Part shown: positions 1 through 64,000 of the stretch, piece after piece
Layout: every line of letters starts with the position of its first letter
Numbering within the stretch: the first letter of the stretch is position 1
From: Vairimorpha ceranae
Lineage: Eukaryota; Microsporidia; Nosematidae
DNA length: 64,000 nucleotides
Assembly: GCF_000988165.1 (NCBI RefSeq)
Contig: NW_020169302.1
Location: 55,806-119,805 of the forward strand
Reading direction: 5' to 3'
The notes under the pieces: model-generated
Databases searched by the model: none
The model's input: the letters and a program-made list of their open reading frames with translations, nothing else
Told to the model about the DNA's origin: nothing
Position numbers and translations under genes: made by a program

Positions 1-2288
1 ATACAACAAATGAAAATACAAAATTATCAGGGAGTATTTTATGCCTTAAAAAAATTTTATACGATTGTAATTTTTTTGGAGAAATTTCAAATTCAATTTA
101 TTCTTGGTTACAGCTTAGTGATACAAATGTGGCTTTTATAGAAGTAAACTATGAAAAATTAACTTTGTTTGCAATTTTAATAGAATGTGTGAATATTTAT
201 TTAACAGAGAAGATTAATATAGGTTTAATTTTTTCAAATTTTGAACATTTTAAAAAAAATATTACTGATTTAAATACAATTGATAGATACAAAAAATATT
301 TTTACAATCTCTATTGTAAAAAAAATGATAGGCTAGCAACATTAAAGTTGCACCAAATAATTATTTCTAATTACCCAAAAATAGAAGGATTTGACAACTT
401 CAAGATTTCTTTTTCAATTCACCAAAATCAGAAAAATATAACTAAAACTAAAGATGTCGATGATATTGATATCATTTATAAAGATAATTTTTATATTGTA
501 TTAAATAATCTTAATATGGAAATAACTGATGATATTAATTTTACTATAGATTTTATAAATAAAGATAAAAAAAAGACAATTTTCGAGTTTCCATTTAATG
601 TATTTTTTTACGATCAAGGTGTATTTAGATACAATAAAGAGGATGTTTTAACTGATATAAAATCTAAATTTCAAGATGAATTTAATTTTGATTTAGTTTT
701 TTTGGAAACTGAAAATTATATTAATTTAAGCTTATATGAAAACAAATACAATATTATTCAAGGAATAATAACAATTAATGAGCTTTTTAAAAGAAATAAA
801 AATGATAGCAAATTTGAAATGTTATTTAAAAAGGGATACGAAAAGAATATAGCTACATTTTGCAGTTTATTGAATTATTCAAATGCAGAAGCAAGTTCTT
901 TGATTTCGTTGCTTGAAAAAAAAGGCTACACAAATCTTTTTTCTCAAGGCAAATCTCTTAAAACTACTTTTATACATTTCCAAAAAACAAAGAACACGGA
1001 AGAATATAAAATATTAAAACAAGAGGACATTATACCAATAAAACCTTTTGATAAAGATAACCTGTATAAAAATATACTAAATAAAGATTTACCGGATATT
1101 GAACTCATTAAAGATGAGGAAAAACCTTCTCTTATACTAAAAAACCCCACCAAAAAGTTTGTATTGAAGAAGAAAAAGATTTTAGTTGAAAATGTAAATG
1201 AAATGAATTGTAAAGCTTTAAGACCCCTACATTGGGTACCGATAAATGATAATGATGGTACTATATTTAAAGACCTGGATATTTATAAATCAAAATTAGA
1301 TGTTGAAAAGTTTAAAAAATATTTTTGTGTTAATAGCAAAGATACAGAACATATAAACAATAATCAGTTAAATCAGGCAGTTACTGTTATTGATCAAAAA
1401 AGACTTTTTCTTGTTTCTTTAGCAATAAGCCATTTAAACAAAAAAAATATCAATCCAAAAAACATATACGATATGTTAATTAATAATCCAAAAGATATTT
1501 TTATACAAGATTTATTAAATTTGGAACATGTTTTTCCGACATATGAAGAGACGTATGTTTTAGCAAATTATGACTTTTCAAAATTGATGCCAGAAGAAAA
1601 AATTATGTTAGAATATTCAAAGTTATTAGAAGTTAAAAAGATAGTTAAAATTTTGTTATTTGAACGCAAATTTTTTGATGAAATATTTCTTATTGAAAAT
1701 TTATTAGAAAAAATAAAATTTACATTTGATAAAATAATAGAAAGTAAAGATTTTAAAATTATTTTAAAAATGATATTAGACATAGGAAATTTGATTAATT
1801 ATGATTTTTCTGCTAGAAAAAAGAAATCGGCCGGGTTTATGTTATCAAGCATATATCTTTTTGTAGATTATAAAGGACACGAGGATTATTCGTTATTTCA
1901 ATTTTTTATGGAAAGTATGGAATACAATAGCATTTCAATAAATTTACAGAGAGATTTTAAATACCTTAATATAATAAGAAAAGAACAGATTATAAAGATA
2001 AAAGAAAAAATTAATTTTTTGATTAAACAGTACAAAGACAATCTTCAAATGTATTATACATTAGAAAATGATAAGGCAACATTTACAAACTTTTTTTTAT
2101 TTGTAGCTGATAAGTTAACAAATATAAAAAGTAATTATGAAAAATGTACGGAAAAAATTGTACTAATTAAAAAGCTTTTTAATGAAGATGATAAAAGGAG
2201 TATAATTGATATGCTTGATTGTATTGCTTACTTAATAAGTAAAATTACAAATTATAAGCAGCCTATTTATGAAACTAATAATAGATAA
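1..2288 (+). CDS. Formin (FH2) with PTEN-like and C2-like N-terminal region; 5' end outside window
   Basis: The frame is open to the left edge, so the start lies outside; about 761 residues are visible. The C-terminal half is an FH2 actin-nucleating domain. It has the lasso/linker signature ALRPLHWVPI near base 1210 and a GN-motif region, LDIGNLINYDFSARKKKSAG, near 1777-1836. Before it, roughly bases 60-340 resemble the degenerate PTEN-phosphatase part of plant class II formins (IYSWLQLSDTNVAFIEV, then TIDRYKKYFYNL). A C2-like stretch follows (KLHQIIISNYPKIEGF; FPFNVFFYDQG). No CX5R phosphatase loop is visible, so the phosphatase fold would be inactive. No proline-rich FH1 is obvious; the linker is lysine-rich. 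FH2 is clear; the PTEN/C2 call is by remembered pattern only. It probably elongates actin filaments at membranes, perhaps under Rho control (compare the RhoGEF at 23.5 kb). Confidence 0.85.
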   Translation, partial: TTNENTKLSGSILCLKKILYDCNFFGEISNSIYSWLQLSDTNVAFIEVNYEKLTLFAILIECVNIYLTEKINIGLIFSNFEHFKKNITDLNTIDRYKKYFYNLYCKKNDRLATLKLHQIIISNYPKIEGFDNFKISFSIHQNQKNITKTKDVDDIDIIYKDNFYIVLNNLNMEITDDINFTIDFINKDKKKTIFEFPFNVFFYDQGVFRYNKEDVLTDIKSKFQDEFNFDLVFLETENYINLSLYENKYNIIQGIITINELFKRNKNDSKFEMLFKKGYEKNIATFCSLLNYSNAEASSLISLLEKKGYTNLFSQGKSLKTTFIHFQKTKNTEEYKILKQEDIIPIKPFDKDNLYKNILNKDLPDIELIKDEEKPSLILKNPTKKFVLKKKKILVENVNEMNCKALRPLHWVPINDNDGTIFKDLDIYKSKLDVEKFKKYFCVNSKDTEHINNNQLNQAVTVIDQKRLFLVSLAISHLNKKNINPKNIYDMLINNPKDIFIQDLLNLEHVFPTYEETYVLANYDFSKLMPEEKIMLEYSKLLEVKKIVKILLFERKFFDEIFLIENLLEKIKFTFDKIIESKDFKIILKMILDIGNLINYDFSARKKKSAGFMLSSIYLFVDYKGHEDYSLFQFFMESMEYNSISINLQRDFKYLNIIRKEQIIKIKEKINFLIKQYKDNLQMYYTLENDKATFTNFFLFVADKLTNIKSNYEKCTEKIVLIKKLFNEDDKRSIIDMLDCIAYLISKITNYKQPIYETNNR

Positions 2289-3268
2289 AGAAATTTTACT
2301 AGAATACATATAAAATTACTTTCTAAAATATTTTATATATAAATAATACTTCTAGAAATAAAAAGAAAATAAAATTAAACTTAACTATTTTAAAAATTTT
2401 AAAGTACAAACTTGTTTATATGTTTTTTTTATTAAGATTTATCACAATAAATATCAATTTATTATACTTTTTTAAAAATTTAAAATTACCTTTTAACTGA
2501 GCTTTTAAAACCAATTTTAATTGTCGTAGAGATATAAATATTCTAATAATTTTTAACCCTAATTCCATCATGCCTGAAACTAAAGAAATAAATAATCTTA
2601 ACGTTAATAATAATCTTAATGTTATTACATAATAGCAATACAAACAATAGAATTTTGGTTACATATATAAATGTCAATGTCAACAAAAAGAAATTAGAGC
2701 TATCTAAGCTTGTAACTTCTAAAAAAACTCAACTACGTGTTTATCCAAAATTTAATTTAACGCCAATGTAGATGAAATTTAGAAAGTTAGTAACAAGTTG
2801 TGAAATTTTATAAATTTTTTAGTTTAAAAAAGATTTCTTATATTATTATTAATGACCATGGTAATAAAAATTATAAATCAATTGCATATATTCTTCTTTT
2901 TTTTCTACTTTATTTAATGATTTTTGCTTAATATTAGCTTTAATGTTCTCATTATATACTTTTTTACAGATATAAATATTATTTATAAATTTAGATAGTT
3001 AACTGACACATATTGTACTCAAGTGATTGTTGTGACTTTTAAAATCATTACAGTAGGTTAATGAAGTAATATGTACCATTCCGATGATTTTTATCTAATT
3101 TTTGATACCTTTAAAGCTTTTAACTAAAATTTTAAAAAAAATAACTTCATTTTAGCTATTAATGATTAATGAGTTACAAAAAATTAAAAGCATTGTTGAC
3201 TTTGTGATGAAAAAATTTGCCTAAAATGTAAGTTTATTTAAATTTTTAATAATTTAATACCCCTTAGA
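2289..3268. other. 980-base intergenic region, no supported gene
   Basis: AT-rich spacer between the formin and importin beta. A minus-strand frame of about 75 codons (2416-2643) is low-complexity and lacks a start signal. A 20-codon plus-strand frame begins at 2570 behind a CCC, but it is too short to call. The CCCC at 3260-3263 belongs to the importin beta start. Confidence 0.5.
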
Positions 3269-5749
3269 ATGGAAATGGAACGCCAAGAAATAGAAAAATG
3301 TCTATATAATGCTTTGAACCCAAATGATGCTATCAGAAGAGAAGCAGAGATGCGGATTACTGATTTTCAATCGAAGGATTATTGTTCATTTGTGCAAAAC
3401 GTTGTTTCTATATTTAAAGATATAAATTCTTCTATGGAACTTAAAATGCTTTCAGGAATTATTTTAAAAAATTCTCTGCATAGTTCAGACGCTAAAATAC
3501 AAGACCTCTACGAACAAAAATGGAGTGCAATTGACAACAATACGAGAGAATATATAAAAAAGCAAATTATTGAATGCTTTGGCAATACAAACGAAAAAAT
3601 TGCTAATCTAGCCGGATCAGCTTTGGGTTATATAGCACGGATTGAATTATCTTTAAATTTATATTTTGATTTTTTCGATGTAATGGTACAAGTTATGCAA
3701 GATGATTTGAAAGCATCGGCTGTATATGAAGCGGTTTCTACTTGTTGCGCTACACTTACTAATGAAACCTTGTTTAATTTTAAAATGTTTCTTAACACAA
3801 TTTTCAATATTTGCATGATGAAGTTGGAAAATCCTCAAACTAGTGCAAATATAAAAGAAGTTGCTCTAAAATGTACAATGAATTGTTTTAAAACACTTCA
3901 AGATGTTTTTAATAATGAAAATGCTGTAATTAGATTTCTTAATAGTATTGCTATGTCAACTACTACCGATGCATCTTTGACACCAAAAGCTTTAATTTGT
4001 CTTAACAAATTTGTTTTTTTAAATTATAATTTAATAGAAAATAAAATTCCAGATATTATTACTTTTTTTAATAATTTTTGGACATTACCTTCTGAAGAAG
4101 TTCTAGTTCAGGTTATTGAATTTTGGACTATTCTTGCGGAAATCAAAGAGATTAATTTTATAGAAGAATATTTGGAGTTTTTACTACCACATGTTCTTAG
4201 GCTTATGAAAAAAAACGAAGATTATGTAGATTTAAAATGGAATGCTCACAAAGCATCGGCTTATTTACTAGAGACAATATCTGAAACTTATGGATCTAAA
4301 ATTCTGTTTAATAATCTTGTATTTAATTATATAGAAAGTGAATTAAATTCTGGGGATAAAATCAGAATAGACACTGGCGCAATAGTTCTGGGTAGTGTTA
4401 TAGTTAAAGAATGTGATCAACAACTTGTTAATTTTATAAAAATACTAATTTCATATATGAAAGATCCTATAACTGAAGAGTCATGTCTTTGGTGCCTTGC
4501 AAAAATTTGTGAAACTAATTTTTACGCAGTAGTCGAGCATTTGGCTTTCTTGCTAAATCAGACATGTGAAATAATTATTTCTAAATCGCCATCTTCTACA
4601 ACAGCTGCTTGGATTTTAAATTCGATATTTATTTCGTTAAATTTTGTTAAACAGAAAAAAATTTATTCCACTAAATTTTCATTAGAAACTCAACAAGCAT
4701 TAAAAGAATGTGCATTTAAACAGATTAGAGAACATTTTACAGAAATACTAAAAGTATTGATAGCTGCAAATGAGAATGTTAGTCTTGAAAATTCTACTTT
4801 ACGTGTCGCATTATTTGCTGCCATGGCTGAACAGATACGATTTACTGAACCAGAATATTATGAATTGCTGGACAATGTTATTGTATATTGTCAAAATAAA
4901 ATTGTAGAATGTGTTGAAGCGCTTAATAAGGCATCTGCCAGTCATATTCCTATCATAGAAGATATTTTATCTAATTATATAATTTTATCAGAAGTGGTAA
5001 TCGGGAAAAGATCCAAAGACTCTGCTTCCTTTTTATTGCCAGTTTATATTTCAGTTTTAAAAAGTAAACCATCTTCTGCTATTGGGGAGGTTTATATTGC
5101 TGTTACATCTAACATCCATGACTTTTCTAATTTTTTAGAAGAGTTTGTTCCTTTTATTGCTCGAGATTTAGGATGTCTTGATTCTTTTATTTTAAAATCT
5201 GCCATAAATTTAATTGGTTTTATGGCTAATTCTATACAGAAAAACTTTTTTCATTTATCGACACAATTAATTCCGCTTTTGATACAAAATCTGAGTTCTA
5301 AGCTTATTTCGAAACAAGTAAAAACTCAAATTCTTTCAGTATTTGGTGATATCGCTATTTCTCTCGAGAATAATTTTGAACAATACATTGACATGTCTAT
5401 GATGATTTTTATGCAAATTATTAATTTAGAAAAAGCATCTGATCCAAACTATGTAGATGATTTAAGGGATAATGTTATTCAAATGTTTAATTGTATTCTT
5501 TTTGCCACTTGTAAATCAAATAAATTAAGAGAAGTTATTTATAAATTAGTTGAAGGTATTAAAAAATTATTGGCTGATGAGAATTCTGAAGAAACTTTGA
5601 CGTCTATCGCTACTCTTATTACTGATCTTAAAGCAGTATATGGTTTACATTATGATTTAAATGGAAAGTGGGTTGAAGACTTTTATAATCAATATATTAC
5701 ATCTAAAAATCCCGCATTAAGAAATGCAGTACAGAAAATTTATAATTAA
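3269..5749 (+). CDS. KAP95: Importin subunit beta-1 (karyopherin 95)
   Basis: This 826-residue all-helical HEAT-repeat protein matches importin beta-1 along its length (yeast form about 861 residues). The N-terminus has the importin-beta pattern IEKCLYNALNPNDAIRREAE, followed by LAGIILKN-like SGIILKNSL. It would carry importin-alpha/cargo complexes through the nuclear pore and release them on RanGTP. The start is ATG 3269, five bases after CCCC (3260-3263); a second in-frame ATG lies two codons later. It ends 34 bases before the start of the next gene. Confidence 0.93.
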   Translation: MEMERQEIEKCLYNALNPNDAIRREAEMRITDFQSKDYCSFVQNVVSIFKDINSSMELKMLSGIILKNSLHSSDAKIQDLYEQKWSAIDNNTREYIKKQIIECFGNTNEKIANLAGSALGYIARIELSLNLYFDFFDVMVQVMQDDLKASAVYEAVSTCCATLTNETLFNFKMFLNTIFNICMMKLENPQTSANIKEVALKCTMNCFKTLQDVFNNENAVIRFLNSIAMSTTTDASLTPKALICLNKFVFLNYNLIENKIPDIITFFNNFWTLPSEEVLVQVIEFWTILAEIKEINFIEEYLEFLLPHVLRLMKKNEDYVDLKWNAHKASAYLLETISETYGSKILFNNLVFNYIESELNSGDKIRIDTGAIVLGSVIVKECDQQLVNFIKILISYMKDPITEESCLWCLAKICETNFYAVVEHLAFLLNQTCEIIISKSPSSTTAAWILNSIFISLNFVKQKKIYSTKFSLETQQALKECAFKQIREHFTEILKVLIAANENVSLENSTLRVALFAAMAEQIRFTEPEYYELLDNVIVYCQNKIVECVEALNKASASHIPIIEDILSNYIILSEVVIGKRSKDSASFLLPVYISVLKSKPSSAIGEVYIAVTSNIHDFSNFLEEFVPFIARDLGCLDSFILKSAINLIGFMANSIQKNFFHLSTQLIPLLIQNLSSKLISKQVKTQILSVFGDIAISLENNFEQYIDMSMMIFMQIINLEKASDPNYVDDLRDNVIQMFNCILFATCKSNKLREVIYKLVEGIKKLLADENSEETLTSIATLITDLKAVYGLHYDLNGKWVEDFYNQYITSKNPALRNAVQKIYN

Positions 5750-5783
5750 AAATTTATATTTAATATTTTTATCCCCAACTTTA

Positions 5784-6164
5784 ATGTACAAAATAATAAA
5801 TGAGGATAAATCAAGCGAAGGCATTTCATTTATTGTACAAGAACCGCACTTTGTTAGTTTTAAATCTCGTACAATTCAAGAAAAAGAAGATCTTAAAAAT
5901 ATTACAATATACAAAGCAACAAATAAATACGACAATTTTTATTTAAAGCCTGTATTAGAAAATATTTTAGATCTGATTAACATAACTAATTATGATTTTG
6001 AACTAATATTTTTTGATGAATTAGATTCTTTATGTATATTTGAAATATTTATTTTTTTAATTAATAAGGCTTTTAACACTAAGTGCTTGTTTGAAAGAAA
6101 CGAGAATCAAGATATTAAAATTTCAGTCAATGGACAAGTTATTTTGTGTACAAATATGTTATAG
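5784..6164 (+). CDS. Small hypothetical protein, 126 residues
   Basis: Not recognised. The frame stays open further upstream and overlaps the importin beta end, but no ATG with a start signal occurs there. ATG 5784 follows CCCC (5773-5776) by seven bases and is the likely start. The protein is acidic with a hydrophobic C-terminal half (FELIFFDELDSLCIFEIFIF) that looks like buried helices rather than a membrane span. It is probably a small globular subunit of some complex. The short spacing suggests a promoter squeezed into the 34 bases after KAP95. Confidence 0.7.
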   Translation: MYKIINEDKSSEGISFIVQEPHFVSFKSRTIQEKEDLKNITIYKATNKYDNFYLKPVLENILDLINITNYDFELIFFDELDSLCIFEIFIFLINKAFNTKCLFERNENQDIKISVNGQVILCTNML

Positions 6165-6297
6165 ATTAAATATTTAATAGGAGTGATTATAAATAAAACT
6201 TTTATTGGGCATTTATAAATCATTAAACACGGTTTTAAATATTAATTGTATTTCAACATTCTTCTGCTTTTTTATAAATTTTTATATTTTACCCTGC

Positions 6298-7908
6298 ATG
6301 AAAAGATACACCATGACACCAATTTCAAGAAAAATGCAAAAATTACCTGTCAATGGCAACAAGACACCTATAAAATCTAGACAATCTTTTGCACCAGATG
6401 AAAATAAAAAAAGGGATGTGCGAATGGTAAGAGACTCTAATTATAAAAAATCTTGTATAGATAATGTTTATAAATTTCTATCAGAAAATAATTTTGAAGG
6501 CAATTTATCCCAAAAAGTTTTACAAAATCCATCGAACAAAGATTTTCAAATGATTTTTAAATTTATTTTTTCATTTATAGACGATTACGAGTACACGAAT
6601 AAATTTGAAGAAGATGTTATAAATATTTTAAAAATACTAAAATATCCTTATTCCTCAGAAATAACAAAAAGTCAACTTACAGCCATTACACCACATATCT
6701 GGCCAATAGTGCTAAGTATGTTGTCTTGGATGATAGATCTTATGTTGAATATAGAAAATCAATTTAGTAATTTATCTTCTGAGAATAGTATCGATACTTT
6801 TTTTAATGAATTTGTGAGTAACGCATATTTAAATTATTTACAAGGAAATGAAGATGATGAGGCACTTGAAGAAGAGTTTGAAACAAAGGTACAAGCTCTC
6901 TATTCAGACTTGTTTAAGGATGTAGATAATAGAAAGGCAATACTATTAAAACTAGAAGATGAAATTTCTAGTTTACGATCAAAACTTGAAGGAATGGAAA
7001 ATTTGGATGAAAAGAAGAATGATTTGTTAGAAGATCTTAATAGTCTTATATCATCACAGAAACAATTGGAAAATAAAAAGTCTAAATATTTAAACATTAT
7101 TAAAAAGACACAAGAAGATATTGAACTTGTTGAAAAAGAAGTAAATTTACTAAAAGATCAACAAAATGAAATTAAACAGAAGATTGAACTTCAAAAAATT
7201 AACCCAGAAGATGTCAAAATAATGAATAAAGAAAAGGTAGAATTGTACAAGGAATTGGAAAAAATTACACCTGAAAAAGAAAAATTTATGGTAAAAAATA
7301 AAGAACTAGAAAAAAAATTATCTGAAGTTTATGAAGAGGTTGAAAGACTTAACTTTGATTTTAACAATTTGAGACCAGATGTGAATATTAAAATGTCCAG
7401 AAATGATGACAAAAAATTTTTTAATAAAGATTTAGAGGAAATTCGTAGAAAATTAGAAAACGAACATAATACATACATACAACGTTTAGAAGAATTAAAA
7501 ATTAGTAAAGATACTATAATTAATATTAAAGAAGAAAAAGAAACAAACCTTAAGGATTTAGAAGGAAAGGTAGAGTACAGTCAAGGAAAATTGTTAACTA
7601 CCGGAGAAATTTACTTGAAAAAGAAGAAAAATACAGAAGACGAACAGAAAAAAAATAAAAATCAAATGGAAGGACTGGAAAGAGAATTACTACAACTGAA
7701 TTTAGAATCAAATTCATCTTTGATACAAAGTGAGCAAGGTCTTCATAAAGCGAAGATAGGACTTGATTTAATTAGAAATAAATGTAAACAAGAGAAAGAT
7801 GTTATAAAAAATTTAATATATAATTTTCAAAATAATATGGAAAGTTACAAGTTGACAATGAAAAGATTAAATGATAAACTACAAAGTATGAAAAATCAAC
7901 AAGAATAA
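6298..7908 (+). CDS. NDC80: Kinetochore protein Ndc80/Hec1
   Basis: Residues about 40-170 form the calponin-homology head typical of Ndc80: it opens with RDSNYKKSCIDNVYKFLSEN and includes LTAITPHIWPIVLSMLSWMIDL. The rest is long coiled coil (about 200-536) of the Ndc80 complex rod. The basic, Ser/Thr-rich N-terminal tail (TPISRKMQKLPVNGNKTPIK) fits the microtubule-binding tail. The start is ATG 6298 after ACCCTGC; the frame is open upstream without an ATG. At 536 residues it is shorter than yeast (691). It links centromeres to spindle microtubules. A DAD2-like gene near 57.5 kb would encode a partner ring subunit. Confidence 0.93.
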   Translation: MKRYTMTPISRKMQKLPVNGNKTPIKSRQSFAPDENKKRDVRMVRDSNYKKSCIDNVYKFLSENNFEGNLSQKVLQNPSNKDFQMIFKFIFSFIDDYEYTNKFEEDVINILKILKYPYSSEITKSQLTAITPHIWPIVLSMLSWMIDLMLNIENQFSNLSSENSIDTFFNEFVSNAYLNYLQGNEDDEALEEEFETKVQALYSDLFKDVDNRKAILLKLEDEISSLRSKLEGMENLDEKKNDLLEDLNSLISSQKQLENKKSKYLNIIKKTQEDIELVEKEVNLLKDQQNEIKQKIELQKINPEDVKIMNKEKVELYKELEKITPEKEKFMVKNKELEKKLSEVYEEVERLNFDFNNLRPDVNIKMSRNDDKKFFNKDLEEIRRKLENEHNTYIQRLEELKISKDTIINIKEEKETNLKDLEGKVEYSQGKLLTTGEIYLKKKKNTEDEQKKNKNQMEGLERELLQLNLESNSSLIQSEQGLHKAKIGLDLIRNKCKQEKDVIKNLIYNFQNNMESYKLTMKRLNDKLQSMKNQQE

Positions 7909-8121
7909 ATATATTGTAAAATTTTTTTTAGTCAAGAATTTATGTTTTGTCTTGTAACTTGCTGCAGAATAAAAAGCGTTTGTTAGATGAAAACATGGGT
8001 TAAACTTATAAAAATTATTTAAAAGTGTTTTTGTCAAATATATTAAATGTGACAGTATAATATGAACATACACTTAATCCTGCACACGTAATAAGATAAA
8101 AAAAGATTAAAATTCATAAAT

Positions 8122-9210
8122 TTATTTTTTAACCAGCAGAGCAGCAAAAAAACCTATAGTTTCTTTGTTATTAGTAGAAACACACCGTACAAACTTGTCT
8201 TTTACTTCAATACCATTAAAAACACCATTGTCAAAAATTTTAGCTAAATCAAATATTTCATATTTATCATCTTTTATAACTTCATTAATAACATCTTCTC
8301 CTTCCTCTTTGTGTAATGAACAAGTAGAATACACTATTTTCTTAGCACCAAAAGATAAAGCGTGCTTTAAAATTTTTATTTGAAATTTTTGTAAATTTTT
8401 TATTCTTTCATCATCTTTTTCATAGAAATCATGCATACCAGATCCGCTACATGATGGATCTACGACTATATAATCTATATTACTGTATTTATCAGGCTTT
8501 ATATCAAAAAAATCTTTATTAATAGTTTCAACATTTTTCAACCCAAGCTTATTAACATGATAGTTTAGAATTTTAAATCTTTTAGAATCAACTTCAATTG
8601 CATAAACTTTACCAGTATTTTTTAACAAATTGGAGAGGTGAGAAGTTTTATTTCCAGGTGCAGCACAAGCATCAATAATCCTTGAATTTGGCAAAGGATC
8701 AAGGATATAAGCAGGCAGGCAGCTAGCAATATTTTGAATAACTATCTTTCCTTCTTTGTAAGCTTTATTTTTAGAAAAGTCTACTGCTTCTAAAAGTTTA
8801 TAAACATTAGGAATAAATGTACTTTCTAATTTTAAATTACTAATATCTGAATGTACACCCTTTACCGTATTAAGCCTAATGTATTTCTGTTTAATAACAT
8901 GAAAAAGTTCGTTTTCTTTTTTGACAGACTCAAATTTTTCTTTCCAAAATTTGTTCTTAACTTTTCCAATTAAAATCTCATTGCATAAAATCAAACTGTA
9001 AAATTTATCTTTCTTCATAAAATTTGTATCTTGAATAATCTTAGAAAGAAGATCATAATTTTGAATAACTTTTTCTATAATTGGTAAATAAGATACTGGT
9101 TTATTTCTTTTGTATATTTCATTCTTTAAAGTTGTCTTTTTGTCTATTATTTTGTTAAGTATCTCTGCACATTCAGAATAAATTAATCTGAATCTTTTGT
9201 GGATGTTCAT
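8122..9210 (-). CDS. RCM1: 25S/28S rRNA cytosine-C5 methyltransferase (Rcm1/NSUN5 type)
   Basis: RNA m5C methyltransferase of the NOL1/NOP2/Sun family, 362 residues. The SAM-binding motif DACAAPGNKTS is at 180-190. The motif IV cysteine is in DPSCSGSG (251-258) and the motif VI cysteine in YSTCS (294-298). The N-terminal part (KRFRLIYSECAEILNKI; FYSLILCNEILIGK) matches the NSUN5/Rcm1 branch rather than Nop2 or Ncl1. It should methylate one cytosine of large-subunit rRNA in the nucleolus. The ATG at 9210 follows AACCGTAA, a weak C-signal. The tRNA-Tyr gene lies 56 bases upstream on the same strand. Confidence 0.85.
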   Translation of the reverse strand: MNIHKRFRLIYSECAEILNKIIDKKTTLKNEIYKRNKPVSYLPIIEKVIQNYDLLSKIIQDTNFMKKDKFYSLILCNEILIGKVKNKFWKEKFESVKKENELFHVIKQKYIRLNTVKGVHSDISNLKLESTFIPNVYKLLEAVDFSKNKAYKEGKIVIQNIASCLPAYILDPLPNSRIIDACAAPGNKTSHLSNLLKNTGKVYAIEVDSKRFKILNYHVNKLGLKNVETINKDFFDIKPDKYSNIDYIVVDPSCSGSGMHDFYEKDDERIKNLQKFQIKILKHALSFGAKKIVYSTCSLHKEEGEDVINEVIKDDKYEIFDLAKIFDNGVFNGIEVKDKFVRCVSTNNKETIGFFAALLVKK

Positions 9211-9265
9211 TTACGGTTAAAAAAATTTAAAAAATGTATTCGCAATTTTTGTAAAATTAAAAAAA

Positions 9266-9348
9266 TCTCCCAGACAGGAGTCGAACCTGTGACCATTCGA
9301 TATCTACATATTCTACAGTCGAACGCTCTGCCACTGAGCTACTGAGAG
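9266..9348 (-). tRNA. tRNA-Tyr (GUA) with an 11-base intron
   Basis: A complete cloverleaf reads on the minus strand. The acceptor pairs CTCTCAG with CTGGGAG (one G-T). The D arm is GCTC/GAGC with a GG-containing loop, the anticodon stem TTCGA/TCGAA, and the T arm ACAGG-TTCGACT-CCTGT. The anticodon is GTA at 9314-9316. An 11-base insert (9302-9312) follows the base 3' of the anticodon, the canonical tRNA intron site. The mature form is 72 bases without CCA, with discriminator A. The TTCGACT T-loop supplies the B box. Confidence 0.95.
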
Positions 9349-9623
9349 TTGATGTTTGGCTTAACTAATAATATACAATTTTGGTTATTGTTTATTTAAC
9401 AATAAAATATTTTTCTTTGTGGTTATTAAATGTTTAATATGTTCTAACAACAATTTTTACTTTTCAAATTTCGAGCTAATAAATTGTTTAAAAAGAGTTG
9501 AAAGCTTTCAAAAACAATCTACCTTTTGGTTAAATGCCTTTCTTGGTAAAACAATTTATTGTAAATTTATTTGTTGCTTTTGAAACAAAGTGCATGAAAA
9601 AAAACATTTTGGCATAATAAAAT

Positions 9624-11120
9624 ATGGAACAGGAATACAAATCGTACAGAAAATTAGAAAATGATAAAAATTATGAACTGATTTACAATGCGTTGAACCT
9701 TCAAATTAAAAACATTAAAAATTCTTGTATAAATATTAAAGATGTTGTAAGCATAAAGAAATATATAGATGATGAGATAAGAGCAAGAATGTTTAACAAA
9801 AAAGGCATTCCAACTTTTATTATAAAAATAATAATTCTTTTAGGTGATAACTACGAACAAGAAATGAAAATAAAGATTATAAATCTACTAGTATCTGAGT
9901 ATGTTACAGAATTTCAATTATTCATTATTAATGAATTTAAGAATTTAAGCGATATAAAAAAATATTATAAAAAAGTCAATGATATTCTTGAAGAAATTCA
10001 AAATGTTTATTTTAATTTGCCACAAGAATGGAATACTAAAATTGTAATACTTAGTGACATTTATATTATTATAAAACAGAAAATTTGTGATATAATATTT
10101 TTTAATGATTTTAAGGATACTGAATATTTAGGTTCTGTAGAATGTATTATAGATAATGAAAAAAATATGATTGAGTTATTTAAAGATTCAAAAAAGTCTA
10201 TATTTCACCTTATAGTGCCCTTTATCAACCCTTTTTATAAACAACTTTTGGACAAAACACCAGAATCCGAATTTGATCTTAAAAATAGTGAAATGAAAAT
10301 TTACAAAAATTTTGTAATTTTTTTCCAGGAATTTCAAAAAATATATGAAAAAATCGCTTGTTTTCAAAATATTGATGCCATAAAACAGTTAATTGACGTA
10401 TTTGAAGAGCACATTTTAAGACTTATGCGCAGCATGGGTAGAATATACTTATGTTGTGATTATGAATTAGAAGCATGCAAAAATTTTAATATAAATGATC
10501 TTGAAAAAATAATGACATCTTTAAATACATTATTATATCTTAATGAATGTATCACAGATTTAAACACTTCCATTTATTGTTCATATAATATTAATATAAC
10601 ACAGAATATATTTATAAAATTAGGAAACCTTGAAAATAAGTACAATAGTATACTAGAAATTTACGTTAGAAATGTTTTAGAAAAAATAGATTTTACAAAA
10701 CTTAGTATATCTGCAGATATTATACTAAATCTTGACACTTATATTTTTTATTTTAATTATGAGGATTTTTACGAGGAGTTAAAGATTAATTTAGTAGAAG
10801 TTATTACATTACAAATTTTATGTCGTATATATTTATTAGACTTTAATGAAGAAAGTGCCGAATTAATGATATGTGATCTTTATGAACTAAAAAAATATTT
10901 AAAAAGTCACTGCAGTAATGTTAGTTGTTTTAATATTTTAGAATCATATTTAAAAATATTTATGTGCTCACCAAAGGATATGCAATCATTTATAGAAAAT
11001 TTCAAAATTCTATCAAATAATGTTTTTAGTTTTAAGCAGATTGTTTGGTCATTGAAAGACAAAGAATCTGTACTAGATTTATTGGAAGCTTTCGATTCAT
11101 ACAAAACATTTAATCTTTAA
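9624..11120 (+). CDS. Probable exocyst subunit, Sec6-like (CATCHR helical bundle)
   Basis: An all-helical 498-residue protein. The middle and C-terminus recall Sec6: a YFNLPQEW segment, long amphipathic helices, and a late block (ILNLDTYIFYFNYEDFYEEL then a hydrophobic YLL helix) like the Sec6 C-terminal bundles. The match is weak and by pattern only; another tethering subunit of the same fold (COG, GARP, Dsl1) is possible. It would act in docking secretory vesicles at the plasma membrane. An Exo70-like gene (28989) and a Tip20/RINT-1 gene (62064) in the same window make a tethering role reasonable. No CCC precedes the ATG. Confidence 0.45.
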   Translation: MEQEYKSYRKLENDKNYELIYNALNLQIKNIKNSCINIKDVVSIKKYIDDEIRARMFNKKGIPTFIIKIIILLGDNYEQEMKIKIINLLVSEYVTEFQLFIINEFKNLSDIKKYYKKVNDILEEIQNVYFNLPQEWNTKIVILSDIYIIIKQKICDIIFFNDFKDTEYLGSVECIIDNEKNMIELFKDSKKSIFHLIVPFINPFYKQLLDKTPESEFDLKNSEMKIYKNFVIFFQEFQKIYEKIACFQNIDAIKQLIDVFEEHILRLMRSMGRIYLCCDYELEACKNFNINDLEKIMTSLNTLLYLNECITDLNTSIYCSYNINITQNIFIKLGNLENKYNSILEIYVRNVLEKIDFTKLSISADIILNLDTYIFYFNYEDFYEELKINLVEVITLQILCRIYLLDFNEESAELMICDLYELKKYLKSHCSNVSCFNILESYLKIFMCSPKDMQSFIENFKILSNNVFSFKQIVWSLKDKESVLDLLEAFDSYKTFNL

Positions 11121-12041
11121 ACATAAACAGAGAAGCATTTATTAGCACCTAAAAATCACAAAACCTTATTATTTTTTTATGTAACGTTTGGAAAGGTATA
11201 AGTACTAAGGATAAAAAAGAAAAATATTATAGATGTTATTCATTGATGTGCTAAAATCTTTTTGCATTATTTACATGTTTTAATATTAACTTCAATTAAA
11301 AGATTTAGAAACAAATACATAATTATTTATGGAAATTTTTGAATTATTTTTTAAAAATATTAAATTTTGTTTTACTTACAATTCTATAGATATTAATATT
11401 GTAAAATAAAATGGTTTTAAAAGATTTTAGTTCATGTAAGACATTAAAAAAGGCTTAAACAACGATATGTTTACATAATCATAGTTAATGTAAATTATTG
11501 CACTTTTCTGTAGGATTTTTAAACACAAAAAATTATATTATTTTTGTCTGTTCGTTTTTTTCCGATAATACAACACTAAAATGTAATATATTAAAATATA
11601 TTGACTAATAATTAGACTATCATTTGGAAATAACATTTAATAAACACAGAAAAAATCATTAAAGCTTTATAATTTTTTTTTTCATGAAAAAAAGAAAAGG
11701 TGCTATCTTCTAGAATTAATTAAAGTTGTAAAAGGTTGTAGCTTATTATTTTTCTAAAATTAACTCTTGAATTTTATTATTTAAAAGCATTTATAAGAAT
11801 TAAAAAAGAAATATTTCACATTTTATTACATTCTTTGTTTTTCTATTTATTAAATACTATCTTACCTAATTATATAAATGTCTTTCAAATGTAATCAGTC
11901 TTTGTCAGGATGTATTAATGAAACATTAGGTATAAATGAGTGCTTTACACGTAATGTATTTGGCATGTCAGTATTTAAATAATTATAATAAAATAAACCT
12001 ATGTCTTATCTCAATAATTTGTTTTTCACCCCTTATTATTA
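11121..12041. other. 920-base intergenic region
   Basis: AT-rich spacer between the Sec6-like gene and APC1. A 34-codon plus-strand frame with four cysteines lies at 11878-11982 (starts MSFKCNQSL), directly after an in-frame stop and without a CCC signal; I do not call it a gene. CCCC at 12029-12032 is the APC1 start signal. Confidence 0.5.
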
Positions 12042-15029
12042 ATGGTTATAAAATGGCATGAAAACGTTTTACATTTCAAAAATAAAAAAATTGAACTAGA
12101 ACAAAAAATTCTCAAAGTCGCACAATACACTAAATGGTTAGTTGTAGCTACGCCGCATAAATTATTTTTCTTTGGAAATGAAGATTACACAATGTCATTT
12201 CCTATTTTAGCAATTGATATTGCAGATAATCATGTTATTTACCAAGACAGAACAAATTATAATATTTACAAAGTATTACATCCATACGATGAAGAAATAT
12301 TTTTATTTAATGCCAAGAATTTTATTTTTAAATTTTTGTATTTGGATAAATATTATTTTTTAGAAAAAGAAAATAGATTTTTTATAAAAAACGATGAAGA
12401 TTTTTTTGAACTTAAATTAATAGTTTTAAACAATTTAGTTAATTATATCTTGTACAAATTTGATATTGGTGAATTAAACGCTGTTCAGGATTTTTTAAAC
12501 AAATCCTTTGATACACAACAAAGAGAATATCAAATTTTTTTATATACAGATTATGTGATAATATTGTACGAAAATACACTTACATTTTTAATGAATGAAA
12601 ATAACAAACTTGTAATTAGAGAGCCAATTTATTTAAATGAAAAAATATACATGCATAAAATAATAAGATTTAAACTCATTACAAAAAGTTTATATTTATT
12701 ACAAATTAATAACTTATTATTTTACAGAGACAAGTTAATATCTCAATTTAGTAAAAATTTTTATCCCGGCGCATTTTGTATCAATAAGTATTCTTACTTT
12801 CTGCACGATATCTTTTGGAAAAAACCTGACGCGTTAGAACTAAGATTTTTAGAACCCCTTAATGACGATTTACTTCTAAAAGTTATATCGGAATGCATAA
12901 ATACTGGAAAATATAACTTTAACAATATTTGTATCGAAAGAAACCAAATAGACGATATTCTTGAGTTGGAGTTTATAAAAGAAAATAATTTGGTAGATTT
13001 TGTCAAAAAAATACAAAAATATGATTTTTTAGAAAATTCAATATTTTACAGTAAAATTAACCATCTTTCTTTTTACAAACCTTTAACGATAGAAGTATTG
13101 GATTTGAAATATCTTTTATCTATCAATTATAAGAGAATTTTTTACTATAATCCTAATATACCTGTAAATAAAGATGTAAAAAATTTAGCTTATATGATAA
13201 TTTATTACGAAAAAAATAGAAATGCAAGATTTAAAAAAGTTAAAAAATTGAACATGAAAGCTTTTTTTAAAAAAGAATATAAAGATGATCGAATGTCTGA
13301 AGTGATAAATTTGTTTTATGAGCCCGTCAAAATTTTTAATTTAGACGAAAATATAAACGAAGATACAACAGAAAAAAGTTATTTATTGAGGATTTCAGTA
13401 AATATCGGAAAATCATTTTGTTTTTTTGATAATAATTTTTTTATAAAACAACATAAACTCAATGTAGATAGCCTTAATAGACATCTAATTTTTCCATTAG
13501 AGAAAAATGGAAATATAACAAATATAGAATTAAAGGATAAAACGTGGATTAATTGGCCATCTTTTAATTACGGATGCTGTAAAATATTAGGAAATAAAAA
13601 AAAAGTCAATTTTAAACATATACTAACATTAAAGGATATAAACGAATTTATGTTATCTGGACTTGTATTTGGATTTGGAATAAAAAATCTATTTAAAAAT
13701 ATAGAATTTTTAAGTATTTTAGAGCATATTAATGAGGAACAAGGAATACTATTATGTTCGACATTAGCAGCATATGGTATTTCAAATAGAGGAATCAGAA
13801 ATAACAACTTTGAGGAGTATTGCTTTAAAAACATCATGAGCGAACAAAGTATTAATGTCAGAATTGGGTCATTGATCGGTCTTTCGAATATTTTTGCATC
13901 TACAAAAAATTTGCGCTTAATTAACATTTTAAAAAAAGAAATAGAAAAAAATGGAATATTTTTATCTGAAAAATATAATAAAAATAACACTACTGTATAT
14001 GATAAATATTATAAATTAATATGTACATTCAATCTTGCAAAGGTTGTAAATCAATCAGATGAATTTGTTTTTTTAGAAAATAGATTATGTGAACTGATTT
14101 TTAATGGAATTTGTTTAAAAAATAAATTTAAGCATAAACAGAAATTTGAACGACATAAAGGAGATCCATTAGAAGAAATATTTTATTCACATATGTTTTT
14201 AGAAGAATGTTGTAGTTTGAAAAATAATAATTCCGTATTGTGTCATAAAGTAAAAAATTCTAATCTGAATGAGATTAATTGTAAAATAGCTAATTTTGAT
14301 GAGCGTATAATTCAAATTGAAAATAATATTGGAACATTTACTATTTGGGATGTTTTTAAATATGCAGGGATAGTATTCTATTATGGAATTAGTAGAAGTA
14401 TTAAAATAAAAAGAAAACACATTGATATATTATTAATGGTTGAGTCAATAATGATTAAAGATAGTAGATTTAGGGTTTTGTTTGATTATATTCTTATAGC
14501 ATATTGTCTTTCTAGCAGATCAAATTGTGATTTAGAGCTTTTAAGAATTATAAGACGGCAGATTAAAAGAACGGAAAATAAAAGAACTAGAGATATTTTT
14601 GTTTTTACAAACCACGGAATAAAAAAGGAAAACGTCTCAAGTTTAACATATGGAGATTTTGAAAAGTATAAGATTTGTTTAGGAATTTTATGTCTTGGAC
14701 TAACAAAGTTTGAAATAATAGAGTCAAAGTTTCTGAAATTATCATTAATAAGTACATTTTACGTAACTTGGCCCACTTCTCCACATGATCAAGAATATTT
14801 AACTTTTTATAGATATGAATTATTTCAAAATATTGGTAAAAAAACAATACCAAGCTTTAAACATTATTTATTATCTAAATATTTTAAAAAGAAATTTAAA
14901 AAGCTAGAAAATAAGGAAAAGAAGTTTATTCTTGATGTCTTGGGTGATTATTATGAAAATTATCATAATAAAGAAGATTATGTAATTGATATAGAATATT
15001 TAAAAGATTTAATAATAAAATCTACTTAA
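12042..15029 (+). CDS. APC1: Anaphase-promoting complex subunit 1 (APC1)
   Basis: A large scaffold protein of 995 residues, shorter than yeast Apc1 (about 1,750). The N-terminal half is beta-rich, as in the Apc1 WD40-like region. Around residues 425-435 the RMSEVINLFYEPVKI stretch matches the conserved Apc1 motif before the PC repeats. From about 500, proteasome/cyclosome repeats are visible (FMLSGLVFGFGIKNL; GILLCSTLAAYGIS; NVRIGSLIGLSNIFAS). APC/C is the ubiquitin ligase that drives anaphase and mitotic exit. The start is ATG 12042, ten bases after CCCC. No other APC subunit is in the window. Confidence 0.82.
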   Translation: MVIKWHENVLHFKNKKIELEQKILKVAQYTKWLVVATPHKLFFFGNEDYTMSFPILAIDIADNHVIYQDRTNYNIYKVLHPYDEEIFLFNAKNFIFKFLYLDKYYFLEKENRFFIKNDEDFFELKLIVLNNLVNYILYKFDIGELNAVQDFLNKSFDTQQREYQIFLYTDYVIILYENTLTFLMNENNKLVIREPIYLNEKIYMHKIIRFKLITKSLYLLQINNLLFYRDKLISQFSKNFYPGAFCINKYSYFLHDIFWKKPDALELRFLEPLNDDLLLKVISECINTGKYNFNNICIERNQIDDILELEFIKENNLVDFVKKIQKYDFLENSIFYSKINHLSFYKPLTIEVLDLKYLLSINYKRIFYYNPNIPVNKDVKNLAYMIIYYEKNRNARFKKVKKLNMKAFFKKEYKDDRMSEVINLFYEPVKIFNLDENINEDTTEKSYLLRISVNIGKSFCFFDNNFFIKQHKLNVDSLNRHLIFPLEKNGNITNIELKDKTWINWPSFNYGCCKILGNKKKVNFKHILTLKDINEFMLSGLVFGFGIKNLFKNIEFLSILEHINEEQGILLCSTLAAYGISNRGIRNNNFEEYCFKNIMSEQSINVRIGSLIGLSNIFASTKNLRLINILKKEIEKNGIFLSEKYNKNNTTVYDKYYKLICTFNLAKVVNQSDEFVFLENRLCELIFNGICLKNKFKHKQKFERHKGDPLEEIFYSHMFLEECCSLKNNNSVLCHKVKNSNLNEINCKIANFDERIIQIENNIGTFTIWDVFKYAGIVFYYGISRSIKIKRKHIDILLMVESIMIKDSRFRVLFDYILIAYCLSSRSNCDLELLRIIRRQIKRTENKRTRDIFVFTNHGIKKENVSSLTYGDFEKYKICLGILCLGLTKFEIIESKFLKLSLISTFYVTWPTSPHDQEYLTFYRYELFQNIGKKTIPSFKHYLLSKYFKKKFKKLENKEKKFILDVLGDYYENYHNKEDYVIDIEYLKDLIIKST

Positions 15030-15086
15030 TGTTAACCGAAAAATATAAATAATAACTATTTAAAGATTCCTTAATGTTTTAAATAA

Positions 15087-15653
15087 TTATATTTCTTCTT
15101 GCTCTAAAGTCAACCCACATATTTCACATGTTTTTAATTTATCTGTTCCAATAAAAGAATGTGTATGTTTTTTATTTTCAGTGGTTTTAACAAACGTGCG
15201 TCTCTTAAGATCTCTAATTTTAATTTTTAACTTTTTAATTTTTCTGTTTTTTATTGTTTCTGTCCGTTTAAGTTTAATTTTTTCTAAAGCATCTTCATTT
15301 CCATATTTGTTCATGCTAATATTAATTATTTCATCTTCTAGGTATAACAACATATCATGCCAGTTTCCTTTATGTGGATTGGGTCTGGAAATATATTTTA
15401 AATTTTTAAGATCATAATCAGATAATAGATACTCTTTTATAGCTGTAGTTTTTGTTACAAATTTTAGTTTTTTATATCTGCATTGTGAACAGCACATAAT
15501 TGCAAATGTTTTGTGTAGCTCGTTATCTATGAATGGTGAACTACAATAAATACATTTAGTATTTGTATCATACGGTAAATCGTCAATTAAAGATTTTTTA
15601 GAAGGAATTAAAGTATTTTCAGAAATAAAAAATCCATTTTCTTCATCTTCCAT
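15087..15653 (-). CDS. RAD14: DNA repair protein Rad14/XPA
   Basis: Nucleotide-excision repair damage-verification factor, 188 residues from ATG 15653 (the frame extends upstream without an ATG). The XPA zinc finger is complete: C34-X2-C37-X17-C55-X2-C58. It is followed by the hallmark FVTKTTAIKEYLLSDYDL, the YISRPNPH segment and a WHDMLLYL block. The C-terminal tail is lysine-rich and carries an extra CEICG pair plus a His, perhaps a degenerate second metal site. The start has CTCCTTA upstream rather than CCC. RAD10/ERCC1, its direct partner, is encoded at 33.5-34.0 kb. Confidence 0.92.
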   Translation of the reverse strand: MEDEENGFFISENTLIPSKKSLIDDLPYDTNTKCIYCSSPFIDNELHKTFAIMCCSQCRYKKLKFVTKTTAIKEYLLSDYDLKNLKYISRPNPHKGNWHDMLLYLEDEIINISMNKYGNEDALEKIKLKRTETIKNRKIKKLKIKIRDLKRRTFVKTTENKKHTHSFIGTDKLKTCEICGLTLEQEEI

Positions 15654-16003
15654 AGCAAAATAAGGAGTGGTGAATTTTATGGACTTAAATAAATTATTTA
15701 TAAATATTTTAAACAAATTAAAATTTATTTACAATTGTGTTGTATGTGGATTGTTGTATATAAATGGTTTAAATGTTAAATGTTTATCTATGTTTGGTTA
15801 ACAGTTATATTGTATTATTTTATCATAAAAATAAATTTTAGTGCATTCTTAATTTTAATTTTATTGTTAAATATTTCATCATCCTTTATTTACAACATTA
15901 ATTAGCAATTTTAAAAATCATTTTTTGCAAATTTCAAGTTATAGAAATTCTGGAATAGGTGATGTAAAGTTTTTGTGTTTAATGAATTTAATAGGCCTTT
16001 AAA
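15654..16003. other. 350-base divergent intergenic region RAD14/UFD1
   Basis: AT-rich sequence holding the start-proximal regions of two divergent genes. Near UFD1 the sequence is GGCCTTTAAAATG; on the RAD14 side it is ACTCCTTATTTTGCTATG (minus strand). I see no gene here. Confidence 0.5.
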
Positions 16004-16693
16004 ATGTTTTTCAACTTTTTTGGAAGATGGTCCGAAAATCCTTCATGGCAACTTAAGCCTTTAAAATATGCAGAAGAGAATGAAAATAATTACGGTGGAA
16101 AAGTTTTTCTTCCTCAGTCGGTATTAGAAGACCTTGTTGTACTTCAAATACAACCACCGTACACATTTCAGATTTCACGCACAGACACGAAAGAATTCAC
16201 ACACTGTGGTGTGCTTGAATTTACAGCAGAAGAAGGAACTATAGTCGTCCCACTGTGGATGTATAACCAACTGGATTTAAAATCTGCAAAAGAAGTCAAG
16301 CTAGCGTATAAAACCATTGAAATGGGGACATATCTAAAGCTTTTACCTCATACACCTAAATTTTTAGAAGTTGAGAACCCAAAACAAGAACTTGAAAATG
16401 TATTAAGATTTTATCCGACATTAAGCTTAAATGATGAAATTGAATGTGTGTTTTCAGAAATTGGATTAATTAAATTTACAGTTACTGAAATAGACCCCAG
16501 TGATGATGGTGTTATATACACTGTCGACACAGATTTATCAGTAGATTTCTGTGAACCAATCGGATACAAAGAGAAACTTGAAGATGAAAAGACCGTAAAT
16601 AAGTATTTGGAAGTTAAAAAGACTATTGGAGATGTTAACATAATTAGTATGAATAAAATGGGGATATCTTTTCATCCAAAAGGAGAAAATTAA
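16004..16693 (+). CDS. UFD1: Ubiquitin fusion degradation protein Ufd1
   Basis: The Ufd1 double-psi-barrel N-domain covers almost the whole 229 residues. The signatures are YGGKVFLPQSVLEDL (30-44), HCGVLEFTAEEGTIVVPLWM and GTYLKLLPHTPKFLEVENPK, ending with VDFCEPIGYKE. It would bind ubiquitin and, with Npl4 and Cdc48/p97, extract substrates for the proteasome. The yeast protein is 361 residues; here the C-terminal Npl4/p97-binding tail is mostly gone, with only about 40 residues after the barrel. RPT5, proteasome beta1 and a RAD6-type E2 in the window belong to the same pathway. Confidence 0.93.
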   Translation: MFFNFFGRWSENPSWQLKPLKYAEENENNYGGKVFLPQSVLEDLVVLQIQPPYTFQISRTDTKEFTHCGVLEFTAEEGTIVVPLWMYNQLDLKSAKEVKLAYKTIEMGTYLKLLPHTPKFLEVENPKQELENVLRFYPTLSLNDEIECVFSEIGLIKFTVTEIDPSDDGVIYTVDTDLSVDFCEPIGYKEKLEDEKTVNKYLEVKKTIGDVNIISMNKMGISFHPKGEN

Positions 16694-16878
16694 ATGTGGG
16701 ATTTTATAACTTTAATTTAAAAATTTTTAATTTATTTATGAAAAATAAAATAAAATTATACCTTTATTGTTCATTGTATTTATGTTGAATTCCTCAATAT
16801 AATATTCAAATATTAATTTATGTCATTCATGATAATTTTTTAAATATTGTAAATAAAGATTAATTTATAAATAATTGA

Positions 16879-17139
16879 TTAGTATAATAAATAAAACACT
16901 AAAATTACTGCTGTTATTAACAGAAAAAAAATTATTTTGTTTCTAGGATCTCTGTTCATGGAATCTAAAAGTTTCTGAAAATTTTGTAGGTTCTGGAACA
17001 TAAGGCCTGAATTTTTGCGCGTTTCATTTTCAATGCTTTCAATAAGCAATTCCTGTTGATTTAATTTATCAGATAATTCAATCACTACACTCTTAATTTT
17101 TTTTGAAGTTTTCTCCAACTTTATTTCTTCTTGTTTCAT
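16879..17139 (-). CDS. Tail-anchored Q-SNARE, Bet1/Sft1-like
   Basis: An 86-residue protein with one SNARE helix (about 5-65) and a C-terminal membrane anchor (IIFFLLITAVILVFYLLY) ending at the terminus. The heptad pattern with a glutamine in LNQQELLIESIENET fits the zero layer of a Qc-type SNARE of the Bet1/Sft1 size class. It would act in ER-Golgi or intra-Golgi fusion. No N-terminal regulatory domain is present. Subfamily assignment is uncertain; the SNARE call is good. The ATG at 17139 lacks a CCC. Confidence 0.75.
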   Translation of the reverse strand: MKQEEIKLEKTSKKIKSVVIELSDKLNQQELLIESIENETRKNSGLMFQNLQNFQKLLDSMNRDPRNKIIFFLLITAVILVFYLLY

Positions 17140-17368
17140 GTTTATTATTTAATTAAATATTTTTTGTAATGAATTTTTAAAACAAGAAAATAAGACTTAT
17201 ATTGTTTTATAGCATAATTTAATTAAACATGTTTTATAAAAAAGCAATTTTTATTTTTGCATGATATTTATTAAAAGAAAGTGTTAAGAAAAGAAAAGCT
17301 TTTTGTGCTGATAAGAATGTTAAACTAAAATTAATACATTTCTAAACATCTTAATATCAAAATATTTT

Positions 17369-18004
17369 TTATTCAGCACACATAGAGTCTTCATCAATAG
17401 ACTCATTCTCTTCTTCTTCTTCAATTTCATAAATTCTAAATCCATATATTTTTGGTACATATTCTTGCAATTTCTTCTTTTTGAATTTATAAGGATATGT
17501 TATTAAAAGAAAATGTGGAAAATACTTTCCCCAAGCACATCCATCCAGTCCTTTAATAGGACCTTTTGGTAAATAAATACAAACACAGTTAAAACAATAA
17601 ACTTTGGTAGAAGATACTTTTGGTTCATTACTTCCACCAATAGGAATTAGGGGTGTAGAACATCCTACACGGCTACAAGAGCCATAATCCTTATTTAAAA
17701 CTTTTTCTAAAATATCTTCTAAACCTGTTGTTGTAAAAATGTACCTTTGATGAATCAAATAATATAAAGCAGATTCTTCTAATATATCTTTACTTGTGGT
17801 ATTATCTAAAATGGCATTGTAGCATGTCTCAATATTGGAAATTTTCTTATTTAAACCGACAAGATTAAAAGAATCGTTTATGTAAGAATCCGGAATACGA
17901 GCCAAAAATCCATGTTCTTTTTTTAAAAAAAACTTACCAGTCCAATATTGTGACTCGGAAACTTCAGAACTTTCTTCTTTAAATTCTAGTGTTTTTTCTT
18001 TCAT
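17369..18004 (-). CDS. CKB1: Casein kinase II regulatory (beta) subunit
   Basis: CK2 beta, 211 residues from ATG 18004 (a TTG two codons upstream is not used). The zinc finger that makes the beta dimer is intact: C110, C115, C137, C140. Family signatures include INDSFNLVGLNKKI, LYYLIHQRYIFTTTGLEDIL, DYGSCSRVGC and FVPRLYGF-like YVPKIYGFRIYEIE. An acidic run closes the tail. The N-terminal acidic loop of animal CK2 beta (DEELED) is reduced. It directs substrate choice and stability of the CK2 kinase. Confidence 0.95.
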   Translation of the reverse strand: MKEKTLEFKEESSEVSESQYWTGKFFLKKEHGFLARIPDSYINDSFNLVGLNKKISNIETCYNAILDNTTSKDILEESALYYLIHQRYIFTTTGLEDILEKVLNKDYGSCSRVGCSTPLIPIGGSNEPKVSSTKVYCFNCVCIYLPKGPIKGLDGCAWGKYFPHFLLITYPYKFKKKKLQEYVPKIYGFRIYEIEEEEENESIDEDSMCAE

Positions 18005-18117
18005 ATACAAAAAATGAAGGTATTAAAATCTTAATTTTTTCCATAAATTGGTAAAACAACAAATTTTACTATAAAAAATATAAAAGAAATTTTAAAAAAT
18101 ATTTTTCCATAGACCCA

Positions 18118-21100
18118 ATGACAGAGAATTTAGAAGATTTGGAATTACAGTTTAAATTTCAAGAATATTTATTTAGTGATAAGGTTGAAGGATACATTTT
18201 TAACTATCAACTTATAACTGGTGACATTTTACCATCTTATGGTAAAATATATTTTATATCTAAAGATATTCAAAATTTTTTTATAAAGGTACCATTTTAC
18301 TATTCACTACTAATTGAATGTATAAATATAAGTGATGTTCAAGAATACTTAAAGATTAAATATGCAGAGGGATATCATCATTATGAACTTGTTGAAAGAT
18401 TTGATATTGAAGAATACAATCATTTAAATAAACCGAAAAAAATGTTTTTAAAGGTTTTTATAAAAAACCAGGCAATTTACAGTAAAATTGTTAGAGATCT
18501 AAAACAAATAGTGTTGCGAAATAAAAATAATCGAAGCATCAACGATGTCTATAAAGAAATGATGTATTCTGAAGACGAAAATAAATTTGATGTAAAAACA
18601 AATATTTTAAATATCTATGATTTTGACATACCATCCGAAATTTTATTCGCAGAGATGTATAAAATAAGAGTTGGATGTTGGTTTGAATTCTCATACAACG
18701 GCGAAGTACATATTATTTCTGCGGTAAACATGTTAAAGATTCCTAATTTTAGAAAATTGGCTTTCAGTATTATAACTACAAATCAAGATTATTTAAATCC
18801 AGATTCAAACACAGATCAAGCAATAATGATTTCTGTTAAAACAGATACAACTAATATTTTGTTAATTAATCAAAACATTATTAAGGAGAATTTAAATGAA
18901 TTAGAATATACTTATGGTAATGAATCCAATATATTTACAATATACAATGTTAGTTGTGAAGAAGATCTTCTTTTAAAATTTATTGAAATAATACAAATAT
19001 ATAAACCACATATATTGATTACATATAACGGCAATTTATTTGATTTTTCATTTATTGAAACTAGACTTCTAAAATACGGACTTATAATGAAAAATCTTAT
19101 AGGAATTACGCGCATTTTTGATTATTTCTCTTGTCCATTTATACTTCATTTTGATTGTTTTACATGGATATCTAAATACGGAAATATACCGTATAAAAAT
19201 TTTACCTTAGAAATTGCAGCGAAACATATGTTAGATATTTCAATTGATAATCTTGTACAGAGTAAAATAAAATTTTTTGGTGACAAAAGATTTTGTGCAT
19301 TAGTAAATAGCATAGTAAAAGAGGTTTTGGTTGTTTATGATATTTTTAATCAAAAAATTTTTTACCAAACATTTTCATTAGCTACTATTGTGCCTTTTCC
19401 CATTTGTAAGATAATTAGTGAAATTTTAGAATTTTTATATGAAAGTATTTTAATTGTAGAATCTTTAAATTGCTCACTTTTAATACCAAGCATTAATCAG
19501 AAAACCAAATTTAAAATCCAGAACGGAAAAATTATTAATAAATTAACTAATAATACTTTAAATCCCTTTTGTACAAAGGAAGGAATTTTTAGAGCTGATT
19601 TTGAACATAATTTTATACTTAAAGATGAAGAGTTTGAATATATTTGCAAAAATATAGATATTTTTCTTAAAGATTTTAGAAATGAAATAGATTACAATTC
19701 CATTAAAACGTCAATTATTGATAATTTAACAAAACTTAATACCGGCTTAAATACAAAAGGTAATATATATCACATCGATATAAAATCTTTATATACAGAT
19801 ATAATTTTGGCATTGCGCCTACAGCCAACTTCATTTGTAACCAAAAATACTTGTATCAGATGTGATTTTTATAAAAATGAATTTAATTGCATTCTTCATT
19901 TAGATTGGCAAGCTAAAGTAGACTATTTTTTACTTGAACCAGATGAATTTAAACAAGTTAAAAAAGATGTCATTGATGACTATAACAAGAAATATCATAA
20001 AGATGACGGTTATAAATTAGAAAATTCTGTTAAAAAGTATAAAACTGAAGCTTCTAATTATTCTAATTTTGATGACTTATCGACTGACATGCAAAAAAAA
20101 ATTTTAAGAAATAAGATAGAAGATTATTCGTGTGAAAAAAATAAAAAGTCTTCATACAAAGTAATTGAAAATTTTCAATCTATTGTATGTCAGCTAGAAT
20201 TTTCTTTTATGCTTAATGTATTGAAAAAATTTAAAGAATATTTTATTTTGTACAAAAACAATCTTGAAAATATTAAAAAAGAGCTAAAAGAAAATTATAG
20301 TTCAGAGAATTTAAAAAAGAGTAAATTAACATCTTCCATATACTGGGCACATGAATATCTCTACAATTCATTTTGTAAATATATTTATTATGAAGGCGCT
20401 AGATGGTATTCAACAGAAATGACAATAATATTGGATAGTATCGCTACTGAGATTATAAAAAATTGTACTACTTTGTTAAACAAATTTTCTCTTCCTTTGA
20501 TTGTAAATTCAGAAAGTATTTGGACATTGTTACCTTTTACATTCCCTCAAGAAGTTGAATTTAAATCAGGTAAAAAATTTAATTTTCTTGAAAGCTTCAT
20601 TAATTTTAAAATTTTAAAGAATTTAAAACAGCAAGTCAAATGGAAAAATGAATGTAAAGAAATAGAAGATAAAATTAATTTTAATATTTATGGCCCATTT
20701 AAAGCTTTAATAGTGCCTAGTACATTACAAGAAAATAATCATTTAAGATCGAGATATCTAGCACTAAATTTTGATGGTACTATATATAAAAAATCTAGTC
20801 TTTACGAAAAAAAAGATTTTGATTTTTTATCAAATTTACAAAAAAAGTTATATTTATCATTTAATTATGGAAATAACTTAGAAGAATGTTATTGCAATTT
20901 ATCTAAAATTATTAGAGAATCCTTAGATGTTATTGATAATAAGGGGTGTTTTCTAACCACGAATGAAATATGTAGTCTTTTCAGTCAATATAATATATTG
21001 AAAAACAATGGTTTAGAAGTTGCTGATAAAAACAATATTGCATTTCATATTGCTCAAAAAATAACAGAGATTATTGATTCCCAGTATTATTTTAATTTTT

Positions 21101-23394
21101 TAGAAGATAAATATATAATATCTATTTATCCATTAAATGAACCTATTTATAATAGAACAATTCCTATTTCCGTGTTCGAAACACAAGAAAATAAACATTT
21201 GATTAAAAAATGGTGCAAATTAGATAAAGAGTTAGATATTAGAGAAATAATCGATTGGAATTATTATAAAAGTTGCATAGAAGAGACTGTTATAAAACTT
21301 ATTGTTTTGCCTTCTAGAGGTCAACAAGCTGGAAATTATTTTCCATTCTTAAAAGTCTCAAATAATGTGTACAAAATAACCACTAAGACAGATTTATCGG
21401 AATATTTACTTTTAAAAAAGGATAATGTTAATAAATTACCTAGCATAATACCAATTAAAAAAGAAATTATACAAGACAAATACTGGTTATATTATAACAA
21501 AATAAAAGAGCAGAATGGATTGATTAAAATTCAAACGACAGGTGATAATTATACTTTTATTTTTAGTTCTAAAAAAAATGTACACAAACCTATTTCTAAA
21601 ACTATTTATTTTAAGGCAGAAAAGATTTTTTATTTGGGCCATTCTGTAAAATTTGACAAAAAGATTTTACCAGAAACAAATACATTAGAAAAGATATCGT
21701 TTATAAATGATAGTGAAAATAATGTATTCAATTTTCTTACAAATACACTTATTACAGATGTATACAATTCACATGTTCCTTCTATTTTTCAATGTCGATT
21801 TGAGGAATTTAAAATATCAAAAAATTTATCTTTTTCTGTATTAACTACCTTTCATTATGATAATTCAATTATTTATGTATTTAGTAAAAATGGAAAGTAT
21901 ACCTTTATTTCTAATTTTAAGCATTCTAAAATCCAAAATATTAATATTAATGATTTTTTATCGAAACATGTTAGTGGCTTAATTGTTATTAACAGATTTG
22001 ATAAAAATTTTGACACTTTGTTGAAACTGTGTGAAAAATATAATACAATTGTTGATCAAGTTCATAAAAAGTTATTTTTATGTAATTTTTCAAAATTATT
22101 AGAAACGCATAAAAATTTACATAAAGAGATACTTTCAAATATAAAAATGAAACAAGAATTATGCGCATATGCAAATATTCCTTTTGGAAATAATGATATT
22201 AATATACTTGATTATATTTTATATAAAAATATAACAGAGCTTAATGGTGTCTTATCACATCCAGGTGATGAATCTTTTAGATTATATAAAAATGAAAAAA
22301 TTATATCAGGTTACTATAATCAATATACTATTCAGTTTGAATGTGTAGGATCTTTAATATTATCTATTTTAGAATATAAGTTTTTACTTGATCAGCAAAT
22401 GTATCAAGAACTTGAAAGTATTGAATTTAAATCTTTGTATAACATTATTAAGAATTTATTTGTAGATAGTAGTAAGAATATCTTAGGTGCTAGTTTATTA
22501 CTTAATAAAGTTGAAAACTGGATTCGTCGTGATTCAAATTTACTTTCTGCAAAAATTAGAAATATGGTTAGTTTTTTACATCAGAGATATTTATTCAATA
22601 TTATTGCTTTTTTTAAAGAAATAAAAATTAAAATGGTTTATGTCAGTTGTAACATTATGTGTATTGATTTGGAAAAAGATACCAAAGAAGGAGCTGCTTA
22701 TGTTTTTGATAATTGCAAAAAATTAATTCAAGAAAAAAAGGAATTTTTACATTTAAATTTAAGACAATTAAGAATTTTTGAAAAACTTTTGATTGTTGAT
22801 CCAAACATTTATTTTTATCAAAAGAATGGTGATATTTTTAATTCTAGCGAAATAAAGATGCCTATTGATTTTATTAAAAGATATTTTGATAATGAAAAGC
22901 TTAAAAATGAATATATATATGATTTAGTGACAAAAGTAGATATTGATGTTGCAAATTTAATTATTACAGCTTTGTCTTTTAAATCAGACATGGAATATGT
23001 TATTTCAAATTGTAAGAAGTTATTAAAGATAGATGACTTTTTAGAATCAGGAAAATATCTTGAAATGGTTATTTTATGTAAAAAATGCAACACAGAGAAT
23101 ATTTTAAGAAATAAATGCATAAAGTGCATGTCAATTTATGAAAAAGATAGTATTTTTCAGGTTATCGATAAACATTTTAATTATTTTATTAATCTAGCTT
23201 TAAGCCATGATATTTATTGCAATAAATGCAGTTCTATAAATGAAAAGATGTTAGTTGAATATTGCGATTGTGGAGGACAATATGCAAAAAAAGATTATAG
23301 TAAAGAATTTTTAACTATTCTCAATAAGATTACTGATAAAGATATCAAACAATCTTATAAAAAGAAACTTAAATTTTATCAAATAAATTTATAA
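18118..23394 (+). CDS. POL2: DNA polymerase epsilon large subunit, predicted catalytically inactive
   Basis: An uninterrupted 1,758-residue frame; ATG 18118 follows CCC (18114-18116). It aligns by eye with Pol2 from end to end: the N-domain, DQAIMISV, TYNGNLFDF, GARWYSTEM (motif B flank), the thumb (DIREIIDWNYYKSCI), then the Pol2-specific C-terminal half. The end carries CysA (C1654, C1657, C1667, C1670) and CysB (C1701, C1704, C1716, C1718). Catalytic residues are replaced. Exo I FDIET is FSIIT (S217, I219), exo III YxxxD is SIVKE (E402), the motif B Lys is E746, and motif C DTD is NSE (797-799). Exo II D309 and motif A D554 remain. The C-terminal half, needed in yeast for helicase assembly, is retained. 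Yeast Pol2 is 2,222 residues. Confidence 0.9.
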   Translation: MTENLEDLELQFKFQEYLFSDKVEGYIFNYQLITGDILPSYGKIYFISKDIQNFFIKVPFYYSLLIECINISDVQEYLKIKYAEGYHHYELVERFDIEEYNHLNKPKKMFLKVFIKNQAIYSKIVRDLKQIVLRNKNNRSINDVYKEMMYSEDENKFDVKTNILNIYDFDIPSEILFAEMYKIRVGCWFEFSYNGEVHIISAVNMLKIPNFRKLAFSIITTNQDYLNPDSNTDQAIMISVKTDTTNILLINQNIIKENLNELEYTYGNESNIFTIYNVSCEEDLLLKFIEIIQIYKPHILITYNGNLFDFSFIETRLLKYGLIMKNLIGITRIFDYFSCPFILHFDCFTWISKYGNIPYKNFTLEIAAKHMLDISIDNLVQSKIKFFGDKRFCALVNSIVKEVLVVYDIFNQKIFYQTFSLATIVPFPICKIISEILEFLYESILIVESLNCSLLIPSINQKTKFKIQNGKIINKLTNNTLNPFCTKEGIFRADFEHNFILKDEEFEYICKNIDIFLKDFRNEIDYNSIKTSIIDNLTKLNTGLNTKGNIYHIDIKSLYTDIILALRLQPTSFVTKNTCIRCDFYKNEFNCILHLDWQAKVDYFLLEPDEFKQVKKDVIDDYNKKYHKDDGYKLENSVKKYKTEASNYSNFDDLSTDMQKKILRNKIEDYSCEKNKKSSYKVIENFQSIVCQLEFSFMLNVLKKFKEYFILYKNNLENIKKELKENYSSENLKKSKLTSSIYWAHEYLYNSFCKYIYYEGARWYSTEMTIILDSIATEIIKNCTTLLNKFSLPLIVNSESIWTLLPFTFPQEVEFKSGKKFNFLESFINFKILKNLKQQVKWKNECKEIEDKINFNIYGPFKALIVPSTLQENNHLRSRYLALNFDGTIYKKSSLYEKKDFDFLSNLQKKLYLSFNYGNNLEECYCNLSKIIRESLDVIDNKGCFLTTNEICSLFSQYNILKNNGLEVADKNNIAFHIAQKITEIIDSQYYFNFLEDKYIISIYPLNEPIYNRTIPISVFETQENKHLIKKWCKLDKELDIREIIDWNYYKSCIEETVIKLIVLPSRGQQAGNYFPFLKVSNNVYKITTKTDLSEYLLLKKDNVNKLPSIIPIKKEIIQDKYWLYYNKIKEQNGLIKIQTTGDNYTFIFSSKKNVHKPISKTIYFKAEKIFYLGHSVKFDKKILPETNTLEKISFINDSENNVFNFLTNTLITDVYNSHVPSIFQCRFEEFKISKNLSFSVLTTFHYDNSIIYVFSKNGKYTFISNFKHSKIQNININDFLSKHVSGLIVINRFDKNFDTLLKLCEKYNTIVDQVHKKLFLCNFSKLLETHKNLHKEILSNIKMKQELCAYANIPFGNNDINILDYILYKNITELNGVLSHPGDESFRLYKNEKIISGYYNQYTIQFECVGSLILSILEYKFLLDQQMYQELESIEFKSLYNIIKNLFVDSSKNILGASLLLNKVENWIRRDSNLLSAKIRNMVSFLHQRYLFNIIAFFKEIKIKMVYVSCNIMCIDLEKDTKEGAAYVFDNCKKLIQEKKEFLHLNLRQLRIFEKLLIVDPNIYFYQKNGDIFNSSEIKMPIDFIKRYFDNEKLKNEYIYDLVTKVDIDVANLIITALSFKSDMEYVISNCKKLLKIDDFLESGKYLEMVILCKKCNTENILRNKCIKCMSIYEKDSIFQVIDKHFNYFINLALSHDIYCNKCSSINEKMLVEYCDCGGQYAKKDYSKEFLTILNKITDKDIKQSYKKKLKFYQINL

Positions 23395-23504
23395 TCTAAA
23401 TATTTATTTAAAGCATAAATGTTAAGGTACAAATATTTTTTACAATAAACAAATTTATGATAATTTTGTACTTTTTTGTATGTATTTATTACCCAAATTT
23501 ATAA

Positions 23505-25247
23505 ATGAGTGATAATTATGTTCAAACAGATATCCTAGATTATATAGATATTCTAAAATATAAATACACACCATCTAGGACTTTTATTACATACATAGAA
23601 AATTTTGGTTCTCTTTGTGTTTCAATTTCTGTACAGAAAGATTATCTTTATGCTTTTTGTAGATCCATCCTTGGCTTAAAAGAATTTAAATACTTTAATG
23701 ACGACTCTTCTGAAAAAAGTATATTACTTAGAGCTGTTTATGAATATTTTCAACTGTTTGTTAAAAACTGGGATATTCAAATAAACACAAAACCAAGATT
23801 TTTTGACACATTACTTTCATTTGTAAGTTTTAATCTTTATTCAATAGGTACATCAATAACAAGTAATTCTCTAAGCAGTTTAGTACAAGTTAATATCCTA
23901 TCAAATATACATAATTTCAAGATAGAAGTTCTAAGAAACAGGTTCATAGAATTAAACTACTTTTATGCAGAAGAAATAGAAAACTTTATTTTAAGGGACT
24001 TTTTAGACATTGAAATTAAATCAACAAAAAAAGAAGTAATAAACCATTTTAACGAAATAATAGTCACATCTGAAGATTTAGGAAAAACGCAAATAGAATA
24101 TGAAGATTTAGAAAATGGTCCAGAAATAATTATCAAAGAATTTATTTACAGCGAAATAGAAGTTTTACAAATTGTCAATAAAACGTATTATGACGAAATA
24201 TTAAAGTTTAAAGATAGGCTTCCCGCGTTTAAGTATAATGAATATTTTAAGGATATTGAAGATTTTTTCAATTTGTCTAAATTACTTGTTAAATCTCTTG
24301 TAAGAGCATTTTATCAATATAAGTATCCGTCTGTGAGTCATACACTAGCTGATATTTTTATTACGGAAAAATCTACCAGTGACAAAAGTCACAAAATAAA
24401 ATTTGTAAATGAGGAAAAAGACATAGTAGAAAAATTTACGAGAATATTAGTAGATAATGGTGACTATTTTGATTTTTACAGAAATATTGTCAGTGGACAT
24501 AAAAATATATTAAAAAATTGTAATATTAAAGGGGCAAATTTAATAAATCTATCAGATACATATAATATTATTTTACAGAGACTTACTAAATTTGACCTAC
24601 TTTTTTCGCGAATATTAAAATACACAGATCCCAAATCGCACGGATACGATTTATTGAAAACATTTAAGCTAAAATTAAAAAAATTTGTCGTTTTTCTTGA
24701 CGACTTGCTTGACGAACAATGTAAAAAGGAAAGAACGTGGGATCTTTGTATTAAACATCAGTTAATTGATGTAAAGGGTAATTTTATTGATGAAATTACT
24801 TCTAACGGACTTATGTTTATTTTACTTGCTGATTATATTCTTATTGTTGAAAATGACAAGTTAATAGATTTTTTAAATGTGAAAAATTTAGACGTTCATG
24901 AAAATGGAAAAAAATCGTTTTTTATTATCACGAATAAAAAGATAAACATCGATTTACATTATCATTTTGAATTGGAAAATTACAAAATGTATGTTATTAA
25001 ATGTATTTGTTTAAGTAAAGGGATAAGAGATAGATTTGTATTAAACGTACGACAATCAAGAAAAAAGTATAGTACTAATCAGCAAGTAATAGTTAAAACA
25101 ATAGTAAAAAATTTAGAAACGTATTCTATTCCTTTTTTATATAAAAAAGATGAAGAGTGGATTCTTATGAAATATAAGTTTATTATGGAAGAAGTGTTAA
25201 ATGCTAATGAAAACAATGAAATAGTTAATATGAATGAATTGGATTAA
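23505..25247 (+). CDS. Rho guanine-nucleotide exchange factor (DH-PH-like)
   Basis: A 580-residue protein. The middle (about 210-400) looks like a Dbl-homology domain. It opens with a CR1-like helix IYSEIEVLQIVNKTYYDEIL. Its last helix follows the CR3 pattern LTKFDLLFSRILKYT. Beta-rich sequence after about residue 410 (RTWDLCIKHQLIDVKG; LMFILLADYILIVEN) fits a PH domain. It would activate a Rho GTPase, upstream of exocyst, formin and wall or polarity control. The start is ATG 23505 with ACCC upstream. The call rests on motif pattern, not a search. It lies 110 bases after POL2, same strand. Confidence 0.7.
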   Translation: MSDNYVQTDILDYIDILKYKYTPSRTFITYIENFGSLCVSISVQKDYLYAFCRSILGLKEFKYFNDDSSEKSILLRAVYEYFQLFVKNWDIQINTKPRFFDTLLSFVSFNLYSIGTSITSNSLSSLVQVNILSNIHNFKIEVLRNRFIELNYFYAEEIENFILRDFLDIEIKSTKKEVINHFNEIIVTSEDLGKTQIEYEDLENGPEIIIKEFIYSEIEVLQIVNKTYYDEILKFKDRLPAFKYNEYFKDIEDFFNLSKLLVKSLVRAFYQYKYPSVSHTLADIFITEKSTSDKSHKIKFVNEEKDIVEKFTRILVDNGDYFDFYRNIVSGHKNILKNCNIKGANLINLSDTYNIILQRLTKFDLLFSRILKYTDPKSHGYDLLKTFKLKLKKFVVFLDDLLDEQCKKERTWDLCIKHQLIDVKGNFIDEITSNGLMFILLADYILIVENDKLIDFLNVKNLDVHENGKKSFFIITNKKINIDLHYHFELENYKMYVIKCICLSKGIRDRFVLNVRQSRKKYSTNQQVIVKTIVKNLETYSIPFLYKKDEEWILMKYKFIMEEVLNANENNEIVNMNELD

Positions 25248-25491
25248 AGTTATTTACTTGTAATACTTAATATTGATTTTTATTAGCAGTTTAGTAAAAT
25301 GATTTTATTTCTAAATATTATTAAGACATTGTATTTAAAATATTGAATTTTACACGTTAATATTTTTCTGTGCATAAAAAATATCAAACAGTATCACAAG
25401 TGCTTGAGCGATAAAAAACTTAAGTATTTTTTATGCAAATACAATGCAATCTACATGTGCATAATAATTAAAAATTTATTATCCTTCATTT

Positions 25492-26199
25492 ATGAATTCA
25501 GATCTTTTGGAATTTCATCAGTTTTGTAAGGAAGAACATTTTAAATTGCTAGATAAATACAATCTTCTCTACTACGGTTTTGGTTGTAAAAAAAATATTT
25601 TAAGAAAAATGTTTCCTGAGGCACTACAATTTGATATGAATGTTTATACCTTAAATGATATACTTCTTGAACTAAATATAAAATATAATACTAATTATAA
25701 ACATCTATCTGAATTTAATTGTAGAGAAATTATTATTTTATTAGATTTTAATTTTAAATATGCATGCAATTTTTATTTTACGTCTTTTAGACTTATATTT
25801 ACATTAGAAAAAATAAATAAAGAAATATCTTCCGAAGATTTACAAAATCTTAATATTATTTTGAGAGATTTAACGACTTACGAAGATTATGGAATTGACA
25901 CTATAGAACATAAAGAAGTAAATATTGAAGGATATCTTAATGTTATAAGAAATGGATCAAAAAATAGCAAAATATCTTTTAAACATCTACTAGAATTTAA
26001 TAAACCTACTGTACCTGTTGTAGATTTATTTAATAAAATAAAAAAAAATCTTATGATTATAAGAAAGAATTTATTGTTTAATTTTTTGAGTGAATTTATT
26101 GAGCATAAAATGATAAAAATTAAGGATCAACAAAATATAGAAATTTTAATAGATTTAAAATATTTTAAAGATCTTATTGATGAATGTAATAAAAATTAG
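25492..26199 (+). CDS. ORC2: Origin recognition complex subunit 2
   Basis: A reduced ORC2 of 235 residues (yeast 620). The signature NLLYYGFGCKKNIL (about 24-37) matches the ORC2 LLFYGlGSKr motif of the AAA+-like domain. The IIILLDFNFKYACNFYFTS and FRLIFTLEKIN stretches fit later strands, and a winged-helix-like tail follows. The N-terminal disordered half of other ORC2 proteins is missing. It helps load MCM helicase at replication origins. It lies downstream of the POL2 gene on the same strand, with the RhoGEF between. The ATG has TTATCCTTCATTT before it, a weak C-signal. Confidence 0.85.
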   Translation: MNSDLLEFHQFCKEEHFKLLDKYNLLYYGFGCKKNILRKMFPEALQFDMNVYTLNDILLELNIKYNTNYKHLSEFNCREIIILLDFNFKYACNFYFTSFRLIFTLEKINKEISSEDLQNLNIILRDLTTYEDYGIDTIEHKEVNIEGYLNVIRNGSKNSKISFKHLLEFNKPTVPVVDLFNKIKKNLMIIRKNLLFNFLSEFIEHKMIKIKDQQNIEILIDLKYFKDLIDECNKN

Positions 26200-26355
26200 A
26201 AAAAAATGTACCAATAATAAATAAATATTTTACTATTGAAAATTTATATGATTTGTTTTTGACTATTTTTGCATAAACTTAATAGCTTCGAAACAAAATT
26301 AAGGGTAAAAAAATAAAAGTGTTAATACAAACAAACTTTCAATAAAATCAGTATT

Positions 26356-27393
26356 TTATTTCTTACATAGGCGATAGCCAAAAAGTACTGTATATATAAA
26401 TATTGTATAAAAAAATGGTGCCCATTCCGAATGAACGTATATTATTTCATACTTAAATGTATCATTTTCTTTTTTAATTTTTTGTGTTAACATTTTAAAT
26501 TCACATAAAGATGAAATTCTTTTGTTTTTTAGTTTTTTATAAACCTTGAAAATATCATCTTTAATTTTAAATCTTTTATAAATAAAATTTTTATCATTAT
26601 AATTTTCTATGTAATCTAAATAAAATACAAAACCTACCCTGTCTGTAAAATCCGTTAATGTTTTTGTGTATGTGTAATAATCCTGTGGATATTTCTTGTA
26701 AGGATTTACTAACATTGTAATATCTATAATTCCATCAGCATCTCCATTAAGAGATTCTTTTATAAGATTAAATCCTGTAACACGGGGCAATAAAACTTCT
26801 GTGGGTCGAAATATCTGTCCATTAAGAATACATGGATTTTTATCCATGTATTCTTTACACACTTGACTGCTTACAGAATCTAAATAAGTACCTTCAGGAA
26901 AAAATAAAAGATCATATTCATTATTTTTCTTAAGCCTTTTTATTCCTTCACTAATAATTTCTCTATCTTTTTCGAGTTTTCTATTTAAAAAAATGTATCC
27001 AAAGTATTTCATGCCATATCCAAGCAAAGGAATATTTCTAAGACTATTTTTTAAAATAATGCATATATTATCAAATCTTTTTAGTCGATAAAGTACTGTA
27101 AAAAGCATAAGCCAGTCATATTCAGTTAAATGATTAGATATCACAATATTCTTAGTTTTTCTTAAAATTTTGGGATCATAATAAATATAAATTGGTTTTG
27201 GAAATAAAAATGACAGGACAGATATTGTTAAATGAAACCAAATTCTTTTTATGTATTTTGTAGCATCTCCAACTCTTAATAATGTTATGATAATCAATAA
27301 AAAACCTAACAATATAATTCCTTCGAAATAAAAAATCATTACCACACCAAACAATAAAAAATTTGCAATTCTTTTTATTTTGGAAAGCAGCAT
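26356..27393 (-). CDS. Membrane glycerophospholipid acyltransferase (AGPAT/LCLAT1-like)
   Basis: A PlsC-family acyltransferase of 345 residues. The catalytic NHX4D motif is SNHLTEYD (N87, H88, D93) and the substrate-binding motif is FFPEGT (164-169). Hydrophobic spans near 10-40 and 50-70 and a C-terminal one (about 325-340) anchor it in the ER. The long C-terminal half (a VTGFNLI segment, IIDITMLVNPYKKYP) resembles LCLAT1/AGPAT5 rather than bacterial PlsC. The likely reaction is acylation of lysophosphatidate or another lysophospholipid. Substrate is not decided by sequence. Confidence 0.88.
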   Translation of the reverse strand: MLLSKIKRIANFLLFGVVMIFYFEGIILLGFLLIIITLLRVGDATKYIKRIWFHLTISVLSFLFPKPIYIYYDPKILRKTKNIVISNHLTEYDWLMLFTVLYRLKRFDNICIILKNSLRNIPLLGYGMKYFGYIFLNRKLEKDREIISEGIKRLKKNNEYDLLFFPEGTYLDSVSSQVCKEYMDKNPCILNGQIFRPTEVLLPRVTGFNLIKESLNGDADGIIDITMLVNPYKKYPQDYYTYTKTLTDFTDRVGFVFYLDYIENYNDKNFIYKRFKIKDDIFKVYKKLKNKRISSLCEFKMLTQKIKKENDTFKYEIIYVHSEWAPFFYTIFIYTVLFGYRLCKK

Positions 27394-27499
27394 AAATTAG
27401 GAGAATTTTGAAAACTTATATAAAAAAGGAGATAAACGTCAAATACCTTAAAAAGATATTAAATCATAAAAATGATTTATCGAAGAAACATCATTTTAA

Positions 27500-28693
27500 T
27501 TAAGTGAAATATATTAATTTTGATTTCTTCCTTGACAGCACTTCTAATATACCATCCATAAAATCATTTTGAGAGATTTGTGTTTTATCTTTTTTAAGAG
27601 CCGCCATTCCCGCTTCAACACACACAGCTTTACATTGTGCACCATTAAACCCTTCAGTACTTCTAGATATTTCATCAAAATTCACAAGAGGATCAATATT
27701 CATTCTTCGCGAATGTATCTGTAATATACGTTTTCTTCCTTCAGAATTCGGTAAAGGGAACTCGATTTTCCTATCAAGTCGCCCGCTTCGAAGAAGTGCT
27801 GGATCTAAAATATCCACACGATTCGTAGCAGCAATAATCTTGACATTATCATGCGAGGTAAACCCATCCAATTGATTAAGTAATTCTAACATAGTTCTTT
27901 GCACTTCCCTATCACCTGTCTTATCAGATGCAACTCTTTTAGTACCAATAGCATCAATTTCATCAATAAAAATAATAGTGGGTGACTTTTCTTTAGCTAA
28001 AGCAAAGGCATCTCTAACAAGCCTGGCACCATCTCCTATGTACATTTGTACCAATTGCGGGCCAGCCAATTTAAGAAATGTCGCATTTGTCTTACTTGCA
28101 CATGCCCTCGCCATTAATGTTTTACCTGTTCCAGGAGGACCATACATTAATACACCTTTAGGTGGTTTAATTTTTAATCGAGCAAATCTTTCTGGATGTG
28201 TAAGAGGAAGGACAATGGCTTCATTCAGTTCTTCAATTTGTCTTTCTAACCCACCAATGTCTTCATAAGTTTCATCTGGTTTAGTATCCAATTCCATAGC
28301 TTTCACTTTAGTGTCATAATTAGGAGGCAGTTTTTCAAAAATAATATTTGTTTCTTTATGCAGAGCTACAGGGTCACCAGGCTTCAATTCATTTTCATTT
28401 ACAAGGCCCAACATAGGCAGGTAAGACGTAATTCTTGTAGATGTATTAACAACACCGGTTCCATTATTTAGCAATTCTACCAAGGTACCAACTAGAAAAG
28501 GTAATTGTTTATTTATTCGAATTTTTTCCATATTCTCATAAACTTGTGAAGACTTAGTAGCGGTGTCATGTTTAATGCTATTTACTCTGCTTTGCAAAAT
28601 TCTTGTCTCAGAAATTATTAATTTAGTTCTTTCTGCTATTTCTTCAATAGATCTATTTTCATACTCATTATCATACTTTTTAAGTTCTTCCAT
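27500..28693 (-). CDS. RPT5: 26S proteasome regulatory ATPase Rpt5
   Basis: AAA ATPase of the 19S base, 397 residues. It has an N-terminal coiled coil, an OB domain (about 65-125), Walker A GPPGTGKT (185-192), Walker [12 protein letters not shown] and the arginine-finger region [15 protein letters not shown]. The body is closest to Rpt5 ([29 protein letters not shown]). The C-terminus is KSKLIYFT: the usual HbYX tail of Rpt5 has Y at the penultimate place, here F. ACCC lies upstream of the ATG at 28693 on the minus strand. It unfolds substrates for the 20S core. Confidence 0.95.
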
Positions 28694-28730
28694 AATTATA
28701 AGAAGGGTGTAATTGTATAATTTTTATCCC

Positions 28731-28764
28731 TAAACTCTAATGTTTATGCAAACATTAGAGTTTA
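28731..28764. repeat. Perfect 15-bp inverted repeat with 4-base loop
   Basis: TAAACTCTAATGTTT (28731-28745), loop ATGC, then AAACATTAGAGTTTA (28750-28764) is an exact palindromic arm pair in the 295-base divergent region between RPT5 (minus) and the Exo70-like gene (plus). It sits about 40 bases upstream of the RPT5 ATG. It could be a dimeric factor-binding site, a cruciform or an RNA hairpin in the RPT5 leader. It is preceded by ATCCC on the plus strand. Confidence 0.8.
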
Positions 28765-28988
28765 ATATTTTTAAAGAAAGTGCAAATCAGAATAACTAAC
28801 AAATTTGTATTAAATGTTATATTCTCGTAAGCATAATATTTTTTGTTGGTAGTAAAAAAATTTACTAATTTTTTGAACAAATGTCGTGTTATAAAAACTT
28901 ATATTTTTTAGAGTTTTTTTAAATGTCAATTAAATATTACCTTAGGTTAATAAATCTTTTGTAAACCTTAATCACCCCAATATTTTTA

Positions 28989-30461
28989 ATGCATAGTAAA
29001 ACGCAAAAGAAAATTAAGTCGATTGATGAAACGCATGAAAAAAATTTACAAAATGAAATAAAAAAATGCTTGAAAACATCAGAAAAAATAGATAAAATTA
29101 TCAAAAGTATTTATAAAACCGTAGAACTTACAAAAATGAATGCTACAGAAGAATTTAAATCTTTTATTGAACCTAAAACAAGTCTTGATAGTTTGTCAGA
29201 GTTCTACGAAATATTTATTAAATGCGACGATAAATTGCAACAAATTCGAGAAAAAGACATTAAAATACAAGATATTGAGCAAATAATCGAAAACTTAAAT
29301 GTGTGTAATGATCTATACAACATAATCGAAGATCTTAAAAACTTCGAGAAAGTTGTAATTGTTCAAAAATTACTAAGAGACACTAACCAGACACTTGAAC
29401 CAATGATGAATAAAATTGAGGTTATATTTTTTCAGAATTTAGGAAGAAATCTTCATGATACTGTAAATATGAACAAAGTAGCTTTATTTTTGATTGAAAA
29501 GCGTGACACGAAAACATTCCTTGGCAGATATTCCAATGAATTGTATAGTAAAGTCAACTTCGACGATATTAAATTTAATAAAAAAATGTTACTGCAACAG
29601 ACAGGTAACATCGATAGATACATTTATGACCTCAATGTTTATAATAAAAAAATTTTAGGAGAAACCACCGGATCAGGTATTAATTTGGGGCTAAATAAAA
29701 TATTAATTATTAATTTAACAAAAATTATAGGTGATATCCTACAAGTCATAGAAAGAGAAGAAAAACTTGAGGATGTTCCTTTTTTAATGACCTTGAATAA
29801 TCATTTGAAACATACAGAAGAAAATAAAATCAAAGAAATAGAATCTTTATTCGTATTTAAAGATCCAATTAATAAAATTATTTGCAATATATTTCTTGCA
29901 TATACAAGCAATGTTGATAGACTTGACGCTCCAAATAAGTTTTGTGATGTAGAGATATTAGCAATAAATCTTAGAAGGGCATTAGATTCCCTTAATTCTT
30001 ATAAAATTCTAACAAAAATATTTTTAAATACGTACGGGCCACTATTTAAAATAAAAACTTTGACTGAGTGTAATGATTACTTTACAAAACGACTTGTCTG
30101 TAAGATCTTAAAATTTAGTGAACCTATGCCAAATCTTAAAAAATTTATTTACTTGATAAACAATCTTTATACATTGCAAAATTACATAAGTGAAGATTTA
30201 AAATCTAAAATTGGCACCTGTTCAGATAATCTTGTTAAAACTTTTAATGAAGAATTACAGAAAAGAAATCAAGCAAAGCTTACTTCTTTTATTGATTTAA
30301 ATATTAGTGCTTTTAAGAGCTATTATTTACCAGATGATATAAGAATAGGAGTAGTATCCTTGCTTAAAAAAAGTATATGGGAAGAAATTGGTAAAAAGGG
30401 ATATGAAGGAGATCTAGAATCCTTAAACAGTACCATAAATGAGATGTTTATAGGAAAATAA
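28989..30461 (+). CDS. Probable exocyst subunit Exo70
   Basis: An all-helical 490-residue protein. The N-terminal coiled coil with repeated short helices (about 15-145) is followed by a block like the Exo70 AIEKLRAIAERL pattern (VNMNKVALFLIEKRD). A late KKFIYLINNLYTLQNYI (about 390-407) recalls the Exo70 FLMNNLQYVV motif. The match is moderate; another CATCHR protein is possible. Exo70 targets exocytic vesicles to the plasma membrane through PI(4,5)P2 and Rho GTPases. The start is ATG 28989 after CACCCC. The 3' end is convergent with SKI2, 20 bases apart. Confidence 0.5.
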   Translation: MHSKTQKKIKSIDETHEKNLQNEIKKCLKTSEKIDKIIKSIYKTVELTKMNATEEFKSFIEPKTSLDSLSEFYEIFIKCDDKLQQIREKDIKIQDIEQIIENLNVCNDLYNIIEDLKNFEKVVIVQKLLRDTNQTLEPMMNKIEVIFFQNLGRNLHDTVNMNKVALFLIEKRDTKTFLGRYSNELYSKVNFDDIKFNKKMLLQQTGNIDRYIYDLNVYNKKILGETTGSGINLGLNKILIINLTKIIGDILQVIEREEKLEDVPFLMTLNNHLKHTEENKIKEIESLFVFKDPINKIICNIFLAYTSNVDRLDAPNKFCDVEILAINLRRALDSLNSYKILTKIFLNTYGPLFKIKTLTECNDYFTKRLVCKILKFSEPMPNLKKFIYLINNLYTLQNYISEDLKSKIGTCSDNLVKTFNEELQKRNQAKLTSFIDLNISAFKSYYLPDDIRIGVVSLLKKSIWEEIGKKGYEGDLESLNSTINEMFIGK

Positions 30462-30481
30462 AACAATGTTAAATTTGCAAT

Positions 30482-33088
30482 TTACAAATATAAACTCGGT
30501 AAAAAAACTATTTCTCTTTTTAGAAGCACTGATGCTTCTTCAAATTTTTTTTCTAAATCCTTGTCTCCCATTAAAATTGTTGCATTAATCATTTCTCTAC
30601 AACATTCGTCAAGTCTAAGAATAAGTCGAACAAACGCACCTTCTGATACACCGTAATTTTTAACAATATTTTGAAGTGATTCTTTTCGACACCAATCTAA
30701 AACAGCCTGCATCATTGAAAAATTTAAAGGCTTAAAAGGAGGAATAAATAAATCAGAAATATCTTTTGATAAATTTTCATAATAGCACAATAATCTAGAA
30801 ACTCCCTCTTTCAAATCTACAGAATAATCATAATCATCCATTTCTTCTTCAAAAATCATACTAGAAAAAAGAGATATAATAATTTCTGGTTGAAAATTTT
30901 TAAATTTATTGTCAAAAATCATTTCTGTAGATAAAACTTCATTTACAGTTCGTATCTCTGCAGCAACTCTACCTTTCAATGTTACAGACTCATCATAAAA
31001 TTTGTTTTTAACTAAAAACTTAATTCTGCTTTTGTACTCATCTATTAAATCTAAATTATTAATACTGTATTTAAGTTTAATTCTTAATATTTCCTCTTGT
31101 GCTAGAATGTATTCAACAGCATAATTATAGTGTTCTACAAAATTAGAACATGTAATACATTTAAGTTTACTAATTCTGAGATACGCATCTTTTATATTTT
31201 TTTCAAGCATAAAATCTTCAAAGTCTTTTAAATTGTAATCAAAAAAAGGTTTACCTTCCTTTAAAATGCAAAAAATATCGGAAACTTTACAAACACGAGT
31301 ATTTGAATTTAAATAGATTGTGTGTGGAAACACCAATAGATCCGAACTTAAATGTGATTTTTTAGAAATTTTCAAATTCGATAACATGAAATTCAAATTA
31401 ATATTTTCATTCTGTTTTACACTAAATGTACCATCAGAATTAACACTATTAATTCGAACTACTTCGTTGTTGAAAAGCATAACAAGGTCATTTTGTGAAA
31501 TCAACTTATGCTTTGCAAAAAGTTTAGAATTATTTTTGCTAATAGTTCTTAACAAACTAATGTAAATATCAATATCCTCACATTCTATCATTTTTAACTT
31601 TTCTAATTCCACCAATTTAAACATGTCTTTATGTTCTGATTTTTGTTTAAAATGTTCTTTATAGCTTTTTTTCATTAAATCTTCAACTTTAAAATTTGAT
31701 CTCAAAGCTATTAAAATTAAACCAAAGCTTAACTTAAATTGACTGTTTAAAGATAAGGGTGTTCCATCAATAATTTTTTTAATAGTAAAAAGTGATGGAA
31801 CCTTTTCATCAGCAATAAGAACTGTTCCTACCCTATCCATGCCCCTTCTTCCCGCTCTGCCACTCATCTGTGTGTATTCACCATTAGTTAAATTTCTAAA
31901 TGTTTCCCCGTCAATTTTACTAAGCGTTAGAAAAGCCACACATTTTGCGGGCATATTAACTCCCATTGCAAATGTTTCAGTCGCAATAAGAATTTTAACA
32001 AAATTAAAAGAAAACAATATTTCTACACATTCCTTAACAAACGGCAGAAGTGCACCATGGTGAACCATAATACCTAAATTTGCAAACTTTTTTACCTTAA
32101 CAATTTGTGGTAAAAACCGGTCTTCTTCAGATAGCTGGTTAATTGCCTTATTTAGAAATTCATGAATATATTTTTTTTCTTGAACAGTAGTCAAATCTAA
32201 GCTACTTAATTCTTCAATAATTAATTCACATTTCCTTTTAGAAAAACAAAATAGTATAGCAGGCGCCAGTTTCTTTCTGATGATAAAATTTACGAGCTCT
32301 AAAACTTTAAACCTTCCAGTAGGTGTATTTTTTTTCGAATATGGTACAACTTTTGACTTAATATTTGATGGAAGCTTATGCTGTATATTAACATTTTCTG
32401 ATATTGCATATACATCTCTATCGGAATAAATAAAGTGTTCTAAAGGTACTGGTCTTTTGTTAGTAGAAATAATATAAATAGTCCTACTTTTTGTTCTACC
32501 AACCCAATCACCAAACTCTTTTGCATTTGGAATAGTTGCACTAAGAAGAATAAAAGTTATATGTTTAGGAAGCATAATAATGCATTCCTCCCAAACAACC
32601 CCTCTTTCTTGATCATTAATGTAGTGAACTTCATCAAAAACAATATATCTTGTGCTGTGTAAAATATCATTGTTTTTATAAATTAAATTTCTTAATATTT
32701 CAGTCGTCATAATCAAACAATTCGCCGTCGGATTGACTTGCACATCGCCAGTAATAATCCCTACATCTGAATATTTTTGTTTAAAATCATAATACTTTTG
32801 ATTACTCAATGCCTTAATTGGACTAGTGTAAATTGTTCGAAAATTATTCTTTTCAGATAAACAAATTGCGTATTCAGCAACTAATGTTTTACCAGCACTA
32901 GTGTGAGCAGAAACAAAAATAGATTCATGCCTACTAAGAAAGTAAAAAGCCTGTTTCTGAAAAATATCCGGGACAAAATCAATTCTTAAAATTGATTCAT
33001 CCACATGTTTTGCATAATCTTTTGGTAGCCATGTTTTATCAACAGAAATTGAATGGGTAAGTTCTTTATAGGGTTTTTTATCATTCAT
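30482..33088 (-). CDS. SKI2: Ski2-type RNA helicase
   Basis: DExH-box helicase of the Ski2/Mtr4 family, 868 residues. Walker A is AHTSAGKT (61-68), DEVH is at 152-155, motif III is LLSATIPN and motif VI is QMSGRAGRRG. The WEECIIMLPKHITFILLSAT and KRPVPLEHFIYSD stretches follow Ski2 more than Mtr4. The C-terminal helical bundle is present. Yeast Ski2 has about 1,287 residues; the N-terminal arm that binds Ski3/Ski8 is almost absent, so docking may differ. It unwinds RNA for the cytoplasmic exosome; RRP4 lies 1 kb away. CCC lies five bases (plus spacer) before ATG 33088. Confidence 0.92.
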   Translation of the reverse strand: MNDKKPYKELTHSISVDKTWLPKDYAKHVDESILRIDFVPDIFQKQAFYFLSRHESIFVSAHTSAGKTLVAEYAICLSEKNNFRTIYTSPIKALSNQKYYDFKQKYSDVGIITGDVQVNPTANCLIMTTEILRNLIYKNNDILHSTRYIVFDEVHYINDQERGVVWEECIIMLPKHITFILLSATIPNAKEFGDWVGRTKSRTIYIISTNKRPVPLEHFIYSDRDVYAISENVNIQHKLPSNIKSKVVPYSKKNTPTGRFKVLELVNFIIRKKLAPAILFCFSKRKCELIIEELSSLDLTTVQEKKYIHEFLNKAINQLSEEDRFLPQIVKVKKFANLGIMVHHGALLPFVKECVEILFSFNFVKILIATETFAMGVNMPAKCVAFLTLSKIDGETFRNLTNGEYTQMSGRAGRRGMDRVGTVLIADEKVPSLFTIKKIIDGTPLSLNSQFKLSFGLILIALRSNFKVEDLMKKSYKEHFKQKSEHKDMFKLVELEKLKMIECEDIDIYISLLRTISKNNSKLFAKHKLISQNDLVMLFNNEVVRINSVNSDGTFSVKQNENINLNFMLSNLKISKKSHLSSDLLVFPHTIYLNSNTRVCKVSDIFCILKEGKPFFDYNLKDFEDFMLEKNIKDAYLRISKLKCITCSNFVEHYNYAVEYILAQEEILRIKLKYSINNLDLIDEYKSRIKFLVKNKFYDESVTLKGRVAAEIRTVNEVLSTEMIFDNKFKNFQPEIIISLFSSMIFEEEMDDYDYSVDLKEGVSRLLCYYENLSKDISDLFIPPFKPLNFSMMQAVLDWCRKESLQNIVKNYGVSEGAFVRLILRLDECCREMINATILMGDKDLEKKFEEASVLLKREIVFLPSLYL

Positions 33089-33482
33089 GCAGGGATTATT
33101 ATTTTAAATTTTTTTTAGCCCTAAAATAAATTTTGTGAGAATGCTTTATCTATATTTTTATAAATAATAGACAACAGTTCTCGTACATTTTTAAATTAAT
33201 GTTTTACATTTTATTAAATATTTATGTTCTGATAATATTATTGTGAGTATTTAAGGTAACACAAAATAAATATTTTTATGCAATCTTATAAATATTAGTT
33301 TTAAAAAATTGCCATCATTGAAATTTTTTACATTGTATTACTTCTTTAAACAAAAAATAAAATATTTTATATTGTAGTTAAAAATATTTACATTTATTTT
33401 TTTACAAAATCCTATTAAAAAATTTTATACCATAATTTATTACGTGTAAAATACATTAACATTTCCAAAAACAAGTTATATA
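33089..33482. other. 394-base intergenic region SKI2/RAD10
   Basis: Very AT-rich spacer. It holds the SKI2 start signal (ATCCCTGCATG on the minus strand) next to 33089. No other feature is seen. Confidence 0.5.
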
Positions 33483-34046
33483 TTAAATAAAATCTTTTTC
33501 AAAGTAATCCTTAAGTGCATTCACTTTTGTATCCCCAATTCCAGAAATATTTTTAAAATTTTTTTCGAGATTGCTAAAAAACTCATTAAGATTTTTATAA
33601 TTCTTCAAAATACTAATAGAATCATTGGCATTAATTTTTGGAAAACATTGTAAAAATGTTTCATAACTTTCTTCTTTTCTTCGTAATACATTTATTGATC
33701 TATTTTGATTAATGTCTAATCCTTTTAAATATCGCGCACACTCCTCATTTGAAAATCCCAATAAAAGCGTTGATTCTACCTTATCAAACATTTCTAAAAG
33801 CGTAGAAGAATAATTATCACTATCTATATATAATAATATAACACTCAATTTGTATGGTTTTAGTTTATTCAATCTTTTGTAAATGTATTCTGGCTTTGCG
33901 CAATGAAATCTTAATGACAAAAATAGAACAGATATAGTGTCATTTATTTCATAATCAGTAGTAATATTATCAACGTAAGTATATGAAGAGTCAGTTAAAT
34001 AAGAAATAACACTGTTAGCTCGTTGTTTGTTATTGATGCGAATCAT
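33483..34046 (-). CDS. RAD10: DNA excision repair protein Rad10/ERCC1
   Basis: 187 residues. The nuclease-like central domain matches ERCC1: DTISVLFLSLRFHCAKPEYI (about 36-55), then LLYIDSDNYSSTLLEM and TLLLGFSNEECARYLKGL. The C-terminus is the double helix-hairpin-helix (ISILKNYKNLNEFF; ISGIGDTKVNALKDYF) that pairs with XPF/Rad1. Rad10 gives no catalysis itself; it makes the 5' incision complex with Rad1. Together with RAD14 at 15 kb it shows that excision repair is kept. The CCCC start signal is inside a 34-base promoter shared with RRP4. Confidence 0.93.
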   Translation of the reverse strand: MIRINNKQRANSVISYLTDSSYTYVDNITTDYEINDTISVLFLSLRFHCAKPEYIYKRLNKLKPYKLSVILLYIDSDNYSSTLLEMFDKVESTLLLGFSNEECARYLKGLDINQNRSINVLRRKEESYETFLQCFPKINANDSISILKNYKNLNEFFSNLEKNFKNISGIGDTKVNALKDYFEKDFI

Positions 34047-34080
34047 TAGGGGAGTTTTAAATAGAAAATTATAACCCTAA
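34047..34080. promoter_or_regulatory. 34-base bidirectional start region RAD10/RRP4
   Basis: Only 34 bases separate the two divergent ATGs. On the plus strand the RRP4 start reads ATAACCCTAAATG. On the minus strand the RAD10 start reads AACTCCCCTAATG. Both carry the C-rich element four to six bases from the ATG, so both transcripts must start in or very near this gap or inside the opposite gene. Confidence 0.75.
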
Positions 34081-34737
34081 ATGAACTATAAATTGCCAGG
34101 AGAAATAATATGTGATGCAGACGAGTTTATTAAAGGACATGGAACACAAATTAAGGATGATTGTTTAGCATCTGTTTATTTTGGACTGCCAAAAGTTATT
34201 AATAAATTAGTTACTGTTGTGCCAAAAATGTATAATCGATACAATGCTGAGGTAGGTGATGTTGTAATAGGAAGAGTTACAGCTATTTATAACAAAAAAT
34301 GGAAAATAGAAATGAATTGTAAATCTGAGACATCGCTAAATTTGTCATCGATAAATTTACCCGGTGTCGCCCAGCGTCGAAAACTTGAATGTGATGAAAT
34401 AATGATGCGAGATTTTTTCGATATAGATGATTTAATTGTAGCTGAAGTGCAAAAAGTAAATAAAAGTGGATCAGTTTCACTACATACACGCAATGAAAAA
34501 TATAGAAAGCTGGAAAAAGGCGTTCTGGTAAAATTGACAGCTTCCAATGTACCTTATGTCAAAACAAGATTTCTAAGATTTTCAGATTTTGAAATAATTA
34601 TTGGATGTAACGGATATATATGGATAGCTCCGCTTAAAAATAATTTAGAAACATACAGAAATGTTTTTCATGTTGTAAATTATTTAAAAAAATGCATTTC
34701 AGAAAATACTGTTCCAGATTTCGATAAAATTTTTTAA
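34081..34737 (+). CDS. RRP4: Exosome complex cap subunit Rrp4
   Basis: 218 residues with the Rrp4 order: N-terminal domain (PGEIICDADEFIKGHGT), S1 domain (about 57-125, VGDVVIGRVTAIYNKKWKIE) and a KH-like domain at the end (FEIIIGCNGYIWIAP, the G-x-N-G-x-I/W signature of exosome caps). It binds RNA at the entrance of the nine-subunit exosome. Yeast Rrp4 is 359 residues. It neighbours SKI2 and RAD10. The stop codon lies one base from the stop codon of the convergent INTS11-type gene. Confidence 0.93.
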   Translation: MNYKLPGEIICDADEFIKGHGTQIKDDCLASVYFGLPKVINKLVTVVPKMYNRYNAEVGDVVIGRVTAIYNKKWKIEMNCKSETSLNLSSINLPGVAQRRKLECDEIMMRDFFDIDDLIVAEVQKVNKSGSVSLHTRNEKYRKLEKGVLVKLTASNVPYVKTRFLRFSDFEIIIGCNGYIWIAPLKNNLETYRNVFHVVNYLKKCISENTVPDFDKIF

Positions 34738-34738
34738 T

Positions 34739-36241
34739 TTAATTTTCTTCGCTACTGAAAAGATTTTCACAATCTAAAACTTCTAAAAAGTCATTATTTT
34801 CTTTTCTTGTGTCTACTTCAAATCTAATGGATACATGTTGACTAGATAAATGGTTTTTAAATAATTTCTTTAACTTATCATTATTAAATCTTAATTTAAT
34901 TAAATCCTGCTTTGGAATATTTATACAAGTTCCGTTAGCCGGTTTAAATACAGGAATGTTAAACTTTTTTTCTATTGATTTTTTTAGTAATGAAATTCTT
35001 GATTTTTCGCCGTGAACTAACATAACATTTTTTGGTTGACACATTTTTATAAGATTTAAAATTCCTTGTGCATCTGCATGTGCACTAAAAGCCAAATTTT
35101 TTACTTGTATTTTTATTTCTTTTAATTCTCCTAAAATTTCAATTTCTTTATTTCCATTAAGCACTTTATCACCTACGGTGCCTTTTACGCAATAACCGGG
35201 AATTATTACAAGATTTTTTGGATCAGTGCACCACTCTTTAAATACCTTTAATGACATACCAGAATGAAGCATACCAGGGGATGCAAATAAAACCATCGGA
35301 ATATTTAAATCTAAAAAGTGTTTTTGAAAAGTAGTAGTATGTTTAAAATCAAAAACGTTATGATTGAAAGCATTCTTTTTTATGGTTTCGTTAGTGTAAC
35401 TAAGAAACTGTTTGTAAATATTATTAGCTTTTTCAGTTAAACCACTTGAAAAATATATAGGCACTTTAAGCTGCATTCTTTCCCAATGTGAATCAAGCAA
35501 TAAACAAAGTTCTTGTGCCCTGCCAAGTGCAAATATCGGTATCAAAACCTTACCGCCATTAGACACACAATCTAAAACAGCTTTGAAAAATTCCCTCTCT
35601 TTCGATTTTCTACAATCTCTAGTGATGGATCCATATGTAGATTCTGTAATTAATAAGTCTGGTCTTAAACATGGTATAGAAGCTGCACCCAAATGCCTAT
35701 CAGGTGTCATATTATAATCGCCCGTATACACAACACTTCTAGATCCAACCTGTACATGAAACATAGCTGCACCTATAACATGTCCAGCATAGTAAGGAGT
35801 AATAAAAAAATTTTCATCATGTTTATAAGTTTCATTGAAATTGATTGTAATGATTTTTTTCAAACAATTTTGAATGTCTTGATAGGAAAAAAATTTTCCG
35901 TCACTAGACTTGGGAGCTGAGATTTTTCTAAAATCTTCTAGCAATATAGGTATAACTGCTTTAGTAGGTTTAGTCATATATATAGGACCATCATATTTAC
36001 AAATTTCTGTAAAAAAAGGTAGTGCGCCTGTGTGATCCAAGTGAAAATGTGAAATTATTATACAATCAATTAATTTATTAAAATCTCCTGTTTTACTTAA
36101 AGCAGAAAAATCAGGAAATCTTCTTTGGTCATTGTATCCCATATGCATGCCGCAGTCTAACATAATGGTTCTTCCTTCTATATTTACAATAATGCATGAT
36201 CGACCAACATCTTGCCCTGCTCCTAGTGGGATAATTTTCAT
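34739..36241 (-). CDS. Metallo-beta-lactamase/beta-CASP RNA endonuclease, INTS11-type
   Basis: 500 residues with all metal motifs: SHFHLDH (64-70), GHVIGAAMF, YTGDYN, SAHADAQG and the final HGEKSR. The beta-CASP signatures are TESTYGS and FALGRAQELCLLL. Details favour INTS11/CPSF73L over CPSF73: PLGAGQDVGRSCIIVNIEGR at the N-terminus, GYNDQRRFPDFSAL, and GYCVKGTVGDKVL. The 3'-end endonuclease is thus predicted active. It may either cleave Integrator-type transcripts or serve in pre-mRNA 3' processing if it is the only paralogue. The start is ATG 36241 (AACCCTTATG on the minus strand). Confidence 0.9.
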   Translation of the reverse strand: MKIIPLGAGQDVGRSCIIVNIEGRTIMLDCGMHMGYNDQRRFPDFSALSKTGDFNKLIDCIIISHFHLDHTGALPFFTEICKYDGPIYMTKPTKAVIPILLEDFRKISAPKSSDGKFFSYQDIQNCLKKIITINFNETYKHDENFFITPYYAGHVIGAAMFHVQVGSRSVVYTGDYNMTPDRHLGAASIPCLRPDLLITESTYGSITRDCRKSKEREFFKAVLDCVSNGGKVLIPIFALGRAQELCLLLDSHWERMQLKVPIYFSSGLTEKANNIYKQFLSYTNETIKKNAFNHNVFDFKHTTTFQKHFLDLNIPMVLFASPGMLHSGMSLKVFKEWCTDPKNLVIIPGYCVKGTVGDKVLNGNKEIEILGELKEIKIQVKNLAFSAHADAQGILNLIKMCQPKNVMLVHGEKSRISLLKKSIEKKFNIPVFKPANGTCINIPKQDLIKLRFNNDKLKKLFKNHLSSQHVSIRFEVDTRKENNDFLEVLDCENLFSSEEN

Positions 36242-36359
36242 AAGGGTTTCAAAATAAAATTAAAACATTATCACGACAAGATAGATGATCTGTAACGAGT
36301 ACAAAACAGAATGTTTTATTGTAAAACAAACTATATAATAAATTTTTAATGAAAACAAT

Positions 36360-38000
36360 ATGGAACAAAATTTTAATTGGTTTGATAATGATATCGATGC
36401 AGAATTAGAAGAATTTGAACAAAAAGATGACAAGCAAACAATATTTTCTTATATTTTTGACTTTGTATTTACTCAAGTAAATTATCTTTTGTTGTTTTTT
36501 ATTGGAATAAGAATTATTTTTTTTGTGTTTAGGATATCGAAAGGAAAACTTTTTAATATCAATATAGTAGTACTACTTAACAGCATAATTTTTTCATTAG
36601 GCTCATTTGTAGCAATTGTATCGCTTGTAAAAATACTCGTATATGTTTGTCTAAATATTGATATTGATTCTAAGCTAGAAATTTTTTTAAGTTCTTACAG
36701 AATTTTTTCACTTATTATTTGGAGTTTAGTTAATTTATCGTGGTATAAAGCGATAAAAGAAGATGTAATTGGTAGTTATTATTTATTAAGAGCTCTTCTT
36801 ACAGCAATTCTTGTTACAAGTGTAGCTTATAATATATCTTCTATTTTATTAATTTTATTTGACAAATATTTTGTTTTACAAACGTTAAAATCAAAAATTA
36901 ACGATGTTGAACGAACTGAAAAGATTTTGTCTGTGATGAAAAACTTTAGATATGATTCATCTAGCACAAGCACAGCAGGAACACCTAGTTGTCCATGTCA
37001 AGACGTTTTTTGCTTTGATTTTTCAACAAGTTCTGCTAGAGAAATTAGTGATCGTAGAAGCTTAGAAGATATTGACAAAAATAAATCGTATTTAGATATA
37101 CCACAGCCACAATTGCACAGTATTTCTGACGCCAAGACTTTGGCCAAAGATATCTTTACAAAAGCTAGTACGAATGGATTGACGCTATCTGTTGATGAAT
37201 TTAGTAAAATTTTTACAAATCCGCAATCATCTTTAAATGCCTTTACTTACTTTGATAATGGTATAGATAAATATATTACAATGAAAACTTTTCATGACAC
37301 AATTTTGGCTTTTTACATGGAAAGAGTTAACCTCGAAAAAAACATTTGTAGAGCAGAAGAGTTTGTATCGATAATCGGAACATTTTTTAATATAATAATA
37401 TTTTGCTTCTTATGTTTAGTTTATCTGATATTATTTGGTGCGCCACTAAAAGAATTACTCGCACTAGCCTTAAGTAGTGCGTTGGCATTAAATTTTATCG
37501 CCAGTGGGATGGCAACAGACTTATATTATAATTTTATGATGCTACTTAGTCATCAATTTGATATCGGCGATGAAGTTATTGTAGACAATATCGAGTATAA
37601 GGTTTACGGGTTTGGACTTACCAGTACTTCGTTGTTGTGTGAAAACGGCGGAAAAGTAAAATTTTTAAATTCGGATCTTTGGAAAAAAACACTAATAAAT
37701 ATGACACGAGCACCAGAAAAAATACTAGTCTTTAAGTTTAATTTAAACCCAAACATTTCTCATTCCAACTTTTCTATGTTAAAGCAAGAAATTCATAATT
37801 TTTTACAACAGAAAAGATTTGATTTTATGGATACATTTTCATTGCAATCTGTATCTGAGACACACACGGGCATTGAATCTTTAGAGTGTTCACTTATCTT
37901 AAAATGTAAAGCATTTAAAAATAAAACAAAAAAATTTAATTTAAGAGTTGAAGCTACTAATTATTTGCGCAAAATTATTGAGAAATATGGATGCAATTAA
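36360..38000 (+). CDS. MscS-type mechanosensitive channel, eukaryotic (Msy-like) form
   Basis: 546 residues. Four to five hydrophobic spans lie before residue 175 and another near 340-365. Next comes the MscS pore helix and beta domain: ALALSSALALNFIASGMATD, then SHQFDIGDEVIVDNIEYKV and FGLTSTSLL. A stretch at about 265-320 (KASTNGLTLSVDEFSKIF; DNGIDKYITMKTFHDTI) occupies the place of the EF-hand in fungal Msy1/Msy2 but lacks good calcium ligands. This organisation is that of fungal ER channels, not the short bacterial-type MscS also known in microsporidia. It would relieve osmotic stress. The ATG lacks a CCC. Confidence 0.85.
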   Translation: MEQNFNWFDNDIDAELEEFEQKDDKQTIFSYIFDFVFTQVNYLLLFFIGIRIIFFVFRISKGKLFNINIVVLLNSIIFSLGSFVAIVSLVKILVYVCLNIDIDSKLEIFLSSYRIFSLIIWSLVNLSWYKAIKEDVIGSYYLLRALLTAILVTSVAYNISSILLILFDKYFVLQTLKSKINDVERTEKILSVMKNFRYDSSSTSTAGTPSCPCQDVFCFDFSTSSAREISDRRSLEDIDKNKSYLDIPQPQLHSISDAKTLAKDIFTKASTNGLTLSVDEFSKIFTNPQSSLNAFTYFDNGIDKYITMKTFHDTILAFYMERVNLEKNICRAEEFVSIIGTFFNIIIFCFLCLVYLILFGAPLKELLALALSSALALNFIASGMATDLYYNFMMLLSHQFDIGDEVIVDNIEYKVYGFGLTSTSLLCENGGKVKFLNSDLWKKTLINMTRAPEKILVFKFNLNPNISHSNFSMLKQEIHNFLQQKRFDFMDTFSLQSVSETHTGIESLECSLILKCKAFKNKTKKFNLRVEATNYLRKIIEKYGCN

Positions 38001-39557
38001 ACTATTTGTTTTTTACCTACTAAAATATTTTTTAATTCTATACATTCGTATAAATTCTGTTTTTTTAATAAACCTAGTTCTTTATACACAATAAATTATT
38101 AATTTAGGAGATTTTTAAAATATTATTTTAAAATTAATATTAAAAGCCATATTAAAATTTTTCTGGTGAAAAAATAGATTTGTAAATTTTACTTATTTTT
38201 AACTTACAAAAATAAACTTTAAATTTTTGTAAATTAACTTAAACAGATGTTGTTGAAATTTAAATACCGACAAAAATCATATACGACATTTAAAAACAAA
38301 CAGAAATTTTATCTCTAGTACAAATTTAAATAGTTTTAATTTTATGAACTTTTTAAAATTTATTGTTCCATGAAAAATGTAATGTAAAAAAGAATTTTAC
38401 TTGTTGTTAAAAAAAATTTTCTATACAATAATATGAAAAACTTATACCTTTATATGGTCCGTTTTTCAATTTTTACACGACTTTTTTAATAACTGTATAC
38501 AAACAAGACTTGTATTAAAACAGAAGTTGATAGAGTATTTTATATTTATTGTTTTCTTAAATATTAATTCGATATTGACAGATATTTGTAAAAACACCAT
38601 TAGGCTTCATAATAACCCTTCTTATTTAAAATTATTTACTTCGGTTGACTAAATTTGGAACTTAAAGTTGTCAAGAAAATTTAAAGATATTTATAATTTT
38701 TAGTACAACGCTATACGTGTTGAGCTTTAAAATATTTAAAAATACAGGAAAAATACAAATATCGCTTTTTTTATTGACGCCTTACAAATTTGAATTAATA
38801 TTATCAGACGTTTTAAAAAATAAATTTTATATTTTCAATTATGATACTTTATTAGTCTTTCAAAACAGTATTTAAAAGATTTATAGCTTTATTAGAAACA
38901 AATTTCACAAGATTTTCAAATACTTGAAAAATTTATTAAATTATACATAGTTTTTATTTACAGTTGAATAAAAATATTTTTAAAATAAAAAATTACAAAT
39001 TAAAATTTTCCTTAACCACTCTTTCGGGGATTAATACATCTTTCTACTAAGCGAGGCCCTTGTGGCATGCTAGCACCGATAAAGTGCTGTGTTGAGATTG
39101 AGGAAGGTGGAGTTTTTTAAGAGAAAGAGATTAAACATAATAAAAAAATATAGCAAAAGGTACAAAAGATTGGCTGAGAATTTAACAATTAAAGACTATG
39201 ATGTAGCGTTATTTTAAAAATTTGTTGGTGCTTAAATAAATCTGATGAACTGAAGTTTTTTTCAATAAGAATTAATCAATAAACAAAAAAATTATTATTA
39301 TTTTATTAATCACTCTTTTTAATCTCTTACATCTATCTAAAAATTTTGTATTTTTCGATTTTATACTCATTTAAAGCTTGTTGTTGTTTCTTATAAAATT
39401 ATTATTTTGAAGCTTGATCAAAACATAAATTTTAAATTAAAAAATATTTTATATAAGATATTGACAAAATGATATATATCCAAGTTTAGTTTTTTTTATT
39501 AAAGTTGTAAAAAAGTGTAAATACAAACTTTAATTCAAATCTTTATTATTGATAACT
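38001..39557. other. 1,557-base intergenic region with a GC-rich island
   Basis: Mostly A/T runs and no frame with a start signal. The exception is the GC-rich island at 39012-39135, listed separately. The flanking genes (MscS plus, unknown minus) converge here, so both 3' regions end in it. Confidence 0.5.
39012..39135. other. GC-rich island: possible structured RNA or decayed repeat
   Basis: About 100 bases of much higher G+C inside AT-rich spacer. The sequence can fold: CCACTCTTTC near its start can pair with GGAAGGTGG near its end, and AGCAC-CGATAAA-GTGCT forms a hairpin. It also reads as protein fragments. The plus strand gives RGLIHLSTKRGPCGMLAPIK, then after a one-base shift LRLRKVEFFKRKR. 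The minus strand gives STQHFIGASMPQGPRLVERC. Open pieces in several frames suggest a repeat remnant or an RNA rather than one gene. There is no second copy in the window. Confidence 0.4.
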
Positions 39558-41246
39558 TTAATCTAGGCCGTCTAATATAAAATTGATTTCGTCTTGTTTC
39601 TGAATTCCGAGTTTGTCCATAAGCATTTTGATCTCTTTCCAACTTTTAGTAAAACATTTATTTTTAATTTTGTATTTAGTATGCATATTTGTAACCAAAG
39701 AAGCCGCTTCAAAAACTGTTTTTAAAGTTTCCCACATACATTCACTCTGCACCTTTTTATATGCAGCAATATTTTTATAAATATCTAATAAAGATCTTTT
39801 AGACTGTGCATTAGAGCTAAATTCAAAGCTATTCAATAAATCAAAAAGCCTATTTTTAAAATATTTATCCCTACAATAATCTTCCCAAAAAGCTTCTGCC
39901 TCAATAAAAATAATTGTTTTTATCAAATTTCCAATTTTAAAATTTTCACATTTCTTAAAAACCTCAATAATTTTTTCAATCTGTTTTTCACATAAAAAAT
40001 CTAAAAGTAAATTGAAAGATAAGTTTTTTGATATGGACACATTTTGAGTAGAAAAAATAACTTCTGATAAATCTAAAATTCCTAAATTTCCCAATATATG
40101 GATAAATATTAAGTAAATTCCTGATTTTTGTTTCCTCAAAATTCGTTGAATTATTGTCTTCAATAAATTTTCTTTTTTTATAAAGTGGTAATAAAATTTA
40201 GGACATTGACTTGTGTTTTTTTTTAGTTTATAAAATACTTTAAAAATATTTTTACACTCCTCTACTGTTTCAACAGAGACATATTGGCGATGTTTAATTT
40301 TTAAATTTAAATTGGAATTGAATGAATAAGCAAATCTTTGATTTAAATTTTTAAAGATTACACAATTTTTTTTCAAAATTATTTCAAATTTTCTTTTATC
40401 ATAATTTATATTAAAGTTATAGGTACTGTTATACTTTAAATGATTTGGACTTAGGTCAAAATTGTAAATGTCAGCATTTAAGTTTAATGTTAACAAATCA
40501 TGTATTGTAATAAAACTTTGTAAAATATCCAAATTGGCTCTGTCTTCTTTTATAAAATCTTTCATCTGGAAAATTTCATCTTGCATAATTGAATGATATA
40601 AATCATTAAGATTAAGTTGTTGAATATCAATCTTAAAAAAACAAACTTTTTGGTGACACCTTACAAAAAAACATAAGTAAAAAATATCATTTTCAAAAAT
40701 ACAAACGATATTTCTTCTACTTGGCCCAAAAGAATTATATCTTAAACTATAAAAATCCATCATAAAGTTATATAATATATCATTTTCTGTTTCAATAAAA
40801 TTAAACGTAACTTTTTCCGAACTGTTGTATACCGAAGAATCAATCTTATCGATATCCTTTAATTTTTGACATATGTAGTGATCAACAATCGACCAACTAC
40901 CTTTACTAGAAAATTTAAGGAATTTTATATTATTCATTTCACGCTTGTTAAAAATATTTTTTAAAATAATCTTCAGCCACAAGTCAAGTTTTTGTCTATT
41001 AAAATTAGTCTTAGAGATATTATACACCTCTCTAAGCCTCATTGAATATCCGCCTCTAGTGATTTTTTGAATAACATATTTATAATCTAAAGCCTTAATT
41101 TTGTACATAAAATATGATTCGATGAAATAAAAGACATTGTAATCTCCATTTTCGATCTTGCTCCTAACGATATCAACAATTTTTTGATAAGTGAACATAC
41201 AGCAACTTATTAAATTAATTAAAGTTAATATTTTAGTGCAGCGCAT
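39558..41246 (-). CDS. Hypothetical protein, 562 residues
   Basis: Not recognised. The N-terminus (MRCTKILTLINLISCCMFTY) is hydrophobic and could be a weak signal peptide or just a buried helix. The rest is lysine- and asparagine-rich and helical, with several cysteines and no membrane span. The start is ATG 41246, with TTCCCATAAAATG on the minus strand, so this is a real gene with the normal start signal. It may be a lineage-specific protein. The long flanking spacers (1.5 kb and 0.4 kb) give no context. Confidence 0.7.
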   Translation of the reverse strand: MRCTKILTLINLISCCMFTYQKIVDIVRSKIENGDYNVFYFIESYFMYKIKALDYKYVIQKITRGGYSMRLREVYNISKTNFNRQKLDLWLKIILKNIFNKREMNNIKFLKFSSKGSWSIVDHYICQKLKDIDKIDSSVYNSSEKVTFNFIETENDILYNFMMDFYSLRYNSFGPSRRNIVCIFENDIFYLCFFVRCHQKVCFFKIDIQQLNLNDLYHSIMQDEIFQMKDFIKEDRANLDILQSFITIHDLLTLNLNADIYNFDLSPNHLKYNSTYNFNINYDKRKFEIILKKNCVIFKNLNQRFAYSFNSNLNLKIKHRQYVSVETVEECKNIFKVFYKLKKNTSQCPKFYYHFIKKENLLKTIIQRILRKQKSGIYLIFIHILGNLGILDLSEVIFSTQNVSISKNLSFNLLLDFLCEKQIEKIIEVFKKCENFKIGNLIKTIIFIEAEAFWEDYCRDKYFKNRLFDLLNSFEFSSNAQSKRSLLDIYKNIAAYKKVQSECMWETLKTVFEAASLVTNMHTKYKIKNKCFTKSWKEIKMLMDKLGIQKQDEINFILDGLD

Positions 41247-41673
41247 TTTATGGGAAAAGAATAATCAAAATAATATATAAAAAATCATGGTATGACTAAA
41301 TAAATGATCATAATTGTAAGTTCTTAAAAATTTTGTTAAGTTAATCATTGAATATCTATAGTTTAAAATAAAATAAATGAAAAAATTTATTAAAAATTTA
41401 TTTTGATAAAAAAAATTATTTAACAGAGTTCAAAGCTTAAAATGTATTATTTAAATCACTATTTTTGTAAAAAATTTATAAAAATAAAATTTTGTATAAA
41501 GTTGTATTAATCATTTCCTAGCTAATTTTTAATTTGATTTAAGTTTAGTTCATATAAATTAAATATTTAAAAAAATGATCGATCAAATTCAGAGCAGAAA
41601 TAAATAAAAAATTAAAGTTGAGACAATAATAAAATTTATTACTAAACAAAACTGCATTTAACTTTTTTAAAAA
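41247..41673. other. 427-base intergenic region
   Basis: AT-rich spacer between the RAD6-type E2 and the unknown 562-residue gene (both minus strand). Apart from the CCC start signal of the latter at its edge, nothing is seen. Confidence 0.5.
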
Positions 41674-42141
41674 TTATTTTTTTTCAACATCCATCCAACT
41701 TTTAATAACTGTGTCTTTGATTTTTTTTATGTACTCCGTTCTATTACTTTCGTACAATTCTGCTGCTTCAACATTAGCCGGCGATTTAATGTTTGGGTCA
41801 TTAAGTAGTGATTGTACAGAAACCAAGATTCCTAATACATCATAACTTGGTGACCATCTATTTTTCAACATATCTAAACATAATTCACCACTCTGATAAA
41901 TATTAGGATGAAACATTTCTGATAAAAATTTGATTTTAGGTGGATTTTGTGGATAAGTATTGTCAAACATAAGAATAAGACTAAAAGTGCCATCTTCAAA
42001 AGGAGTATTTTCTGGACCCAAGATAATTGCAACCCATAAAAATATATTATCATCAAGAGGACATGCAAAGATTGACTTGTCAGAATTATTTTTAACAGAT
42101 GATAAATCTTTCATTAATCTTTTTTGTGCTGATGAATTCAT
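41674..42141 (-). CDS. UBC2: Ubiquitin-conjugating enzyme E2, Rad6/Ubc2 type
   Basis: 155 residues from ATG 42141, immediately preceded by CCCC. The E2 fold is complete, with the catalytic cysteine C88 in HPNIYQSGELCLDML (the same position as in yeast Rad6) and the HPN motif before it. The Rad6-specific downstream block KNRWSPSYDVLGILVSVQSLLNDPN is kept, then SPANVEAAELY. No acidic tail is present. Rad6 monoubiquitinates PCNA and histone H2B with Rad18 or Bre1. It is first (3'-most) in a tight four-gene minus-strand run. Confidence 0.93.
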   Translation of the reverse strand: MNSSAQKRLMKDLSSVKNNSDKSIFACPLDDNIFLWVAIILGPENTPFEDGTFSLILMFDNTYPQNPPKIKFLSEMFHPNIYQSGELCLDMLKNRWSPSYDVLGILVSVQSLLNDPNIKSPANVEAAELYESNRTEYIKKIKDTVIKSWMDVEKK

Positions 42142-42216
42142 GGGGCTAAAAAATATTTTGAATATCAACACTTGTTCCTAAACAAGAAAATTTTGTACAA
42201 AGATAAATTATAATAT

Positions 42217-42708
42217 TTATAAATCATATTTGTCAATAATCGAAACTAGACATTCATCTATTATTTCTAATAACGCCTCATTTTCAGATGCGGCTTGTAC
42301 TCTATCTTTGTCTTTTAATTGTTTATTAAGCATCTTATCATTAACATGTGATCCTTCTAAAATAGAAACAATAATATAATAACCTTTTATATATTTTTCT
42401 AGTAAAATTTTAATAATCAATCCAATTATTGCCGCCATTGAACAATGTGGTATCGTAGGTTCAAACTGTACCTCTATACAATTAATTATATCTTCTACTA
42501 CATATTCATCTTTTAGCTGATAAATCTTAATTAAATCTTTTCTTACAACATTTAATTCTTCAAGTGTATATGGGTGCTCAGGATCTTTAATATCCCGAAT
42601 CAATTCAAAAACTGAGTCAACAGAAATATCAGTTAAAAGCTTATCTTTAAAATGTAAGTCAAATCTATTTTCAAAATTTTTATTTTTTATTTGAGGAGAA
42701 ATATTCAT
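42217..42708 (-). CDS. CIA2: Cytosolic iron-sulfur assembly factor Cia2 (MIP18/FAM96)
   Basis: 163 residues, MIP18/DUF59 family. The signatures are ELIRDIKDPEHPYTLEELNV (about 35-54), then FEPTIPHCSMAAIIGLIIKI with the reactive cysteine C89, and LNKQLKDKDRVQAASENEAL. With Cia1 and Met18 it hands iron-sulfur clusters to nuclear and cytosolic targets, including replicative polymerases and helicases. The start is ATG 42708 after ACCCTTT. It lies 75 bases upstream of UBC2 and 28 bases downstream of eL42. Confidence 0.93.
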   Translation of the reverse strand: MNISPQIKNKNFENRFDLHFKDKLLTDISVDSVFELIRDIKDPEHPYTLEELNVVRKDLIKIYQLKDEYVVEDIINCIEVQFEPTIPHCSMAAIIGLIIKILLEKYIKGYYIIVSILEGSHVNDKMLNKQLKDKDRVQAASENEALLEIIDECLVSIIDKYDL

Positions 42709-42736
42709 AAAGGGTAAAAAATAAAATTAAAAGAGT

Positions 42737-43048
42737 TTAATATTCTAAAGCTTCATTCTTACGCTTCTTCTCTCCTCCCATAACAACATGTTTAGCCCTT
42801 TTACAGACCCTTTGCTGTATTTTCTTACATTTAGGACATTCTAGTTTTAACATAATTTTTTTAGTAAGCTTAGCTTTTCTCCTAAGAATCGGTTTGGTTT
42901 GACCAATAGTTTTCTGCTTTAATCTGTATCGTCTAGCACCAGAAACCACTTCAGAATCTTTTGATTTTTTGTATAAAGAAACCTTATGAACTGTATGTGC
43001 ATTACAATGAGGACAGTGTGTTCTTCTTGTTTTTGGAAGATTTACCAT
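42737..43048 (-). CDS. RPL42: 60S ribosomal protein eL42 (L44e)
   Basis: 103 residues, full family length. It starts [15 protein letters not shown] and contains [20 protein letters not shown], the zinc-binding CPKC pair and the C-terminal [11 protein letters not shown]. It is a component of the large subunit near the E site. The proline of the QTKP motif (whose change gives cycloheximide resistance in yeasts) is retained. The first cysteine pair is shortened (CPHC) relative to the yeast form. It has its own ACCC signal inside the 24-base gap from the phosphatase gene. Highly charged coding with more G/C than its neighbours. Confidence 0.96.
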
Positions 43049-43072
43049 TTTATGGGTAAAAAATTTAAAAAA

Positions 43073-43981
43073 TTATTGTTCTAAATTATTAATTTTCATA
43101 AAATATTTGTAGGTTTCATCCTCTAGATATTGCGGATTAGCTTTTTCAAAATATTTAGGAACAATAACGCCTTTATCAATAAACAATATAGATGCACCAT
43201 TTCCGTGTGTATAAACATAATTAGGAGCAGACCAAACAGTCAACACTTTTCCTCCAAATTTTGAGTCAAATCCCGATTCTACCAACTGATGTGATCTTAT
43301 TATACATTTAACATTATTTTCATGTAAAAATTTTATAGTATCTTCTTCTCCAAATAAATATCCAGCACCTCTTGGACTTTCTTCATATTTTTTTACGTAA
43401 TTGTCAGGATCACTCCAATATATATCATGAAAATTCGGAAGCTCTTCAAATCTATCTTCACTATTTAAATGCGCTAAATTTAAATATGGTGTGATTCCTC
43501 CATGTATGCATAAAATGTCATTGTCGACTAATGCGCATACAGGTAAGAAGGTAAAAATTTCGCAAAATCTAAGAAAAATAATTTCATTGTATTTAATTCT
43601 ACATTCCTGTCTAAATGTGTAATTAATTCCCATGCATTTTGATTCGTGGTTTCCTCTCAATAGATAAACAAAGTCGGGATGTAAAATTTTAAGAATTAGT
43701 ACAGATATTAATAATTCTACAGAGTTAAGGCCTCTGTCAACATAGTCGCCCAAAAATAAATAATGATTTTCTTTCGAAGGCATTCCAAATAAATCTAATA
43801 TGTTAAGAAAATCATAATATTGACCATGCAAATCACCTACAACATTTAGTGGAGAATTAAGTGTAAGAATATTCGGTTCTTTAATCAATAATTCTGTTGC
43901 TAAGTTTAATATTATGTTTAAAGTTTCAAAGTTTGGTAAATGCCCTTTTTGTAAATCGGAAAAAATATCAGTAAAGTCCAT
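43073..43981 (-). CDS. PP2A-family Ser/Thr phosphatase catalytic subunit (PP2A/PP4/PP6-like)
   Basis: 302 residues from ATG 43981, behind TCCCTA. All metal-site motifs are present: GDLHGQ (49-54), GDYVDRG (78-84), GNHES (110-114), HGG. SPRGAGYLFG and TVWSAPNYVY place it in the PP2A/PP4/PP6 branch, not PP1 or calcineurin. The C-terminus is KINNLEQ and lacks the YFL methylation tail, so methyl-regulation would be absent. Which of the three subfamilies it belongs to cannot be settled here. The enzyme removes phosphate from Ser/Thr in cell-cycle control. Confidence 0.9.
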   Translation of the reverse strand: MDFTDIFSDLQKGHLPNFETLNIILNLATELLIKEPNILTLNSPLNVVGDLHGQYYDFLNILDLFGMPSKENHYLFLGDYVDRGLNSVELLISVLILKILHPDFVYLLRGNHESKCMGINYTFRQECRIKYNEIIFLRFCEIFTFLPVCALVDNDILCIHGGITPYLNLAHLNSEDRFEELPNFHDIYWSDPDNYVKKYEESPRGAGYLFGEEDTIKFLHENNVKCIIRSHQLVESGFDSKFGGKVLTVWSAPNYVYTHGNGASILFIDKGVIVPKYFEKANPQYLEDETYKYFMKINNLEQ

Positions 43982-44415
43982 TAGGGACAATAAAAATATT
44001 TAAAAAATACACACGAATTTTTTTAAAAAAATTTTAACATTCTTTTTCAGTTAATTAAAAAAGCACTGTTGTATATTTTAACTACTATTACAAAAAAAAT
44101 TTTTGTTAACATTAAATAAATACGCTTTTAAGCTGCTAAATAGTGCAAACAGGTGCATAAATCTTTGTAAATATTATCATACAATATAAATTAAAAAAAC
44201 AGCATTTTAACTGCTTTGCTTGAAATTTTTGTTTTAAAATGTGTGAGGCATTCGTAAAATCAACAGATAAAAGTAAAAATGTTTTCTATTTATACAAACA
44301 ATCTCTTAATAAAATAGATAACGTTAATTAAATAATAATTGTTTCGAAGTGTTTCCAAAAACTGCATGATCTTTACATTTTAAAACATTTTTGAAACATT
44401 TTATAAAAAAAATTA
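43982..44415. other. 434-base divergent intergenic region
   Basis: AT-rich region between the phosphatase and the MFS gene. A 30-codon plus-strand frame at 44239 (starts MCEAFVKST) has no start signal and is not called. The phosphatase start signal lies at its left edge. Confidence 0.5.
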
Positions 44416-45924
44416 ATGTTTGAGTTTATGGATGAAAGATTGAAAACATTACTGCTTTCAAGCTTTATATTATTTAGTTTTTCATATATTTACGATTTAC
44501 CCGCAACATTAAATGAAAATATAAATTATGGTACTACCCATAAAGCTTGCAGGTTAGCTTTACTTTACTCAGTTTACGCTTTTCCCAATATCATCATACC
44601 TTTATTATTTAGATGGACGTCTTCAATAGATTTACCTCTCATTTCAGAAATATTGGTTTTTTTAGTTTTTCTAGGGCAAGTTACGTACTCCATCGGCGTG
44701 TATAAAATAAACTATAAGATTATGGTTTTAGGTAGATTTGTTTATGGATTGGGCGGAGAAAGCTTTTCAATTATAATTAATAGACTAATATCAAAAGAAT
44801 TTAAAAGCAATAATTTATCTTTTACTTTAGGAGTATTTTCAAGTATTGCAAAACTGGGTTCAATTTTAAATTTTTTAAGTTCTCCTTTAATAGCAGAAAA
44901 AATTCATAGAATTTTACCTTGTGTAATAGGAATTATTTTGACTGCTCTAAGTTTAATTGGTTGTTTAATTTTAAATGATGTTTTATATAAACAAAAAAGA
45001 TTCTCTTTGTTGATTGCAGAATCAAATAAAAGAGATTGCGAACCAGTAAAAAAATCAATAAAGTTAAAAAACGAAAATAATTTAACAAATTTAAATGCCG
45101 AAATATCAAGAGATGAATCCAAAAACACTAAAAATATAGATTTTTCTCAAATTTTTTATCAAGTAGATTTTAATGAATCGCCTTTTAAACCCTGGGAAAC
45201 AGTAAACAATGACTATACGTCAGAGATTACAGAAAAATTATCAAAATCCGATCCACAAGAGTTACAAAAAATTGAAAATACAATTTTTTACGAGCCTTCT
45301 ATAAAAAAAGCAAAATCTTTTCATTCAACTTTCATTATTCTCGCATTTATTTCATTTTTAGTGGCAATAGTTTGGGCACCTTTTTATTCACTAGCTCCAA
45401 TTTTATTTAAATCGCAATACAATCTAAATACACTAGAATCGGGGCATCTACTATCAATTGTAGAAATTTTAAGTTTATTTTTGACACCGATGATAGGAAT
45501 TTTAGCCGATCGGTATGGTAACAAAATATATTTGATGTTAATAGGGTGTAGTTTACTACTATTAAGTCATTTATCATTGGCATTGCACAGTTTATCTCCT
45601 TTCATTATTGTTAGTATTTTAGGAACAGCAGGTCCCTTGGTAAATTGTTATTGGCCATGTATCCCAAGCTTAGTTTCAGAAAATAATCTAACTAATGGAT
45701 TTGCAACAATATTTTGCTTGTTAAATCTGGCCTTTACACTTTCGCCAATTTTAATTGGCTTTTTACTTTCTAAATTTGAAAGTTTTAAAATGGCTGAATA
45801 TTTCATTGTTGGTATTTCTAGTGTGGTATTTTTAACAACAGGATTTTTAATTTATCTTGATAAAAAATTTAGATTAGGACTTAATCAAAGAGCAGAAAAG
45901 TTTAAACTCTCTTCAAGCTGTTAG
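44416..45924 (+). CDS. Major facilitator superfamily transporter (MFSD1-like)
   Basis: A 502-residue polytopic protein with about twelve hydrophobic spans, six before and six after a charged cytoplasmic loop (about 200-290). The first span ends in YDLPATLNENI, like the MFSD1 family DNPAAL-type motif. The A-motif-like GILADRYGNKIYLMLIG between spans 8 and 9 is typical of MFS. MFSD1 relatives move small molecules across lysosomal or plasma membranes; the substrate here is unknown. Nutrient uptake from the host would be a natural use. No CCC before the ATG; an alternative ATG is four codons later. Confidence 0.82.
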   Translation: MFEFMDERLKTLLLSSFILFSFSYIYDLPATLNENINYGTTHKACRLALLYSVYAFPNIIIPLLFRWTSSIDLPLISEILVFLVFLGQVTYSIGVYKINYKIMVLGRFVYGLGGESFSIIINRLISKEFKSNNLSFTLGVFSSIAKLGSILNFLSSPLIAEKIHRILPCVIGIILTALSLIGCLILNDVLYKQKRFSLLIAESNKRDCEPVKKSIKLKNENNLTNLNAEISRDESKNTKNIDFSQIFYQVDFNESPFKPWETVNNDYTSEITEKLSKSDPQELQKIENTIFYEPSIKKAKSFHSTFIILAFISFLVAIVWAPFYSLAPILFKSQYNLNTLESGHLLSIVEILSLFLTPMIGILADRYGNKIYLMLIGCSLLLLSHLSLALHSLSPFIIVSILGTAGPLVNCYWPCIPSLVSENNLTNGFATIFCLLNLAFTLSPILIGFLLSKFESFKMAEYFIVGISSVVFLTTGFLIYLDKKFRLGLNQRAEKFKLSSSC

Positions 45925-47067
45925 CTATATAATAAAAATAAAAAATTATTTTTTTTGTATTGAATTTTGTGTATTAAAAATGAATTTTAAAAAAATTATA
46001 AAACCGCGATATGTAATTTTTTAAATAATCACTGTTTAATATAATTAATTAAAAAAATCACAAATTAAGCTGTTTTCAATTAACACATATTTTAATAAAA
46101 AATTTATGTGATACAGAAATATGAAGCAAAAATTTAAAAAATGACAATATTAAGTTAATGTCACTTTACAAATAAAAAACAATATTTTCAATTTTAATAT
46201 TTTCTTTAAATTTCTAAATAATTTATTAGCTAATAAAATATAAAGATGTATTTATGAATTTAAGTTAAAATTTTCATAATTTTTTTGTATGTTAACTTTT
46301 TAATATTAAATATAAATTTGCAGTTTAAATTTATATACCTAGTTAAAAAAAGATTATTGTACAAACCTTATGTTTTATAATCACTTTAAAACAATTACAG
46401 GGATATTTTTTTCAAAATTAAAAATATTAAGTAAATTTTTAAATTTTTCGCTAGGAAGCATATGCAGTAATTGACCATGAAATTGTTTACATCTATTGAA
46501 TTAACATAAAATATTTTTTTTAAACATGGATAAGTGCATTGTTAAAACCAAAAGTAATTTAGTATGTGATTCTCTAAGTAGTATTGTATAATCAGTCATG
46601 ATATTAACATTAAAGAACTAATAAAGAAATTCACTAAAGTATTTGTAAGTAAAAGTACTTTAAATAACCTTATAAACCTCAGCTATGTCATGCTTACAAC
46701 GGTTTAAACAGAATGGAAAATAGCCATAAAAATCTATGTAGCCATTAAGGCTTATAATTAGAGATAATTTTTAATGGAAAAATAAAAAAAAGTAATATGT
46801 TCAGCAAATGTCATTTGATTGATCTCCTACGCACAACTACACAGTAATATTTGTTTTGTAAGATGAAAATACAACATTTTTATAAAGAGCACGACAAACC
46901 AGGTACTTAACAAATCAATTTATTTTTCTTTTTTAGTAGTCGAAATTACACAATTGAGAAAAAGATAACTACACAAATTACAAAAAATTCTTTGCTAATA
47001 TAAAAAAATTTAAGGAACAAAAGAAGAAGTTTTTAATAACTAAACGCCAAACTTGTTTCAAATATCA
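45925..47067. other. 1,143-base convergent intergenic region
   Basis: AT-rich spacer between two 3' ends (MFS plus, ITFG1-like minus). Only frames below 25 codons occur and none has a start signal. A slightly more GC-rich patch lies near 46670-46860 without a recognisable RNA. Confidence 0.5.
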
Positions 47068-48795
47068 TTAAAGAGATCTAAACAATGGATGCATGCTATC
47101 TTTAGTCCTGGCTAAATTTATTTTTTTCGTCTGATTGTATAAAATAACAACTAAAGCAATTGCATTGGCCACACCGACAGTTATTAGTACATATACTATC
47201 TTCATAAAGTATGTTACAATCTTGAAAAAAGCTTCTACTTTGTACTTTCCATTTTTTTCTGCAGAAATAATCAGATCAAAGTTTTGTATTATGCTTGAAG
47301 ATATTATATAAAGACCTTTGTATTCATTAAGCGCCGCAGGAAGGCCAATTTTTAACATGTCAATCATATAAGTCGAATCACCGAGCCCAATTAAAGTAGT
47401 CTGAGATGTTAGGCTTAAAAATGGACCTGGACCAAAATTACAAGTGTAGAAAAGTTGTTGTGAATTATTAGCTATAAGTAAATAAGCAGTGCCTGGAAGT
47501 CCCATACCATAAGAATGATCCTTACTATTTTTTAATGTGGTGGTAAAACTAAGCTTCATATTGTTATTGTTAAGTATATTGTAATATTCTTCAACTATAA
47601 TATCCCCTTCACTTCTGCGGTTAATAATAATATTCTCTTTGCCTCGATTGTCATAATCAATAGTTGAAAATGACTTTACGTTTTCAGGATTGCAAAAATT
47701 TTTTACTTTACTGTAAATTTTAAATTGATCCAAAGAATCATTAAGCCGTAATGGCACAATAACATCTTTATTCTGATTATTTTTAGCAACTATAAATAGC
47801 TCTAAATATCCATCTAAATTAATATCAGTACAAAATATGCCACCAGGTATACTTTTATTTGGTTCACTCTCATTGTCCGAGAAATCAATCTTTAAAATTG
47901 GTGTGCAACCTGGTGCAATATCATTGAATGGCATTTTTATATAATTGTCTTTAGAATAAGAAAATATTTCAGGTAATTGAGTATTTACATCCACAGAGAA
48001 AGCACTATCTTTATAAAATTCAGGATTATTCCTATAAAAATTGTTTATAAAAAAATTGAGGAAGTATTCATTATTATTGGTTTTGTGAATAAAAACCATA
48101 CTGTTAAGGCCTTTATGAGTAAAGTCACCAAATAAAATTGGTCCAATTTCGCCATCAGGTAAATTAAGAGAAAAGGTCTTTTTAAAGGCACCCAAAACAT
48201 GTTTATAAACATGAAGTACCTTTTTATTGTCTTTTTCCAATACAACAACCAATTCGGCTTTAAGATCGCCATCTAAATCAACAAAAGAATATGGATGATC
48301 TTTACACAAATCGCCATCTAATTTAAAAGTTGAATCAGACACCATCTTTTTATTAGTCATATCGTATGTATAAAAAGTGATTTTATTTTTATGCCCCAAA
48401 ACTATAGCAGGCATTGCCGTATTATAATCTGTAATAGCCATCGGTGGATGATCAGAAGATTTAAGATCCTCAATCCTATAATTTTTTATGGGATTTTTAT
48501 CTTCAGGAAATTCCATCCAACTATTTATAAAATGGTCTCCTTCAACACGCGTTATAACTAGGCTTGTCTTGCCATTGCCAGTAAAATTTCCTGGTGTAAC
48601 AGAATATATTGGTTCTTTAAATTCATATTTAAAAACTTGTTCGTAAACTTTTTTCTCGAAACTATATGAATGAATAACAAGTTCATTGCTATTTTTTGTA
48701 GTCCCTATCATATCATATTTCCTTTCATTGAAAATGTCAGCATAAGCTAAGAGAATAAAATTTTTTATTAACGTAGTGGTGCTTTGGTAGTTCAT
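47068..48795 (-). CDS. ITFG1/TIP-like FG-GAP repeat membrane protein
   Basis: 575 residues. An integrin-alpha-like beta-propeller of FG-GAP repeats (about 15-450) with calcium-loop motifs, for example VDLDGDLKAELVVV (172-185) and TDINLDGYLELFIV (about 345-358). A membrane-proximal domain follows, then one C-terminal span (about 530-555) and a short basic tail. This is the layout of T-cell immunomodulatory protein/LINKIN. The visible start (ATG 48795, AACCCAAACAATG on the minus strand) leaves almost no signal peptide before the first repeat, so either the start is cryptic or the leader is very short. The name reflects the animal homologue, not a shown immune function. Confidence 0.85.
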   Translation of the reverse strand: MNYQSTTTLIKNFILLAYADIFNERKYDMIGTTKNSNELVIHSYSFEKKVYEQVFKYEFKEPIYSVTPGNFTGNGKTSLVITRVEGDHFINSWMEFPEDKNPIKNYRIEDLKSSDHPPMAITDYNTAMPAIVLGHKNKITFYTYDMTNKKMVSDSTFKLDGDLCKDHPYSFVDLDGDLKAELVVVLEKDNKKVLHVYKHVLGAFKKTFSLNLPDGEIGPILFGDFTHKGLNSMVFIHKTNNNEYFLNFFINNFYRNNPEFYKDSAFSVDVNTQLPEIFSYSKDNYIKMPFNDIAPGCTPILKIDFSDNESEPNKSIPGGIFCTDINLDGYLELFIVAKNNQNKDVIVPLRLNDSLDQFKIYSKVKNFCNPENVKSFSTIDYDNRGKENIIINRRSEGDIIVEEYYNILNNNNMKLSFTTTLKNSKDHSYGMGLPGTAYLLIANNSQQLFYTCNFGPGPFLSLTSQTTLIGLGDSTYMIDMLKIGLPAALNEYKGLYIISSSIIQNFDLIISAEKNGKYKVEAFFKIVTYFMKIVYVLITVGVANAIALVVILYNQTKKINLARTKDSMHPLFRSL

Positions 48796-48860
48796 TGTTT
48801 GGGTTAAAAAAGTAAAAATAAATAGTTACACTCCTTAAAAATACCACCAATAAAAAACTA

Positions 48861-50018
48861 TTAATTTTTAAGATTCCATAACTTGACAGATTCATCATAA
48901 AATTTTAGTCTTTCCTCAAATTTTTCAAAAAGGGCTTGTGCACACTTATAATATTGTGTGTCCCTAGCATTAAACTTAAAACAATTATTAAGCATTAAAT
49001 GTACATCTGAGATAAAAACATCTAAATTTGTATACAACTTTTTATGAAATTTATCTTTAATTCTTGATAAATCCATTGGTGACTTAATAATCTCATAATA
49101 TTCTGGAACATCCTTAGCATTGACAGGTTCTAAAAAAGGCCAAGAGTTTGGATCATTTTTCAATACATTAATCAATAATTGAATAAATCCATCCAAACAA
49201 TTTTCTTTGTTACGTTTATCAGTACTTATTCTCATATCTGCAGTGACTCCAGGTATAGATCTAATATCAAACAATGGTCTTTCTATCTTGTAAGTTTTGA
49301 AAAATGAAGTAGATTTTTTCAATTCCTCTATAAATTCATGTCTTTTATTTTTTATTATTTCATACTTATTTAAATAATTAATATCCCACAAGATATTACA
49401 TTCCATTAATGTCCCTCCTTCATAATCTTTAATATATCCTATCCAACTATCAAATGATAAATTTTGACTAAATCCTTGTTTTTTAAAATATCCTACAGCA
49501 GAATTATCTGCATAAGTTATAAAAAATATATTACCTATAAATTTATCGTAACTTTTTTTATAAAAATTTAGATCATGTATTATTTGATTTGTAAATTTAT
49601 AATCTGTGGTGTATTTATAAATTTCATTTTTTGTATGTTCTTTTAAAATGTCCATCATAAAACTTCCAACTCCTTTTACTTGGTAAAATTGGTCTACAGC
49701 ACAAAATACAATTTCAAAAAATTTTCTGTCGTAAAAAGGCCTGTAGCAAATACCCCCTACAATGTTATCTTTATTGTTTAATATAATAAGGTTTATATGT
49801 TTAGAATCAAATATTTGTCTAAGTATATATTCCCTAGGCATTTTTGATAGCTGCTTTTGAAAAAGTGTTTTTAGTTTGATTAAAAGTACAGAGCTGGTTG
49901 TTTTATCGGCATTGGAAATAAACATCAATTTAATATTATTATTTTTGAAATTTTCGTGCAATAGTAATTCTTTGGTTTTTTTATTGTTCTGTTCATCGTG
50001 TTCTTCAAAGAAATTCAT
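48861..50018 (-). CDS. GCN5: Histone acetyltransferase Gcn5
   Basis: 385 residues. The GNAT domain is at about 28-230: catalytic Glu in FFEIVFCAV (E102), acetyl-CoA loop QVKGVG (113-118), then TYADNSAVGYFKKQGF and WIGYIKDYEGGTLMEC. The bromodomain is at about 280-380 (WPFLEPVNAKDVPEYYEIIK; DVHLMLNNCFKFN). An extra stretch of roughly 27 residues (about 132-160) is inserted between the CoA helix and TYADN. CCC directly precedes ATG 50018. As part of SAGA it would acetylate histone H3. Confidence 0.95.
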   Translation of the reverse strand: MNFFEEHDEQNNKKTKELLLHENFKNNNIKLMFISNADKTTSSVLLIKLKTLFQKQLSKMPREYILRQIFDSKHINLIILNNKDNIVGGICYRPFYDRKFFEIVFCAVDQFYQVKGVGSFMMDILKEHTKNEIYKYTTDYKFTNQIIHDLNFYKKSYDKFIGNIFFITYADNSAVGYFKKQGFSQNLSFDSWIGYIKDYEGGTLMECNILWDINYLNKYEIIKNKRHEFIEELKKSTSFFKTYKIERPLFDIRSIPGVTADMRISTDKRNKENCLDGFIQLLINVLKNDPNSWPFLEPVNAKDVPEYYEIIKSPMDLSRIKDKFHKKLYTNLDVFISDVHLMLNNCFKFNARDTQYYKCAQALFEKFEERLKFYDESVKLWNLKN

Positions 50019-50920
50019 GGGAACAAAATGTTAGATAATTTTCTAATATATGAAAAAATTAAATAGTAGAAATTTTATGATTACAGTCCTCAGTTAATAA
50101 TCTTGTTGTCACCAGTGACAGAGAATTACCCAATTATCAAGTTTAAGGTGAAAAGTTGAATATAAAACAGAACTCTGAGATACAAAAGTTTCAGAGTGAG
50201 AATAAAAGTATTTAAGCAGGTTAAATAAGAAATCTAAGTCTTCTGTTACTTAACCATTACTTTAAGGGAATAAAGGTAGTAGCATTTATAATTCAAATTA
50301 TCTTTTTTACTATTAAAAAAACCAAGAAGAGAAATCATTTCTACTTAAAAGTGTAACAAAATGCTTTGCTTTATAAAAGTTTAAACTTAAATTTTGACAT
50401 TTTTATGCGCATTTTAAAGAATAAAATTATTTTGAATTTAATTTATTAAAATTTGGCTTTTTAAATGACAAATATAAATTATCAACAGTAATTTTTTGAT
50501 GATTAAAAATTTAAATATATTTTTGCCTTTTATTGGATGCATTCGTTGGTGTAAATAATGTCAGTTAAAAATTATAACAAATAACTTTATTTTAATTATA
50601 AACGGCATAAAAAATTAGTACATGTACAAAATCTATTTAAAGATTATGCAATTTAAATAAATTTATGTAAATGCTATTTAGTGATACCAAAAACGTTAAA
50701 CCCTTCTTTAAAACAAAAATTTGTAGTTTTAAATTTTTTCTATTTTGGCAATTAAAATATTAAGAATTGAATAAAAAACCATATATAACATATTATAATC
50801 AAATTAGACCCTGAAGAAATCCTTGTATATTTCATTTGAGTATGAACTTAAAAATTAAACAAATTATCGCAGCATATTGACTGTTAAACATATCTAATAG
50901 TATTTCTACTTTATATTTTA
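50019..50920. other. 902-base intergenic region upstream of GCN5
   Basis: No coding frame supported. The left part (50090-50310) is less AT-rich and contains a chain of short hairpins, listed separately. The right part is plain A/T-rich sequence to the 3' end of the PAP2 gene. Confidence 0.5.
50090..50308 (+). ncRNA. Candidate structured RNA: chain of hairpins, unassigned
   Basis: In order: TGTCAC-CA-GTGACA (50107-50120); a 9-bp stem ACTCTGAGA/TTTCAGAGT (50172-50197, one G-T); TATTTAA-GCAGG-TTAAATA (50209-50227); and CTTAA/TTAAG near 50240-50257. A T6 run on the plus strand (50303-50308) could end Pol III transcription. I recognise no U-snRNA, RNase P, MRP or SRP signature. The strand is a guess from the T-run. 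It could equally be upstream control sequence of GCN5. Confidence 0.25.
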
Positions 50921-51601
50921 TTAAATGTGTCTTTTAGAATAAAAATTATAAAAAAAAAGACTAGACATAATTCCAAATAAAAATCCTCCCAATACATCGG
51001 AAATATGATGCCTATTATCTATATATCTAGTAAACCCGACATACAAAGGAAATAATATACAAAGAAACAATAAAAATCCTTTTAAAATCTTACTTTTTAA
51101 AAAGGAGTTTTGACTAGAACTTTTAAATTTGGAACCAACAAAAAGTGAAGCAAATGAAAATCCACACGCTGCAGTAGCCGAATGTCCAGATGGGAAACTT
51201 CTACGTCCTTCTCGTATAACCTTATTATTTCCTGTACAAACACCTCTCATCGGCCTGCACCGATCAAGAAAATCCGGTCTCAATCTTCCACAAATATTTT
51301 TGAAATTTTCTACCAAAGCTGCCATAAAGAGTTGACACGTTAAAAAACTAATGTAAAATTCAAGCTCCCGTTCAAAGTCTATGTTAAGTATCCGAGATAC
51401 TGTAAAAAATAAAATGAGAGGGGTTGATACAGAAATAAATGAAACAGTAGTTATACTTATTGATTCTTTTTTTTTATAAGATTTAGATATCTTTTTGTCT
51501 TTCTTATTAAATCTTACTACTTTTGGGTTTGTGTTTAATGCCAAAATAATAAATAGTGAAGATACTACTCCTATAACAAAAACAATTTTATCTAATTTCA
51601 T
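50921..51601 (-). CDS. PAP2-family lipid phosphate phosphatase
   Basis: 226 residues with six hydrophobic spans. All three PAP2 motifs are intact: KNICGRLRP (101-109), PSGH (137-140), and R-X5-H-X3-D in TRYIDNRHHISD (R192, H198, D202). It would dephosphorylate phosphatidic acid or related lipid phosphates at a membrane lumenal face. Its partner in lipid metabolism here may be the acyltransferase at 26.4 kb. The start is ATG 51601 after ATACCCTTTTAT. Confidence 0.93.
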   Translation of the reverse strand: MKLDKIVFVIGVVSSLFIILALNTNPKVVRFNKKDKKISKSYKKKESISITTVSFISVSTPLILFFTVSRILNIDFERELEFYISFLTCQLFMAALVENFKNICGRLRPDFLDRCRPMRGVCTGNNKVIREGRRSFPSGHSATAACGFSFASLFVGSKFKSSSQNSFLKSKILKGFLLFLCILFPLYVGFTRYIDNRHHISDVLGGFLFGIMSSLFFYNFYSKRHI

Positions 51602-52306
51602 ATAAAAGGGTATTTATGCATGAAAATAATCTTTATTATTGTAAACATACGATTTATTTTTAATTCCATGGAAATTTCTTGTACTTTAATTACCTTTGTC
51701 TAAAATAATTTAATTAACTTATGATTTGTTAATTTAATTTAAAATGAATAAGAATGGATTAAGAGCTTAAAATAAGATATTTATATTTAATATATAATAA
51801 CCTTCTAAACGGAAATATACAGAGTAAAGATTAGTGGTCTTTAAGACAGCAGGGGTCACATCTAACTTATTATCTGGATTAGTGCGCATAAAGTATTTAA
51901 GTTACCAAAGCAAGGTCTAATAATTTACAAGTGTAATTTATTATATTTAAGTCATATAAAAGAAAGGCTTAATAAAAGCAAGTAAAAAATTATTTGTTTT
52001 ATTTAGCTATAAGTGCTTGACATAATTGAGATTAAATAATATTACATTATAAACATATATTAACAAGAATTGGTGTTTAAATATACGCTTTAATATTAAG
52101 AATTATAATCAAAATTCAGGGTAAATTATTCTATTAGTAAATAATAAGTTACTTATTCTATTAGTAAGTCGTATTTTAAGGAAGTCATAAAGGTTAAAAA
52201 ACCAAAAAAATATCTAAAATAGCAATTAATTGTTATATAAGAAAATGTAAAATTCCTTATGTGTATTTCCTCCTTTTTATATCTTATTTTTTTATTTGTA
52301 CCCCCA
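51602..52306. other. 705-base divergent intergenic region
   Basis: AT-rich with a more balanced patch at about 51805-51925. That patch includes ATACAGAGTAAAGATTAG, which faintly recalls the U6 core, but the following bases do not form the U6 stem-loop, and a good U6 exists at 59.5 kb. CCCCC at 52301-52305 is the proteasome beta1 start signal. Confidence 0.5.
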
Positions 52307-52951
52307 ATGGATAGCCAATACATAGAATCACAAGAAAATTTTAGTACAAATTTACCAGAAATGACAGGAACAACAATCATGGCCGTGAAATACGACGAAG
52401 GAGTTTTGGTGGGTGCTGATTGTAGGACTTCAATGGGTACATATGTTTCAAGTAGATTTACTGACAAGTTAACTAAAATTTCTGATAATATTTACTGTTG
52501 TAGGTCTGGTAGTGCTGCTGACACACAAGCCATAGCACAATACGTTAAGGAAGTTGTGCAACGAAGCTCGTTTATTGATAAAGAGATACCCTCTGTAAAA
52601 AAAGCTGCAATGATTGCAAAAGAAATTATATATAAAAATCCAAGCCTTTTAGCGGGCTTAATAATTGCAGGATATGATACCAGCCCAAAAATTTATAATA
52701 TATCACTTGGTGGGACAATTACAGAGGCAGACTGGCAAATTGGAGGATCGGGATCAGCATACATTTATGGATTATGCGATACTCTGTATAAAGATAATAT
52801 GACACTTGAGGAAGCTATTGAATTTGTTAAACAAGCAATTACTTGTGCGATCAGGCGAGACAATGCATCTGGGGGAAGTATTAGGATGGCCTCAATTTCT
52901 AGAGAAGGAGTTAAAAGATATTTTTATTCTGGAGAAAAAATTCTTAATTAA
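52307..52951 (+). CDS. PRE3: 20S proteasome subunit beta1 (Pre3, caspase-like site)
   Basis: 214 residues from ATG 52307, two bases after CCCCC. A propeptide of about 21 residues ends at the G of MTG, leaving T22 as the N-terminal nucleophile (TTIMAVKYDEGVLVGAD). The active-site Lys is kept (TDKLTKI), as is the S1 arginine of the caspase-like site in CCRSGSAADTQAIAQYV. The C-terminal GGSIRMASISREGVKR is typical of beta1. It cleaves after acidic residues. Together with RPT5 it shows a full 26S system. Confidence 0.95.
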   Translation: MDSQYIESQENFSTNLPEMTGTTIMAVKYDEGVLVGADCRTSMGTYVSSRFTDKLTKISDNIYCCRSGSAADTQAIAQYVKEVVQRSSFIDKEIPSVKKAAMIAKEIIYKNPSLLAGLIIAGYDTSPKIYNISLGGTITEADWQIGGSGSAYIYGLCDTLYKDNMTLEEAIEFVKQAITCAIRRDNASGGSIRMASISREGVKRYFYSGEKILN

Positions 52952-53392
52952 AAATAAATCTATATTTTGTAAGTTTGTATTTACTAATTATTTTTTATGA
53001 TTACATTATTGTATCTATTGAAGCTTGTTAATGCAAAATCTAAATAAAACTTTGTTTAAATAAAAATGAAATTTTTGCAAAATTTTCTTAATTTATGCTA
53101 GTTTTATTTTTATAAAATCAAGAGTTTTAAATAAGAAATTTTCTATTTACAAATTTTTTTTGTTTTTACAAATAATGAAATTTATTGTAAGGAGAGGTGC
53201 TGTTTTTCCCCTTTATAATACTATGTAATAAAAGTATTTTAAGTCATAAACACCACAGAAATTTCTTTAAATTTTGTTTTTACAGATTTTATGTTGATTG
53301 TTTATTTTCTATAAAATATATTAATTTAATACAGTATTAAAGAATCTGAATTGTTGTGAAAATATTAAAAAAAAATTTTTTTTTTACCCCCG
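52952..53392. other. 441-base intergenic region PRE3/GlnRS
   Basis: AT-rich. A CCCC at 53208-53211 is followed by an ATG that runs straight into a stop, so it is not a gene start. CCCCC at 53387-53391 is the GlnRS start signal. Nothing else is seen. Confidence 0.5.
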
Positions 53393-55480
53393 ATGTTTGA
53401 TGTTGAAAGTTTGTTAAAAAAATTAAATGTCAGTGAGGATAAAAAAGAAAATATTTTACAAAAAGAGCAACTTAAGAAAAACCTAGAAACGCTTTATACA
53501 AATTTTGATACGGACAATAAACTTCTTTTTACTCTTGCGTGTACTGCGCCAAAAAAAATTGATATATTAATTTTTGGTATATTAATTAATGAAAATGTCA
53601 TAAAAAACGATGCAACATTGCGAGCTTCTATGAAGTTTGCCATTAAGAATACTGATGTTACTTACGAAGAATTAAAAGATTTTATATTAAAAAACACCAA
53701 ATCAAAGGAAGAAGTTTCAGAGATAATTAATAAAGCTTGTTTGTCCGGAAAAAGTAAAAAAGAAGTTTATATTATTTTAAAGAATAAACTTCCATTTGAA
53801 GATTCAAAATATTTAATGGACGAAGTTAATAAATTTGAGATCGATACTTCTAAGTCAAAAAAGGTTAAGGATTGGCTTGAAGAAGGAGAAGTATCAATGT
53901 TACATAAACCCGGTGACAATCCACAACTTAACGAAAAAATTTTAAAAGACCATTTAGAAAGAACAGGTGGAAAAGTTGTTACTAGATTCCCCCCAGAGCC
54001 AAATGGTATTTTACATATTGGTCATGCAAAAGCTATAAATCTTGATTTTGGATACGCGGAAAAATATAATGGAATTTGTTATCTTAGATTTGACGATACA
54101 AATCCGAGAAATGAAGAAGATTATTATTTCGAATCTATTATTGAAGACGTTAAATGGTTAGGATTTGAACCTTATGCAATTACATCGTCAAGTAAATATT
54201 TTGGTGATATGTGTGAACTTGCTGAGAAATTGATATTAAAAGATAAGGCTTATATTTGTGAGTTATCAAATGAAGAATTAAAAAAAAGAAGAAGAATGCT
54301 TTCAGAGGCATTTGAAACTGACAAAGATAAGAGTATTGAAGAATTGGGATTGATTCTTAGTCCATATAGAAATAGAGAAATTTCTGAAAATCTTAAAATT
54401 TTTAGAGAGATGGTAGAAAAGAAACATAAAGAAGGAGACTATACATTGAGGTTTAAAATGGATATAAGGTCTAAGAATCCAATGATGTTTGATTTAGTGG
54501 GCATGAGGATTATTGATTGTGATCATGTTGTAACTAAAGATAAGTATAATTTGTATCCATCGTACGAATTCGCGCTTTGTGTTTCTGATTCTCTTGAGGA
54601 TGTTACTCATTCTTTTTGCACTCGAGAATTTTTTACTAGACAAGAAAGTTATAAATGGCTTTTGGATGCATTAGAAATTTATAAACCAGTTCAATGGGAG
54701 TTTAGTAGATTAAATATCAGTAATACTGTATTAAGTAAAAGAAAAATCGTGCCACTTAAGAAATATGGCATAGAACTTGATGATCCAAGACTGTATACTA
54801 TAAAAGGTATGAGGAGACGAGGTATACCTCCACAAGCTATAAACAATTTTGTTAAAAGTCTAGGGATAACATATGCAGAGACTATTATTGATAACAAAAA
54901 ATTTGAAAGTTTTATTAGAGATGAATTGAATAAAACAACGCAAAGAGTTATGTGTGTAATGGATCCTCTTAAGATTTATATTAGAAATGCGAAAGAGCAA
55001 GAAATTTCAATTCCAAACAGCAATCAAAAAATAATCTTTAAACCTTATATTTATATTGAAAAGTCAGATTTCAAAATGGAAGATGATGATAAGGACTTTT
55101 TACGCTTTACACCAAATCAATCTGTTGGGTTGTATATGTTTGGCGCAATTAAATTCATAAAATTTGATAATGACATGATTATTGCGGAATTAACAAACGA
55201 AACACCCAAAAAGTTTATTCATTGGGTAAGTTGTGATAGTATAAAGGTTACTATAAGGCTTTATGATCCTTTATTCAGGTCATTTAATCCCGAAGAAGGT
55301 AATTATTTAGACAATATAAATCTTGATAGTCTAAAGACAGTGGTTGGATATTGCGATGATAGAATTAAAGGGTGTGAGGTTGAAGACAAATTTCAATTTC
55401 AAAGAGTTGGATATTTTTGCGTAGATCCAGACACGACACCTGAGAATATAGTTTTTAATCGAATTATTACTCTTATATAA
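53393..55480 (+). CDS. GLN4: Glutaminyl-tRNA synthetase
   Basis: 695 residues. The N-terminal GatB/YqeY-like RNA-binding domain (about 1-165) is kept. The class I core starts with TRFPPEPNGILHIGHAKA (HIGH at 208-211), continues with LRFDDTNPRNEEDYYFESI, and has a KMSKS-type loop VLSKRK. The anticodon-binding beta-barrels follow (about 480-690). GlnRS rather than GluRS is indicated by RFPPEPNGYLHIGHAKS-like wording and the CTREF motif HSFCTREF. ATG 53393 follows CCCCC by one base. Yeast Gln4 is 809 residues. Confidence 0.95.
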   Translation: MFDVESLLKKLNVSEDKKENILQKEQLKKNLETLYTNFDTDNKLLFTLACTAPKKIDILIFGILINENVIKNDATLRASMKFAIKNTDVTYEELKDFILKNTKSKEEVSEIINKACLSGKSKKEVYIILKNKLPFEDSKYLMDEVNKFEIDTSKSKKVKDWLEEGEVSMLHKPGDNPQLNEKILKDHLERTGGKVVTRFPPEPNGILHIGHAKAINLDFGYAEKYNGICYLRFDDTNPRNEEDYYFESIIEDVKWLGFEPYAITSSSKYFGDMCELAEKLILKDKAYICELSNEELKKRRRMLSEAFETDKDKSIEELGLILSPYRNREISENLKIFREMVEKKHKEGDYTLRFKMDIRSKNPMMFDLVGMRIIDCDHVVTKDKYNLYPSYEFALCVSDSLEDVTHSFCTREFFTRQESYKWLLDALEIYKPVQWEFSRLNISNTVLSKRKIVPLKKYGIELDDPRLYTIKGMRRRGIPPQAINNFVKSLGITYAETIIDNKKFESFIRDELNKTTQRVMCVMDPLKIYIRNAKEQEISIPNSNQKIIFKPYIYIEKSDFKMEDDDKDFLRFTPNQSVGLYMFGAIKFIKFDNDMIIAELTNETPKKFIHWVSCDSIKVTIRLYDPLFRSFNPEEGNYLDNINLDSLKTVVGYCDDRIKGCEVEDKFQFQRVGYFCVDPDTTPENIVFNRIITLI

Positions 55481-55934
55481 ACTCTTTAATTGAATGTTAG
55501 TTTTTATAAAAAATTAGTTTTATTTTAAAAATTGCAAAAATTTTATGTGATGCAGCCTAAAATAACATGGGTCTATTTTCGCAACCAATTTCACGTCAAA
55601 TTAATAATAAAAATTAAAATTTGTTTAAATTACAACACTAACACTACAGAACCTAACATTATGATTTAGTACTTTTATAAACCATAAATCTTCTTTGAGT
55701 TAATAATAATTTTAAATTTGAAACACAAACGAAAAACATTAAGGACTTAAAAAGAGATACAGGGGAGAATTATTATATCTTTTAAAGTACTAAACACACT
55801 TCAATAAAGATATTTATAAAATATTTTTTATTTATGTATTTAAAATAATTGCAAATTTAATAAATTAAATTTTGTTTTTTAATTTAATTGATACACTTGA
55901 CAGTTTAAATATAAATCTTTTTTCGGGCCTGCAA
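55481..55934. other. 454-base intergenic region GlnRS/NUP85
   Basis: AT-rich. No frame with a start signal. A CCCATG on the minus strand near 55567 runs into a stop after three codons. The last 60 bases are open in the NUP85 frame but have no ATG. Confidence 0.45.
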
Positions 55935-57437
55935 ATGTTTTCCATTATCAATGTTATTTCTTATTTACCTAAAAAATCTTTGAAAACACAAAATATTGAA
56001 TTAGATATTTCTATGATAGGGTTTTATTCTCAGGCATTCGAACTTACAGTGAAGTTTCTTAAGGAACTTGTGCCTCAAGATAAAAATGCATTCAAACTTC
56101 TAAATGCATATTTTGAAATTGTCAAAAATCAGAGAGACAACATTTGTAAACTTAATACAGCCAGATTAAATTTTTTAGATGATTTAAGATTTGTAATTAT
56201 TTCACATTTAGAAAATAGCGCAAAAAAAGAACAAAAAGCATTGAAAAGATTTCATTCTATTCTTCACTTAATATCATTGTTAAACAATAATAAACTATCT
56301 TTATTTTATGTAGTTAATACATGGCTGAATTCTAATAGCAGAATAGATGATGATAATGAGATTGTACATGCCTTAAGGGGCAACATAGGAAACTTAATTA
56401 AACTTTATCCTAATTGTCGTGAAGCATTCGAAGAATTGACAAAAATTGAAGCGCATTATAGAAATTGTAAAATTTCTTCCTTGAAATATTCTTTGTTGAG
56501 GAAAGAATGGATACAAAATTATTATTACAGTCTTCCCTGTTCTTTACAAGATATATTTACTGGTAAAATTCAATACGATTTTCATTGGTCTGAAATTTTA
56601 TGCTTTAAGTTGGCATATGGAAGCTCAAAAAACTCCTTAAATGACGTTTTGAAAGAAATGAATGATCTAATTTCTTGTAAAGATGAAATATACTATATTT
56701 TAACAAATAACTACGATGAACTTATTAAATCATCATCGGGTTGGATCAAAATGATTTATTGTTTACTATATAACATAAGTAATAGGAGTGATATCTATGA
56801 TTCTATATTAGAACTGGGAAATAACTTGTTAAAACTTGATTGGCAAGTTGCACTGGATTATTTTTCATTTACTGCCTATTCAAATCATTTTTTTGATAAA
56901 ATTATCTTGAATCTAAATATGAATCCTGTTATTTTTGATTTTTTACAGAGATATGCTATAAGGAATAATTTTAATTCAGATGGACTAAACAAAACTTATG
57001 CAAATTGTCTTCTAAAACAAAGAAATTTTATAGATTACCTTAAATTTATTAATAATGAACATTTAGCAGATTTTGATGTGACTACAGATTTTTTGAATTT
57101 TATTTTTGAAAATTATAATGAAGTAAAAGAGCATTTTAATAATTCGTTTTTAAAAACTGAGCTAGGTTTATATTTAATCTTGTTAGATAAATTAATAAAT
57201 GGACATATTGAACTTTGGGAAGATGAAATAAGCGCATTTTTGCAGCATAAATATACATTTAATTATATTAGAAAAATATTAGATATTTTTATTGAATCTA
57301 AAAACATTTCTGAACTTGTTTTAATTAAGATTTTGGATTTTATATTGCATAAACATAAAGATCTTATATTGGATAATAAAGATACAAATATTTATAAAAT
57401 TAAATTAATAGAAAAACTGTATAAAAGATCAAAATAA
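55935..57437 (+). CDS. NUP85: Nucleoporin Nup85 (Nup84/107 complex), start uncertain
   Basis: An all-helical protein, about 500 residues. The C-terminal half fits the Nup85 ancestral-coatomer fold: SGWIKMIYCLLYNI, then LELGNNLLKLDWQVALDYFSF (the LWQVALDY-type signature), a helix with FDFLQRYAIRNNF and ANCLLKQRNFIDYLKFIN. Nup85 is a short arm of the Y-shaped pore scaffold. The frame is open from 55872 but its first ATG is 55935 (GCCTGCAAATG), with no clean CCC. A non-ATG start or missed 5' exon is possible. It ends eight bases from the convergent DAD2-like gene. KAP95 at 3.3 kb uses the same pore. Confidence 0.68.
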   Translation: MFSIINVISYLPKKSLKTQNIELDISMIGFYSQAFELTVKFLKELVPQDKNAFKLLNAYFEIVKNQRDNICKLNTARLNFLDDLRFVIISHLENSAKKEQKALKRFHSILHLISLLNNNKLSLFYVVNTWLNSNSRIDDDNEIVHALRGNIGNLIKLYPNCREAFEELTKIEAHYRNCKISSLKYSLLRKEWIQNYYYSLPCSLQDIFTGKIQYDFHWSEILCFKLAYGSSKNSLNDVLKEMNDLISCKDEIYYILTNNYDELIKSSSGWIKMIYCLLYNISNRSDIYDSILELGNNLLKLDWQVALDYFSFTAYSNHFFDKIILNLNMNPVIFDFLQRYAIRNNFNSDGLNKTYANCLLKQRNFIDYLKFINNEHLADFDVTTDFLNFIFENYNEVKEHFNNSFLKTELGLYLILLDKLINGHIELWEDEISAFLQHKYTFNYIRKILDIFIESKNISELVLIKILDFILHKHKDLILDNKDTNIYKIKLIEKLYKRSK

Positions 57438-57445
57438 GAAATGAT

Positions 57446-57640
57446 TTATTTGTTTAAAATTTCTTTAAATTCAGAGTACAAATTAAAAGTCTTATTTACA
57501 CGATCACTTATAGCTTCTCCATAAAACATTACATCTTCCAAATTACTTAAATTAGTTAATATTTCTTTTAATTGTTCATCTAGTAGCGCGGAAGCCTCAA
57601 CAAGATTTTTAAGTCTTTCTATTTTTTGATATCCTTCCAT
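57446..57640 (-). CDS. Small helical protein, probable DASH/Dam1 subunit Dad2
   Basis: 64 residues from ATG 57640 with ATACCCTTTT just upstream; the CCC lies three bases after the stop of YJU2. The pattern LKNLVEASALLDEQLKEILTNLSNLEDVM followed by AISDRVNKTFNLYSEF is like Dad2: leading helix, hinge, second helix with V-x-x-x-W/F-x-x-x-F. The size class also fits. The Dam1/DASH ring couples kinetochores to microtubules and binds Ndc80, which is encoded at 6.3 kb. Low sequence complexity keeps this tentative; Dad3/Dad4 or another small coiled coil could look alike. Confidence 0.5.
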   Translation of the reverse strand: MEGYQKIERLKNLVEASALLDEQLKEILTNLSNLEDVMFYGEAISDRVNKTFNLYSEFKEILNK

Positions 57641-57650
57641 AAAAGGGTAT

Positions 57651-58028
57651 TTATGTAGTTTTATTATATTTTTTATTCTTTTGTTCAATACTTAATAACA
57701 TTTTCATATCCTCTTTAATTTGTTCAATATTCTTTGAATTCTCAAGAAATTCATCTTTATTATTTTCAATAGAAGTAGAAATATTTATGCATCCTTTATC
57801 TGTTGAGTATTTACCATTCTTAGGATCAGTTTTTATTGACAGAATACTTGAACAATTGGTGCATTTAAAAATAAATCGATAAGTTTTGATGCCATAATAC
57901 TTTTCTTCTAAAATTTCTTCTTGTTTAGTATTAAATCTTTTATTTTTGCCAATATATTCATTACAACTCAAGCATTTAATCATAAATGGAAGACAAAAAC
58001 GAGTAACACTTCTTTTATTTTTTAACAT
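57651..58028 (-). CDS. YJU2: Splicing factor Yju2/Cwc16 (CCDC94 family), N-terminally shortened
   Basis: 125 residues. It carries the Yju2 zinc-binding core: RFCLPFMIKCLSCNEYIGK with C19/C22, then TYRFIFKCTNCSSILSIKTD with C56/C59, NGKYSTDKG and a coiled tail. The conserved N-terminal part of the family (RKVLNKYYPPDFDP) is absent, and I could not find it upstream on this strand. Yju2 promotes the first splicing step near the branch site, where that missing N-terminus acts. Its presence with U6 at 59.5 kb shows that a spliceosome is kept. The ATG at 58028 follows ATCCTTTTTTAG. Confidence 0.85.
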   Translation of the reverse strand: MLKNKRSVTRFCLPFMIKCLSCNEYIGKNKRFNTKQEEILEEKYYGIKTYRFIFKCTNCSSILSIKTDPKNGKYSTDKGCINISTSIENNKDEFLENSKNIEQIKEDMKMLLSIEQKNKKYNKTT

Positions 58029-58415
58029 CTAAAAAAGGATTAATTATTTTTAAATATTTAAAAAAAAATGTATGCGGTAAATTATTGAAACTACAAGAAA
58101 TATATAACGTTAATTAACCAACAATAACTAATCTTTATACAAAATATATTGTTTAAAGTTTTTGTTGAGGGTAGACTTTTTGATTATGTCATTGGCCAAT
58201 GTTAGTGTCTCACACAGAAAAACTTTACATCCAAGACATATATATAAATGTGAAAAAATTACTACAAATGCCTATATAAAGAAATTTTTAGTCAATAAAA
58301 ATGGTTCAATGAAAGTAACAAAAACGTTTCGATTAATAACGTTATTTTTTAATAAAATAGTAAACACACAAATTTTTAATAAAAAATACAACGCATTTAA
58401 AGAATTTTTTTATTT
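58029..58415. other. 387-base intergenic region
   Basis: AT-rich. A plus-strand frame of 77 codons from ATG 58186 (starts MSLANVSVSH, Lys-rich) overlaps the 3' end of the zinc-finger gene and has no start signal. I treat it as chance. No RNA gene is seen. Confidence 0.45.
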
Positions 58416-59276
58416 TTAATCTAAATCTTTATTTGTTCCATAATAGTTTTGAAAGGTAAGACTTTGTGATTTTGTGGATACGTTGTGAATTTTTGAATGT
58501 TGCGCAAGATTGTCGCTTCTAGAAAAGGTTTTTAAACATCCCGGGTATTTACATTTATAAGGCCTTTCCCCCGTATGCATTTTATTATGGCGTTTTAAAT
58601 GCTCAAATCTCTTAAATGCTCTTTTACACTCAGGATATTCGCAAATAAAAGGTCTATCTTTTATATCAACTTGCCTAGATCTACTTCGCCCTCTGCCAAA
58701 TGCTTTCTTAGGCAGTTCGAAAGTATTATGACAAGGTTGATTTGGGATATCTAAAAAGTTATTGGCTGTATATATGTTATTTAATGTATTCGCAAAATCT
58801 GAAGACGACCATGACTGCTCAAATGGAAACTCATTATTTAAATTTAAAGAGTTACTTTTATTTTGTGAAATGTCAATTTTCTCAAAAATCGATTCATCTT
58901 CGATCTTAGAAAGGTCTTCATATTTTTTCCTTAAAAGATCAAAAATACTATCAGTTAATTGGTCTATTCTACATAATTCTAATTCATTTGTTTTATTTCC
59001 AGAAGTTGTATCTTCTATTTTACAAATACTAACCATTTCTAGAAAAAATTCAAATAAAGTTTCATTTTTTGGTATTTTAGCATAAATATAAAGTATCTCC
59101 TGAAACGTTGACACAGAAATATAGTAAAAACCTTGAATATTGTATATTTTTATACGGCTTTTAAAATCTTCCAATTCTACTTCATTAATGTATAGTTCAG
59201 GATCTAGTTGATGTTTCAGATTATTAAACAATCCTTCTAAAGAAAAATTTATCCGTTTCATATTGTGATCGATCAT
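58416..59276 (-). CDS. C2H2 zinc-finger transcription factor
   Basis: 286 residues. Two tandem C2H2 fingers near the C-terminus (about 208-265): [19 protein letters not shown] and [20 protein letters not shown], joined by the HTGERPYK linker. The RFEHLKRH / RSDNLAQH contact residues are those of fungal factors of the Ste12-associated, FlbC and Msn2-like types. A basic Arg/Ser run (GRGRSRSR) lies just before the fingers, a likely nuclear signal. The acidic, Ser/Asn-rich N-terminal 190 residues may activate transcription. A second ATG lies five codons in. No CCC. Confidence 0.9.
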
Positions 59277-59502
59277 TCGTTTTTCTTTATAAAATTACAG
59301 AAATTTATGCACAAATAAGAAACTGTAGTGATTATCATTTTTAAAAAATATTTTTTTAACAAATCAAAAATTTAGTCAAATTCTCCTTTAGCATAACTTT
59401 AAACAAAATTGATAGGTAAGAGAGAATTAAAGCTAAAATGCTCATACCAATGCATTGATAAAAATTATTAAAATATTTTTTATTTAAAAAAAATCAAATT
59501 TA

Positions 59503-59620
59503 GGGGTTATGCTATTGGCATCATAAATTTTCCAAAAACACTGAGAAGATTAGCATGACCCCTGCGCAAGGACGGCATGTATATTTTGGGAGCTTACACC
59601 AGAAGTAGTTCTGGTTTTTT
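59503..59620 (+). ncRNA. U6 spliceosomal snRNA
   Basis: The core ACTGAGAAGATTAGCATGACCCCTGCGCAAGGACGGC (written in parts: ACTGAGA box; AGATTAGC with the AGC triad; CCCCTGCGCAAGGA stem-loop) is U6. A 5' stem-loop ATGC-TATTG-GCAT lies about 30 bases before it. A 3' hairpin CCAGAA-GTAG-TTCTGG (59599-59614) is followed by T6, a Pol III stop. The third base of the ACAGAGA box is T instead of A. The ends are estimates from human U6 spacing; length about 118. The flanking genes point away from it or follow it. Confidence 0.9.
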
Positions 59621-59755
59621 ATTTTAATTTTTTTATATAAAAACATTTGCTATTTGTTTCACACTTTTTAATAGTTCAAATCTAAAAACTATATTTTTTT
59701 AAATTTGCAGCGAATAAATTTTAAACACTTTAACGTTTTATTTTTATCCCTAATT

Positions 59756-61441
59756 ATGTTTTTAGATAAAATTTTAGAAGATGTTGTTGAAGAAATAGAA
59801 AAATTAAAGATTCTAACTAAAGAACAAATTAGAACATGTTTAACAATTACTAATGTTTCAGGGAAACCTCATTGTACTTTATTTTTACCTAAATTAGAAT
59901 TACAAAATTTAGATATAAATGATTTATATAGTCACTTTAAGACAGCAAAGTTTTTGCTAATTAAAGATTTTACTACTTTTAAGTCATCAATATCTTTTAA
60001 TATCAATTTAATTCCATACAGTTACGAAATTTTAACAACCATTTTAGAAAAAGGAGAAGACTTTGGTAGGAATAATATAGGAAATGGTGAAACTGTTGTA
60101 ATTGATTACAGTAGTCCAAATATTGCGAAAATCTTTCATATGGGACACTTTCGAACTACAATTTTAGGAAATTTTGTAAAAAAAATTCATGCATTTTGTG
60201 GTTACAAGGCTGTTGGTATTAATTATCTCGGTGACTGGGGTAAACAATTTGGTCTTGTATTACTCGGATCACAAAGATTTAGTAACCCCGAGGAACTAAA
60301 AACAGATCCGATTAAATATTTATTTAATGTCTATGTTCAAATAAGTCAGGCCAAAGCTACAGATCCTAGTGTTGACGTGGAGGCTAAAAAAATATTTGAA
60401 AAAATGGAGAAGGGTACTGATAGCTCTTTGTTAGACAAATGGTCGCATTTCCGAGAATTAAGCATTAACAAATACAAAGAGTTATACAGCAAATTGGGTG
60501 TTGAATTTGAAGAATATTCTGGAGAAAGTTTTTATGAAAAAACTTGCCAAGATGATATTAAAAAATGCAATTTTTTAATTAAAAATTCGGATGGGTCAGT
60601 TTGTCTTGATTTAGGCAAAGAAAAAAATCCTTTAGTTATAAAATCGGATGGTACATCTCTTTATCTAACTAGAGATTTTTCTGCTGCTAAAGATCGAATT
60701 GCTCGTTATAACCCCAAAAAATTAATTTATGTTGTTTCAAGCGAACAGAAAGAACATTTTGAAGATTTATTTGCTACTTTACGTAAAGCGGAGATTTTTG
60801 ATAATTTAGAACATGTACAATATGGAATGGTTAGTGGAATGTCTACACGTAAAGGTACAGTTAAATTTTTAGAAGACATAATTGATATAGCAACAGATGT
60901 GATGATGAAACAGATTGATGCTAATCCTGAAAAAAAGGCACAAATTAAAGATGTATCTGCTACTGCTCTAAATCTGGCTGTATCAACGCTAATTATTATG
61001 GATTTCTCAGCCAAAAGAATTAAAGGGTATAAGTTTGATGTCGAAAAAAGAGCAATGAATACTAAAGGAACAGGCATTTACATTCAATATGCACATTGTA
61101 GATTGAAAAGTATTGAAGATATGAATAAGGATATTGATTTGAATAAGGATATTAAGATTGATAGTAAATGTTTAGAACAAGAAGAAATTTTAAATCTTCT
61201 GTATCAGTTTATTTGGTTCGAAAAAGTTGTTATAAGCAGCTTTAAAGACAATGAGCCTAATAAGCTTTTTACATATGTATCGAATTTGTGTTGGCTTACT
61301 AACTCATATAATAGTTCGTTAAAAGTAAAAGGAGAAGAACCTTCTGTAGCCAAAACTAGATTACAAGTTTTAAAATGTGCTCGTTTAATTATTGGGACTA
61401 CACTAAAATTATTTGGCCTTACTCCTCTAAACAAAATGTAA
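59756..61441 (+). CDS. Arginyl-tRNA synthetase
   Basis: 561 residues from ATG 59756, five bases after CCC (59748-59750). The class I signature is SSPNIAKIFHMGHFRTT with HMGH at 128-131. Then come the ArgRS-specific INYLGDWGKQFG, the YLTRDFSAAKDR region, and GMVSGMSTRKGTVKFLEDII in the place of KMSKS. The DALR-type anticodon-binding helices end the protein. The N-terminal additional domain is short. It charges tRNA-Arg in the cytosol. The U6 gene lies just upstream. Confidence 0.96.
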   Translation: MFLDKILEDVVEEIEKLKILTKEQIRTCLTITNVSGKPHCTLFLPKLELQNLDINDLYSHFKTAKFLLIKDFTTFKSSISFNINLIPYSYEILTTILEKGEDFGRNNIGNGETVVIDYSSPNIAKIFHMGHFRTTILGNFVKKIHAFCGYKAVGINYLGDWGKQFGLVLLGSQRFSNPEELKTDPIKYLFNVYVQISQAKATDPSVDVEAKKIFEKMEKGTDSSLLDKWSHFRELSINKYKELYSKLGVEFEEYSGESFYEKTCQDDIKKCNFLIKNSDGSVCLDLGKEKNPLVIKSDGTSLYLTRDFSAAKDRIARYNPKKLIYVVSSEQKEHFEDLFATLRKAEIFDNLEHVQYGMVSGMSTRKGTVKFLEDIIDIATDVMMKQIDANPEKKAQIKDVSATALNLAVSTLIIMDFSAKRIKGYKFDVEKRAMNTKGTGIYIQYAHCRLKSIEDMNKDIDLNKDIKIDSKCLEQEEILNLLYQFIWFEKVVISSFKDNEPNKLFTYVSNLCWLTNSYNSSLKVKGEEPSVAKTRLQVLKCARLIIGTTLKLFGLTPLNKM

Positions 61442-62063
61442 AAAAATTAGAATAAATTTTTTTATTTTTACTTTGATACTTTATTCGTTTAGACCTTATA
61501 GTAACATTTTAATGACTAAACAAATAATATCTTACTGTCTTTTTTACGTTGGAAAGTAAAAGGTTCGAAAGCACAAATTATTGGAAAAAGTTTTAATTGT
61601 TTTGCGTAAACAAGTATATTCTTTTTGTCTAACTAAACATATTAAATCATTCTTTTTTGTACTTAGTTTTAATAGTCACTTTATAAACTATGATATTAAA
61701 AACAATTGACAGCTAGTTAAATCAAAAAAATTTTTGTTTAACATAAACATTGATACTATTTTGTAAACCTTTAACTGTAGCTCCTTTCAAATATTACATA
61801 CACTACAAAATAAAAATCATTTGTAAAAATAGATAAAATTTTTGATATATTTTAAATATTAAGAGAACTTCTAATTTTTTATGCTAGAAGACAAGAGAAA
61901 TATTAAAAAAAACAAAACATTATATTTAAGTCATGTGAAAAAGTTTAAAACGACAAATAACAATAAAACTTAATTTTCTAAATATTCAATTTTGTATCTT
62001 TTTACTTTATACTGGTGCATGCCTAAATGTATCTTAAATTTTTGAACTGTAAATATTCATCCC
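61442..62063. other. 622-base intergenic region ArgRS/TIP20
   Basis: AT-rich. A GGTTCGAAA at about 61561 resembles a tRNA T-loop, but no cloverleaf can be drawn around it. CCC at 62061-62063 directly precedes the next ATG. Nothing else is seen. Confidence 0.5.
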
Positions 62064-63710
62064 ATGGAAAACTTAGCTAAACAAAAAGAGCAGATTGAAA
62101 GAGAACTTAAAGAATATAAAGAAAACTACAACACATTAATTAATATTGAAAATGAAGCCAAAGAAAGGCTAGAAGCACTAAAATGTAACAAATATTATTT
62201 ATCTGATCAATATGAAGCACTAAAGGAAAAACTTAAACAGAAGAAAGCTTTATTTGTTAAATTAAAATCATTAATAAAAGAATATAAACAGCATAAATAC
62301 AAGGACATAGAAGAAATTTATAAAACCAAGTACAATAATATTATTGAAAATATAAATTCTTTACATTGGAATTTTAATTTACAAATTTTTTCTTCATTTG
62401 AAAGTTTAAATGGATTGTTGAAAGAAGCAGAATCTTTTAAAAATTTAAAGAATGAAATTAAGTTATTGCAACATCGTAAAAATGAACATTTAAAAGCACT
62501 TCTAATTGAAGAAATATCTAAAACTAGGGATATACATAATATGATTTATTTAATTAAGTTTGTACAAAAATATGAAATATTTTTTAATGAGAAATTATTT
62601 TTGACATGCATGAAAAAATTTATCTCACAAAGATATAAATATCATTTTTTAAGTGATAGTGAGACAAATAGGCTTGATAAAGCTGAATGGATTTTTAATT
62701 TTTTGGATAAAAAACTTAAAGAAGTTTGTAAATTTCTGACGATATACAATACATCTGAGAATAAAGTTGAACCTGTGGAGTACCAGGATTTTTTAGAAAA
62801 TATTATTAAAACTATTATTAAGTTGATTAATAAGCGAATTAAAGAAATAGAAGAAATAGACAGCAAACAAAAGAGAAATTTAATTCTAAATTTTAATTAT
62901 TTTTTAAGCTTATTTATTAATAAGATAGCTAAAGAATATAATGTAAATCTTGAAACTTATTTTTCTTCTTTTGAAAATGAAATAGTGAACCAAGAAAAAA
63001 AGAATATTTTATTTAAAGTTCAGGATATTCACAAACATGATTATACTAGTTGGTTCAGTGAATACGAAGAAGTATTTAAGGAAATTTTAGATCTTAACAA
63101 AAAACAAGTAAAAGTTGATGTAAATTTCTTTATAGATCATATTTTAGATTTTAACTTGGTATTTATCGACAGTATGAGATATATTAATAGGAAAGAAATA
63201 CACGTATTATTATACATATTTAATATGTTTGAAACTTTTAAAGAGACGGTACAGTTTTTACTTGAAGAGTTTTATCAGGAAAATGGTATTGATACAGAAG
63301 ATAAGATTGACGAGATTTTAATAAAAATTTCTAAATTTAATTTGGAAAACTTTAAATTAATTAAGACATTGTTTGAGAACGATATAAATAATATAATCAA
63401 TCTAAAGTTTTATTTTATAAATGATTTATATAAGATCTTTGAGGATTATAAAATTTGCAAAGGATTTAATAAATTAAAAGATCTTGCTTCAAATATGATC
63501 GATAAGTATTTATTTAATACATTGGCACATAAGCCCTTAGACAGACAGGAATATTCAAATTATTTAAATTTGTTTAAAAAATTGAAAGAATATTTTGATG
63601 TTAAAAAATGGGATAGTAGGGAATGTATGAAATGTATTAAAGGGATTTTTGAAAATAAAAATGTAGACAACAAATTTTCAAAATTTATACGTGATTTATA
63701 TTTACAATAA
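62064..63710 (+). CDS. TIP20: Vesicle-tethering protein, Tip20/RINT-1 family
   Basis: 548 residues. The N-terminal coiled coil is at about 1-75. The diagnostic block is YHFLSDSETNRLDKAEWIF (193-211), the family pattern YHF-x-x-x-x-x-TNRLDKPEW. HDYTSWFSEYEEVFKEIL and further CATCHR-type helices follow. Tip20 (RINT-1 in animals) is a Dsl1-complex subunit that receives COPI vesicles at the ER. Yeast Tip20 is 701 residues. CCC directly precedes the ATG. In RINT-1 a second role in cell-cycle checkpoint is known; nothing here speaks to it. Confidence 0.75.
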   Translation: MENLAKQKEQIERELKEYKENYNTLINIENEAKERLEALKCNKYYLSDQYEALKEKLKQKKALFVKLKSLIKEYKQHKYKDIEEIYKTKYNNIIENINSLHWNFNLQIFSSFESLNGLLKEAESFKNLKNEIKLLQHRKNEHLKALLIEEISKTRDIHNMIYLIKFVQKYEIFFNEKLFLTCMKKFISQRYKYHFLSDSETNRLDKAEWIFNFLDKKLKEVCKFLTIYNTSENKVEPVEYQDFLENIIKTIIKLINKRIKEIEEIDSKQKRNLILNFNYFLSLFINKIAKEYNVNLETYFSSFENEIVNQEKKNILFKVQDIHKHDYTSWFSEYEEVFKEILDLNKKQVKVDVNFFIDHILDFNLVFIDSMRYINRKEIHVLLYIFNMFETFKETVQFLLEEFYQENGIDTEDKIDEILIKISKFNLENFKLIKTLFENDINNIINLKFYFINDLYKIFEDYKICKGFNKLKDLASNMIDKYLFNTLAHKPLDRQEYSNYLNLFKKLKEYFDVKKWDSRECMKCIKGIFENKNVDNKFSKFIRDLYLQ

Positions 63711-63950
63711 AAGCTATATGTAGTTATTTATATTTTTTTACAATAAATTGCTTTTATGAAGTTTAATGTATTCGCTGATAATTTGTATAAAATATAACTT
63801 TTAGGGTTTCATTTTACACACAAAAAGATTAGACAACTAATATTTTACAAAAAATAATAAAGTCTTCTTTGATGTATCATTTAACAAGATAACTTTGATA
63901 TTAAATATTTATAATATGTTATATTCTATTATTTTATTAAACCCTAATTT

Positions 63951-64000
63951 ATGTTAAGCACTAATATGGGGGCGATACTAAAAACTGAGCTGTCAAGCGA
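63951..64000 (+). CDS. Start of a further gene, cut by the window edge
   Basis: ATG 63951 follows AACCCTAATTT (CCC at 63942-63944), the normal start signal. Sixteen codons are visible (MLSTNMGAILKTELSS) and stay open to the edge. The product cannot be named from this. Confidence 0.6.
   Translation, partial: MLSTNMGAILKTELSS

Follow-up and report, generated by a model that had tools for sequence, protein, structure and literature searches.

Loss of exonuclease and polymerase active-site residues in the sole Pol epsilon found in Vairimorpha ceranae, probably kept as a structural subunit

The inactivation of C-Pol2, the second polymerase fold of the Pol epsilon catalytic subunit Pol2, is ancient, and losses of Pol epsilon in Entamoeba and in some microsporidia have reportedly been described by Kazlauskas and others. 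Excerpts of the published work describe C-Pol2 as inactive yet essential, with neither positive charge in its groove nor DNA binding (PMC6265327), and report from genome comparison that Pol epsilon, or else the C-terminal half of it, is missing from all Entamoeba and some microsporidia (PMC7544198). Yeast cells without the Pol2 catalytic domains are viable and slow growing, and Pol delta was suggested to make both strands, whereas the point mutant D875A/D877A is inviable, which was put down to other polymerases being kept away from the primer end; in the same excerpt the N-terminal part of Pol2 was suggested to stabilise the essential C-terminal part (PMC5829166). Life without Pol epsilon synthesis is thus known experimentally from sick yeast strains.

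A Pol2 homologue of a different kind is described here from the microsporidian Vairimorpha ceranae. It lies in the stretch of DNA analysed, called the window below, which is 64,000 nucleotides long (contig NW_020169302.1, forward strand, positions 55,806 to 119,805). The SSU rRNA of the genome matched the microsporidia model of Rfam over all 1,311 positions with 1,041.8 bits, more than any other model of its clan. The SSU rRNA gene (1501-2759 of locus L012, + strand) is preceded, at a distance of about 600 bases, by a 5S rRNA gene on the opposite strand (779-897). The gene and its domains are laid out as follows, in window coordinates.

18114..18116, + strand: CCC start signal directly 5' of the Pol2 ATG (17/26 ORFs against a background of 5.1%)
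18118..23394, + strand: POL2 homologue, Pol epsilon catalytic subunit of 1,758 amino acids, catalytically degenerate (ORF, phmmer, Pfam)
19852..19890, + strand: P-domain CysX cysteines C579, C582 and C591, kept (alignment)
20188..20190, + strand: fourth CysX cysteine, C691, kept, which makes 4/4 for CysX (alignment)
20395..20421, + strand: GARWYSTEM, conserved anchor of the alignment (phmmer alignment)
20815..21321, + strand: POL2_thumb domain PF22634, 152.6 bits, cut-off 27 (Pfam)
22408..22803, + strand: end of DUF1744 (PF08490) of the C-terminal module, 35.9 bits, cut-off 27 (Pfam, weak)
23077..23127, + strand: presumed CysA, C1654, C1657, C1667 and C1670 (spacing only; the yeast alignment there is very weak, 4.0 bits)
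23218..23271, + strand: CysB, C1701, C1704, C1716 and C1718, inside the zf-DPOE match (Pfam and cysteines)

When the protein was compared with the PDB by phmmer, residues 8-1091 matched human Pol epsilon (E 9.7e-112) and residues 45-1142 matched yeast Pol2 (E 5.4e-105). Among the 58 matching PDB sequences the top 24 belonged without exception to Pol epsilon (E 9.7e-112 to 4.3e-35), and the remaining 34 were other polymerases, aligned over part of the exonuclease domain. The alignment with the human and yeast proteins was gapless from motif B to just beyond motif C, in agreement with the claim of an earlier note on this DNA that GARWYSTEM is retained and fixes the alignment. The exonuclease domain is still recognisable, as a six-frame search placed PF03104 at 18613-19209 (+) in the gene with 81.7 bits, a match absent from hmmscan. 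The C-terminal half is short, strongly diverged and weakly recognisable: 614 amino acids follow residue 1144, the end of the aligned N-terminal module, as against 984 past residue 1238 in yeast, the DUF1744 match covers only positions 261-393 of the 399 in the model, and the zf-DPOE (PF22912) match is weak (25 bits, cut-off 21). Single-sequence AlphaFold predictions gave no meaningful fold for residues 1100-1758 or 1-1140 (mean pLDDT 32.0 and 29.7, respectively).

Three other ORFs of the window were noted. An ORF at 129-2288 (+), with a GTG start, encodes a PTEN C2 domain (34.5 bits) followed by a formin FH2 domain (69.1 bits), an actin-nucleator architecture that is unexpected in a reduced microsporidian. 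The ORF directly downstream of Pol2, at 23505-25247 (+), matches RhoGEF weakly, with 29.6 bits against a cut-off of 27.6. The ORF at 25492-26199 (+) encodes an ORC2-like protein of 235 amino acids, whose RecA-like ORC2 domain scored 28.3 bits (cut-off 25.1) and whose winged helix scored 21.9 bits, below its cut-off; ORC2 of model organisms is much longer than 235 amino acids.

The active-site regions of Pol2 were read from the phmmer alignment and the alignment with the human (residues 44-927) and yeast (residues 119-1236) fragments, whose lengths were consistent with these coordinates. Where two residues are equated below, the first carries the yeast number.

18757..18780, + strand: exo I, LAFDIETT changed to LAFSIITT, D290=S217 and E292=I219 (phmmer and alignment)
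19027..19044, + strand: exo II, NGNLFD, catalytic Asp D383=D309 kept (alignment)
19309..19323, + strand: exo III, Y473=S398 and D477=E402 (alignment)
19777..19803, + strand: motif A, DIKSLYTDI, D640=D554 and steric-gate Y645=Y559 kept, P and N lost (alignment)
20230..20256, + strand: fingers helix, FRDRRYEFK changed to FKEYFILYK, R781=F709 and K785=K713 kept (alignment)
20350..20382, + strand: motif B, HKVILNSFYGY changed to HEYLYNSFCKY, K824=E746, N828=N750 kept, Y831=C753 and G832=K754 (alignment)
20506..20514, + strand: motif C, DTD changed to NSE, D875-T-D877 being N797, S798 and E799 (phmmer and alignment)
20746..20757, + strand: KKRY changed to RSRY, K967=S878 (compared with yeast only)

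The starting observation, made at 20347-20526 of the window, that motif C reads NSE instead of DTD at residues 797-799 and that motif B has Glu for Lys and has lost its YG pair, held in letters and in numbers when aligned with human and yeast (E746; C753-K754). The two carboxylates of motif C and the Asp of motif A that a polymerase needs are therefore represented only by D640, with D875N and D877E beside it. The motif B Lys and the fingers Arg bind the triphosphate; both are replaced (K824E, R781F), and K785 is kept. Only 1/5 of the exonuclease catalytic residues (D and E of exo I, D of exo II, Y and D of exo III) is retained. An apparent loss in exo II was rejected, as the altered Asp corresponds to human D365 and the catalytic one is D368. 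The P-domain pair H748/R749 of yeast is K/K here, the same as in human. The polymerase is read as dead because it has lost the motif C metal ligands, the motif B YG and both residues that bind the triphosphate (Lys and Arg), and the exonuclease because it has lost the exo I carboxylates. Judged from these residue losses, both N-terminal enzymes of Pol2 are probably dead, and the protein would have no activity at all. D640, Y645, N828, K785 and the exonuclease D383 remain despite the losses and were counted against inactivity.

The other replicative polymerases of the same genome were used for comparison. Pol delta is 977 amino acids long, with human Pol delta as its best PDB match (E 1.6e-251) and with intact exonuclease positions. 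Pol alpha, of 866 amino acids, has Pol alpha as its best PDB match (E 6.5e-66), is without an exonuclease match and retains DFNSLYPSI, KILANSIYG, YGDTDSI and KKRY. Sixteen catalytic positions were chosen from established knowledge: D290, E292, D640, Y645, N828, D875 and D877 are named in papers, and the others are D383, Y473, D477, R781, K785, K824, Y831, G832 and K967, which we take to be catalytic as well. Pol epsilon retains 5/16 of them and Pol delta 16/16 (Fisher 6.8e-5), so that the Pol delta motifs, which the earlier note had proposed to check, are intact at every catalytic position compared.

These data bear on the possibility that Pol2 remains a working polymerase in which an altered set of ligands, Asp554, Glu799 and Lys713, binds metal and nucleotide. 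The motif A Asp, the steric-gate Tyr, the motif B Asn and one fingers Lys remain, and primer-independent PolBs are described, in the excerpt available, as active without the first motif C Asp (PMC7544198). Against this, D875, D877, K824, R781, Y831 and G832 are changed together here and are all kept in Pol delta, the motif B and motif C residues are kept in Pol alpha, and the polymerase activity of yeast Pol epsilon is described as abrogated by D875A/D877A (PMC5829166, in excerpt). We consider residual synthesis very unlikely.

The catalytic positions were expected beforehand to have been lost faster than the background, and this was rejected. Positions identical in human and yeast are retained at 152/461 (33%) in Pol epsilon and at 275/462 (60%) in Pol delta, and 5/16 is equal to the background of Pol epsilon itself. 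Catalysis is thus no longer protected, and loss at the background rate shows a released constraint rather than a targeted loss. Some constraint on the core seems to persist, since positions identical in human and yeast epsilon and delta are kept at 35/71 in the epsilon of this genome, compared with 113/390 of the other conserved positions (p 0.0013). At the same 71 positions, shared across the B family, Pol delta keeps 56/71 and Pol alpha 29/71 with 10 gaps. As an active Pol alpha reaches only 29/71, this count is no proof of inactivity by itself, and the list of catalytic positions carries the case. Motif C was read from phmmer and from the human and yeast alignment, and its columns in the seven-sequence alignment of the B family were left unused, because a long epsilon insertion misplaced the motif there.

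The lost active sites could also be explained by a pseudogene, that is, by a gene that makes no useful protein. Some microsporidia, according to the excerpt, have no Pol epsilon or are missing the C-terminal half of it (PMC7544198). The sequence is strongly diverged, with 33% of the positions identical in human and yeast retained here and 60% retained in Pol delta. Erosion extends to Gly, Pro and aromatic residues, the short C-terminal half is hard to recognise, and Dpb2 went undetected in weak searches. The reading frame argues otherwise. It contains 0 stops across the 1,758 codons, whereas neutral simulation of the ORF (20 runs per level) gave on average 73.5 stops, and never fewer than 60, with 41% of codons changed, and on average 38.7, never fewer than 31, with 20% changed; 41% was a conservative choice, given that 11/16 (69%) of the catalytic codons have changed. 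The start signal is kept too. Excluding 8 ORFs with GTG or TTG starts from the 34 window ORFs of at least 150 amino acids left 26 that start with ATG, and 17 of these 26 carry CCC or GGG within 20 nt upstream, as compared with 700/13,800 intergenic 20-mers (5.1%). The earlier note's statement that the frame is intact over 1,758 codons and keeps its start signal was thus supported. Codon-position GC contrast is likewise present in the gene (GC3 0.163, GC12 0.262), within the spread of values from 11 further ORFs, and is found in codons 1-440 (0.175 and 0.272) and in codons 441-797 (0.179 and 0.261). Together with the kept aliphatic core and CysX, these features make a pseudogene unlikely.

Residue classes were compared at positions conserved in human and yeast. 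Aliphatic positions are still aliphatic, Phe or Cys at 131/179 in epsilon and 189/232 in delta (p 0.055), and the hydrophobic core of the N-terminal module is by this count retained in the sequence. Basic positions are still basic at 25/65 in epsilon against 56/72 in delta (p 4.5e-6), and at 17/38 against 31/39 within the palm, P-domain and fingers (p 0.002). Such losses might mark abolished DNA binding in particular, a claim that was weakened because other classes are eroded as well (aromatic positions retained 44/78 in epsilon and 52/59 in delta, Gly 7/28 and 27/43, Pro 10/30 and 23/32, acidic 36/85 and 41/63) and because the net charge is not below that of human or yeast. The net charge of residues 1-1140 is +1, compared with -21 for the human and -14 for the yeast fragment, the fragments spanning somewhat different stretches, and inside Pol epsilon the retention of basic and acidic positions did not differ (p 0.74). 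A specific loss of DNA-binding charge is therefore only suggested. Taken as a whole, the absence of stops, the GC contrast, and the kept aliphatic core and CysX beside eroded aromatic, Gly and Pro positions are indirect signs that the protein may have remained under constraint after catalysis was lost.

The assembly could have missed an intact Pol2, or could be wrong across the window. The assembly is in 116 contigs (4,559,957 bases searched), and its completeness was judged by proxies only. These were 14 proteasome-family matches, 14 being the number of different subunits in the eukaryotic 20S core, and 8 MCM-family matches. The presence of 8 MCM matches and not 6 perhaps reflects MCM8/9-like proteins beside MCM2-7. 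In the whole-genome search for a second Pol2, which the earlier note had also proposed, the protein used as its own query matched one place only, and PF00136 gave 3 matches in 2 genes, those of Pol delta and Pol alpha, and no other B-family polymerase. V. ceranae Pol2 itself was not matched by PF00136 in hmmscan (E up to 1), and the yeast Pol2 fragment scored 57.6 bits with it, so an ordinary Pol2 should be visible to this search. PF03104 was found by six-frame search in the Pol delta and Pol2 genes. Pol2 differs by substitutions that are scattered along some 2 kb of open frame, which is no error pattern. Given the single locus and the proxies, both a hidden intact copy and a misassembly are extremely unlikely. 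A search for relatives in viral contigs and in genome contigs gave 3 and 32 pattern matches, respectively, none of them confirmed.

Of the partners of Pol2, CDC45 is present (43.7 bits), and a Sld5-like GINS subunit is weakly indicated, below the cut-off (E 0.044). PF04042 was found in two places, which are Pol31 (the B-subunit of Pol delta) and Pol12 (that of Pol alpha). The link between Pol2 and GINS is Dpb2, and it was not detected: the human POLE2 query, a weak search run with no positive control, came back empty, a blank that is no evidence of absence, and PF12213 matched nowhere in the genome. In Encephalitozoon cuniculi both Pol2 and Dpb2 are listed, according to the excerpt (PMC1851970). 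The undetected Dpb2 is the weak point of a mechanism in which Pol2 serves as a structural subunit, and together with the strongly diverged C-terminal half it would fit a Pol2 repurposed outside replication, for example in DNA-damage signalling or chromatin. The zf-DPOE and DUF1744 matches remain, however, and in yeast the zinc-finger part is described as contacting Dpb2 and Mcm5 (PMC6265327, in excerpt), so such a repurposing appears quite unlikely.

The explanation we prefer, and regard as probable, is that the sole Pol epsilon found is doubly dead and non-catalytic, that it is kept as a structural part, and that Pol delta is the likely leading-strand polymerase. Pol2 would persist as a structural subunit whose C-terminal module helps CMG assembly as in yeast, and its N-terminal module would be a folded stabiliser that binds neither nucleotide nor primer, giving stability without blocking. 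Pol delta would then copy the leading strand, and would both copy and proofread the two strands. The interpretation of the earlier note is supported, and those of its refuting cases that were checked, a second Pol2 among them, did not turn up. Its yeast analogy stands in that the catalytic half of Pol2 can be deleted; only the emphasis shifts, the closer comparison being with the inviable D875A/D877A and not with the viable deletion (PMC5829166, in excerpt). The dead module may no longer hold the primer end, since it has lost residues that bind nucleotide as well as many conserved basic ones, and may thereby avoid the lethality of the yeast point mutants. That the loss of basic residues lets this lineage tolerate what kills yeast D875A/D877A is a weaker suggestion. 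The chances of the fuller account seem to us about even: both polymerase modules of Pol2 and the exonuclease would be inactive, Pol delta would copy and proofread both strands, and the N-terminal module would also have lost DNA binding, leaving the primer end unblocked and following the path taken earlier by the C-terminal module.

No report of an inactivated N-terminal Pol epsilon module was found among the papers listed by the literature searches. If the structural reading is true, this would be a lineage in nature that retains Pol epsilon without its catalysis, so that the structural role of the subunit is separated from the catalytic one, and Pol epsilon and Pol delta would not be obliged to share the work as they usually do. 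It also predicts that a dead Pol2 can be tolerated only if it leaves the primer end free.

Compared with Pol2/POLE of yeast and human, the V. ceranae protein has the P-domain CysX, the Pol2-specific thumb, the end of DUF1744 and zf-DPOE in the same order, and differs in that its own exonuclease and polymerase active sites are both lost and its tail is shorter. With C-Pol2 as described in excerpt (PMC6265327) it shares a B-family polymerase fold whose catalysis appears lost and which would be kept for structure; here, however, the apparently dead module is the N-terminal one that is normally active, and the loss of DNA binding is only suggested. Like the yeast mutants pol2-16 and pol2-D875A,D877A (PMC5829166, in excerpt), it would perform no Pol epsilon synthesis, but those are laboratory alleles that are sick or inviable, whereas this one is natural and the dead module is present. 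As in Entamoeba and some microsporidia (PMC7544198, in excerpt), the lineage would have taken another route away from an ordinary Pol epsilon; there the subunit or its C-terminal half is missing, whereas here the N-terminal module is apparently dead and the zinc-finger match is retained.
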